Assembly: GCA_017508195.1 (NCBI GenBank)
Contig: JAFVZL010000016.1
Coordinates: 1-41,644 of the forward strand
From: Clostridia bacterium
Lineage (GTDB): Bacteria > Bacillota > Clostridia > Oscillospirales > CAG-272
Reading direction: 5' to 3'
DNA: 41,644 nucleotides
A program made the translations under genes and the position numbers. Positions 1 through 41,644 of the stretch are shown one piece after another. The notes below the pieces were generated by a model that had not been told where the DNA came from, did not search any database, and was given only the letters and a program-made list of their open reading frames with translations. Within the stretch, counting starts at the first letter, position 1; every line of letters starts with the position of its first letter.

Positions 1-46
1 AAAGAGATAACAAATCGGTTAGTAGCCGAAATGTTATCTCTTTTTC
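1..46. terminator. Hairpin with T-run at window start
   Basis: A 12-bp perfect inverted repeat (AAAGAGATAACA at 1-12 with TGTTATCTCTTT at 32-43) is followed by a T-run on the + strand. It has the form of an intrinsic terminator for a + strand gene lying left of the window. The A-run on its left side means it could also work on the other strand. Confidence 0.75.
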
Positions 47-50
47 TGTT

Positions 51-249
51 AGTGAAGTTTTCGCTACCGCGAAAGTGAAGTTGCTATGCAGTGAAGTTTG
101 TGCTACGCACAAGTGAAGTTAAGTTTGCCCTTAACTTCGCCTTTAGGCGAAACTTCACTCACAAAGTGAACTTCACTATCGAAGATAACTTCACTTGCCC
201 ATAAGGGCAAACTTAGTTTTAGCGTGTTCTCCGCTAAGGATAACACGCT
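51..249. repeat. Hairpin array with AGTGAAGTT/AACTTCACT spacers
   Basis: The 9-mer AGTGAAGTT occurs four times in direct orientation (51, 74, 90, 112). Its reverse complement AACTTCACT occurs three times (151, 169, 187). Almost every gap between copies is itself a tiny palindrome: TTCGCTACCGCGAA, GCTATGC, TGTGCTACGCACA, CGCCTTTAGGCG, CACAAAGTG, ATCGAAGAT and TGCCCATAAGGGCA. A 9-bp stem at 115-123/130-138 marks the turn from direct to inverted copies. A last hairpin (AGCGTGTT 221-228 with AACACGCT 242-249) closes the array. The whole could fold as one multi-branched cruciform or RNA. No coding potential is visible. The function is unknown. Confidence 0.85.
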
Positions 250-266
250 AAACGCATGGGTGTTTT

Positions 267-294
267 TTGCGCCCGATACTGTGTAGTGGCGCAA
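267..294. other. Small inverted repeat downstream of the aldo/keto reductase
   Basis: TTGCGCC (267-273) pairs with GGCGCAA (288-294). It lies 48 bp beyond the reductase stop codon. It lacks a T-run on the minus strand, so it is a poor intrinsic terminator for that gene. Its role is unclear. Confidence 0.35.
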
Positions 295-341
295 ATATCA
301 TATATCGCAAATAATTATTGACAAAAAAGCAACAAAAGGGG

Positions 342-1448
342 CTATTGCTTAAACATTTTTGCTGCCGTCTCGAGTTTCTCGCGTATTGCGATACCTTGCG
401 GACAAACGCTCTCGCACCGTGCGCATCCGATACAATCCTTGGCGCTCGCACCTTCCTTCGGAAGAGTATCCTTAGCCTCGGCACGGGTAAGCCTTGCAAG
501 CGCTACCTCGTTCATCGCACGGAAGGTGCGGCTTATCGGTATTTTCTTCGGGCAGACCTCAGCGCAGTAGTTGCAGGCAGTGCAGGGTATCTGATTATGC
601 TTTCTTATAAGCACGCGGGCTTCGTCCGCTGTGTGCCGTTCATCCTCGGTTAAGGGCGAGAAGTCGCGCATGGCACGGACGTTATCCTCTACCATTTTCA
701 TGTTGCCCATGCCCGAGAGCACCATAAACACCTCGGGGAAGCTTGCCGCATAGCGGATCGCGAAGGATGCGTAGCTTTGTACGCCAATTCCGTCAAGCAG
801 TGTCTTTACCTCACCGGGAGGATCTGCAAGCACACCGCCCTTGACGGGCTCCATAACGATCACCTTTTTGCCGTGCTTTACGGCAACGTCATAGCACGCC
901 TTGCTCTGAACTCCGGGGTCATCAAAGTCAAGGTAATTTATCTGCAGCTGAACTACCTCAATATCCGGCTGCTCGGTGAGTATCATATCGAGGACCTCTG
1001 CTGTGTCGTGGAAGGACATACCGATATGGCGTATGTATCCCTCGTCACGCAGCTTTTTAATTATTTCCGGTGCGTTCCAGCGTTTAAAGCACTCGTAGCG
1101 CTCCCGATTAAGAGCGTGTAAAAGGTAGAAATCGAAATACTCAACCCCAACGCGTTCGAGCTGCTTATGGAACAGGGGGAGTATATCGTCCTCGCCCTTG
1201 ATGTACCAATATGATAGCTTATCCGTGAGCACGTAATCCTCGCGGTCATATCTTCCGATGAGGCAGTCGCGCAGAGCCGTCTCGCTTTTTCCTTCAATAT
1301 AACCGTGTGCCGTATCAAAATAATTGAAGCCGCTAGCCATAAAGAGGTCTATCATCTCGGAAAAGTGGGCGGTGTCCACCTCTGTATCATTCATCGGCAG
1401 TCTCATGCAGCCAAAGCCGAAGTTTCCCTTTATCTTTTCAAAAGCCAT
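342..1448 (-). CDS. Aldo/keto reductase with C-terminal 2x[4Fe-4S] domain
   Basis: A predicted cytoplasmic oxidoreductase of 368 residues. The N-terminal TIM barrel (about 1-270) carries the aldo/keto reductase tetrad: D45 and Y50 in FDTAHGY, K77 in LTDK and H111 in YLLH. The C-terminal part has two complete CxxCxxCxxxCP cluster motifs (Cys 289-299 and 339-349). This matches the COG1453-type family of ferredoxin-like aldo/keto reductases, which are common in anaerobes. The substrate cannot be predicted. The start chosen is the ATG at 1448, preceded by GGGAG; an in-frame ATG 27 bp upstream lacks a ribosome site. A promoter lies at 1499-1527, so the gene appears monocistronic. Confidence 0.92.
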   Translation of the reverse strand: MAFEKIKGNFGFGCMRLPMNDTEVDTAHFSEMIDLFMASGFNYFDTAHGYIEGKSETALRDCLIGRYDREDYVLTDKLSYWYIKGEDDILPLFHKQLERVGVEYFDFYLLHALNRERYECFKRWNAPEIIKKLRDEGYIRHIGMSFHDTAEVLDMILTEQPDIEVVQLQINYLDFDDPGVQSKACYDVAVKHGKKVIVMEPVKGGVLADPPGEVKTLLDGIGVQSYASFAIRYAASFPEVFMVLSGMGNMKMVEDNVRAMRDFSPLTEDERHTADEARVLIRKHNQIPCTACNYCAEVCPKKIPISRTFRAMNEVALARLTRAEAKDTLPKEGASAKDCIGCARCESVCPQGIAIREKLETAAKMFKQ

Positions 1449-1498
1449 AATAATCTCCCACATCTTGTGAAGCACTTTTGCTACGCATTGTTTTTTTT

Positions 1499-1527
1499 AT
1501 TATATCACTTCTAAGTGCTTTTGTAAA
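1499..1527 (-). promoter_or_regulatory. Promoter of the aldo/keto reductase
   Basis: Read on the minus strand, TTTACA (1522-1527), 17 bp, TATAAT (1499-1504). An 8-bp inverted repeat (AAGCACTT near 1470 and AAGTGCTT near 1513) flanks the -10 and presumed start site, a possible operator. Confidence 0.75.
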
Positions 1528-1607
1528 GATGCGATCGCGGGCTTTTGGTGTCTGCTGGGCGTGTCGGATGCAGACTATAATTTTGCGCTTAATTAATTTA
1601 AAATACC

Positions 1608-1636
1608 TTGCAATTTTAATGTGGGTATGATAAAAT
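1608..1636 (+). promoter_or_regulatory. Promoter of the acidic coiled-coil gene
   Basis: TTGCAA (1608-1613), 17 bp, TAAAAT (1631-1636). It lies 34 bp upstream of the ATG at 1670, which has GGAGG before it. Confidence 0.7.
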
Positions 1637-1669
1637 AGTAATCGGAAAAGTATACATGGAGGAACGGTC

Positions 1670-4264
1670 ATGAGGATAGACCTTTTACACAATAAAATTA
1701 TCGCGGATACTATAACCGAGCAGTTCGAGACGAGCGTCAGGGAGAGGCTCGTTCCCCTCGTTTCTATGATTTACGAGGATGCGGTCGGCATACTTATGTA
1801 CGAGGATTACATAGCTGACGATCTTTCTCGTGACGGACTGTGGTATTACCCCCTTACCGTCAAGCGTGAGAATGAGACGAGCGTGATGTGGATCACCTGG
1901 CGTCTTGATAAAAAAAGCTATGCTTCGCGCTCCCCGTATTCTTATGTGGGAGAGGAGCTTCTGAAGTTCGGTATTGCGGAGCTCGTGCCGCCTGAGTTTG
2001 ACAAGGCTATAGAGGGCAGAGCACACGATTACGATGAGGATGCTATGCCTATCACGGTGCGTGCGACCTCTGACGACCCGTTTATTCTTGCGGGCGGATA
2101 TTCACAGACCTTCGTTGACGAGCTTGCGAGCCAGATAACGAAGGAGATCAGCCGCGCGCTTTCTCTTAAAGGACTTGGAAAGAGCGGTATTGAGCTCGAG
2201 CTCGTTTTCGCACCCGGCACCTATATGGAGCACACCTCGGAGAGCGTTACCTACCGCAGGCTTCTTCTCGTTGACGGCGCATCGAAGCCGCGCGACTTCT
2301 GGGTGAAATGGACGAGAGTGGGCGGCGGTGTTGCCTACACGGTATCCGACACTGTAAGTGCCGAGGATATTAAATTCGAGCTCGGCGAGGACGTAGCGCA
2401 CAAGATTCGCGAGAAGGAATATCGCTTCCTCTGCGGCTCTAATCCCAACACCTACCAGTCTGCTATGGGTAAGAAGGCTGTTACCGAGTGGAGAGATATT
2501 ATTAAAAGAGCAGTGCGCCGCGGTGACGTGATCAAGGTTGAGAGCGAGCTTGCTATCAAGGAGCACGCGTCGGATGTGCATGATAAGCTTACAGAGGTTC
2601 TTGGCTCGCTCGGAATAAACGAGGAGACTGTTACCGAGCCTGTAAGCCAGAGCAACTTTGATTCTCTTATGGATATGGTCAGAGCTGCGCTCGAAAAGAG
2701 TGAGCAGGCGGCTGATGAGGAGGCCGAGATCGAGCTTGCCGAAGCCGCGGATGAAATCACCGAAGAGCCCGAGGAAGAGCAGGACGCGGTTGATGAAGAG
2801 GGCGACGAGCCCACCGATGAAGCTGATGAAGCTGACGAAGCCGACGAAGTCGATGAAGTTGATGAAGTCGATGAAGTTGATGAAGCCGATGAGGTCGATG
2901 AAGCCGATGAAGTCGATGAAGTCGATGAGGAACTCGGGGACATCGACGGAGAGACCGATCTTGAGTCTGATGAGGACGAGGAGCTTGACGGGGATGTCGG
3001 AGAGGATGACGATTATCTGACGCCCATCGAGGCACCTCTCACGATGGATGAGCTTCTCAGAAGAATTGAGATAGCAGATGCCGAGGCGGCAGCAAAGCTT
3101 GCAGAGGCTGAGGAAAAGCTCGCCCGGGATGATGACGCGGACGCGGCTGACGCTCCCGAGTATTCCGATACCGAGGCGGCAGAGATCGATGAAGCACCCG
3201 AGGCAGAGGAAGTACTCGAAGAGGACAAGCCCGAGGATGTGACAGTCGATGATGTTGACAGTGAGGAAGAGACGGAATCCGAGGACGATGACGAGGTTGC
3301 TTTTGAGCTCGAGGAAGAGGAAGCCGATGACGATATCGTCGAGACCGACGATCTAGACGACGTGATCTCTGATGAGGAATCGGAGGATGACGATGCGATA
3401 GAAGAGCCTGCAGAAGAGCCTAAGGCTGAGGCACCTCAGCGCTCGTATATTGACGAGGAGGCTGAGAGAAGAATTCGCGAGGAGATGATCCGTCGCGAGG
3501 TCGAGGCTAAGATCAGACTCGAGTATGAGGCTGAGGCAAGAGCGAGAGCCGAGGCAGAGGTCGAGAGACTTATTGCCGAGAGCCGCGCTCTTCGTGAGGA
3601 AAATCTCCGCCTTGCTAAGGAAGCAAGAGATGCCGAGGAGATGCACGCAAGAATACTCTCGGATCAGAGAGAGCGTGCCGAGCGCGCACGCGCGGCAGAG
3701 GAGCAGCTTCGTCTTGAGCTCGAGGCTAAGGAAAGACAGGAGCAGCGCGAGCGTGACAGACTTGCAGAGGCGGCACGCCTTGCAGTAGAGGAGCAGCGCC
3801 GCAAAGAGGCTGAGGAGAGAGAGGCAATCATCCGACAGGAGAACGAGCGTCGCGAGAGAGCAGAGGCTGAACGCCTCGCCAAGGAAGCGGAGGCACAGAG
3901 ACTCGAGGAGGAGCGCCTTGCAAAGATAGCCGAGGAGGAGCGTCTTCGCCGTGAGGCAGAGGAGCGCGAGCTCGAGGCCAAGCGCAGAGAAGAGGCTATG
4001 TTCATCTCGAAGCGCGCTAAGATCATCTTCCGCCATGCAGTCGATGGCAACATCATTTCCAAGATCCGCGAGATCGTCGAGGAGACCATCGTTGCAAATA
4101 ACAAGCAGAACGTCCGTATCCACATGAAGGCATATCAGGAGGACAGAGACGTTATCAACCTCGATATCCTTAAGATGCCGAGGGCGGAGAACGATCTCCT
4201 TGTTGCGATCGTAAAGGCGATCGGTAATGCAAGGATTGGCGTAATTAAGATTATTCTCGAATAA
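1670..4264 (+). CDS. Acidic coiled-coil protein of unknown function
   Basis: An 864-residue protein I do not recognise. Four parts can be seen. An ordered N-terminal region (about 1-330) has no known motif. A very acidic low-complexity linker (about 340-600) includes a DEA/DEV tandem run. A long charged coiled coil (about 600-775) is rich in E, R, A and K (ERRIREEMIRREVEAKIR-type heptads). A small C-terminal domain (about 778-864) has mixed alpha/beta character. There is no signal peptide or membrane segment, so it is probably cytoplasmic. The layout resembles scaffold or SMC-like and cytoskeletal adaptor proteins, but that is analogy only. The start has GGAGG 7 nt upstream. The gene is monocistronic, between its own promoter and a strong terminator at 4321. 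Confidence 0.85.
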   Translation: MRIDLLHNKIIADTITEQFETSVRERLVPLVSMIYEDAVGILMYEDYIADDLSRDGLWYYPLTVKRENETSVMWITWRLDKKSYASRSPYSYVGEELLKFGIAELVPPEFDKAIEGRAHDYDEDAMPITVRATSDDPFILAGGYSQTFVDELASQITKEISRALSLKGLGKSGIELELVFAPGTYMEHTSESVTYRRLLLVDGASKPRDFWVKWTRVGGGVAYTVSDTVSAEDIKFELGEDVAHKIREKEYRFLCGSNPNTYQSAMGKKAVTEWRDIIKRAVRRGDVIKVESELAIKEHASDVHDKLTEVLGSLGINEETVTEPVSQSNFDSLMDMVRAALEKSEQAADEEAEIELAEAADEITEEPEEEQDAVDEEGDEPTDEADEADEADEVDEVDEVDEVDEADEVDEADEVDEVDEELGDIDGETDLESDEDEELDGDVGEDDDYLTPIEAPLTMDELLRRIEIADAEAAAKLAEAEEKLARDDDADAADAPEYSDTEAAEIDEAPEAEEVLEEDKPEDVTVDDVDSEEETESEDDDEVAFELEEEEADDDIVETDDLDDVISDEESEDDDAIEEPAEEPKAEAPQRSYIDEEAERRIREEMIRREVEAKIRLEYEAEARARAEAEVERLIAESRALREENLRLAKEARDAEEMHARILSDQRERAERARAAEEQLRLELEAKERQEQRERDRLAEAARLAVEEQRRKEAEEREAIIRQENERRERAEAERLAKEAEAQRLEEERLAKIAEEERLRREAEERELEAKRREEAMFISKRAKIIFRHAVDGNIISKIREIVEETIVANNKQNVRIHMKAYQEDRDVINLDILKMPRAENDLLVAIVKAIGNARIGVIKIILE
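2816..2929 (+). repeat. In-frame 9-bp tandem repeat encoding (DEA/DEV)n
   Basis: Twelve consecutive 9-bp units of the form GATGAAG(C/T)(T/C), with silent variants, plus one partial unit. They encode DEA x3, DEV x4, DEA, DEV, DEA, DEV, DEV, DE. Gain or loss of units would keep the reading frame, so length variation between strains is likely. Confidence 0.9.
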
Positions 4265-4320
4265 TCGGTGATAGCATATTTGGTGAGAACAAAATAATCC
4301 GGATCCAAAAAAGTGATAGT

Positions 4321-4371
4321 AAAAACAGGTTGCCGTGAATGTGATGATGCGTTCGCGACAACCTGTTTTTT
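4321..4371. terminator. Bidirectional terminator between convergent genes
   Basis: AAAAACAGGTTG (4321-4332) pairs with CAACCTGTTTTT (4359-4370). An inner stem containing G-U pairs extends the hairpin. Runs of A on the left and T on the right fit termination of both the coiled-coil gene (+) and the Noc-like gene (-). Confidence 0.85.
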
Positions 4372-4409
4372 GATTTTATAGTAAATAAATATTGTCATAA
4401 ATCGGCAAT

Positions 4410-4913
4410 TTATGCGTTTTTTATTACGATGCTGATGTACAAATCATCTCCGAGGTAGCTTGTCCTTGTCCTTGCATCAACGCCGCGAGAGTTGAGCACC
4501 TCGCAGCCGCCCTTTACCGCACTTGTGAAGCTTTCTACCGCATCTAGCCTTTCGGCATTTCCGATAAGCTCGGGTATGCTTTTCATCACCTCGGAGTCTA
4601 CGATAGCCTCGAGCTCTCTAACGGTGAGTGGGTGCTGAGTAAGCATATCGAGCACGCGCTCGACCGAATCTTCGCTACCCAGTCTTAAAAGCGAGCGCGC
4701 GTGTCTTTCCGAAATTCCTGCATTTTTGATTTTTTCTGTCATTTTCTCCGAGAAGCTGAGCAGTCTCAGCTTGTTTGCTATATAGGATTGACTGACTCCG
4801 AGCTGCTTTGCGAGCTCGGTCTGAGTGAGGTGGCAGAGCTCCATTGTGCTTTTTATCGCCCGAGCCTCGTCGAACATATCCATATATCCTTGACCGTCCT
4901 TTTTTGCTTTCAT
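4410..4913 (-). CDS. Short Noc/ParB-like DNA-binding protein lacking the N-terminal domain
   Basis: 167 residues. The segment LTQTELAKQLGVSQSYIANKLRLL (about 28-51) followed by GISERHARSLLRL is the central helix-turn-helix region of the ParB/Spo0J/Noc family. The N-terminal CTP-binding ParB box (with GERR) found in full members is absent. The gap to the next gene upstream is too short to hold it, so this is a reduced protein rather than a visible frameshift. Its position just after rsmG matches noc of Bacillus, where Noc protects the nucleoid from division. With no CTPase domain it probably cannot form a sliding clamp. An alternative start is the ATG at 4883 (MDMFDE), preceded by AAGGA; a TGGTAAAAT -10-like motif overlapping the first ATG favours that later start. 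Confidence 0.75.
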   Translation of the reverse strand: MKAKKDGQGYMDMFDEARAIKSTMELCHLTQTELAKQLGVSQSYIANKLRLLSFSEKMTEKIKNAGISERHARSLLRLGSEDSVERVLDMLTQHPLTVRELEAIVDSEVMKSIPELIGNAERLDAVESFTSAVKGGCEVLNSRGVDARTRTSYLGDDLYISIVIKNA

Positions 4914-5042
4914 TTTACCATATCACAATGGGTAGTTTTTATCGAGAAATATCGAATACAATAAGCCGCGAAAACTTGACACGGATACGCCCTTTACCCC
5001 CTGCTTTCGCCCTGTTGCGCCACACTTCTCCATATATATGAA

Positions 5043-5067
5043 AAAAAGCCGCTTAAAGCGGCTTTTT
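5043..5067 (-). terminator. rsmG terminator with stop codon in the loop
   Basis: AAAAAGCCGC (5043-5052) pairs with GCGGCTTTTT (5058-5067). The loop TTAAA contains the rsmG stop codon (TAA at 5055-5053 on the minus strand), and a T-run follows on that strand. Translation therefore ends inside the terminator hairpin. Confidence 0.85.
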
Positions 5068-5787
5068 CGATATTTTAGCATACACTCTCGGGTATCCCGA
5101 GGGGGTCTTGCTTCTCTTTGTTACGGTAATAAGCGGATGAGTCAGAGTCTCACCGAAGCCCGTGAGCTTTATCTCTTCGGTAGCGGTATCGCCACCGCCC
5201 ATGATTGCAATGGCACGCTTAGCATCCTTAAGCTCAAACTCGGCATTCTTGCCCTTCATAGCCATGAATTTACCGCCAACCTTAACGTATCCGAGGCACA
5301 GCTCGGTCAGCACGCGCATTTCCGCGACCGCCCTTGCGCAGGCTATGTCAAATTTTTCACGGTATTCCGGCTTTATTGCGCCTTCCTCGGCTCTCATAAC
5401 TATCGCCTCGAGGTGTGTAAGACCGAGAAGCTCTGCGGTCTCTTTAACATAGTTAACTCGCTTCGCAGTTGAGTCGACCGCCGTTATTCTGATATCATCG
5501 CGCAGAATTGCGACAGGCAGACTTGGGAAGCCCGCACCGCAGCCGATATCGATTATCGATGCGCCCTTCGGCAGTCTTTTTGCAAAAGCCGCACAGTCGA
5601 GATAATGGTTAAGAATTATTTTGCTTATATCCGTTATGGCGGTGAGGTTGTATTTCTCATTCTCCTCGAGCATTCGCACGGTAAGTCTGTAAAACTGTTC
5701 TGTTCGCTTCAAGTTGAGCATACCGCCGAGCCCGTTTTCACCAAATACGCGGTTCAGGTCGCTCGAGAAGGCTTTTTCGTCTATCAT
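5053..5787 (-). CDS. rsmG: 16S rRNA (guanine527-N7)-methyltransferase RsmG
   Basis: 244 residues, usual for RsmG (GidB). It transfers a methyl group from S-adenosylmethionine to N7 of G527 (E. coli numbering) of 16S rRNA. The SAM-binding loop DIGCGAGFPSLPVAI lies at about residues 80-94. LVELCLGYVKVGGKF-type and MKGK segments follow, as in the family. The ATG at 5787 is chosen because AAGGAG lies just upstream and the promoter -10 is at 5816-5821; longer in-frame starts would begin before the transcription start. Next to a Noc-like gene, as in the Bacillus oriC-proximal cluster. Confidence 0.93.
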   Translation of the reverse strand: MIDEKAFSSDLNRVFGENGLGGMLNLKRTEQFYRLTVRMLEENEKYNLTAITDISKIILNHYLDCAAFAKRLPKGASIIDIGCGAGFPSLPVAILRDDIRITAVDSTAKRVNYVKETAELLGLTHLEAIVMRAEEGAIKPEYREKFDIACARAVAEMRVLTELCLGYVKVGGKFMAMKGKNAEFELKDAKRAIAIMGGGDTATEEIKLTGFGETLTHPLITVTKRSKTPSGYPRVYAKISKKPL

Positions 5788-5815
5788 ATAAATTCTCCTT
5801 AGTTCGGCTATGGAT

Positions 5816-5844
5816 ATTCTACTAAAGTTTTGAGCCTTTGTCAA
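5816..5844 (-). promoter_or_regulatory. rsmG promoter
   Basis: On the minus strand TTGACA (5839-5844), 17 bp, TAGAAT (5816-5821). It is 28 bp upstream of the rsmG ATG. Confidence 0.8.
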
Positions 5845-5884
5845 GCCCCGTGTTCGCTGTCGGTTCTGCCTTTCACATTATATA

Positions 5885-5913
5885 TTGCATTTTGCACTTG
5901 CGTGTGGTAAAAT
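5885..5913 (+). promoter_or_regulatory. Promoter of the DUF362-ferredoxin gene
   Basis: TTGCAT (5885-5890), 17 bp ending in TGTGG, TAAAAT (5908-5913). Divergent from the rsmG promoter. Confidence 0.8.
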
Positions 5914-5945
5914 ATATAAAAAACGTTCCTTAAAGGAGAATATAT

Positions 5946-7142
5946 ATGTCACAAGAAGCTGTCGGCTCTGAATATTATTCCAAGTCCGATCCCGTCTCGG
6001 TCGTACCGCTCGGAGAGTATGACGAGGTTGGCGCGCGTAACGCGCTTATAGAGTTGCTCCGTCCGATCGGGGGACTCGACTTCGTAAAGGAAGGTATGAC
6101 CGTCATAATTAAGGCAAATCTCGTCTCGGCAATGAAGCCCGACGAGGCGGCGACGACCCACCCCGTGTTGCTTTCTGCGCTCTGCGACCTCTTAAAAGAA
6201 AAGGGTGCGGGGCAGATAATTATAGGCGATAGCCCCGGTGGATTATACAACGCCCAGCATCTCGGGAAGGTCTATCGTGTAACCGGTATGCACGACTGTG
6301 AGGCACACGGTGCCACTCTTAACGAAGACTTTTCACAGAGTGAGGCGCATTTCCCCGAGGCTAAGATATGCAATACCTTTACCTATACGACTTATCTCGA
6401 TAAGGCGGACGTAATAATCAACTTCTGTAAGCTAAAGAGCCACGGAATGATGGCTATGTCCTGCGCTGCAAAGAATATTTTCGGTGTTGTACCCGGAGTC
6501 ATCAAGCCCGAGTATCATTACCGCTTCCCGAGCTATGAGGACTTTGCGGATATGCTCCTCGACCTTGACGAGTACTTCCACCCGACTCTCTCGATTGCAG
6601 ATGCGGTAGTTGGCATGGAGGGTAACGGACCTACCGCGGGCGTGCCTAAGCGAATGGGCGCACTCTTAGCCTCTCGATCCCCCCACACGCTTGATATGGC
6701 GGCGGCAAGGCTTATCGGCTACGAGCCTCTTGAGATACCTACGGTTGAGGCGGCGTACAGGCGCGGACTTGTGCCCGAGAGGATCGAAGAGCTCACCATC
6801 CACGGTGACCTCGATGCGCTTCTGGTCCCCGACTTTGAAAAGGTCGTTGAAAGACGCTCGCTCGGCTTCTGGGGAACCTCGAAGAACCCGATAAAGAACT
6901 TCCTCGGAAGGATAGTCGAAAAGATACTCGAGACAAGACCCGTGCTAAAAAAGGATATGTGTGTCGGCTGCGGAGTATGTGCAAACATCTGCCCCGCAAA
7001 GGCCATCGTGATAAAGGACGGCAAGGCGATAATCGACAGAAAGAAGTGCATCAGATGCTTCTGCTGTCAGGAGTTCTGCCCGAAGAGTGCCATGAAGGTA
7101 AAGAGGACCTTTATTGCATCGCTGTTCCACTCGAAAAAATAA
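5946..7142 (+). CDS. DUF362 domain protein with C-terminal ferredoxin domain
   Basis: 398 residues, cytoplasmic. Residues about 15-300 form a DUF362 domain, recognisable by KANLVS, THP.LL, GDSPGG, NFCKLKSHG and AAKNIFG.VPG. The C-terminal 60 residues carry two [4Fe-4S] motifs (CVGCGVCANICP from residue 339 and CIRCFCCQEFCP from 368). The family is widespread in anaerobes; its reaction is not established, and it is often listed simply as an iron-sulfur protein. AAAGGAG precedes the ATG. It is monocistronic with its own promoter and a terminator at 7191. Confidence 0.9.
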   Translation: MSQEAVGSEYYSKSDPVSVVPLGEYDEVGARNALIELLRPIGGLDFVKEGMTVIIKANLVSAMKPDEAATTHPVLLSALCDLLKEKGAGQIIIGDSPGGLYNAQHLGKVYRVTGMHDCEAHGATLNEDFSQSEAHFPEAKICNTFTYTTYLDKADVIINFCKLKSHGMMAMSCAAKNIFGVVPGVIKPEYHYRFPSYEDFADMLLDLDEYFHPTLSIADAVVGMEGNGPTAGVPKRMGALLASRSPHTLDMAAARLIGYEPLEIPTVEAAYRRGLVPERIEELTIHGDLDALLVPDFEKVVERRSLGFWGTSKNPIKNFLGRIVEKILETRPVLKKDMCVGCGVCANICPAKAIVIKDGKAIIDRKKCIRCFCCQEFCPKSAMKVKRTFIASLFHSKK

Positions 7143-7190
7143 ATAAGGGGCTGTCACGTTCAGCACGGACTATCCCCTATAAAAGATTTT

Positions 7191-7229
7191 GGGTGTCTCA
7201 AATTTTGCACTTGAGACACCCGTTTTTTT
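7191..7229 (+). terminator. Terminator between DUF362 gene and uxuA
   Basis: GGGTGTCTCAA (7191-7201) pairs with TTGAGACACCC (7211-7221), followed by seven T on the + strand. It lies between convergent genes and has a weaker U-run on the minus strand. Confidence 0.88.
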
Positions 7230-7233
7230 GTTA

Positions 7234-8289
7234 TTACTTATTAAGCTCCTTCTCGAGTGCCTCGAAAAGACCGTTGATGTAGGTCGCGCCGAGTGCTCTG
7301 TCGAAGAGGCCGTACCCGGGCTTGCCTGTCTCACCCCAGATCATTCTGCCGTGGTCGGGACGAACGTAGCCCGAGTATCCGCACTCGACGAGTGCGCGGA
7401 CGATCTCGTACATATCGAGAGAACCGCAGGAGGAGAGATGGGCGCGCTCCTCGAAGGAGCCGTCATCCATAACCTTGACGTTTCTTATATGCATGAAGGC
7501 GATGCGGTCCGCCTTGGCGTATTTCTTTACCATAGCTACGATATCGTTCGAGCTTGCGCAGCCGAGCGAGCCGGTGCAAAGGCAAAGGCTGTTTGCGGGG
7601 CTGTCGTAAAGAGAAAGGAATCTGTCGAGATTCTCCTCGCAGGTGATGATACGGGGGAGTCCGAAGATGGGATAGGGCGGATCGTCGGGATGGATAGCCA
7701 TGCGTACACCGCACTCCTCTGCTACGGGAATAACCTTCTTGAGGAATCTTTCAAGGTTAGCCCAAAGCCCCTCCTCGCCGAGCTCACCGTATGCGGTGAT
7801 AAGCTCGCGAACCTCGTTCTGCGTATAGCTTGAATCCCAGCCGGGAAGGTGGATATCGTCCTTAAGAGGATCGAGACCGCGCATCTGATCCCAGTACATA
7901 ACGAGGCTCGTAGAGCCGTCGGGAGCCTTCTTGTCGAGCTGGGTGCGTGTCCAGTCAAATACGGGCATGAAGTTGTAGGTAACGCACTTGATGCCGTGCT
8001 TTGCACAGCGTCTGATGTTCTCGCAGTATACCTCGAGAAGCTCGTCTACGTTGTTTCTGCCGAGCTTGATGTCCTCGTGAACGGGGATGGATTCAACTAC
8101 GTCAAATACAAGGCCGTGAGCCTCGCACTCATCGACCATTTTCTTGATGCTGTCCTCTCCCCATACCTCTCCGGGCTTAACGTCGTAGACCGCAGAGACG
8201 ATCGAACGCATACCGGGAATCTGGGAGATATATTCGAGCGAAATGGGATCGCTCTCGCCGTACCAACGGAAAGAAAGCTTCATATTCAT
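7234..8289 (-). CDS. uxuA: Mannonate dehydratase UxuA
   Basis: 351 residues. It dehydrates D-mannonate to 2-keto-3-deoxy-D-gluconate in hexuronate (D-glucuronate) catabolism, using a divalent metal. Family signatures are the N-terminal MKLSFRWYGESDPISLEYI.QIP, the metal-site region MAIHPDDPPYPIFGLPRI, LCLCTGSLG and the C-terminal RPDHGRMIWGE. The ATG at 8289 is preceded by AGGAAGG. It lies 32 bp downstream of mntP with no visible promoter between them, so they are probably co-transcribed. No uxaC, uxuB or kdgK is nearby, so the rest of the pathway must be elsewhere. Confidence 0.95.
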   Translation of the reverse strand: MNMKLSFRWYGESDPISLEYISQIPGMRSIVSAVYDVKPGEVWGEDSIKKMVDECEAHGLVFDVVESIPVHEDIKLGRNNVDELLEVYCENIRRCAKHGIKCVTYNFMPVFDWTRTQLDKKAPDGSTSLVMYWDQMRGLDPLKDDIHLPGWDSSYTQNEVRELITAYGELGEEGLWANLERFLKKVIPVAEECGVRMAIHPDDPPYPIFGLPRIITCEENLDRFLSLYDSPANSLCLCTGSLGCASSNDIVAMVKKYAKADRIAFMHIRNVKVMDDGSFEERAHLSSCGSLDMYEIVRALVECGYSGYVRPDHGRMIWGETGKPGYGLFDRALGATYINGLFEALEKELNK

Positions 8290-8321
8290 AAGAGATACCT
8301 TCCTGTTTTCATTTAAATTAA

Positions 8322-8930
8322 TCATAACCAGCTTGTGATAAATATTTCAAGTCCGATGAAAATTAATATCGAACCGCCGAAAATACCGGCTTTTCCCGCG
8401 AGCTTATCTCCCGCCTTCCTGCCTATAACGATACCTCCGAGGCAGATAGGGAAGGTGACGAGTGCAATAACGGCAACTGAGATCAGAGCCTCGAATATGT
8501 TATAATCGGCAATGGTAAAGCCGACGGAGAGCGCATCGATAGAGGTGGCGACTGCCTGAACGAGAATGGTCAGAATACCGAGTGGCTTGACTATCTTACA
8601 TTCTCCCGAGTTTTCTCCTATCTCATCACAGTCGGGGTGCAGACTGTCTATTATCATATTGCCGCCGATAAATCCGAGAAGCGCAAGCGCACACCATGGA
8701 ATAAGGAATTCAAGGAATCCGAAAACCTCGACTATCGTTGTGACGAGAAGCCATCCGATCATAGGCATTGCTGCCTGAAATATTGCAAAGAGTCCCGCAA
8801 TGCCCAGCATCTTAGGCATTTTCATTTTGGGCTCGTTCAGCCCGTTTGCAAGCGAGACCGAGAATGCATCCATGGCCAGACCTATGCCGAGCATGGCTGA
8901 CTCAAAGAAAAAGAGAAAATCGAGCTTCAT
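8322..8930 (-). CDS. mntP: Manganese efflux pump MntP
   Basis: 202 residues, an inner-membrane protein with six predicted segments and the internal two-fold repeat of the MntP (YebN) family. The paired motifs are GLAMDAFSVSLANG (N-terminal half) and ATSIDALSVGFT (C-terminal half), each with the conserved Asp. It exports Mn2+. The ATG at 8930 has GAGGAC upstream; an in-frame ATG at 8984 precedes the promoter -10 and is rejected. The leader is only about 40 nt, too short for the yybP-ykoY Mn2+ riboswitch that often controls this family. Confidence 0.92.
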   Translation of the reverse strand: MKLDFLFFFESAMLGIGLAMDAFSVSLANGLNEPKMKMPKMLGIAGLFAIFQAAMPMIGWLLVTTIVEVFGFLEFLIPWCALALLGFIGGNMIIDSLHPDCDEIGENSGECKIVKPLGILTILVQAVATSIDALSVGFTIADYNIFEALISVAVIALVTFPICLGGIVIGRKAGDKLAGKAGIFGGSILIFIGLEIFITSWL

Positions 8931-8974
8931 TTCAGTCCTCGGGAATTTATTACGCGTTTTTGTGCGCGTATAAT

Positions 8975-9003
8975 ATTTTAACACAGCGGTTAATACTTGT
9001 CAA
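8975..9003 (-). promoter_or_regulatory. mntP(-uxuA) promoter
   Basis: On the minus strand TTGACA (8998-9003), 17 bp, TAAAAT (8975-8980). The -35 abuts the inverted repeat at 9002-9033. Confidence 0.8.
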
Positions 9004-9033
9004 GTGGGACGGATAGAGGGACCTGTCCCACTT
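9002..9033. repeat. AAGTGGGAC inverted repeat abutting the mntP -35
   Basis: AAGTGGGAC (9002-9010) and GTCCCACTT (9025-9033) form a 9-bp perfect inverted repeat with a 14-nt loop. One arm overlaps the mntP -35 by two bases. A T-run follows on the + strand, so it could be a terminator, an operator, or a dispersed REP-like palindrome. Confidence 0.6.
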
Positions 9034-9102
9034 TTGGGGGCACCGGGGAGTGTTTTCTGCTACTTAACGACAGATATTAAAAGCCTTTTGAGCGAATCTC
9101 GG

Positions 9103-9131
9103 TTGAAAAAAACTCTTTTGTATGCTATAAT
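9103..9131 (+). promoter_or_regulatory. Promoter of the double-flavodoxin gene
   Basis: TTGAAA (9103-9108), 17 bp, TATAAT (9126-9131). A second TATAAT lies at 9137-9142. Confidence 0.75.
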
Positions 9132-9163
9132 TGTGCTATAATGACTAAATGGACGGTGACATT

Positions 9164-10522
9164 ATGAAAATTGCTATTATTAACGGAAGCCCTAAGGGAA
9201 AGAACAGTATCACGCTTCAGACCTCGATATACCTCTCAAAAAAGTATCCCGAGCATGAATATAAGATACTCAACGCCTCACAGATAATCAAGCTCCTTGA
9301 GAAGGATTTTACAAGAGCAAGAGAAATACTCGAGTGGGCAGAGGTGATAGTGTTCTCGTATCCCGTATACACCTTTATTGCACCTTACGGTCTGCACCGA
9401 TTCTTCGAGCTCGTTAAGGCTGACGGAGTAGATCTCTCGGGTAAGTATGCGACACAGATAAGCACATCGAAGCACTTCTTCGATGTTACGGCTGCAAGAT
9501 ACGTGGAGGAGAATATCTCCGATCTCGGTATGAGGTACGTAACGGGTCTTTTGGCAGATATGGATGACCTCTTAAATAAGAAGGGCAGAGAAGAGGCGGT
9601 AAGCTTCTTCGAGTACTTTGTCTATTCCGTAAACGAGGGGCTCGACAATAGCCGTCCGAGAAGATTTACCGAGGGTGAATACGTCCCCGCGACAGTTGCG
9701 GTACCCGAGACGGAGAGCTGTAAGGAGCTCGAGGGGAAGGATATAGTTATCATCACCGATGAAACGGATCCTGAGTCTTCGCTCTCGAGGATGATTGAGA
9801 GATTCAAGGCAAAGCTGGGCGTTATGCCAAGAATAGTTAACATATCCGAGTATAATCTCCAGGGCGGATGCATCGGTTGCTTCAGTTGTGCCGTGAGCGG
9901 CAAGTGCGTTTACACCGACGGATTCGACGAGTTTTTAAGAACAAAGATACAGACCGCAGACGCCATCGTTTACGCCTTTACCGTGAGAGATCACTCTATG
10001 GGCTCGCGCTTCAAGATGTACGATGACAGAAACTTCTGTAACGGACACAGAACCGTTACCGTCGGCATGCCTGTCGGATATCTCGCATCGGGCAGATATT
10101 CCGAGGAAGAGAACCTTTCTAACATAATCGAGGCGCGTGCGTCCGTTGGCCATAACTACTTAGCGGGCGTTGCGACCGACGAGACCGATCCCGACCGCGA
10201 GATAGATGCACTTATCTCGAGGCTAAGATACGCCCTCATAAATAAGTACGTACCCCCGAAGACCTTCTGGGGAGTCGGAGGAATGAAGATCTTCCGCGAC
10301 CTCATATATCAGATGCGCGGTATGATGCGTGCAGATCATAAGTTCTACAAGAAAAACGGCTACTACGATTTCCCGCAGAAGAAATGGTGGAGCTCACTGC
10401 CCATGTACTTTGTCGGCTTCCTTCTCGGTAACGATAAGATAAGGAAGAAGATCAGGGGTAAGATGAACGAGGGTATGCTAATGCCTTATACAAAACTGTT
10501 CAAGAAAGAATTCGGAGAGTGA
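9164..10522 (+). CDS. NAD(P)H-dependent oxidoreductase with two flavodoxin-like domains
   Basis: 452 residues, predicted cytoplasmic FMN enzyme. The N-terminal domain starts MKIAIINGSPKGKNS, the phosphate-binding loop of NADPH-dependent FMN reductases, and runs to about residue 180. A second flavodoxin-like domain (about 195-370) has GGCIGCFSCAVSGKCVYTD, the cysteine motif of a common anaerobe flavoprotein family, and DDRNFCNGHR. A basic C-terminal tail of about 80 residues follows. The substrate is unknown. The ATG at 9164 is preferred because it aligns with the family N-terminus; an in-frame ATG lies 15 bp upstream. Confidence 0.85.
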   Translation: MKIAIINGSPKGKNSITLQTSIYLSKKYPEHEYKILNASQIIKLLEKDFTRAREILEWAEVIVFSYPVYTFIAPYGLHRFFELVKADGVDLSGKYATQISTSKHFFDVTAARYVEENISDLGMRYVTGLLADMDDLLNKKGREEAVSFFEYFVYSVNEGLDNSRPRRFTEGEYVPATVAVPETESCKELEGKDIVIITDETDPESSLSRMIERFKAKLGVMPRIVNISEYNLQGGCIGCFSCAVSGKCVYTDGFDEFLRTKIQTADAIVYAFTVRDHSMGSRFKMYDDRNFCNGHRTVTVGMPVGYLASGRYSEEENLSNIIEARASVGHNYLAGVATDETDPDREIDALISRLRYALINKYVPPKTFWGVGGMKIFRDLIYQMRGMMRADHKFYKKNGYYDFPQKKWWSSLPMYFVGFLLGNDKIRKKIRGKMNEGMLMPYTKLFKKEFGE

Positions 10523-10531
10523 TATCTGTCG

Positions 10532-10552
10532 GGTCTGCCATATTTGGTGAGA
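10532..10552 (+). repeat. Left copy of a 21-bp direct repeat bracketing the hairpin array
   Basis: GGTCTGCCATATTTGG followed by TGAGA. The right copy at 10812-10832 is the same except for CTAGA at its end. A related GCATATTTGGTGAGA is at 4274-4288. It is directly followed by a hairpin whose stem is GAATCTGC/GCAGATTC (10558-10584). Confidence 0.75.
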
Positions 10553-10583
10553 CCCAGAATCTGCATCCGCAGGATAGCAGATT

Positions 10584-10770
10584 CAATTAAATCCACCTTA
10601 TGGTGGAATAAATCTGCTTCGCAGATGAAATCCTCGCCAAGGCTCGGGTGAAATCGCACGGGCGTGCGGTGGATTTAACCAACCGAGGCGAAAGCCTCGA
10701 CATCATCCGATATAATCGGATTTCATCACGAAGTGACTTTATCCTGCGGTAATTTTGCCGCAGGATTTCA
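10584..10770. repeat. Hairpin array with GATGAAATC-type spacers
   Basis: At least seven short palindromes follow one another: TCCACC/GGTGGA (10592-10607), ATCTGC/GCAGAT (10612-10626), an imperfect CTCGCC unit (10632-10648), GCACG/CGTGC (10656-10667), CGAGGC/GCCTCG (10684-10699), ATCCGAT/ATCGGAT (10705-10721), TCAC/GTGA (10726-10736) and ATCCTGCGG/CCGCAGGAT (10741-10766). Between and inside them recur TGAAATC, TTAAATCC and their complements GATTTCA and GGATTTAA. The copies are direct on the left and inverted on the right, as in the array at 51-249. No ORF of note. The function is unknown. Confidence 0.85.
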
Positions 10771-10811
10771 TTTTCGAAAACGACGCTTCTCCCCGAAATC
10801 TGCCTATCCCC

Positions 10812-10832
10812 GGTCTGCCATATTTGGCTAGA
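10812..10832 (+). repeat. Right copy of the 21-bp direct repeat
   Basis: GGTCTGCCATATTTGGCTAGA, 19 of 21 positions the same as the copy at 10532-10552. Together they bracket a 300-bp unit that contains the hairpin array. Confidence 0.75.
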
Positions 10833-10833
10833 G

Positions 10834-10876
10834 AAAAAACGTCTTAAATGCGAAATGAGCATTTAAGACGTTTTTT
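10834..10876. terminator. Strong bidirectional terminator
   Basis: An 18-bp perfect stem (AAAAAACGTCTTAAATGC 10834-10851 with its complement at 10859-10876) has a 7-nt loop, with T-runs on both strands. It ends the flavodoxin gene (+) and serves the 14-repeat lipoprotein gene (-). Confidence 0.92.
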
Positions 10877-10880
10877 ATAC

Positions 10881-10968
10881 GTTGCGAAGGCTCGCAACGA
10901 TGATATACAACGGCAGCGTTGATAGTATACACGGGTGCTCACTTACGAGAGCACCCGTGCGGTTTTTT
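10881..10968. repeat. Three-hairpin array with GATGATATAC/GATAGTATAC spacers
   Basis: Hairpins GTTGCGA/TCGCAAC (10881-10898), AACG/CGTT (10909-10920) and ACGGGTGCTC/GAGCACCCGT (10931-10958) are separated by the near-identical 10-mers GATGATATAC (10899) and GATAGTATAC (10921). The last hairpin is followed by a T-run on the + strand and could also terminate. This is a third spacer family with the same architecture as the arrays at 51 and 10584. Confidence 0.8.
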
Positions 10969-10972
10969 ATAT

Positions 10973-13900
10973 TTACTTTTCAATCACAAATGACGGGCGA
11001 AGGACGGCAAAGTCGCGCCCAAAGTACATTATTCTCTCGCTCGTCGTCTTAAAGTTGACAGGGTCACCGATGCCCGAATTCAGAAGCAGAAGCTCACCGT
11101 TCCCTGCGTAGATATAGACGTTCGCTGACGAGCTTGATCTCGCAATAAGGACGTCACCGACGATGAGGTTGTGCTCCTTTAGGAGCTTGGTTCTGTCATA
11201 GAGCTTAGCAGAGGAGTCGAAGCGCATACCGCCATACAGGTGATCAACAAGCATGCGCGAGTAGTAGGTCGCATCTGTGCGGAGCATACTGAGATTTTTC
11301 TTGTTATTTACCTTCGTAGAGGTTGCAAAAATGCTCTCCTCGCCGTCGCGTACTACACTGTCGATATTAGTATCGGCGAAAATGGCATTGATGCCGAGCG
11401 CTCTTTTGTAGATCTCGTTAACGAGGTCGAGCTTTGTGAGAGTAGTTCCTTCGGCTTTAAGCGACGCGATTGCCGATATAATAGAATTCTGCTCGGCTTC
11501 TGTGAAAGTATTTTTAACACGGATAGCTGCACATCTGTGCATGACTCCGCCAACCTTACCATCGTTACCGTCTATTAAGGTTCCGTCAGCAACATCGAGC
11601 ACACGCACGGTGTAGGATACTCTCACGGTCTCCCCAGGAGCAACCGTGACGGTCCAATGAAGCTCGCCGGAAATGAAGGTATCACCGCCCGAAACGTACT
11701 CCGTTCCTAAAGGAACTTTGTCATAAACCGATATAGTCTTAGCAGCTTCGCCTACGTTATAGAGCGAGAAGGTGAATTCGATGAGATCACCCGGGTTCAC
11801 CGTGGTCGATGATGGGTGGCTCGAAAGCTTTTCTGCTCTGATGCCCTGCATATTCTCGACACGGGCTATGGTGTTCTCGGGAATCTGACCTTCAAATTTA
11901 TTGAGAGGGCGGACGAGGATGAGCTCGGTAACGTAGGTCGTACCGTACTCGTCAGAAGCTCTGAAAGGGTTGCCGCCTACAGATGCCGGGTTGAAGATAT
12001 AGTCGCTGACCTTGTGGCATCTTATCGTCGGCTCGTAGACCTCATAGCCTACTCCGCCCGAGACGGAATAGCTGGACCCGCCCGAATGGATAAATCTTCC
12101 GTTTCCGACGTAAAGCATCGCGTGACCCGATGTTCCCGTCGCTGTTTTGCGTCTGACGTTTATTATATCACCGACCTCAATGGTATTCATAAACTCGCGC
12201 TCGACGCCCAGCATATATTCATCGGTGTATTCACCGGGCGTGGAGTTTATAAACTGAAATACTCTCATTCCGTTACTGTCGGAGTAGCTTGAGAGATTTG
12301 CGGTTGTATACATCTTGTTAGGGAGTGTATAGCCAAGTGCCTCGAGGTATACGTCATAAGTGAATACCGCACAGTTCACGTAGCCCCACTCATCGGACGT
12401 GTATTCCTCGGGTGATTTCTCACCGTGAGTCCAACGGTGCTCCCCCGACTGACTGATAAGTCCGAACCATACGTCCTCGTACTGAAGGCTCTCACCGCGT
12501 AAGAGATATGCCTCTGCGGTAGCAACGATAGCGGTCTGGTATTCGTTCATTTTTTCGGGTGACTCATCGGGATCGGAGGGGGTGAACTGAGTCATGGTGA
12601 CAGACGGGCGAAGCACTGCGTATTTTTCGGCTTCTGTGAGATTGTCAAGCACAGACTCTACCGAGCATTTGCTTGCCGTTCTCGTTATGTCATAAAGTGC
12701 GTCATCCGATACTATATAAAGGCGGGTGTTGATTCCTTCGGTTACAAAGATAAGGTCGCCCGAGATAAGGTCGTCAGAACATATGGGGGAGTTGGGCGCG
12801 CCCTTTGCGCCCGCAATAGTGGCCGTTACCGATCTACCGCCGTAAAGGCCGGGGGCGATGGCGTCGGCAAGAGTCGCATTGGGTGAGAATATCGCGTTGA
12901 TAGCCTCGTCGGGAGTGCCGGATATAAGATTTGCTATCGCACCGGAATTCGTAAATGCAACGGTGTAAGCATGCTTTGCAAATTCAAGGCCCTCCCAAGT
13001 GGAGGAGGAAAGTATTTTTATTGCCTTTTCTATGTAACTTTGATCTATGGCGTTGAGCGTCTTTTCAACGAAGAGGTCTCTGCATCCCACGGGCATTCCT
13101 TCGACCGTTGCACCGTCTCCCTCAATATATCCGCATTCGGGTATTTCTTTTTCTGTACCGACCGAAACCTTGTACTTCACGGATCTCTCCTCTCCGACGG
13201 GTATCGAAACCAGCCAACTCAGGTTCTCACCCGATCTTCCGTCACAGCCCTCTACGTATACCGTTCCCTTGGGGACGGTGTCTAAAACCGTCACGTTGAG
13301 GTCGACGTTACCGGTGTTTTTGATTTTTATCGTATAAGTTATATATTCTCCGCGATACGTTACACCCGACCATTTCAAGAAATGTGCAGGATAGATTGTG
13401 ACACCGCTTGAGTGAGAGACCGTTTTGTCGGCCTGATAGCGTCTGAGAGGTACGAAAGCACCGCACCTGTCACATTCACCGTCTGCTACCTCGTCGATGT
13501 GATCACCGATGCACTTGTTACATTTGTTGCATACTCCGTCGGAATCGGTATCGGCGTGAACGATATCTGCAGATTTGCCGCAATTATCACATTTGCCGTC
13601 GCAATTTCCGTCACCGTGCGCGAGGCACTTATCGCATTTGTCGCAAAGAGCATCGTTATCCGAATCCTTATGGCTGACGCCTATTTCCTCGCTACACTCG
13701 TCACACCTTCCGTCGCAGTCGTTGTCGACGTGCTCGGTTTTGAGGGAGGTGTCGCACTTATCGCACTTATCGTTTCCGTCGTTGTCGACGTGCTCGACCG
13801 TTACGTCCGCGCCGCATACATTGCACTTACCGTCGCAGTTGTCGTCGGTGTGTCCGAGACAGCTCTCGCACTTGTCGCAAAGACCGTCCTCGTCTCTATC

Positions 13901-14395
13901 CTCGTGCCTTATCTCCATTCCGTCCTCGCAGGCGTCGCATTTGCCGTCGCAATTGCCGTCGGTGTGTCCGAGGCAGCCCTCGCACTTGTCGCAAAGTCCG
14001 TCGGAATCTTCGTCGGTATGGATGACGTCCATAGCTAAGCCGCAGGAGTCGCACTCGCCGTTGCAGTTAATATCCCTGTGGGTGAGGCACTTGTCGCATT
14101 TATCACATTTGCCGTCATCGTCCGTGTCGCCGTGGTTTACCGTAACGCTCGCCTCGCACTCGTCACATAGTCCGTCACAGTTGCTATCGAGGTGCTCTGT
14201 GCATCCGTCGATCGTATTAACGGGCTCATTACACACGTCGCAAAGACCGTCGGCATCCTTATCCGAGTGATCCTTGTGTATAAGACCGTTCAGGAGGTCG
14301 CAGGATGTCATCGAGATCATTATTGCTATGCAGAGTAATAGCAGCGAAGCTCGTAACAACCAATTTTTACATCCGTATTTCTTAGTCACTTTCAT
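10973..14395 (-). CDS. Lipoprotein with 14 Asp/Cys-rich repeats and NlpC/P60-like domains
   Basis: 1140 residues. A signal peptide ends in a lipobox (ISMTSC), so the protein is predicted to be anchored outside the membrane. Residues about 40-315 hold 14 units of the form HxDxDxDGxCDxC every 18-20 residues, combining a DxDxDG calcium-type loop with CxxC and His. Then come two modules that each start with a DUF11-like beta domain (NTGNVDLNVTVLDTVPKGT; NVGEAAKTISVYDKVPLGT). Between them is an NlpC/P60-like domain with plausible catalytic Cys (YVNCAVFTYDVY) and His (SGHAMLYVGNGRFIHSGG). The other two papain-like copies look dead, with the Cys replaced in APGLYGG and VDHLYGG. Cell-wall hydrolysis or binding is the likely role. 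The ATG at 14395 has GGAG upstream and gives the proper signal peptide. Confidence 0.85.
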   Translation of the reverse strand: MKVTKKYGCKNWLLRASLLLLCIAIMISMTSCDLLNGLIHKDHSDKDADGLCDVCNEPVNTIDGCTEHLDSNCDGLCDECEASVTVNHGDTDDDGKCDKCDKCLTHRDINCNGECDSCGLAMDVIHTDEDSDGLCDKCEGCLGHTDGNCDGKCDACEDGMEIRHEDRDEDGLCDKCESCLGHTDDNCDGKCNVCGADVTVEHVDNDGNDKCDKCDTSLKTEHVDNDCDGRCDECSEEIGVSHKDSDNDALCDKCDKCLAHGDGNCDGKCDNCGKSADIVHADTDSDGVCNKCNKCIGDHIDEVADGECDRCGAFVPLRRYQADKTVSHSSGVTIYPAHFLKWSGVTYRGEYITYTIKIKNTGNVDLNVTVLDTVPKGTVYVEGCDGRSGENLSWLVSIPVGEERSVKYKVSVGTEKEIPECGYIEGDGATVEGMPVGCRDLFVEKTLNAIDQSYIEKAIKILSSSTWEGLEFAKHAYTVAFTNSGAIANLISGTPDEAINAIFSPNATLADAIAPGLYGGRSVTATIAGAKGAPNSPICSDDLISGDLIFVTEGINTRLYIVSDDALYDITRTASKCSVESVLDNLTEAEKYAVLRPSVTMTQFTPSDPDESPEKMNEYQTAIVATAEAYLLRGESLQYEDVWFGLISQSGEHRWTHGEKSPEEYTSDEWGYVNCAVFTYDVYLEALGYTLPNKMYTTANLSSYSDSNGMRVFQFINSTPGEYTDEYMLGVEREFMNTIEVGDIINVRRKTATGTSGHAMLYVGNGRFIHSGGSSYSVSGGVGYEVYEPTIRCHKVSDYIFNPASVGGNPFRASDEYGTTYVTELILVRPLNKFEGQIPENTIARVENMQGIRAEKLSSHPSSTTVNPGDLIEFTFSLYNVGEAAKTISVYDKVPLGTEYVSGGDTFISGELHWTVTVAPGETVRVSYTVRVLDVADGTLIDGNDGKVGGVMHRCAAIRVKNTFTEAEQNSIISAIASLKAEGTTLTKLDLVNEIYKRALGINAIFADTNIDSVVRDGEESIFATSTKVNNKKNLSMLRTDATYYSRMLVDHLYGGMRFDSSAKLYDRTKLLKEHNLIVGDVLIARSSSSANVYIYAGNGELLLLNSGIGDPVNFKTTSERIMYFGRDFAVLRPSFVIEK

Positions 14396-14436
14396 TATTT
14401 TTCTCCGAAATCGTATGGAATGTGGTACTTGTAATA

Positions 14437-14465
14437 TTGACATTGCTATAATGCTTTGATATAAT
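14437..14465 (+). promoter_or_regulatory. Promoter of the AraC-type gene
   Basis: TTGACA (14437-14442), 17 bp, TATAAT (14460-14465). The -10 lies inside the perfect palindrome GATATAATTATATC (14458-14471), which also supplies TGATATAAT as an extended -10 on the minus strand for the divergent lipoprotein gene. Only one polymerase could use the site at a time. Confidence 0.78.
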
Positions 14466-14564
14466 TATATCACGCGCGTTAAGCCATTTCTTGCCGTTTG
14501 AGGCTTGAAATGTGCCATTTTTTGATTTTTGACGCGCTCTTTGATCAATAGACGAGGTGATATA

Positions 14565-15362
14565 ATGCAAGCCAGATTCAATATCGAGCGTGAGAGAAAC
14601 GTGAATATTTTCACTAAGAGCTATAAAAATGACAGATGCCTTTTCCAGTTTCACTCTCAGATAGAGGTCTACTTTGTCGATGAGGGTGAGATGGAGATGC
14701 TCGTAGACGGAAAGCAGGAGAAGCTCACGGCACCTGCGGTCTCGGTAGCTCTCAGCTATGCCACCCACGCATACAAAACTCCCGGGCATTCGTCCTCGTC
14801 GGTGCTCCTTCTGCCGGCATACATTTGTGAGGAGTTTATGCTGCTTACCAAGGGTAAGAGGCTACGCACCCCATTCATCAAGGATCCTACGGCATACGCC
14901 AAGCTTCGTGAGTGCTATCTCGCTATCAAGGAGTCTGCCGACAAGAGGATAAAGCAGCTCGGATATATTTACACACTTCTCGGTATAATCCTCGACTACA
15001 CGACTCTTGCCGAGCGAGAGGGAGAGATGGATACCGAGCTTGCCTCGAGAATACTCTTCTATATCGACGAGAACTTCAAAAACGGTATAACCCCGATATC
15101 GGTAGCTCAGCATTTCGGATACAGTCAGAGCTACATATCAAGGTACTTCAGCAGCTCCTTTGGCACAACACTGTCGCGCTATCTCACGTCTGTGAAGCTC
15201 AGGAATGCGATAATGCTGATGCACGAGGGTAAGCACGATATAACCTACTGTGCGCTCGAATCGGGCTTCGCATCTATGAGGACCTTTTACCGAGCATTTC
15301 ATAATGAGTTCGGTATTTCTCCAACAGATATGATACGCGGGCATTCCGCCGTAGCTGATTAA
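14565..15362 (+). CDS. AraC-family transcriptional regulator
   Basis: 265 residues. The N-terminal half (about 1-90) is a cupin-type sensor (FHSQIEVYFVDEGEMEMLVDGK). The C-terminal 100 residues are the double helix-turn-helix of AraC/XylS proteins (ISVAQHFGYSQSYISRYF and ITYCALESGFASMRTFYRAFHNEFGISPTDM). The ATG at 14565 is chosen because GAGGTG lies 6 nt upstream. The MATE gene begins 16 bp after its stop, so the regulator and exporter are likely one operon and the regulator may control it. The ligand is unknown. Confidence 0.93.
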   Translation: MQARFNIERERNVNIFTKSYKNDRCLFQFHSQIEVYFVDEGEMEMLVDGKQEKLTAPAVSVALSYATHAYKTPGHSSSSVLLLPAYICEEFMLLTKGKRLRTPFIKDPTAYAKLRECYLAIKESADKRIKQLGYIYTLLGIILDYTTLAEREGEMDTELASRILFYIDENFKNGITPISVAQHFGYSQSYISRYFSSSFGTTLSRYLTSVKLRNAIMLMHEGKHDITYCALESGFASMRTFYRAFHNEFGISPTDMIRGHSAVAD

Positions 15363-15378
15363 ACTTCCAGGTGGTAAA

Positions 15379-16713
15379 ATGCAGATACAGCTTTCGGATA
15401 AATTCAATTATTCAAGAATATTAAGATTCACGATGCCGTCGGTGCTTATGCTTGTGTTCACGTCGATATACGGTGTCGTCGACGGCTTTTTCGTCTCGAA
15501 TTTCGTAAATAAAACGGCATTCACTGCTATCAATTTCATATGGCCGTATATGATGATACTCGGTGCTGCGGGCTTTATGCTCGGTACGGGAGGCTCCGCG
15601 CTTATCTCGAAGATACTCGGAGAGGACGGAGGCGACTCGAAAAGAGCAAACAAGACCTTTTCGATGCTCATTTACGTTTCCATTGCGGTGGGAATAATAT
15701 TAGCACTCACGGGTATATTCACGGTAAGACCGGTTGCGGCGCTTCTCGGTGCCGAGGGAGCCATGCTGGAGGACTGCGTGCTGTACGGAATCGTGCTTTC
15801 GATATCCCTACCGGCGTTCCTTTTGCAGAATATGTTCCAGAGCCTTTTCGTAACGGCGGAGAAGCCGAAGCTCGGCCTTTACGTCACGGTCATCGCGGGT
15901 GTCGCGAACATGGTCCTTGATGCGCTCCTTGTTGCCGTTTTCCCGATGGGACTTCTCGGCGCAGCACTTGCTACGGCTTCGAGCCAGGTTTTGGGCGGTA
16001 TTATACCTTTGTTCTATTTTGCCCGTAAAAACGGCAGTTTGCTTCGTCTTGTGCCCGCGCTTCCCGATTTTCCCGCGCTCGGCAGAATATGCTTTAACGG
16101 CTCGTCTGAGCTGCTTTCAAATATATCCATGTCGGTTGTCGGTATGCTCTATAATGCTCAGCTCATGCACTATGCGGGAGAGGACGGAGTTGCCGCCTAC
16201 GGCGTGCTTATGTACGTGAACTTCATCTTCATCTCGGCATTCATAGGCTATGCCGTGGGAATATCTCCCGTTGTCGGCTATCATTACGGTGCGGGCAACA
16301 CCGATGAACTTAAAAGCTTAAGGCGTAAGAGCACGGTGATCATTCTCATAACGTCTGTCGCTATGTTCGCGCTCTCCGAGCTTCTTGCGTATCCGCTTTC
16401 GTATATGTTCGTTGGATATGATGAGGCGCTGCTCAATATGACCCTTCGCGGCTTTACTATATATTCCTTCTGCTTCCTCTTCGCGGGGCTTGCGATATTC
16501 ATTTCCTCGTTCTTCACCGCCTTGAACGACGGTCTTACATCGGCTATTCTGTCCTTCGCAAGAACGATAGTGATACAGGTGGCAGGAGTTCTCTTACTTC
16601 CGATATGGCTCCACCTCGACGGAATATGGCTCTCGGTGGTCATATCCGATCTGCTCTCGATGCTTCTCGGAATTGCCTTCCTGTTGGCGTACAAGAGAAA
16701 GTATAGCTATTGA
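15379..16713 (+). CDS. MATE-family multidrug/cation exporter
   Basis: 444 residues with about 12 hydrophobic segments in two homologous halves, as in MATE (DinF/NorM) antiporters, which export organic cations against Na+ or H+. Signatures include RFTMPSVLMLVFTSIYGVVDGFFVS at the start, GTGGSALISKILGE and the second-half counterpart YAVGISPVVGYHYGAGN. AGGTGG precedes the ATG. It probably shares a transcript with the AraC-type gene directly upstream. The substrate cannot be predicted. Confidence 0.92.
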   Translation: MQIQLSDKFNYSRILRFTMPSVLMLVFTSIYGVVDGFFVSNFVNKTAFTAINFIWPYMMILGAAGFMLGTGGSALISKILGEDGGDSKRANKTFSMLIYVSIAVGIILALTGIFTVRPVAALLGAEGAMLEDCVLYGIVLSISLPAFLLQNMFQSLFVTAEKPKLGLYVTVIAGVANMVLDALLVAVFPMGLLGAALATASSQVLGGIIPLFYFARKNGSLLRLVPALPDFPALGRICFNGSSELLSNISMSVVGMLYNAQLMHYAGEDGVAAYGVLMYVNFIFISAFIGYAVGISPVVGYHYGAGNTDELKSLRRKSTVIILITSVAMFALSELLAYPLSYMFVGYDEALLNMTLRGFTIYSFCFLFAGLAIFISSFFTALNDGLTSAILSFARTIVIQVAGVLLLPIWLHLDGIWLSVVISDLLSMLLGIAFLLAYKRKYSY

Positions 16714-16740
16714 TTTTTTGAAAAAACATTTCTAACTAAA

Positions 16741-16771
16741 AAAGCAGACAACCCTTGCGGTTGCCTGCTTT
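16741..16771 (-). terminator. Terminator of the MFS gene
   Basis: AAAGCAG-A-CAACC (16741-16753) pairs with GGTTG-C-CTGCTTT (16759-16771), with one internal mismatch. The long A-run to the left reads as a U-run on the minus strand, so it chiefly ends the MFS transcript. It may also stop the convergent MATE transcript. Confidence 0.82.
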
Positions 16772-16773
16772 CG

Positions 16774-18030
16774 CTATTTATTGTAAAGAAATATTTTCAA
16801 TTTTTGGCTTTTGCTTTTGATAAGTATAGCATAGAATATGATGGCTATTGCGGGGAAGAGCGCACCTATAAGTATTCCCGCTCTTAGTCCGAGCTCGTCG
16901 GGAGTCATGGAGAGCGAGGCGGCAAGCTCTGTATTGAGGCTTAGCGTATCGGCTATCGCGCCCACCATCTGCGGACCGAGAGAAGCACCGAGGTCTCCGC
17001 CCGCCGCCATGACGGCATAGACGAAAACTCCGCCCGTCGGTATCCTGTCAGACGCCGCTATAAGCGTTCCCGGCCATAGCATAGATGCCGCGAGTCCCGT
17101 AAGAGCACAGGCAATAAGACCTACTATACTGTTGGGAGAAAGTGCCGCAACAAGATAACATATCACAGCACCGATAGAGCCAAAGAGAAGTATGCGCTCG
17201 GGAGACCTTCCGAACTTGGTATATAGCGTTCTTCCGAGGCCGAGCATTGCCGCAAAGAGCGTCACTCCGAATATATCACCGTATATCTTATCGACTCCGA
17301 GCGCACCCTCGATGTACGAGGATGCCCACTGCGACATGGTACATTCGCTAGCACCGCCCAGAAATATCGCGATGATACAGAGTATAAGCGTAGGGTTCTT
17401 TAAATGCTCTATAACACCGCTGACGCGCTCTGGTGTCTTAAGCTCGGGGAGCTTTGTACCGATGAAAAGTAAAGACGCGGTAAGCGGTATCAAAGAACAG
17501 ATAAGTACGAGCAGCTGCCACATATTTATGGTGAAGAAAAGAATAAAGAAGGACACGAGCGGTACGACGAACACAACGCCCCATGCATATACGGAGTGGA
17601 GCTTCGATACCTCTCTGTCGGGGTCATCCGCAGGGATAGCCGCGATAACAGGGCTGATAAGCACCTCACCGAGACCGCCCGAGGCAGCGTATATCACCGT
17701 ACCGATGACAAGACCGACGTAAGGTGCACTCGGGAAGATGACGGGAGCGAGAGCAAATATCGCGAGTCCTATAACGGTCAAGACGGGTGTCAGCTTCAGT
17801 GTCATGGAAAAGTTGAATTTATGTGAGAAAAACGAGAATATCAGGTCTACTATAAGCTGGGTCGAGAAGTTGACGAGCACCAACAGACCGAGAAGCGCGT
17901 AGGATATGTTATATAGGTCGTGGAATCCGAGAAATAATATAGGCGCGAGATTCGCGACGACGGACATTGAAACGTTGGTTATGTAGCAGGCGAGCTTCAG
18001 CCGCCCGTAAGAATTGATTCTAGATTGCAT
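16774..18030 (-). CDS. Major facilitator superfamily transporter
   Basis: 418 residues, about 12 transmembrane segments, membrane protein. It resembles the FucP/YfkF-like group of sugar or drug transporters (LACYITNVSMSVVANLAPILFLGF at the start; TLYTKFGRSPERILLFGS after the central loop). The substrate is uncertain. The ATG at 18030 is chosen because GAGGTG lies 6 nt upstream; an in-frame GTG overlaps that ribosome site. The promoter is at 18055-18083. It is divergent from the nitroreductase-like gene. Confidence 0.85.
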   Translation of the reverse strand: MQSRINSYGRLKLACYITNVSMSVVANLAPILFLGFHDLYNISYALLGLLVLVNFSTQLIVDLIFSFFSHKFNFSMTLKLTPVLTVIGLAIFALAPVIFPSAPYVGLVIGTVIYAASGGLGEVLISPVIAAIPADDPDREVSKLHSVYAWGVVFVVPLVSFFILFFTINMWQLLVLICSLIPLTASLLFIGTKLPELKTPERVSGVIEHLKNPTLILCIIAIFLGGASECTMSQWASSYIEGALGVDKIYGDIFGVTLFAAMLGLGRTLYTKFGRSPERILLFGSIGAVICYLVAALSPNSIVGLIACALTGLAASMLWPGTLIAASDRIPTGGVFVYAVMAAGGDLGASLGPQMVGAIADTLSLNTELAASLSMTPDELGLRAGILIGALFPAIAIIFYAILIKSKSQKLKIFLYNK

Positions 18031-18054
18031 AATCACCTCGTATTTACTTCAAGT

Positions 18055-18087
18055 ATTCTAGCACAAGGAAGACGCACTTGCAAGTGC
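18055..18087 (-). promoter_or_regulatory. MFS promoter with palindromic operator over the -35
   Basis: On the minus strand TTGCAA (18078-18083), 17 bp, TAGAAT (18055-18060). The -35 is the centre of a perfect 14-bp palindrome, GCACTTGCAAGTGC (18074-18087), a good candidate binding site for a dimeric repressor. Confidence 0.7.
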
Positions 18088-18113
18088 TTTTTCAAAAATA
18101 GCGAGAGCTTTTA

Positions 18114-18142
18114 TTGACAGCCGTCCACGGTAATGGTAAAAT
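18114..18142 (+). promoter_or_regulatory. Promoter of the nitroreductase-like gene
   Basis: TTGACA (18114-18119), 17 bp ending TGG, TAAAAT (18137-18142). Confidence 0.85.
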
Positions 18143-18170
18143 AAATTCAGATAACAAACGGGAGGTAATT

Positions 18171-18893
18171 ATGGACTTCAAAAGGCTGAAGGAGGCGGTA
18201 TTTTACCGTCTGTCACACAGGAAGTATGAAAGAGGCGGTCTTAGTGCTGAGGAGCTTTCTTCGATTTCAGAGGCATTCGGTGAGGTCAAGCCTCTTTACA
18301 GTGATATAAGAACCGAGCTTAAGCTTGTAACAAAGCGCGATATAAGCTCTCTTATGCCCTGGCTTCCCGAGGATGCCGTTGCGATATTCTCGGAGGAAAA
18401 GGATGGATATCTTGAAAACGTCGGCTTTATGCTCGAGCAGGTAGATCTTCTCTTGCAGTCCCTGGGCATCGGAGCCTGTTGGGTAGGGCTTGCCCGTGTT
18501 AAAAATAATTCGCTCATTCCCGCGGGAATGAGCTATGTGATACTTCTTTCCATAGGTCGCACGAAAGAAAGCATGAGAGAGGGAGCATCGGGCTTCAAGC
18601 GCAAAGCACTCAGTGATATATCCGACTCTGCTGACCCGCGTCTTGAGCCTGCGCGCCTTGCACCATCGAGCGTTAACAGTCAGCCGTGGTATTTTGCTTT
18701 GTGTGAGGGCGGATATCATGTTTACAAGCGCAACCTTGTTCGCACGAAGGGGCTCGCGAGGATGAACACCATAGACGTAGGAATCGCTCTCGCCTGCCTA
18801 TACGTATGCCATCCTGAGAGCTTCTCTGCCGTGAAGTATGAAGGTGCTCCGGAGCTTGACGGTATGACATATATCACTACTGTATCGCTTTAA
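18171..18893 (+). CDS. Nitroreductase-like FMN protein
   Basis: 240 residues. The pattern R-SHRKY near the start, then LAPSSVNSQPWYFA at about residues 161-174, is that of the TM1586-type nitroreductase-like family, where two nitroreductase half-folds occur in one chain. An FMN- and NAD(P)H-dependent redox role is expected; the substrate is unknown. GGGAGG precedes the ATG at 18171. It is a single-gene unit divergent from the MFS gene, with 14 bp of shared palindrome in the intergenic space. No clear terminator lies between it and the lysine riboswitch promoter. Confidence 0.8.
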   Translation: MDFKRLKEAVFYRLSHRKYERGGLSAEELSSISEAFGEVKPLYSDIRTELKLVTKRDISSLMPWLPEDAVAIFSEEKDGYLENVGFMLEQVDLLLQSLGIGACWVGLARVKNNSLIPAGMSYVILLSIGRTKESMREGASGFKRKALSDISDSADPRLEPARLAPSSVNSQPWYFALCEGGYHVYKRNLVRTKGLARMNTIDVGIALACLYVCHPESFSAVKYEGAPELDGMTYITTVSL

Positions 18894-18935
18894 CGGATAA
18901 CACAAAAAACACACAAAAAAGGATGAAAAAACCTC

Positions 18936-18964
18936 TTGACATGAGTGAGCGTATATGATACAAT
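18936..18964 (+). promoter_or_regulatory. Promoter of the lysine operon
   Basis: TTGACA (18936-18941), 17 bp, TACAAT (18959-18964). Transcription would start at about 18971, right at the first base pairs of the riboswitch. Confidence 0.85.
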
Positions 18965-18972
18965 CGATGTAT

Positions 18973-19179
18973 AGATAGAGGCGCATTGAACGAATAGTAC
19001 CGTATGTTAGAGCTCCCAAGGCTTTACGGGAAAGGCGTCAGTGCCGAAGCTGCACCGTGGGAAGGTGCTTGCTGGCAGTGCGGAGAATATCCGTCCTGTT
19101 GTCGCAGTGATGCGGAGGGCTATCACATAAGGACGCTTTTTCGTTGTTGTGTTGGGTAGCCTCTCGGCTATCCTTTTTT
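18973..19179 (+). promoter_or_regulatory. Lysine riboswitch (L box) with terminator
   Basis: The aptamer (18973-19126) has the conserved L-box blocks AGAGGCGC, ATAGTA, AAGGCG, GTGCCGAAGC, TTGCTGG, TGTCGCAGTGATG and GAGGGCTATC. P1 is GATAG (18974-18978) with CTATC (19120-19124). The expression platform is a terminator, GGGTAGCC (19154-19161) with GGCTATCC (19166-19173), and six T. The 3' side of P1 (GGGCTATC) can pair instead with the terminator's 5' arm, giving an antiterminator when lysine is absent. High lysine therefore stops transcription before dapA. Confidence 0.95.
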
Positions 19180-19213
19180 AGTTTACAATACGGACAAAAC
19201 GTCGGAGGTTAAT

Positions 19214-20098
19214 ATGAAAAATACTGTATTTACGGGTGCCGCGACCGCGATAGTCACCCCTCTTAACGAAAACGGAGTAGATTACGAGCAGTTCGGAAGA
19301 CTCATAGACTGGCAGATCGAGGCGGGCATAGATGCTATCGTTGCCGTCGGCACGACCGGCGAGGGCTCTACTCTCGATGACGACGAGCACAAGGAGGCTA
19401 TACGCTTCTGCGTTGAGCGCGTAGCGGGCAGAGTACCTGTTATAGCAGGCACGGGCTCGAACGATATTGCATATGCAATAAGCCTTACTGAATATGCTTG
19501 TGAGGCAGGTGCTGATGCAATGCTTCTCGTTACACCCTATTACAACAAGGCAACGCAGAGAGGCCTCATCGAGTCCTTCCGCGCCATTGCGGATGCATCG
19601 ACAAAGCCTTGTATACTCTATAACGTGCCCAGCCGCACGGGATGTAACCTTTTACCCAAGTCTGTGGCGGAGCTTGCCGACCACCCGAATATCGTAGGCA
19701 TCAAGGAAGCATCGGGCAATATTTCGCAGATCGCAGAGCTTGCCGCTCTTGTCGGAGATAAGATCGATATCTACTCCGGCAACGATGACCAGATAGTACC
19801 CATCCTCTCTCTTGGCGGTAAGGGCGTTATCTCTGTTCTATCGAATATAATGCCTAAGGAAACGTCGGATATGTGTAAGCTCTTCTTCAATGGAAAGATC
19901 GCTGAGGCAAGAGAGCTTCAGCTGAGACTTCTTCCTCTTGTAAATGCGCTATTCTCAGAGGTCAACCCCATTCCCGTAAAGGCGGCAGTTTCCGCTATGG
20001 GATATTGCGAGAACTATCTGAGACTTCCTCTTACAAAGATGGAGCCCGAGCACGAGGCAGTGCTTCTCGACCTTATGAGAAAAGAGGGGCTGATTTAA
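19214..20098 (+). CDS. dapA: 4-hydroxy-tetrahydrodipicolinate synthase
   Basis: 294 residues, the normal family length. It condenses pyruvate with L-aspartate-4-semialdehyde, the first committed step to DAP and lysine. The (beta/alpha)8 barrel shows the Schiff-base lysine K164 in GIKEAS, Y136 in LYNVPSRTG and T47-T48 in GTTGEG. GGAGG precedes the ATG. It is the first gene after the lysine riboswitch and is followed by dapB, ddh and lysA in the same direction. Confidence 0.97.
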   Translation: MKNTVFTGAATAIVTPLNENGVDYEQFGRLIDWQIEAGIDAIVAVGTTGEGSTLDDDEHKEAIRFCVERVAGRVPVIAGTGSNDIAYAISLTEYACEAGADAMLLVTPYYNKATQRGLIESFRAIADASTKPCILYNVPSRTGCNLLPKSVAELADHPNIVGIKEASGNISQIAELAALVGDKIDIYSGNDDQIVPILSLGGKGVISVLSNIMPKETSDMCKLFFNGKIAEARELQLRLLPLVNALFSEVNPIPVKAAVSAMGYCENYLRLPLTKMEPEHEAVLLDLMRKEGLI

Positions 20099-20158
20099 AG
20101 CCACTTCTCGGGGATAACCGGGTTATTTATTATGAAAGGTACCCTTTTGGGATAGATT

Positions 20159-20938
20159 ATGAAGATACTTATCAGCGGAATTTCGGGACATATGGGCAGA
20201 GAGCTTGCTCTTCTTTGCGATGACGGATACAGAGGCGCCGAGCTCGCACTCGGTGTTGACCGCGCAGAGGGGCAGTACGGCGCAGCCCCTATATACAAGG
20301 GTTTTTCCTCGGTACCCGAGAGTGCTTCAATAGACTGTATAATTGATTTTTCACACCACACGGCAGTCGGGGAGCTTATCCCGTTTGCCGTCGAGCGCCG
20401 TATCCCTACGGTCGTTGCTACTACGGGACACACCGAAGAGGAGCTTGCAATAATAAGGTCCGCAGCAGAGGATATACCTATATTTCACAGTGCTAATATG
20501 TCGCTCGGCGTTGCGCTTTTAGTCGAGCTTGCGCGCACTGCGGCACAGGCGATGCCCGATGCCGAGATAGAGATCATTGAGAAGCATCACAACCGTAAGC
20601 TCGATGCTCCGAGCGGTACTGCTCTTATGATCGCGGACGCGATTATCGGGGTACGCCCCGAGGCTTATACCAATCTTGGCCGCTCCGGACACGGAAAGCG
20701 TGAGAGGGAAGAGATAGGTATACACGCGGTAAGAATGGGTAATATAGTAGGCGAGCACGAGGTGATTATCGGCACGCCGAGTCAGACTCTGACGCTTAAG
20801 CACGAGGCTCACAGCCGTGCGCTCTTCGCTGAGGGGGCGATAGCCGCTGCGGCATTTATAGTAACACGCGAGCCGGGTCTATATGATATGAACAGTCTTG
20901 TCGCGGGCAGCACCGAGAGTGCTAAGGAGCTTGTGTAG
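20159..20938 (+). CDS. dapB: 4-hydroxy-tetrahydrodipicolinate reductase
   Basis: 259 residues. It reduces the DapA product to tetrahydrodipicolinate with NAD(P)H. The nucleotide loop is GISGHMGREL (7-16). The catalytic EKHHNRKLDAPSGTA is at 141-155 with H143, H144 and K147. The start has only a weak GGGATAG ribosome site, 60 bp after dapA, so it is probably translated less strongly or partly coupled. No promoter is evident in the gap. Confidence 0.96.
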   Translation: MKILISGISGHMGRELALLCDDGYRGAELALGVDRAEGQYGAAPIYKGFSSVPESASIDCIIDFSHHTAVGELIPFAVERRIPTVVATTGHTEEELAIIRSAAEDIPIFHSANMSLGVALLVELARTAAQAMPDAEIEIIEKHHNRKLDAPSGTALMIADAIIGVRPEAYTNLGRSGHGKREREEIGIHAVRMGNIVGEHEVIIGTPSQTLTLKHEAHSRALFAEGAIAAAAFIVTREPGLYDMNSLVAGSTESAKELV

Positions 20939-20963
20939 TTGATTTGGAACAGGAGGAAATAAT

Positions 20964-21941
20964 ATGAAAATTGCAATTTATGGCTATGGCAACCTCGGCA
21001 AAGGGGTCGAGTGTGCAGTTAAATACAATAAGGATACGGAGCTTGTCGGTGTGTTCACAAGGCGTGCTACCGAGAGTGTAAAGACCGTCAGCGGAGCTCC
21101 CGTTTATTCGGCGGCAGATATCGATAAATTCAAGGATGAGATCGATGTTCTCGTTATCTGCGGAGGCAGTGCGACAGATCTTCCTAAGATGACTCCCGAG
21201 CTTGCATCACGCTTTAACGTTGTGGACAGCTTTGATACTCACGCTGAGATAGCCTCGCATTTCGAAAATACAGACGGGGCGTCAAGGCAGGGCGGTAAGC
21301 TTGCGCTTATCAGCGCGGGCTGGGATCCCGGTCTCTTTTCGATAGCAAGAGTATACGCATCTGCGGCGCTGCCCGAGGGATCTGATTACACCTTCTGGGG
21401 CAGAGGAATCAGCCAGGGTCACTCTGATGCTATCCGTAGGATAGACGGTGTCGTTGACGCAAGACAGTATACCGTTCCCATTGATGCGGCGCTGAATGCC
21501 GTAAAGAGCGGTGAATGTCCGATACTCGGTGTAAGAGATAAGCATAAGCGTGAGTGCTATGTCGTAGCAGAGGATGGCGCGGATCTTTCTCGCATTGAGC
21601 GCGAGATAAAGGAGATGCCGAACTACTTTGCCGACTATGACACGACCGTCACCTTTATCAGTCTTGATGAGCTGAGGAGAGAGCACTGCGGAATTCCTCA
21701 CGGTGGTAGCGTTATAAGAAACGGTAAGACCGGCATTGCGGCCGAGAACACGCATACTGTTGAGTTTTCTCTGAGGCTCGACTCTAACCCCGAGTTTACG
21801 GGAAGCGTTCTTCTCGCGTATGCCAGAGCCGTGTATAGGATGCACGAGCGTGGCAGAACGGGCTGCGTGACGGTGCTCGATGTTGCGCCTGCTGATCTTT
21901 CGATATACTCTGCAGACGACCTTCGCAGACATATGCTGTGA
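20964..21941 (+). CDS. ddh: meso-Diaminopimelate dehydrogenase
   Basis: 325 residues. It converts tetrahydrodipicolinate directly to meso-DAP with ammonia and NADPH, bypassing the acyl-transferase or aminotransferase branches. Signatures are GYGNLGKGVE (NADP loop), VDSFDTHAEI, ISAGWDPGLFSIARVY and FWGRGISQGHSDAIRRIDGV. A strong GGAGG lies before the ATG. It sits 25 bp after dapB, within the riboswitch-controlled operon. The gene explains the absence of dapD/E/F or dapL from the operon. Confidence 0.96.
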   Translation: MKIAIYGYGNLGKGVECAVKYNKDTELVGVFTRRATESVKTVSGAPVYSAADIDKFKDEIDVLVICGGSATDLPKMTPELASRFNVVDSFDTHAEIASHFENTDGASRQGGKLALISAGWDPGLFSIARVYASAALPEGSDYTFWGRGISQGHSDAIRRIDGVVDARQYTVPIDAALNAVKSGECPILGVRDKHKRECYVVAEDGADLSRIEREIKEMPNYFADYDTTVTFISLDELRREHCGIPHGGSVIRNGKTGIAAENTHTVEFSLRLDSNPEFTGSVLLAYARAVYRMHERGRTGCVTVLDVAPADLSIYSADDLRRHML

Positions 21942-22009
21942 TAAATATTGTAAATAATAATTGTCAAATTTGGGTATAAAGACTCATTTTTATGCCATAG
22001 GAGATAATC

Positions 22010-23335
22010 TTGATAACAAAGAATAAGATGATTTGTGAGAACCTCGACAGAGCTTCTGACGGTGAGCTTACTTTCGCGGGTGTCAGGCTTTCTACGCTTG
22101 CCGCCAGGTATGGAACACCGCTTTATCTCTATGACGAGGACAGAATCAGAGAAAGATGCCGAACCTATCTTACCGCGATTCGTGAGAATTTTGGTGAGGG
22201 TGCTAAAGCACTCTATGCGTCTAAGGCCGCGTGCTTTAAGAGGTTATATGAAATAATGCGCGAGGAAGGTATGGGTATTGACGTTGTCTCCTCGGGTGAG
22301 ATATATACCGCTAAAAGGGCGGGATATCCTCTCGAGCGCGCATATTTCCATTCAAATAACAAGACCGATGCGGATATCGTCTACGCGATGGATAACGGTG
22401 TCGGATATTTCGTTGTAGATTCGACCGATGAGCTTCTTGCTATTGACGAGATCGCAAGAGAGCGCGGTATTCGTCAGAGGGTGCTTCTCAGAATAACCCC
22501 GGGTATTGACCCCCATACATATGCTGCTGTCGCTACGGGCAAGGTCGACTCAAAGTTCGGCTCGGCAATTGAGACGGGACAAGCCGATGAGATAACGGCA
22601 CTCGCTCTTTCGCTTGGGGGTATAGAGCTTCGCGGCTTCCACTGCCACGTAGGCTCTCAGGTCTTTGACTCGGACGTCTATCTCCGTGCAGCCGAGGTAA
22701 TGCTCGACTTTGTTGCGAATATCTACCGTACAAAGGGGTATCTTGCCGATGAACTCGATATCGGCGGCGGCTACGGTGTCCGTTATATCGAGAGCCAGCC
22801 TGAGATAGATATTGCCGCTAATATCAAAGAGGTTGCAGACTTCATGAAGTCGTACGCAGCCTCGCTCGGTATCGCACTTCCTGCGGTTGCCTTTGAGCCC
22901 GGCAGAAGCATCGTTGCAGATGCGGGTCTTACGGTGTATACCGTGGGCTCTGTCAAGCGTATCCCCGGATACAAGAGCTACGTTTCTGTGGATGGCGGTA
23001 TGGCGGATAATCCTCGATTTGCGCTCTACGGCTCCCCATATACCATCCTTCCCGTAATGCATGATCTTCCCGAGAATTCTGACGAGATAGAGATATGCTC
23101 GGTTGTCGGAAGATGCTGCGAGAGCGGAGATATCATCCAGGAGAACGTTCCCGTCCCCCGTAACATCAAGCGCGGCGATCTAATCGCCTGCCTTACAACG
23201 GGAGCATATCACTACTCCATGGCATCAAACTACAACAGACTCCCGAAGCCCCCGATAGTAATGCTTAACGGTGGCAGAGATTACGTTGCAGTCAGAAGGG
23301 AAAGCTTCGAGGACCTTTCGGCACAAGAGGTGTAA
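22010..23335 (+). CDS. lysA: Diaminopimelate decarboxylase
   Basis: 441 residues, PLP-dependent fold-III decarboxylase that turns meso-DAP into L-lysine. The PLP lysine is K72 in ALYASKA. HCHVGSQ, the glycine-rich GGGYGVRY, EPGRSIV and the CESGD motif of the partner subunit are all present. TTG at 22010 is taken as the start because TAGGAGA lies 7 nt upstream; the first in-frame ATG (22028) has no ribosome site. It is the last gene of the lysine operon, ending 64 bp before the terminator. Confidence 0.96.
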   Translation: MITKNKMICENLDRASDGELTFAGVRLSTLAARYGTPLYLYDEDRIRERCRTYLTAIRENFGEGAKALYASKAACFKRLYEIMREEGMGIDVVSSGEIYTAKRAGYPLERAYFHSNNKTDADIVYAMDNGVGYFVVDSTDELLAIDEIARERGIRQRVLLRITPGIDPHTYAAVATGKVDSKFGSAIETGQADEITALALSLGGIELRGFHCHVGSQVFDSDVYLRAAEVMLDFVANIYRTKGYLADELDIGGGYGVRYIESQPEIDIAANIKEVADFMKSYAASLGIALPAVAFEPGRSIVADAGLTVYTVGSVKRIPGYKSYVSVDGGMADNPRFALYGSPYTILPVMHDLPENSDEIEICSVVGRCCESGDIIQENVPVPRNIKRGDLIACLTTGAYHYSMASNYNRLPKPPIVMLNGGRDYVAVRRESFEDLSAQEV

Positions 23336-23398
23336 TTTCTCGCGGAACTTCTCGATAACACCAATAACTGTTTACATATTTGTTGTTTTTTCTAAAAA

Positions 23399-23437
23399 AA
23401 ACAGAGCCTTTCGGTGCTTGACCGAAAGGCTCTGTTT
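23399..23437. terminator. Shared terminator of the lysine operon and gpsA
   Basis: A 17-bp perfect stem (AAACAGAGCCTTTCGGT 23399-23415 with 23421-23437) has a 5-nt loop. The A-run to the left is a strong U-run on the minus strand, so it best ends gpsA. It probably also stops the + strand lysine operon. Confidence 0.9.
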
Positions 23438-23532
23438 CGCTTTGTTATGTGTATGTATTTAAGTATTCACGCTTGGAATGAAGCAATGCTTTCAGGCATA
23501 ATGTAACAAAGTTTTGGAAATACCGCACCCAC

Positions 23533-24528
23533 TTACCTTGTTATCTCGGGCTTTGCATCTCTACCCATCAGCCTCGGCAGGCACTCTTTGACGTCGCAGC
23601 CCTCGTAGAGCACGCGATAAGCCTCGCGCGAGATAGGCATCTCAACATTGTACCTTTCGGCAAGATAATATACTGCCGCGGCGCTCTTCACACCCTCGAC
23701 AACCATCTTTATCTCGTCCTCGGCTTCCTTTACCGTTTTACCTTGACCGATAAGGATTCCCGCACGTCTGTTTCTCGAATGCATGCTTGTACATGTCGCA
23801 ACAAGATCACCGATACCCGACAACCCGGAGAAGGTTTCAAACTTAGCACCCATGGCAACTCCGAGTCTTGTGATCTCGGCAATACCTCTTGTAATGAGTG
23901 CTGCCTTCGCGTTATCACCGTAGCCGAGACCGTCGCATATACCTGCGCAAAGTGCAATTACGTTTTTGACAGAGCCGCCCAGCTCAACACCTATGATATC
24001 GTCACTCGTGTATATTCTGAAGGACGAGGAGTTGAAAATGCTCTGTATGTACTCGGCAACTCCCCCCTCGGCTGAAGCAACCACGTTCATCGTGGGCATA
24101 GCGAGTGCGACCTCCTCTGCGTGAGAGGGGCCTGACATTGCCGCAACTCTTGCGTTCGGCATTTCTTCCTTTATGACCTCGGAGAGCCTTTGCCTTGTCT
24201 CGGTATCAAAGCCCTTGGATATACTGACCACGACCTGACCTGCGTTTATATGGGAGTTCAGAGCGCGTGCCATCTCGCGTACGGTGTGCGACGGAGTTGC
24301 AAGGACTATAAGATCCTTGCCGCAAGCCTCACTAAGGTCGCTTGTAAAGCTGATATGTTCATCAAGAGCCGTACCGGGTAGGTATCTTTTATTCTCTCGC
24401 TCGAGCATCAGCTGCTCGGTAAATTCTTTTCTCCTCGACCACAAGGACACGTTGTGTCCCGAGCGCGCGAGAGCGACGGATATTGCCGTGCCCCAGCTGC
24501 CCGAGCCGATTACTGCTACATTTGCCAT
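23533..24528 (-). CDS. gpsA: Glycerol-3-phosphate dehydrogenase [NAD(P)+]
   Basis: 331 residues, cytoplasmic. It reduces dihydroxyacetone phosphate to sn-glycerol 3-phosphate for phospholipid synthesis. The N-terminal Rossmann loop is GSGSWGTAISVALA. VSISKGFD (K105), SGPSHAEEVA and GGSVKNVIALCAGICDGLGYGDN (K188) match the family. AAGGA precedes the ATG. It lies 105 bp after the CE15-like gene on the same strand, but no convincing promoter is seen in the gap, so co-transcription is possible. Confidence 0.96.
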   Translation of the reverse strand: MANVAVIGSGSWGTAISVALARSGHNVSLWSRRKEFTEQLMLERENKRYLPGTALDEHISFTSDLSEACGKDLIVLATPSHTVREMARALNSHINAGQVVVSISKGFDTETRQRLSEVIKEEMPNARVAAMSGPSHAEEVALAMPTMNVVASAEGGVAEYIQSIFNSSSFRIYTSDDIIGVELGGSVKNVIALCAGICDGLGYGDNAKAALITRGIAEITRLGVAMGAKFETFSGLSGIGDLVATCTSMHSRNRRAGILIGQGKTVKEAEDEIKMVVEGVKSAAAVYYLAERYNVEMPISREAYRVLYEGCDVKECLPRLMGRDAKPEITR

Positions 24529-24633
24529 TGATATTCCTTTTTCGATTTTGTTGTTGTGTTTCAGAATGAATCGACCGATAATTGCGATTAATGTAAATAG
24601 TTAATTACAAAACTAAGGTGATTAGCACCGAGA

Positions 24634-25737
24634 TTACCAATCAATATCGATGTCGAGTTCAGGGTAAGGGTTGATTTTCAGATGCTCTGCGGTTTTCTCA
24701 CCCTGCATCTTTGCTGCCATGAAGCTTAAGAATTCAACGAAGTCCGGCAGCTTATGCCTATGCTTACCGGGGCGGAACCACGCCGCACAGTTATCCTCAC
24801 ATCCGAGGTAGCGATACGCTTCCTTTACGCCCTTGAAGTTCATCCATGCGCCCTTCGGGTTTATCCAATAGTCCTGCATGCCCTCACACTGAATATAGTA
24901 TCTCGGCGCAGTCAGTGCACCGAAGAAGTGCATATCGTAAGGCAGCTTTTCCTCACAATGCTCGTATTCCTTGAGGTCAGGACCCATCCAGTGCGGGAAG
25001 GCGACGAGCATATCCGAGAGCTCCTCGGTCTTGCCGTGAGCACCGTAGCCTACCTCCTTAAGGCGGTAGCTGACCGCACCGTGGCAACCGCTGTTATTAG
25101 GACAAACGAATTTTATCCTCGTGTCTGCCGCCGCTGTAAGCATTACTGTCTTTCCACCGCGCGAGTGACCTGTGATACCGACGTTTTCAGCGTCTATCTG
25201 GGGTATGTATTTGAGAGCATCCATAACGGTCATATATCCCCACGCCCACGCAGAAATTGCGGTGAACCGCTTGTTCTCGGGATATATGTCGTATAGACCG
25301 CCGACACGGCCGAGGCTTTTGTCATCGCTTGCGAGCACAAGACGGTTAAAGCGCGCAACACCGAAGCCCATGCTTACCGCGGCATTTATCGTGTCGCTCT
25401 CGCAGTTCTGATAGCAACCGTCACCCGTCAGGAGAAGCGGATACTTAACACTTCCGTCGATGGGTCCCATCTTGACTGTAACGTCGAGAAGGAAAGAGAG
25501 CTGGCGTTCCTTTGATCCCGCAGTAATCTGATATATGTTAGGTCCCCCGTCTGTTTTCGGAGCGGTAAGTCGCATAACCTTAACTACCTCGGGTCTTGGC
25601 GGCATACCGCCGTACTCGATTTCGCATATCTTTTCGAAAAGCTTATCTCTGTTCGCGTACCACTCATCCGGGGTCATTCTGCTGCCGTCATCCTTTTTGA
25701 AAGGGTCGGGAAGCTTTCCGATTATTGTAACACTCAT
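24634..25737 (-). CDS. CE15-like (glucuronoyl) esterase, alpha/beta hydrolase
   Basis: 367 residues with an alpha/beta-hydrolase fold. GHSRGGKTVMLTAA is the nucleophile elbow, close to the GCSRxGK elbow of CE15 glucuronoyl esterases. PNNSGCHGAVSYR and RPGKHRHKLPDF (likely catalytic His) follow as in that group. Family members cleave esters between glucuronic acid of xylan and lignin alcohols; an acetyl-xylan esterase is an alternative. No signal peptide is present, so it would act inside the cell on imported oligomers. The start at 25737 has AAGGAG upstream. The promoter is at 25819-25847. Confidence 0.8.
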   Translation of the reverse strand: MSVTIIGKLPDPFKKDDGSRMTPDEWYANRDKLFEKICEIEYGGMPPRPEVVKVMRLTAPKTDGGPNIYQITAGSKERQLSFLLDVTVKMGPIDGSVKYPLLLTGDGCYQNCESDTINAAVSMGFGVARFNRLVLASDDKSLGRVGGLYDIYPENKRFTAISAWAWGYMTVMDALKYIPQIDAENVGITGHSRGGKTVMLTAAADTRIKFVCPNNSGCHGAVSYRLKEVGYGAHGKTEELSDMLVAFPHWMGPDLKEYEHCEEKLPYDMHFFGALTAPRYYIQCEGMQDYWINPKGAWMNFKGVKEAYRYLGCEDNCAAWFRPGKHRHKLPDFVEFLSFMAAKMQGEKTAEHLKINPYPELDIDIDW

Positions 25738-25818
25738 GCCGTTCTCCTTTGTTAGCAATTTGCCACTCTTGCTCAGGGGCCGATATACACCGTGCAATAT
25801 TACAGTGAGCCTATATCC

Positions 25819-25847
25819 ATTATAATGCCTAGGGGCGGTAAAGTCAA
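25819..25847 (-). promoter_or_regulatory. Promoter of the CE15-like esterase
   Basis: On the minus strand TTGACT (25842-25847), 17 bp, TATAAT (25819-25824). The 25738-26054 gap holds this and the divergent promoter of the next gene, and nothing else that I recognise. Confidence 0.78.
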
Positions 25848-25958
25848 CATTATAGGGTATAATTAAAGGACATTTACCTATTCGCCCACTTTTTTCCGCG
25901 CTTTGAGCGCGCTATCATATTTACGATCATAATCGCGCGAAAACGCCATAAAAACATC

Positions 25959-25987
25959 TTGACATCAAGTCTAAAGTGTGGTAAAAT
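25959..25987 (+). promoter_or_regulatory. Promoter of the YcxB-like gene
   Basis: TTGACA (25959-25964), 17 bp ending TGTGG, TAAAAT (25982-25987). Confidence 0.85.
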
Positions 25988-26054
25988 ATAAAAAGCCGAG
26001 AGTTGGGAAAGTGATATATGATCAATGATTTTCCCGGCCGAAAAGGGGGTAGTT

Positions 26055-26561
26055 ATGAAGTTGTCAGCAGCTACCATTTATGATAAGGAGCGCCTGTTGC
26101 GATTCAGCATATATTCTTCTTTGAAGAGAAGGGCTCTTTGGGTAATGCTCATCCTGTGTACTATTCTCGTGACTGCAATTTATTTCTATTTTGGATGTCC
26201 GAGTTTCTTTGACACGATTGGTTTGTGCTTCTTTCTGGTATTAGTGATAGACGGTGTGATCCTGTTTACGCACTTTGTTCTACCCAGTATAACAATTAAA
26301 CAGTCGCCGTCTTTAAACGCAAGGTTGACGTACGATTTTGGTGTTAATTCCATCAAACTTGTGGTAGAAAGTCAGAATGCTAGCGGACAGAACGAGATTT
26401 TTTACACAGCAATTAAACAGGTTATGGAGTCCAAGGAGGATATTTATCTTTTTCTTTCCAACCAACAGGCTTACGTTGTGGACAAATCCGGTTTCACCGA
26501 GGGGAGCGCGGATGAGCTGGTTGCTTTTCTGAAAGAGAAGGGCGTGCCCTATAAAAAGTGA
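26055..26561 (+). CDS. YcxB-like membrane protein
   Basis: 168 residues. Two adjacent hydrophobic helices (about 27-47 and 53-75) are followed by a beta-rich cytoplasmic part of about 90 residues (ITIKQSP, KLVVESQN, IFYTAIKQVMESKEDIYLFLSNQQAYVVDKSGF). This layout is that of the YcxB-like family (PF14317 type), whose function is unknown. GGGGG lies just before the ATG at 26055. Codon usage is more AT-rich than in the neighbouring lysine genes. It stands alone between its promoter and the tRNA gene. Confidence 0.75.
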   Translation: MKLSAATIYDKERLLRFSIYSSLKRRALWVMLILCTILVTAIYFYFGCPSFFDTIGLCFFLVLVIDGVILFTHFVLPSITIKQSPSLNARLTYDFGVNSIKLVVESQNASGQNEIFYTAIKQVMESKEDIYLFLSNQQAYVVDKSGFTEGSADELVAFLKEKGVPYKK

Positions 26562-26734
26562 GGTGGCAGACTTGATGATTTCGGGTAACGCTGCCTCTGT
26601 ATAACTCAAAGTTTAATTCGCAGAAATGCGATTTTATAAACTAAGCGGAGTATGCTGAAAGAGTCTGACTCAATAGTAAGCACCGTCTCGGGCGTTCTCC
26701 CCCGTGTAAAAATGGAGGACGAAAAACTTAATAA

Positions 26735-26819
26735 GCGGACGTGGCGGAATTGGCAGACGCGCTGGTTTCAGGTTCCAGTGAAGCAATTCATGTGGGTTCA
26801 AGTCCCGTCGTCCGCACCA
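26735..26819 (+). tRNA. tRNA-Leu (anticodon CAG)
   Basis: The acceptor stem GCGGACG (26735-26741) pairs with CGTCCGC (26809-26815), followed by encoded ACCA. The D arm is GCGGAATTGGCAGACGCGC. The anticodon loop is TTCAGGT with CAG at 26769-26771. A class II variable arm has stem TGAA/TTCA, and the T loop is TTCAAGT. The innermost anticodon-stem pair is T-T rather than T-A, and two T-stem pairs are G-T wobbles. The gene's 3' half from the anticodon loop onward is duplicated at 29061. Confidence 0.95.
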
Positions 26820-26827
26820 CGCGAGAA
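26768..26827 (+). repeat. Left 60-bp direct repeat (attL-like) in tRNA-Leu
   Basis: These 60 bases run from the anticodon loop through the CCA end and 8 bp beyond. They recur without a mismatch at 29061-29120. A break at the anticodon loop is typical of tRNA genes used as integration sites. Confidence 0.88.
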
Positions 26828-26853
26828 CACCCCCGAATTTCGGGGGTGTTTTT
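26826..26853 (+). terminator. tRNA-Leu terminator
   Basis: AACACCCCCG (26826-26835) pairs with CGGGGGTGTT (26841-26850), then T-run. Confidence 0.88.
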
Positions 26854-27200
26854 GTGTTGTAAGGACGACGGGACTTGAAGGACGAGCGGTACAGAGCAAA
26901 CAGACCTCCATCGTCACATAGTCGTCCTGCGCCTCTCGCCGGCTCACGGCTGGGACTCCTTGCTTTGGACGGTTTCGCTTCAATAAAAACAACATTTTAA
27001 GGTTGTTTTTATTTCGCTACCGGTGGACGTTTGCGACCGCGAGCGACCAAGCCGCGCAGTTCGCGGCGCGAGTCACAGTCCCGTCGTCGCATCCTCTTTT
27101 GATTGGTGCCACCGATGAGTAGGAATCTACGAATTTTCCGGTAGGACGAAGAGAAAAGAACGGATGAGAATTGTTGGACGAAAGCTTTCGCGTGGCTTGG
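26854..27200. other. Noncoding left arm of the island with tRNA-derived fragments
   Basis: A gene-free stretch. At 26863-26879 there is a perfect 17-nt inverted copy of the tRNA T-arm/acceptor segment (complement of 26797-26813). At 27077-27088 a 12-nt direct copy of AGTCCCGTCGTC recurs. A hairpin with AAAAACAAC/GTTGTTTTT (26985-27010) could end the fic transcript. The rest is GC-rich and shows nothing I recognise. Confidence 0.6.
26985..27010. terminator. Probable terminator downstream of fic
   Basis: AAAAACAAC (26985-26993) pairs with GTTGTTTTT (27002-27010), with A and T runs that suit either strand. It lies 190 bp beyond the fic stop. Confidence 0.6.
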
Positions 27201-28223
27201 TTATGGCTTGATTACCCAACTTCCGTTTTTCTTGCCGCCTACGCGCTCTATGATTCCGCGCTCTCTCATTGATTTTACAGCCATTTTTACTGTGCGGAGA
27301 GATTTGCCGATCATCTCGGCAACCTTGTCGAGCGTGATACGAGGATCAAGTCGGAGAATATCGATTATAGCATTTTCCCGTTTATTAACAACTGGTGCAG
27401 ATTCTGTCGGTTCTTTGTAAGCGATGTGCATTTCTCTGTTAGAGAGAATATTATCTTCTCCGAGTAGAAGGTTGCGCAGGAACAGCTCTACGTAGTAGGT
27501 TGTTTCAGTAACGCCTTTTTCGCGGTTGTTATAGTTTGCTCTGACAAGTGAATTTCTGAAATACCATGAGTTTTCTGCAAATATATCATTAGTTACGTTA
27601 AAACCGAGCTTTGAAAGATACTTTATGAGGAAGACAGCAGTAGTTCTCGTGTTGCCCTCGCCAAAGATATGAATCTGCCAAAGGTTGGATATAAATCTCG
27701 CGACGTGCTTTATAACGTCTTCGGTAGACAGTCCTTTGTAATCGAAGTTCTTTTCTACACCGAAGTCGTATTCCAAGGTTTCACGCAGATTTATAGCGTT
27801 ACCGTAAATGACCGTGTCACCATCAAGAACCCATTCGTCTTTTGTGATATTATAATCTCTGATTCTTCCGGCATGCGAGTATATCCCATCAAAAAGCCGT
27901 TTGTGAATCGTGGTGAATTCAATAGGAGAAAAAACAAATGATTTTTCAGATAAAATCTCGGCTATACGTACAGATACCATGTCCGCTTCTTCCGAACGCT
28001 CTGACTTAGCCTTATTCTCCTTATAATACGACGTTATAAGCTTATGTGCATCATCGAAGCTTATATTACCGTCAATGTGCTGCTCAGCGGTTTTTTTGAG
28101 GTATTCCGACGGCTCGAGTCCGTCAACCTTTTGCAGTCCTATTGCGGTCTTCCACGCGTAAGCTTTATAATATCTGGTTGGTTCTTTTTCTCCCTGATAT
28201 TCTTCAAAGATTTCGTCTTTCAT
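27201..28223 (-). CDS. Fic-family protein with N-terminal inhibitory segment and C-terminal winged helix
   Basis: 340 residues. Fic enzymes transfer AMP or related groups from nucleotides to protein side chains. The Fic core has HIFGEGNTRTTAV (185-197), a GNTR variant of HxFxxGNGR with catalytic H185. An N-terminal helix region (about 27-70, AIGLQKVDGLEPSEYL..HIDGNIS) resembles VbhA-type antitoxin segments that inhibit Fic in cis. The usual S/TxxxE motif is altered, with L and D at those places, so inhibition may be relaxed. Residues about 280-340 are a winged helix-turn-helix (ITLDKVAEMIGKSLRTVKMAVKSMRERGIIERV), suggesting DNA binding and autoregulation. GGAG precedes the ATG. The promoter carries TTGCACTTTAA boxes. 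Confidence 0.9.
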   Translation of the reverse strand: MKDEIFEEYQGEKEPTRYYKAYAWKTAIGLQKVDGLEPSEYLKKTAEQHIDGNISFDDAHKLITSYYKENKAKSERSEEADMVSVRIAEILSEKSFVFSPIEFTTIHKRLFDGIYSHAGRIRDYNITKDEWVLDGDTVIYGNAINLRETLEYDFGVEKNFDYKGLSTEDVIKHVARFISNLWQIHIFGEGNTRTTAVFLIKYLSKLGFNVTNDIFAENSWYFRNSLVRANYNNREKGVTETTYYVELFLRNLLLGEDNILSNREMHIAYKEPTESAPVVNKRENAIIDILRLDPRITLDKVAEMIGKSLRTVKMAVKSMRERGIIERVGGKKNGSWVIKP

Positions 28224-28255
28224 ATGAGACTCCGAGTTTTAATTTTATATATCTA

Positions 28256-28284
28256 TTATAGCACATTTCTCTTTAAAGTGCAAT
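28256..28284 (-). promoter_or_regulatory. fic promoter
   Basis: On the minus strand TTGCAC (28279-28284), 17 bp, TATAAT (28256-28261). The -35 hexamer is part of the first TTGCACTTTAA-type box. The ATG follows 32 bp downstream of the -10. Confidence 0.8.
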
Positions 28285-28334
28285 GCTTAAAGTGCAAGTT
28301 TTTTGTTTTTTGCACTTAAAAATTGCACTTTAAA
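28272..28334. promoter_or_regulatory. Four TTGCACTTTAA-type operator boxes upstream of fic
   Basis: Sites at 28272-28283 (TTTAAAGTGCAA), 28286-28297 (CTTAAAGTGCAA), 28310-28320 (TTGCACTTAAA) and 28323-28334 (TTGCACTTTAAA). They form two direct pairs facing each other around a T-rich centre. The first box overlaps the fic -35. The arrangement suggests cooperative binding by a repressor, either the Fic winged helix or the neighbouring 28633 protein. Confidence 0.78.
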
Positions 28335-28577
28335 ATCTGCAGTTTTAAAATCGCTCTTCTTTGTTTAAATAATTTTTTGCCATTATCCCTATCAAAAACA
28401 GACGTAAAAGGCGGGTTTTCGGGGACGAAAACTCGCTACAATCGCCTGTAAAAGTATTTGAGGGATACTTGCCTTATCCCGCACTTATTTGCAATACGCG
28501 GTGAATTTCAGTCTGTTTCACCTTTTTACCCGTAGGTAATGATTGTGGAGAAAACACAACAAAACTATTGAAATCGC
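28335..28577. other. Noncoding space between the fic operators and the winged-helix gene
   Basis: No gene. An 11-bp hairpin, GCGGGTTTTCG/CGAAAACTCGC, lies at 28411-28436. Two overlapping small stems follow: AAGTAT/ATACTT (about 28452-28470) and GGGATA/TATCCC (28462-28480), which exclude each other. It may be a structured RNA or a control or replication region; nothing I recognise. Confidence 0.45.
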
Positions 28578-28606
28578 TTGATTTAATTGCGTTTCTATGG
28601 TATACT
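28578..28606 (+). promoter_or_regulatory. Promoter of the island's winged-helix gene
   Basis: TTGATT (28578-28583), 17 bp ending TGG, TATACT (28601-28606). Confidence 0.78.
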
Positions 28607-28632
28607 AAACACAGAATAAAAGGAGTGTTTTT

Positions 28633-29037
28633 ATGGAAGAGAATCTATTTGCCTTGAGTTTGAGCAAATGTCAAAAGTTAATTGATGTAATGCTGGAATA
28701 TGAAAATAACGAAGGAATTTGCGTTGTATCTCAAACAGAGTTGTCAAAAAGGTTATCTTTAGCGCAGACAAACATAAGCAACGCTATTAAAAAAGTCAAC
28801 GTTGAAGATTTATGCGTCGAGATGTTATATCCAGGATTTTATAAGGTTCATTATAAAAACTTGTTTGAACGCGGAACATTTTCATGCATATGGAATTTAA
28901 TGTTAGATGCTCAGGAAGATTTCAAGCTCGTGTTTGAAAAAAATCAAATTATTGCAGATAGATATGGTTATAAGTTAAAGACTGTTCAAATGTTCAAATC
29001 TTATATAAAGACAGGTTGGCTAAAACACGTGACATAA
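28633..29037 (+). CDS. Small winged-helix DNA-binding protein
   Basis: 134 residues. A helix-turn-helix is visible at about 34-54 (SQTELSKRLSLAQTNISNAIKKV), followed by a short wing-like segment (CVEMLYPGFYKVHYKNL). The size and layout resemble MarR-like regulators or the RepL-type plasmid replication protein, but I cannot place it in a family with confidence. AAAAGGAG lies upstream of the ATG. The codons are strikingly AT-rich compared with genes outside the island. The gene ends 23 bp before the orphan tRNA fragment. Confidence 0.75.
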   Translation: MEENLFALSLSKCQKLIDVMLEYENNEGICVVSQTELSKRLSLAQTNISNAIKKVNVEDLCVEMLYPGFYKVHYKNLFERGTFSCIWNLMLDAQEDFKLVFEKNQIIADRYGYKLKTVQMFKSYIKTGWLKHVT

Positions 29038-29060
29038 TTTCCACCGAGGTAGCGTTGCCA

Positions 29061-29120
29061 TCAGGTTCCAGTGAAGCAATTCATGTGGGTTCAAGTCCCG
29101 TCGTCCGCACCACGCGAGAA
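29061..29120 (+). pseudogene. Orphan 3' half of tRNA-Leu (attR-like copy)
   Basis: Identical to 26768-26827: half anticodon loop, 3' anticodon stem, variable arm, T arm, acceptor 3' strand, CCA and 8 bp beyond. It lacks the 5' half, so it cannot make a tRNA. It marks the right end of the island. Confidence 0.88.
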
Positions 29121-29147
29121 TACCCCCGAATAATCGGGGGTATTTTT
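29120..29147 (+). terminator. Terminator after the orphan tRNA fragment
   Basis: ATACCCCCGA (29120-29129) pairs with TCGGGGGTAT (29134-29143), then T-run. It is probably the original chromosomal terminator of tRNA-Leu before the insertion. Confidence 0.85.
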
Positions 29148-29219
29148 GTGTTGGGGTGAATTATACTATCATATACCCAATATTATCTTGCCTCGGTGCT
29201 TACAGCACTGTATATGCCT

Positions 29220-30581
29220 TTAATAAACCTCTCTTAAGAAGACTATCCTTCCGTTTTCTACGGTGAAGCTATTGCTTCGCTCTCCCGTCTCTCTGTTTTC
29301 CCAGATGCCATTCAGGTGAAGGGCATAGGGCTTGCCGGTAAAGTTCGAGACGGTGAGATACTTCTCCTCGTTTACGAACATAGAGGCGAAAACGTTCTTC
29401 TCGATGGGTGAGAGGATATCCCTACAGTCGGACAGCTCTACGTAAACGAGGCTGTTCTCCTCGACCATGGGGCGGTAGAGTGCGAGGTAGTGCGACCAGA
29501 CGTCGAGGTTCTCGGGCGCGTCGGGGATAGAGGACCAGAGACCGTAGACGTAAGGGCCGTTCGGGTGCTCCTTCATATATTCATACACCCTGTTGTGCCA
29601 GGCGCGCTTGCCCTCGGTGAGATCCTGATAGTACGTAACACCGGGGGCGTGTGCAGCCATACCTGTGAGCGGTCTGCCTCTCGCGATAAGAGGGAACTGT
29701 AAGAAGGGAACCGACTTCGCTACGTGGAAGTGATAATCTCCCTCTACTGCTGCCTCGAAATCGGGGCAGGGAACAACGTAGCCGTAGTAGTCCTTACCGG
29801 CACCGAAGTCTGCATTGGTCATGCTCTCACCGATCCATAGATAATCGTATACCTTGTCACGGCAGGCGGGCGCGAGATTGCTGTCCGCGTGGAGCTTATA
29901 GATGCCGCCTCTTTCTTTTATGCCCGAGTAAATGGTAGACAAGAGGTCCTCGATCTCGTAGCCGTAGGGAACGGTATATTCCGTTTCTCCTCTTGCGAGG
30001 GCGGCATCCTTGATCATTTGCTTTTTGTCATATCCCATATCGTTGTATATGCCGTCAAATCCGTAGGTATCAATGACCTCAAAGTTCTTCTCGATTATAA
30101 ACTTGCGCCAATACTCGCTCTCCGGATTGCAGCGCAGATAGTTCATGTGCCTTGCAACGAGAGGAGAGTGGAATCTTACAAACTCGGGACGGAAATCCGG
30201 GTCGGTCACCTGAAAATATCCGGTTGAAACGTAGGGGATGATCTTTATGCCCTCACCGTGGCAAAGATCTATGAACTTCTTAAGCCCCTCGGGATCGTAG
30301 CAGGAATACTTATCTGCACCGTGCACTCTTGCCGCATCGTTCCAATCCTCGTGCAGCTGAATGAGCCCTACACCGCGGCGTGCCAGATCACGCACAAGCT
30401 CTACGTCATAGTCCGTGGGTGCGAAGGAGCCCTTGTAGGGATAGTCGGTAAGACTGTATACTACCTGTCCCGGCAGGTAATCTCTTATTCTCCGCCTCTT
30501 GAAATAGCTGCGGTTATTCTTCTCTGCCGTATCAATGTTGCGTAACCTTCTCTTGTGCTCTTCAAGTGTTAAAACCTTCAT
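29220..30581 (-). CDS. Glycoside-hydrolase-like TIM-barrel protein
   Basis: 453 residues without a signal peptide. The order of segments suggests a (beta/alpha)8 barrel of the alpha-galactosidase-like superfamily (clan GH-D relatives): GVGLIQLHEDWND, GIKIIPYVSTGYF, YGFDGIYNDMGYD, IYKLHADSNLAP and YDYLWIGE. A C-terminal beta domain of about 90 residues (EEKYLTVSNFTGKPYALHLNG) is typical of such enzymes. GIYNDMG and HADSN hold candidate acidic residues, but I cannot name the family or substrate. AGGAG precedes the ATG at 30581. A likely promoter lies about 250 bp upstream. Confidence 0.75.
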   Translation of the reverse strand: MKVLTLEEHKRRLRNIDTAEKNNRSYFKRRRIRDYLPGQVVYSLTDYPYKGSFAPTDYDVELVRDLARRGVGLIQLHEDWNDAARVHGADKYSCYDPEGLKKFIDLCHGEGIKIIPYVSTGYFQVTDPDFRPEFVRFHSPLVARHMNYLRCNPESEYWRKFIIEKNFEVIDTYGFDGIYNDMGYDKKQMIKDAALARGETEYTVPYGYEIEDLLSTIYSGIKERGGIYKLHADSNLAPACRDKVYDYLWIGESMTNADFGAGKDYYGYVVPCPDFEAAVEGDYHFHVAKSVPFLQFPLIARGRPLTGMAAHAPGVTYYQDLTEGKRAWHNRVYEYMKEHPNGPYVYGLWSSIPDAPENLDVWSHYLALYRPMVEENSLVYVELSDCRDILSPIEKNVFASMFVNEEKYLTVSNFTGKPYALHLNGIWENRETGERSNSFTVENGRIVFLREVY

Positions 30582-30831
30582 CACTTTCTCCTGCCGTCGA
30601 ATATGCAAAATATTATTTACAAATTTCGCGTTTATTTATCTTTTTATGCTTGTTTTTTTGTTGCGGTTGAAAAAATATTACGCCTACTCCGAAAATGCTG
30701 TGAGCGAATTATTTACGCTATGAGCTCTCGTTATGCCCGTTCTTATTTTAATCTGTTTTCAAATATTTTCCGTTAATCACTGGTTTGGCAACGAAACGGT
30801 ATGAGTGGCTCTCTTTTTGCTTCTGACAACC

Positions 30832-30860
30832 ATTATATCACCTCGGGCATAGAAAGACAA
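30832..30860 (-). promoter_or_regulatory. Probable promoter of the GH-like gene
   Basis: On the minus strand TTGTCT (30855-30860), 17 bp, TATAAT (30832-30837). Confidence 0.65.
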
Positions 30861-30964
30861 GGATTACGAGAGAATATTGTGCAAATTTGATATTAGTTAA
30901 ATCCGATTTTGTGCAAAATACCACCGCAATGCTAAAATATTATAATTTAAGGGCATATGTGCGC

Positions 30965-30993
30965 TTGAAAACACTCTGCACCCATTATATAAT
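30965..30993 (+). promoter_or_regulatory. Promoter of the giant secreted protein gene
   Basis: TTGAAA (30965-30970), 17 bp, TATAAT (30988-30993). AAAAGGAG precedes the ATG at 31039. Confidence 0.8.
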
Positions 30994-31038
30994 GAACTTG
31001 AAAATAAAGAATGCACTGCGTGCGAAAAGGAGATTTTT

Positions 31039-34000
31039 ATGAAAAACAAGGTATTGAAGATATTACTTCTGCTTTTAGTTCTCTCCCTCGTTTTCGGTGT
31101 GCTGACTTCGACAGCTGCCGTAAGTGCCGATATTGGAATGACATTCGACGACCTCGTTGAGTACGAGACGGCAGAGGTCAGAGTGGCTCTTCCTCTTACC
31201 TACGAGGCAACCGTCAGGTTCGACAGGGATCAGGGTGGTAAGGGAGGTGTCATCCTCGGCTGCTATACCGATGATAAGACTTCGTGCTTTAATTTTGAGA
31301 TCGGTGAGGGTGGTTCACCGCGTATCCGTATCATAGACGGCAGTGCCGTGAAGTACGACGTTGCGTTTAACAACGTAAGTGTTTATAACGGCGATAAGAC
31401 CCATATCGCGATAACTCTCGATAAGGTGTCGGGTAATGCCTTCTGCTACCTGAACGGTACTCTTGCCGAGACGGTGAAGGCTACCATCCCCGCACAGTTC
31501 GATATCACCTCGGTATTCGCTCTCGGCGGTGACAATCTTGTCACCAATGCCGATTATTTCAAGGGTGAGCTCTTCGGTGTCGCGCTTTATAACGACGTGA
31601 GAACATCATCCGAGATCGCAACCGATGCTTCGGGTGGCAGTACCGCCACCGACGGATTGATAGCGGCTTATTCGCCACTCTCTTATGAAAATGAAAAGGC
31701 TGACGTTATGGTAACAGGCGATGCAAGCTACAAGATGACATATACCTGCGAGTGGATAAAGGACCTTCCCGCACCCGAAAGTTACTCACACTCCTTTGCG
31801 GTAATAGGGGATATACAGTCGATGACCTATTACTATCCCGAGCTTCTTATAAAGCAGTTCGAGTGGATACGCGATAACAAGGATGCAAGAAAGATAGCCT
31901 TTTCGGTAGGACTCGGTGACATAACCGAGAAGAACACGGCTGCCGAGTATCTTAAGGTCATCGAGGCGTACGATAAGATAGACGGGCTCGTTCCGTTCTC
32001 TATAATACGCGGTAACCACGAGAGAACGAGTGACAACTCTACCGCGATGTACGATGCTTACATATCCCAGGACAGATACGGCGACGAGATCACGGGATCT
32101 TATGACGGTACGATGCAGAATACCTACCGCATCATAAAGATCGGTAAGGTCAAGTATATGTTCATGAACCTCGACCTCAGCCTCACCGACGGTGCTATGG
32201 AGTGGGCGAACAGGATAATTGGTGACAATCCCGACTGTCACGTCATCGTTTCTACTCACGTTTATAAAAATATGAGCGGCTCGTATCTTGTCCTCGACGG
32301 CAAGTTCGGTGCAGAGAACAATCCCGAGGACCTTTGGGACAGAGTTCTCAGTCAGCATGAGAACGTTGTTATGGTGCTCTTCGGTCACTCTCCTAAGAAT
32401 ACACTCCTCACAAAGCAGCGCGAGGGCGTACACGGTAACGTAGTTACCGAGATGCTTATCAACCCCTCCGAGACCGACAAGGTGTACGGTGGCGGCGGCT
32501 TCGTTGCTATGTTCTACTTCTCCGAGGACGGTGAGCAGCTTGACGTTCAGTATTACTCCACCATCAAGGATGCATACTTCAAGAGTGAGAACCAGTTTCA
32601 CCTCGAGCTCGACACACCCGGTGCCGTCGAGTTCTCGAGCGTTATCATGAACGTTGGCTCTGATGAGTCCGAGAGAAATCTCACCTGGTATGCACAGTAC
32701 GATCTTCCGGGCGAGGTGCGCTACGGTAAGTCTGAAGACGGTACTCTGCCCGAGAGCTACCTTACCTCGGCGGCAGTCGCTTCAAAGGCTGTAAAGGACG
32801 GCTCCTACACCTACAAGGCTACCATGAAAAACCTCGAGGCGAACTCAACCTACGTCTATCAGCTCGTCGTCGGCGGTGTGGTCTCTGAGTGCTACACCTT
32901 CAACACCTACGGCATGGACGATGACTTCAAATTTGCCTTCGTAACCGACCCTCAGGTAAAGGAAAGTTCACATTCTGCGCTTTGGGATGACACTCTTGAC
33001 AAAATACTCAACAAGTTTGGTGAGGTCTCACTTGTCGTATCTGCGGGTGACCAGACCTCGGAGCCATCGAGCGAGGACAACTTCGATTGGTTCATCTCGA
33101 AGCATCTCTCCTCACTCGCTATAGCGACCACGAACGGTCCCCCTCACGATAATTCCAAGCTTTATAAGGATCACTACAATCTTCCTAACCTCAGTACAAA
33201 TTACGGTGTAAGCACTCCCACCTCGGACTACTTCTACACCTATAACAACGTGCTCTTTATGCACCTTAACGTAGAGGACAGCAATTACGATGAGCACATA
33301 AGCTTTATGGAGAATACCGTAGCCGACAACCCCGATTGCACGTGGCGCGTGGTGCTTCTTCACTTCTCCTTCTTCTCGGGCGGCAACCACAGCACCGACG
33401 GCTCGGTCAAGGGCTTCCGCACCGCACTTGCGGGCAAGTTCACCGAGCTTGGCGTTGACGTCGTTCTCAGCGGACACGATCACGTCTATACCCGAAGCAA
33501 TATGATGAAGAACGGCTACACACTCTCCGGCGACACCGTGACAGGCGGTGCAGTCACCGATCCCACGGGTACTCTTTATATCTGCGGAACGAGCTCTACC
33601 GGCTCGGGCTGGTATAGTGTAGAGCATCACGATGACGATGCGTATATTGCAAAGAGCGAGGATGCCAACCGCAAGAGCGTTGTTATCTTCAGTGTCACCG
33701 AGGGCTCGCTTACGCTTAAGACCTATTTTATTGACGGTGCGACCCCCGAGCAGTACGACAGCTTCACCATAAACAAGACGAGGGACACCGTTCGCCTTGA
33801 CAAGGATACCGATATGCTCGAGTTCCTCCAGGGAACTAGCCGTATACCGCTTGTAAACGCGTATTCCTACGATTCTGCTACCGTTAAGACGGTAGGCGGT
33901 TATTGGTCGCTCAGCACTGATGGCGGTTCAAGCTTCGAGAGCCTCGGTATTTCCTCTGCCGATACTATCCACGTGCTTCGTATCAATCCCGACACGGGCA

Positions 34001-37000
34001 TATGGGAGCTTTCATCCGACGGCGGTGAGAGCTTCGTATCTCTCGGCATTTCTTCAAGGACCTACACCGTGAAGTATGTTACTCTCCCGGGTGCGGGCTT
34101 TGGTGATGCTACCGACCTTACCGCATTTGCACCCCGCCGCTTCACCTCACTCTCTCCCGATGCTCCCGAGCCCTGGATGCCTCGCGGCGAGCTCCGTCTG
34201 GGTAATCTCTATACATGGGATTGGGAATACTACCTCGAGGGCGGTGACGGCACACCCGTGACGGCTTTTGAGTACGGAAAGAGCTATATTGCTTATCCCT
34301 TATCGACCCCGATTCCGATCGCAAGCACCATTTACATAGATACTGTAAGCAACCCATCCGAATACACCTACACCTGGCGAGAGGCATGGGAGATCGTAAG
34401 CTCCTGCCCGCGTGAGAAGATGACGCTTCTGCTGAAGAACGATATTACTCTTACCGCTGACGATGCCGTCATTCTCTCTATACCCGTAAACCTTACGCTT
34501 GACCTCGGGGGCAAGAGACTCGACACCTCCGCCATAACTTCCGCGGTGAAATTTGGAGTAGGCTCGAACGGCTCGAGCTTTACTCTCGTCACCTCGGCTG
34601 ACGGTGGTACGCTTAACGCAGGACTTAACAATCTTCTCGAGCTCGGATCCAACCAGGGCTCGACAATATCCGTACAGTACGGAAGCGAGGAAACGAGGCC
34701 CCTTACGGTCGAGTCCATCAGCTACCTAGTCTTTGCAAACGGAAACTTCAAGTACACCTCTACACTGAATCTCGCTATCTTCGAGGGAAGCTATACGGTA
34801 GCAAGAGGCGTAGTATACGTGTCCAACGTTTCAACGAGTGCAAGTAAAAATATCTATAAGATCAACCTTAAGGATGCGGCGTTCAGATTCTCGGGTGCCG
34901 ATTCGGCAATAGTCCGCTCGAAGGGCCCGGCCTACTTTGCGAATGCTGCCAGCTATCTTTTAGCCGAGGGATGCTCCTTCACCGACACTAACAAGGCAGA
35001 TCACTCATCCTCGAGATTTATTATCCGCGAGGATATCTGGTATGGCTCTATGAGCTTCACCGACTGTGACTTTGTCGGAATGTCCGTCGGCCGCGATTGT
35101 CAGGGAACGGCATATTCGAGCCCAAGCTCTATCACTGTAGGTAAGGGATGTACCTTCGTAAATTCTGCCACTTCATTTAACACGGGTAACCCCTTGTCCT
35201 TCATCTCACCTAAGGTGTCGCTTGCCGATGGATGTGTTCTTGTGCGCACGGATGAGCAGGGCTCGGCAGAGGTTATGTCGCTGGCGGATGCTGTTGAAAT
35301 AACCTGGTATAACCCCATAGGATACAAGGAATATTGGAAGAGCGGTGTCACTCCCGTATACCTCGGTGATACCTCATTCACCGTAGGTGATGTAAGCTAC
35401 TCTCTCGTTCTTACGGAGACACCCTCCGCAGCAACAGAGAACAAGGCGTACGCCTTCAGGAGCGATGAGGGCTATCTCTACAGATACGATGATGAGAACG
35501 GTGTGTGGCAGATATCCACCGATGGCGGTGATACCTACACTAATATCGGCGAAGCAGAGGCGGATCCCGAGGAGCCTATTGTCGGTTGCACCGTTACGGT
35601 TGACGCTGTGAGCACCTCTTATCCTCCGGATACCGACTTCAGAGACGTTCTGCAGACCGTTAACACCACGGCTCACGTAGGGAAGGTCATAAAGATCACG
35701 CTTGATGCCGATATGTCCTTCAAGACCGGAATTACCTACAACAGAGCGTCTACTCTTGAAATTGACCTCGGAGGACATAAGCTTACCTACGAGGCGGATG
35801 ACAGATTTAAGGTTGGTGCATCGAAGCTCCACGTTTATTCTTCTTTGCCGGGCGGTGAGTTTATCTTCGGCGGTACCAAGGGCTCAGGCTTGCAGCCCAG
35901 CGGCGGAGCCGTTGTGTTCGGCAGTGAGGAATATAAAAACTATCTTACGGTAAGCACCGCAAACGAGATACTAAATCCCGCACAGACCGCTGACGGTAAG
36001 ACGCTTCACTTTGAATTCCTCTATTGTACCGTCAACACCGGTGCAAATAACCTTCTGCGTATCAACGCGAAGGGTGCGGGCGCTATCACGCTCGAGATGA
36101 AGATCGTGGGATGTACCGTAACGGGTGACAAGAGTGTTCTGTGCTACAATTACAGTACAAGTCTTTCCGCTACTGCAAACGGCGGAGTTTGCAATGCAAA
36201 TTCGTATATCGACATAGCCGATACCACCTTCGTTTGTACCGCTACCGATCCCCTCGGCTTCTTTGGAGGTCCCAACTTCACTGACCGCTACTTCGGTACG
36301 GTAAGCATTGTAGGCTCGACCTTCCAAAATTACACTCTTAACGGCGATCTCATCATTTCCGATGAAGCGCTCAGCTACAACACTTATTTCGATACTCTCG
36401 GCACGGATTACGATCCTCTTAAGGCTATCACCGTAGGTGAAAACTGCACGTTTATTAATTACGGTGATACCTTTACCGACGATAAGAGCGGCTTCAGAGC
36501 CTCTAACGTGTCGCTCGGCGAGGACTGCAAGCTCAGTGTGCTCGCTGACTCGGTAAAGACCGTATCGGGCAGCTACGGCTGCAGCGTGGAGATAGACGGC
36601 AACACCGTCTACTATCCCAAGAGCACCGATTTCAAGGACGTTCTTGCTGCTCTCGAGATCGATGCAAATACGGGTAAGGTAATAAATGTTGCGCTCAACG
36701 CAGATATGACGGCGGGCAGCACCATCACCTTCACATCGATAAAGAATTACGCCCTTAATATTGACCTATCGGGTCACAAGCTGACCGTGAATGCGGGCGG
36801 CAGACTCTCCTTCGGCGGCTCGGGCTTCTCGCTTAAGATCTACTCATCTAAGCCCGGTGCAGAGCTTGTATTCAGCTCGACTGACGATGCTATTCAGATG
36901 AATAACGGTGGACTTGTGGTCTTTGGCAGCGAGGAGTATAAGAACAATCTGACCGTGACCTCTCCAAAAGAGGTGCTTAACGTTGCTCAGATATCAAACG

Positions 37001-38493
37001 GCTCTGTCATTACTGTAAAGTATCTTTATTCCACCTTCAACATCGGCTCTTTCGGGCTTCTCCGTCTGAACGCCAAGGGCGCAGGCGTTGTAACGCTCGA
37101 TGTCGAGATCACGGGGTGTACCGTTAACGGAGCTGCGAGAGTCATATGCTACAACTCCTCGTCGAACCTTAAGGCTGACGCAAACGGCGGTGTCTACTCG
37201 ATAGACTCCGGAATTGCCGTTAAGGATACCCGGTTCAACTGCTTGTACGATACGCCTCTCGGCATATTCGGCCATGATAACTTCACCGACCGTTACTTCG
37301 GTACGGCAAGCTTCGTTGGTTGTACGTTCAATAACTACTTTATCAACGGCGATCTTATCCGCTCGGATGAGTCGCTCAGTTACAATACCTACTATGACTC
37401 TATTGCCGATGGCTACGATCCGAGAGGAGCTATAAAGGTCGGAGAGGGATGTGTATTTACAAGCTACGGTGACGGCTTCAAGGGTGATCTCTCTGACTTC
37501 AGCGCGAGCAACGTATCGGTTGCCGAGGGCTGCTTCATAGCCTACACCGATAATTCGGTTCTTATCCTCGATTCTTCGCTCCACGCTCTTTCAGACTGGA
37601 AGTCCGAGGACGGTAAGCACTGGCGTGAGTGCGAGAGCTGCAGCGACGGTGTGAAGCTCAACCTTGCCGAATGCAAGATGGATACGAGCGTAACTCCCGC
37701 GGTATGCACCTTATGCGGTGCCGTGGCAGAAGAGCCCGACGATCCCACTCATACTCACAGCTATACCGACGTAATAACACCCCCAACCTGTACGGAAAGA
37801 GGATACACGACCCACACCTGCGCAGAATGTGGTGACGTTTACGTTGATAGCTACGTTCCCGCTACGGGACACTCCTACGGTGATTGGACGGTAACCGTCA
37901 CGCCCGACTGCACAAGCGATGGCACAAGAACTAAGGAGTGCTCGGTTTGCCACATTACGCTTAGCGAGACGCTCGATGCCTACGGCCACGATGAGATAGA
38001 GCACGGGGCAAAGGCTCCAACCTGTACCGAGGTTGGCTGGTATGAGTATGTAAGCTGCTCAAAGTGCGATTACTTGACCTATGAAGAGATCCCCGAAAAG
38101 GGTCACACGCTCACTGACGCCACCTGCGAGAGTGCAGCTACCTGTACGGTATGCGGTGCTACCGAAGGCACAGCACTCGGACATAGCTTCGCCGATGCAA
38201 CCTGCGAGTCACCGAAGACCTGTACGGTTTGCGGTACTACCGATGGCACAGCGCTCGGACATAGCTTCACCGATGCGACCACCGAAGCACCCAAGACCTG
38301 CACAAGATGTGGCAAGACCGAGGGTGACAAGCTTCCCGACGAGGAAGTGATTGAGCCCCCATGCGAACTTCCCGAGGATGAGCACTACGATTGCACGGCT
38401 GACTTCTTTACCGTGCTTTGGAATGCAATAGTTAACTTCTTCCGCAGGATGTTCGGCATGCCCGAGCTTTGTGTATGCGGCAAGGAATTGTAA
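31039..38493 (+). CDS. Giant secreted double-phosphoesterase / beta-helix protein
   Basis: 2484 residues with an N-terminal signal peptide (about 1-30). In order: a LamG-like domain (about 40-205); a first metallophosphoesterase (about 250-510; GDIQ, GLGDITE, RGNHE, STH, GHS); a purple-acid-phosphatase-like Fn3 domain (about 535-625); a second metallophosphoesterase (about 630-870; TDPQ, SAGDQTSE, LLHFSFF, SGHDHVY); short DGG-ESF-SLGIS repeats; three beta-helix-like domains, the last two near-copies 331 residues apart; then Cys-rich CxxC/GH repeats (about 2195-2440). It ends in a hydrophobic/basic tail, FFTVLWNAIVNFFRRMFG. The first phosphoesterase has lost the usual GDxH/GHxH pattern and may be impaired. 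It probably acts at the cell surface on phosphoesters. The gene has its own promoter and terminator. Confidence 0.88.
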   Translation: MKNKVLKILLLLLVLSLVFGVLTSTAAVSADIGMTFDDLVEYETAEVRVALPLTYEATVRFDRDQGGKGGVILGCYTDDKTSCFNFEIGEGGSPRIRIIDGSAVKYDVAFNNVSVYNGDKTHIAITLDKVSGNAFCYLNGTLAETVKATIPAQFDITSVFALGGDNLVTNADYFKGELFGVALYNDVRTSSEIATDASGGSTATDGLIAAYSPLSYENEKADVMVTGDASYKMTYTCEWIKDLPAPESYSHSFAVIGDIQSMTYYYPELLIKQFEWIRDNKDARKIAFSVGLGDITEKNTAAEYLKVIEAYDKIDGLVPFSIIRGNHERTSDNSTAMYDAYISQDRYGDEITGSYDGTMQNTYRIIKIGKVKYMFMNLDLSLTDGAMEWANRIIGDNPDCHVIVSTHVYKNMSGSYLVLDGKFGAENNPEDLWDRVLSQHENVVMVLFGHSPKNTLLTKQREGVHGNVVTEMLINPSETDKVYGGGGFVAMFYFSEDGEQLDVQYYSTIKDAYFKSENQFHLELDTPGAVEFSSVIMNVGSDESERNLTWYAQYDLPGEVRYGKSEDGTLPESYLTSAAVASKAVKDGSYTYKATMKNLEANSTYVYQLVVGGVVSECYTFNTYGMDDDFKFAFVTDPQVKESSHSALWDDTLDKILNKFGEVSLVVSAGDQTSEPSSEDNFDWFISKHLSSLAIATTNGPPHDNSKLYKDHYNLPNLSTNYGVSTPTSDYFYTYNNVLFMHLNVEDSNYDEHISFMENTVADNPDCTWRVVLLHFSFFSGGNHSTDGSVKGFRTALAGKFTELGVDVVLSGHDHVYTRSNMMKNGYTLSGDTVTGGAVTDPTGTLYICGTSSTGSGWYSVEHHDDDAYIAKSEDANRKSVVIFSVTEGSLTLKTYFIDGATPEQYDSFTINKTRDTVRLDKDTDMLEFLQGTSRIPLVNAYSYDSATVKTVGGYWSLSTDGGSSFESLGISSADTIHVLRINPDTGIWELSSDGGESFVSLGISSRTYTVKYVTLPGAGFGDATDLTAFAPRRFTSLSPDAPEPWMPRGELRLGNLYTWDWEYYLEGGDGTPVTAFEYGKSYIAYPLSTPIPIASTIYIDTVSNPSEYTYTWREAWEIVSSCPREKMTLLLKNDITLTADDAVILSIPVNLTLDLGGKRLDTSAITSAVKFGVGSNGSSFTLVTSADGGTLNAGLNNLLELGSNQGSTISVQYGSEETRPLTVESISYLVFANGNFKYTSTLNLAIFEGSYTVARGVVYVSNVSTSASKNIYKINLKDAAFRFSGADSAIVRSKGPAYFANAASYLLAEGCSFTDTNKADHSSSRFIIREDIWYGSMSFTDCDFVGMSVGRDCQGTAYSSPSSITVGKGCTFVNSATSFNTGNPLSFISPKVSLADGCVLVRTDEQGSAEVMSLADAVEITWYNPIGYKEYWKSGVTPVYLGDTSFTVGDVSYSLVLTETPSAATENKAYAFRSDEGYLYRYDDENGVWQISTDGGDTYTNIGEAEADPEEPIVGCTVTVDAVSTSYPPDTDFRDVLQTVNTTAHVGKVIKITLDADMSFKTGITYNRASTLEIDLGGHKLTYEADDRFKVGASKLHVYSSLPGGEFIFGGTKGSGLQPSGGAVVFGSEEYKNYLTVSTANEILNPAQTADGKTLHFEFLYCTVNTGANNLLRINAKGAGAITLEMKIVGCTVTGDKSVLCYNYSTSLSATANGGVCNANSYIDIADTTFVCTATDPLGFFGGPNFTDRYFGTVSIVGSTFQNYTLNGDLIISDEALSYNTYFDTLGTDYDPLKAITVGENCTFINYGDTFTDDKSGFRASNVSLGEDCKLSVLADSVKTVSGSYGCSVEIDGNTVYYPKSTDFKDVLAALEIDANTGKVINVALNADMTAGSTITFTSIKNYALNIDLSGHKLTVNAGGRLSFGGSGFSLKIYSSKPGAELVFSSTDDAIQMNNGGLVVFGSEEYKNNLTVTSPKEVLNVAQISNGSVITVKYLYSTFNIGSFGLLRLNAKGAGVVTLDVEITGCTVNGAARVICYNSSSNLKADANGGVYSIDSGIAVKDTRFNCLYDTPLGIFGHDNFTDRYFGTASFVGCTFNNYFINGDLIRSDESLSYNTYYDSIADGYDPRGAIKVGEGCVFTSYGDGFKGDLSDFSASNVSVAEGCFIAYTDNSVLILDSSLHALSDWKSEDGKHWRECESCSDGVKLNLAECKMDTSVTPAVCTLCGAVAEEPDDPTHTHSYTDVITPPTCTERGYTTHTCAECGDVYVDSYVPATGHSYGDWTVTVTPDCTSDGTRTKECSVCHITLSETLDAYGHDEIEHGAKAPTCTEVGWYEYVSCSKCDYLTYEEIPEKGHTLTDATCESAATCTVCGATEGTALGHSFADATCESPKTCTVCGTTDGTALGHSFTDATTEAPKTCTRCGKTEGDKLPDEEVIEPPCELPEDEHYDCTADFFTVLWNAIVNFFRRMFGMPELCVCGKEL
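35587..37560 (+). repeat. Tandem 993-bp internal duplication in the giant protein
   Basis: Equivalent cysteines of VGCTVTVDAVSTSYPP (codon 35587) and YGCSVEIDGNTVYYPK (codon 36580) are 993 bp apart. Shared landmarks include DLGGHKLT/DLSGHKLT, VVFGSEEYKN, LLR(I/L)NAKGAG, NFTDRYFGT and LSYNTY. The copies are similar but clearly diverged, so the duplication is not recent. Confidence 0.9.
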
Positions 38494-38539
38494 CGTTATT
38501 GTAAATTAAAATTTACATCTACCCATCAAAACAGGTGGG

Positions 38540-38573
38540 AGAGCGGCTCTCAAAGCGAGAGCCGCTCTTTATA
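38540..38573 (+). terminator. Terminator of the giant protein gene
   Basis: A 12-bp stem, AGAGCGGCTCTC (38540-38551) with GAGAGCCGCTCT (38557-38568), is followed by a T-rich tract. Confidence 0.85.
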
Positions 38574-38640
38574 TTTTGGGATAAAAATATACGACTGTCG
38601 GCTCGGATCACCCTCTTTAGAACGGCTTTTCTTTTGATTG

Positions 38641-38669
38641 TTGCATTATACTTTACTTTGTGGTATAAT
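38641..38669 (+). promoter_or_regulatory. Promoter of the lipoprotein cluster
   Basis: TTGCAT (38641-38646), 17 bp ending TGTGG, TATAAT (38664-38669). It sits 58 bp before the first lipoprotein start and excludes longer in-frame starts. Confidence 0.85.
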
Positions 38670-38726
38670 GAAACTATAAAGGGAAGTGCCAGGGGCTTCC
38701 ATAATACATACGGAGGTTTATCAAAA

Positions 38727-39764
38727 ATGAAAAAATCTACCTGCTTTATATTGATAATAGCATTACTTTTCGTCCCTGTTATGCTGACGGGCTGCGATGC
38801 TTTCGCTGGTATTTTCGGCACGGATGACGGGAATACACATACAAGCTCGTATGAGGCTATCACGGGAAAATTCTATCTGTACGAGGCTGCCGATGAAAGG
38901 GCGGAGTATATGAACACCTACTTTGATATCGACGGCTCCGAGGGTAACTTCACCATTAAGTATTACGAAAACGGAACTCTTAAAAAAGAGGGAGTATTCA
39001 AGAAGATAGTAACGCGTCCCGATAAGATCGGCTCTCACAGTGACAATCTCCATTTCAATCTGAAATGCGGTGATACCTACGAGCATATCTCCGCTTACAC
39101 AGAGTGCTTTGAGCCTCTTGACCAGTTCAGGATAATAGATGAATACAGCGGCGGAGATAAAGAGATAAAGTACTTCTACTCCGAGCTCCCCTTCGTTCTT
39201 GGCACCTATGTAAGGGAGGGCGCAGAGTACGTAAAGGAGGCTGCCACCACTAACGAGCAGGATTACAGTATTCCCACGCTCGGTAATTATACCGCCGAGC
39301 TTAACGGCAGATATTCTCTCGATGAGGAGCATTACTTCTACTTCATCAGTCCGAGAGGCTACGTCGGCAAGGACGGACCCTATCTCGATTCCTATTTCCA
39401 GTATTATGCGCCCGGGCTTGATAAGCCTATTGAGGGCTTCGCACACGGAATAACCTACGAGGATTCGATAGCACCGCCCCGTGTATATTTTACCTACTCT
39501 CGCGAGAGCTTCTATTACGATTCGCTCGAGGACACCGAGAGCGCGCTGATGTTCGGCTATAACACCTTTAAGGATGATGACACCATGATAGACCACTACG
39601 GCTCGATAGATTTTTCCGATGGAGAGCTTAAGTCCTTCACGTTCGAGCATCTCTCCCGCTCCTGGACAGAGAACGAGTGGAATCAGTATATGAGCAACTC
39701 CGACTACAAGCTGCCCGATGCAATAATCTATGAATACGTAGGCGGAACGTACTCCAAGGGTTAA
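38727..39764 (+). CDS. Lipoprotein of unknown function (1)
   Basis: 345 residues. The signal peptide ends in the lipobox VMLTGC, so it is anchored to the outer face of the membrane. The mature part is rich in Tyr, Asp and Glu with alternating beta-strand patterns (GKFYLYEAADERAEYMNTYFDIDG; YYFISPRGYVGKDGPYLDSYFQYYAPGLD). It resembles beta-sheet binding domains, but I do not recognise the family. GGAGG lies 9 nt before the ATG. It is first of three lipoprotein genes in one direction, just after the giant secreted protein. Confidence 0.85.
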   Translation: MKKSTCFILIIALLFVPVMLTGCDAFAGIFGTDDGNTHTSSYEAITGKFYLYEAADERAEYMNTYFDIDGSEGNFTIKYYENGTLKKEGVFKKIVTRPDKIGSHSDNLHFNLKCGDTYEHISAYTECFEPLDQFRIIDEYSGGDKEIKYFYSELPFVLGTYVREGAEYVKEAATTNEQDYSIPTLGNYTAELNGRYSLDEEHYFYFISPRGYVGKDGPYLDSYFQYYAPGLDKPIEGFAHGITYEDSIAPPRVYFTYSRESFYYDSLEDTESALMFGYNTFKDDDTMIDHYGSIDFSDGELKSFTFEHLSRSWTENEWNQYMSNSDYKLPDAIIYEYVGGTYSKG

Positions 39765-39802
39765 AGAGCCGATACTAACTTTGACGAAAGGAGCACTTGA
39801 TA

Positions 39803-40903
39803 ATGAAAAAGGCACTGTTTCTGTTTGTAATTTTAATATTTCTTTTCTCACTCTGCTCCTGCTTTCTGTTCGGTCATGCTACGACCCATCCTGATATGGT
39901 CGAATATACCGAGAAAGAAATATTAGAGGTAGCGAAAGGAAAATACGGTATTACCGAGTGGTTATTCACGGGTACAGAGCTTCACGGTGAAGCCGCGTAC
40001 GATGCCGAAGGCAGCTTTTGCCTTGAATTTTACGATGACAGGTTCAGCACAGAGCTTGTCGGAGGTGACAATATCGAGTCAGCTATGCAAGCCTTTGCGG
40101 GCAAGAACGGTAATCACGATATACAGGGGATGTACTCACGTTTTCTCTGCTGTATTGCTCTCGGTAAGTGCGAGGACGGCTCCTTGAAATTCGTCTATTA
40201 CAACACAAACATACACAAGGATGCGGAAATTGCCGATACGATCGGTGCATCCGATTACGTCTTTGAGGTATCACCCGAGGAGATCGCAAACGAACTTTTC
40301 ACCGTAGACACGGAATGGGGTGATATGCAGGATTTCCTCGATGAATTCAAGGATTTCAATCCCCAAAGCCTTGTGTACTCGGGAGAGCGTTTGATAGTAA
40401 GGCGCAGCCAAACAACGTACAGCTACGTTGATATTGAGTTCTATAAGGAAAACGGTGAGGTCGTTTACGATCTTTGTTATATTAAGGACGAGGATGCGCC
40501 TGAGGAGAAGCGGATAGTTTATTCCACGTCTGAGCGCTACGGCGTGATTTATAATTATTACGGTGCGGATAAAACGCAGTATTTTGACATTACTCAGACG
40601 GTCACTCAAAGCCCCGATGAGCAAAACGTTATGGTGCTTCGGGGCAGCGTTGAGGTAAAGCCCATTGACGGTACTGTGCTTTATTCGGCAATAGGCTATA
40701 AGGTCAGCCATCAGGAATTAAACGACAGGGGCAGGATCGTTGAGGCTGAGAGTTGGGATCAGGTCTATGATAAATTGAGCTTTGAAAGAGGCTACGGCAT
40801 TAACCAAATAGACGGTGTCGATCATACCGAAACTGCGAGATTTAGCGTATACGATTTCTACATTTTCTATGAAAAGAACAGGGTAGAACAGAGGGGAAGC
40901 TAG
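39803..40903 (+). CDS. Lipoprotein of unknown function (2)
   Basis: 366 residues. The signal peptide and lipobox are short (LFSLCSC). The mature protein is acidic with no motif I recognise; it includes EYTEKEILEVAKGKYGITEW near the start and YFDITQTVTQSPDEQNVMVLRG later. The ATG at 39803 is preferred (AAAGGAG 9 nt upstream); an in-frame TTG 6 bp earlier is too close to that site. It is probably in an operon with lipoproteins 1 and 3: 38 bp after the former and 1 bp before the latter. Confidence 0.83.
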   Translation: MKKALFLFVILIFLFSLCSCFLFGHATTHPDMVEYTEKEILEVAKGKYGITEWLFTGTELHGEAAYDAEGSFCLEFYDDRFSTELVGGDNIESAMQAFAGKNGNHDIQGMYSRFLCCIALGKCEDGSLKFVYYNTNIHKDAEIADTIGASDYVFEVSPEEIANELFTVDTEWGDMQDFLDEFKDFNPQSLVYSGERLIVRRSQTTYSYVDIEFYKENGEVVYDLCYIKDEDAPEEKRIVYSTSERYGVIYNYYGADKTQYFDITQTVTQSPDEQNVMVLRGSVEVKPIDGTVLYSAIGYKVSHQELNDRGRIVEAESWDQVYDKLSFERGYGINQIDGVDHTETARFSVYDFYIFYEKNRVEQRGS

Positions 40904-40904
40904 G

Positions 40905-41324
40905 ATGAAAAAGCTTATATCTATACTCTTGATTTTATCCCTTGCGCTCTCGCTCTCCGCTTGCAAGGCGCCCGAGCCGAAGGATATAAGCTGTGAGGAA
41001 ATTATAGCGGCTTACGAGGATGCAGGATACTCCGTTTTATACCACGGTCACGAGAACGATACAGTTTATAACGATCTCGGTCAGTACTGTTCCTTTGAGA
41101 TTCGCGATCCCGATAACGAGGATAACTATATGTACGTTCATCGATACTTCGACGTAGAGGATGCCAAAAAGGCAAGCGAGGAAGAGCGGTTTAACCCGAT
41201 CCTCTGGCTTTTCTTCGGAATATTCGGTGAATGGCGCTGGCTTCATACGGGAAGATACGGTGATCTTACCTATTCAACCTTTGATAGGAAAATGATCGAG
41301 CCCCTCGAAGAGCTTATGAAATAA
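40905..41324 (+). CDS. Small lipoprotein of unknown function (3)
   Basis: 139 residues. Lipobox LSAC after a typical signal peptide. The short mature domain begins APEPKDISCEEIIAAYEDAGYSVLYHG and shares the EEI..AYEDAGY style of small Clostridial lipoproteins. A hydrophobic patch WLFFGIFGEW lies near residue 105. The ATG is one base after the stop of the previous gene, with GAGGGGAAG upstream, so translation is probably coupled. The function is unknown. Confidence 0.83.
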   Translation: MKKLISILLILSLALSLSACKAPEPKDISCEEIIAAYEDAGYSVLYHGHENDTVYNDLGQYCSFEIRDPDNEDNYMYVHRYFDVEDAKKASEEERFNPILWLFFGIFGEWRWLHTGRYGDLTYSTFDRKMIEPLEELMK

Positions 41325-41448
41325 CTATATCGTTTTTGTCGATTCGAGAGGGACTCGAATAAAAGCATAACGAAGTGAACTTGCCGCATAAACGGAAATA
41401 ATTATTGTCATTATCACGCTTTTTGTAAAAAAATCCAACTAAAAAAAG

Positions 41449-41486
41449 AAAAGGTCTGTCTTGAACTTTGTCAAGACAGACCTTTT
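41449..41486. terminator. Terminator of the lipoprotein operon
   Basis: A 16-bp perfect stem (AAAAGGTCTGTCTTGA 41449-41464 with its complement 41471-41486) has a 6-nt loop, A-run left and T-run right. Confidence 0.92.
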
Positions 41487-41495
41487 TTCAAATAA

Positions 41496-41644
41496 TGAAA
41501 TCCCGCGACCTTCAGTCGCGCGAAGAAATCTTCACTGCGTTCAGAAGAAATCCGCCTTCAGCGGAAGAAGTCGAAAACTTTGTTTTCGGTTAGAATTAAA
41601 TCCACCCACCGCCGCAGCGATTTCATCCGAGCCTTGGCGAGGAT
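41496..41644. repeat. Hairpin array with GAAATC spacers, cut by window end
   Basis: The hairpins are CGCGAC-CTTCA-GTCGCG (41504-41520), a TTC/GAA unit (41531-41546), CCGC-CTTCA-GCGG (41552-41564) and CGAAAAC-TTT-GTTTTCG (41572-41588). The joining segments GAAATC, AAGAAATC and TTAAATCC match the array at 10584. The last 28 bases (41617-41644) are the inverted counterpart of 10630-10657 with one mismatch. It follows directly after an operon terminator. The array continues beyond the window. Confidence 0.85.

Follow-up and report, generated by a model that had tools for sequence, protein, structure and literature searches.

The window, that is, the whole 41,644-nt stretch of DNA that was analysed, lies on contig C2 of a Clostridia bacterium genome (2.02 Mb in 54 contigs, 88% complete; C, G and L numbers denote contigs, genomes and loci), and downstream of one of its genes it carries an array of eight unlike hairpins spanning 10592-10766, with spacers in direct orientation in its left part and inverted in its right part. 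The first-pass annotation had described this layout of eight different palindromes alternating with spacers, and our mapping of the individual hairpins and spacers bore it out. From left to right, the parts are:

10562..10585, no strand: H0, imperfect left boundary hairpin between the upstream gene and the array, 7 pairs with 2 mismatch loops
10587..10594, plus strand: left terminal spacer TTAAATCC; relatives start alike (AATTAAATCC / AACTAAATCC)
10592..10607, no strand: hairpin H1 TCCACCTTATGGTGGA
10608..10614, plus strand: direct spacer ATAAATC
10612..10626, no strand: hairpin H2 ATCTGCTTCGCAGAT
10625..10632, plus strand: direct spacer ATGAAATC
10632..10647, minus strand: imperfect hairpin H3; read on this strand it is CCGAGC..GCGAGG and contains tandem G.A mismatches; this motif is our probe
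10648..10655, plus strand: direct spacer GTGAAATC
10655..10668, no strand: hairpin H4 CGCACGGGCGTGCG
10671..10678, minus strand: centre GGATTTAA, inverse of the left terminal spacer
10684..10699, no strand: hairpin H5 CGAGGCGAAAGCCTCG
10701..10707, minus strand: diverged inverted spacer CATCATC
10705..10721, no strand: hairpin H6 ATCCGATATAATCGGAT
10719..10726, minus strand: inverted spacer GATTTCAT
10727..10735, no strand: short hairpin H7 CACGAAGTG, three pairs, or four with the flanking T-A; missed by a five-pair scan
10736..10743, minus strand: diverged inverted spacer ACTTTATC
10741..10766, no strand: hairpin H8 ATCCTGCGGTAATTTTGCCGCAGGAT
10764..10771, minus strand: right terminal inverted spacer GATTTCAT

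Because the outer bases of the spacers close the adjoining hairpins, about three free bases link one hairpin to the next. Hairpin H3 reads CCTCGC..GCTCGG on the plus strand, and its tandem mismatch is found again in relatives. The arrangement is that of a CRISPR reversed: here short spacers recur and the palindromes are unlike, whereas a CRISPR has identical repeats and unique spacers. Direct repeats of 21 nt, 90% identical and beginning GGTCTGCCATATTTGG, flank the array at 10532-10552 and 10812-10832, and a motif to its right, CTTCTCCCCGAAATCTGCCTATCCCC, is found again on other contigs as a second dispersed repeat around the array. Elsewhere, the window holds a Lysine riboswitch (18968-19130) and a tRNA gene (26735-26816).

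Two trivial origins had been named for the palindromes at the outset, namely chance and the copying of one repeat with errors, and both were checked. A scan of 10584-10790 for stems of at least five pairs found 8 hairpins with 53 pairs (seven of the eight named above plus one at 10768-10783, the short hairpin at 10727 being missed), compared with a mean of 3.6 hairpins and 20.9 pairs and a maximum of 8 and 44 in 1000 approximately dinucleotide-preserving shuffles; the hairpin number was matched by the best shuffle and the pair number by none. Likeness among the eight palindromes averaged -0.45, against -0.53 for random palindromes of the same composition (sd 0.05), so that, being barely more alike than random ones, they do not resemble one repeat copied with errors, and the claim that each has a different sequence holds. 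Structure prediction, proposed earlier as a check, gave z = -7.5 for the RNA fold of 10530-10835, with 0 of 100 shuffles equally stable. The arrangement TGAAATC-N(6-24)-TGAAATC occurs once in the window, where 0.02 occurrences are expected, and was present in 2 of 100 shuffles. Symmetry, judged by a fixed half-and-half split, which is a crude test, was seen in 15 of 50 arrays and in 0 of 50 shuffled ones.

A genome-wide search, likewise suggested beforehand, found dispersed copies: the core of the array used as a query hits 9 places in its own genome, and 25 of the 98 genomes searched (its own counted) contain a match, while a longer query with flanks hits 17 places in its own genome, some of which hold only the flanking repeat. 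A second array of the same family, family A, begins in the window at about 41,495 and is cut by the contig end at 41644. Arrays lie at or near the ends of contigs C2, C3, C5, C13 and C44 of this genome, and thus seem to break assembly. With a strict pattern for one recurring hairpin, the H3 probe, matches were found in 5 of 394 genomes of the order and in 71 stretches (76 matches) of a collection of 84,980 species with a single genome each; by their titles, 70 of the 71 stretches belong to Clostridia or groups within, mostly gut and rumen MAGs, and viral contigs gave no match to this probe. The one other stretch, L120, is from a MAG titled Akkermansia, possibly another phylum or else a mis-binned contig, and has hairpin-like arrays with other spacers (AATCTCGTT-like) together with two CCGAGC..GCGAGG hairpins. 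Across 60 related arrays, which their recurring spacers had served to choose, we counted 15 to 32 different left stems per hairpin rank (hairpins counted in order), nearly all of them Watson-Crick. Spacers recur and stems vary, which supports the earlier suggestion that the target of selection is the spacer-hairpin alternation and not a single stem.

Relatives of a single small four-helix-bundle protein, which we call FHB, are encoded at 21 of 123 loci. FHB belongs to PF05635 / TIGR02436 (PF05635 score 96 bits, cut-off 33.8). Three FHB genes were found in this genome, on C28, C40 and C41, each directly after an array and with three different spacer words among them; these arrays follow guaA, rlmD and a tRNA-Glu, and one of the places found by the queries described above (C28) adjoins one of the three genes. 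Contig C2 itself has no PF05635 match. Within the genus, an array score (hairpin z > 2 or a repeated 7-mer) was obtained upstream of 58 of 68 usable FHB genes, compared with 17 of 72 downstream stretches; six of the 58 (L224, L225, L237, L264, L266 and L274) were later judged to be without a hairpin array, which leaves 52, and some of the 17 downstream scores are other arrays. The usable genes come from 73, made up of the 30 best loci, the 3 of this genome and 40 taken in list order from a longer list, and 10 of the 68 have no upstream array score. Class-wide, z > 3 was reached upstream in 10 of 32 cases and downstream in 2 of 32. Some complete copies have what looks by eye like a promoter before the FHB gene. 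An FHB relative was also found in one viral locus and in 2 of 50,697 phage records, all three with an array-like upstream stretch and all possibly containing host DNA; for a defence reading, no PADLOC or PHROG match was seen.

At about positions 50-250 the window carries an array of a sister family with the spacer GTGAAGT, and the array that the first-pass annotation had placed at 51 is therefore real. This family occupies 14 places in the genome, with copies 99% identical over 201 nt and 100% over 90 nt, the closest of which (C14, C17) resemble each other over a longer left part and were perhaps copied within a larger repeat; copies with unrelated flanks on both sides are 83-89% identical. 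At L305 and L306, where the flanks are unrelated, the left end directly follows a T-rich stretch and the right end comes behind a terminal hairpin, and the ends at the junctions of this family, compared with the terminal inverted repeats of MITEs, are unlike each other. No FHB gene cognate to the GTGAAGT family was among the three found in the genome, which is 88% complete.

The arrays lie at the 3' ends of genes. A tRNA gene stands within 400 nt of 38 of the 76 probe matches, and 37 of these 38 are on its 3' side, with 24 tRNA types represented; an exception to this 3' rule is one of L305 and L306, where a tRNA-like sequence lies upstream in opposite orientation (by eye). Upstream of array-bearing FHB genes, the 3' end of the preceding gene points toward the array for 18 of 18 tRNA or tmRNA genes and for 31 of 38 ORFs, in a count for which 3 loci were too short and some minus-strand ORF picks look false (L268 and L287, behind guaA). 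Among 100 distinct tRNA genes, 30 are followed first by a terminator-like hairpin, starting at or beside CCA, and then by a family-A start, although these genes come from array-selected loci, so that 30 of 100 is no frequency, and by eye more of them bear arrays. At the 3' ends of guaA in the genus, a regular expression assigned 9 of 49 distinct loci to family A, 11 to a family B and 29 to neither, where reading by eye would add L136, L159 and L160 to the array loci; at L154 and L162 an integrase-like frame stands in place of the array (by eye). The right half of family A behind guaA is tandemly repeated several times at L018, L042, L155 (G018 contig C40) and L063. When 12 orthologs of the window's upstream gene were read by eye, G046 and G006 were seen to bear two other families at the gene end.

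Some of these junctions carry what may be traces of insertion. At 6 of the 11 family-B guaA sites, and also at L160, the first hairpin consists of the gene's 3' end followed by its exact inverted copy, with a stem of 15-19 nt that includes 14-16 nt of the gene and its stop codon. The copies come in four sequence variants, each matching its own gene, and at L126 and L159 imperfect inverted copies of the guaA end can be seen by eye. Judged from the sequences, the inverted gene end looks like the result of fold-back copying at insertion.

The spacer word goes with the lineage of the FHB protein. In a tree built from 101 FHB proteins, 16 changes of spacer label account for the 61 labelled rows (13 labels, least possible 12 changes; the 40 rows without a label were excluded), where 200 shuffles of the labels gave 45.5 changes on average and never fewer than 39, with a word list that was drawn up after viewing the data, some words being merged and L174 labelled by hand. 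The tree has 7 switches between bearing and lacking an array, against a shuffled mean of 31.5 and minimum of 25. Apart from a few exceptions, each FHB lineage has a single spacer word. Array-less FHB genes fall mainly in two groups on the tree, which has few columns and many unresolved forks, and one group is of an 'LKVWQKA' type that we take to be classical S23. That the word follows the tree may mean that the protein recognises it, but if array and gene were simply inherited together, the count would come out the same, and what it indicates is a stable pairing.

FHB genes that were not scored as array-bearing are often bordered by repeats of another kind. Considering 53 such genes (including L191 and L198, which the tree places among array lineages), tandem words of about seven bases are found upstream of 21 and downstream of 20, with a shuffle expectation of 0.05; in 16 of 53, the words downstream repeat those upstream in inverted form, and in 1 they are direct. 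The 16 divide into 10 of 16 plasmid rows, 4 of 16 genus rows and 2 of 21 class rows, the plasmid rows being 16 of 24 records in which L299/L309 and L301/L313 look nearly alike; L301/L313 carry both direct and inverted words. Bracketed loci fall within L297-L318 and the genus loci L224, L225, L228 and L245. Across two Nostoc plasmid stretches, bracketing was seen at both FHB genes (e.g. L310, L311) compared with 0 of 75 other genes, and inverted heptamer bracketing was seen at 0 of 22 genes of the window. Direct words on one side and inverted words on the other are thus a layout common to this bracketing and to the hairpin arrays. Cyanobacterial short tandem repeats (STRR) are likewise made of heptamer words. 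Around FHB genes of Nostoc-type plasmids the heptamers run direct on one flank and inverted on the opposite flank, but no hairpins were seen between the repeats, and the FHB gene lies between the two arms and not after both. Among plasmid genes, FHB is found between cas2 and cas1 at L318 (Anabaena cylindrica plasmid), between drmD and pglX at L313, and at L298, where it is unannotated, between the S and R genes of type I restriction.

The explanation that follows is built on what was observed: the array architecture, its link to FHB, the spacer word that each FHB lineage has with few exceptions to itself, dispersed copies, and a location at the 3' ends of genes. The window array is, with good support, a gene-less (solo) copy of a dispersed FHB-linked hairpin-array element. 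A complete element consists, in order, of a host gene 3' end or terminator-like hairpin, the left half-array, the centre, the right half-array and the FHB gene. The array is likely the cis site at which its FHB protein acts in spreading, with the constant spacers serving as the repeated binding word of the cognate protein, and it would carry complete and solo copies alike to new gene 3' ends. Joining would probably be left to host polymerases or nucleases, and in family B the insertion would have left an inverted copy of the host gene's 3' end through fold-back copying of that end. Several sites could be bound at once, since FHB relatives form rings of five: FHB matches PDB entries 2rld and 2gsc, with five chains in each, and one study reports a homopentamer of four-helix bundles for a relative (PMC4990558). 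Taken as a whole, solo copy and cis-acting spreading site together, this explanation seems to us probable, if by no means secure; against it stand the 10 of 68 genus FHB genes with no upstream score, the 17 of 72 downstream stretches that also score, the near-identical GTGAAGT copies for which no cognate FHB gene was found, and the strand bias of the tandem mismatches described below. Moreover, FHB is not a known recombinase, and neither reverse transcriptase nor Y1 transposase emerged as its partner.

Such an element would have features in common with IVS elements, which lie inside 23S rRNA, are cut out by RNase III, have been called selfish and are associated with an S23/IVP protein (PMC4990558). 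Shared with these are the PF05635 protein family, complementary bordering sequence and a link to a structured RNA gene, and complete copies encode a PF05635 protein as IVS do, the window copy being without one. At the same time, the hairpin arrays differ in lying behind the 3' ends of tRNA, tmRNA and protein genes, which are the neighbours we found, and in having spaced hairpins and solo copies; as to insertion in 23S rRNA, an Rfam scan of the window and of 40 loci gave no rRNA match.

A different possibility is that the array is a structured noncoding RNA of the Gut-1 kind, transcribed, folded and perhaps bound by FHB in an RNP, the DNA copies being its genes. Both halves of the window array, like both halves of L070, match the full length (1-77) of the Gut-1 model (RF01706):

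10584..10659, plus strand: left half, 39.3 bits, below the cut-off of 50
10695..10773, minus strand: right half, 40.1 bits, below the cut-off of 50

Half-arrays of relatives reach the cut-off in 2 of 20 sources (L026, L045) and in 6 of 20 in another set, which favours an RNA. Gut-1 appears in its original description as three hairpins separated by UGAAAU, entered as a noncoding RNA, 'human gut only', from environmental sequences only (Weinberg et al. 2010, PMC2864571). Three hairpins with UGAAAU-type spacers correspond to one half of our array, the other half being on the opposite strand. Unlike the Gut-1 entry, this half belongs to an array with two sides, which goes with an FHB gene and with the 3' ends of genes, and relatives occur in MAGs titled after many animal hosts rather than the human gut only. 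Literature searches, judged by titles and the openings of abstracts, turned up no work that connects PF05635 with hairpin arrays or deals with what Gut-1 does.

The mismatches within the stems bear on the same question. Across 125 arrays (sets of 65 and 60 that may contain the same genome twice, with 16 genus rows left out), single mismatches numbered 31 for G.T and 26 for A.C beside about 5,800 pairs, in a scan that asked for 5 Watson-Crick pairs with mismatches flanked by pairs and so understates all mismatches, leaving only the G.T to A.C ratio as a fair test. Selection at the RNA level favours G.U, so the missing wobble bias speaks against RNA and favours the DNA level; an RNA-only reading drew no support from these counts. 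Tandem mismatches in the 60 family-A arrays are GA/GA in 56 cases and TC/TC in 10, with 47 of the 66 in probe-type hairpins and counts of 19 and 0 outside them, a bias that fits a folded single strand, RNA included. Moreover, the tandem G.A mismatches are mostly on the tRNA-sense strand, and a tandem-GA hairpin is found in FHB-linked arrays of all families in 17 of 67 cases in sense and 3 in antisense, compared with 1 sense and 3 antisense of 38 in array-less controls (which include 17 genus rows), 6 and 1 of 102 downstream, and 16 and 7 of 335 in shuffles. The RNA reading also gains from the likening of PF05635 to Avd, an essential accessory protein of diversity-generating retroelements, in PMC10053308. 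It is opposed, apart from the lack of a clear G.T excess, by halves that are inverted copies of each other, so that neither strand is preferred overall, and by the 30 arrays that sit behind a tRNA terminator-like hairpin. From base pairing, we lean towards hairpins that act, or stay perfect, at the DNA level while keeping in play an RNA, at which the first-pass annotation had hinted by naming SHAPE, and we think it rather unlikely that a structured RNA is the whole explanation.

A role in the chromosome without mobility, REP/BIME-like or as a terminator or insulator (3' end protection, transcription stop, supercoiling), would agree with the position at gene 3' ends, the hairpins and the dispersed copies. 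REP/BIME elements are short palindromes in intergenic DNA that go with RAYT (Y1) transposases. Here, the palindromes all differ, a spacer recurs and no Y1 link is apparent: Y1 matches lie at 2 places in this genome (C17, C20) and in 18 of 69 genus genomes, with 5 of 22 relatives that have a family-A match compared with 12 of 46 that have none, many of these assemblies being incomplete. These counts leave a Y1 transposase unsupported as a linked mover. The C17 Y1 gene is about 10 kb from a sister-family array. Considering that a protein gene with a matching spacer word goes along with the arrays, and that three different families are found at one orthologous gene end, we find a purely chromosomal role improbable.

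The hairpins could also be mutational by-products, with template switching perfecting quasi-palindromes and function unneeded. Near-perfect Watson-Crick stems without wobble bias would be expected from this, although the scan itself favours near-perfect stems, and the first hairpin of family B, which copies the gene end, fits as well. Spacer words that follow the FHB tree do not, nor do the tandem mismatches that some hairpins keep, and the inverted guaA ends at L126 and L159 appear by eye to have decayed and not to have been corrected; we give this origin little credence. Least probable of all, in our view, is a retroelement aided in trans by a reverse transcriptase, as Avd aids diversity-generating retroelements: the resemblance of FHB to Avd, the insertion behind gene ends and the fold-back inverted copies would suit it, but reverse transcriptase (PF00078) is matched nowhere in this 88% complete genome and in 11 of 69 genus genomes, 2 of 22 with a family-A match (G009, G027) and 9 of 46 others, many of them incomplete, which leaves it, too, unsupported as a linked mover.

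A wider explanation may also be sketched, which we offer tentatively and would not count on. PF05635 proteins would be repeat-specific DNA-binding proteins that define a new class of minimal mobile elements, each lineage spreading its own word, direct in one arm and inverted in the other; in Nostoc plasmids, for example, the words would form plain tandem heptamers on both sides of the gene, and in Clostridia arrays of spacers and hairpins. Such elements would target gene 3' ends, could copy the end inverted by fold-back synthesis, and would encode no transposase, integrase or reverse transcriptase.

With these results, Gut-1, an orphan RNA motif of 2010, gains a genomic home, and PF05635, a widespread protein family without known function, gains a new genomic partner. 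Since spacer word and protein lineage are paired, a binding assay could test function, and the inverted heptamer bracketing of other FHB genes offers a handle on cyanobacterial short tandem repeats. If the explanation is true, elements at gene 3' ends that copy their target inverted, without a recognisable joining enzyme, would represent a new mode of DNA spreading.
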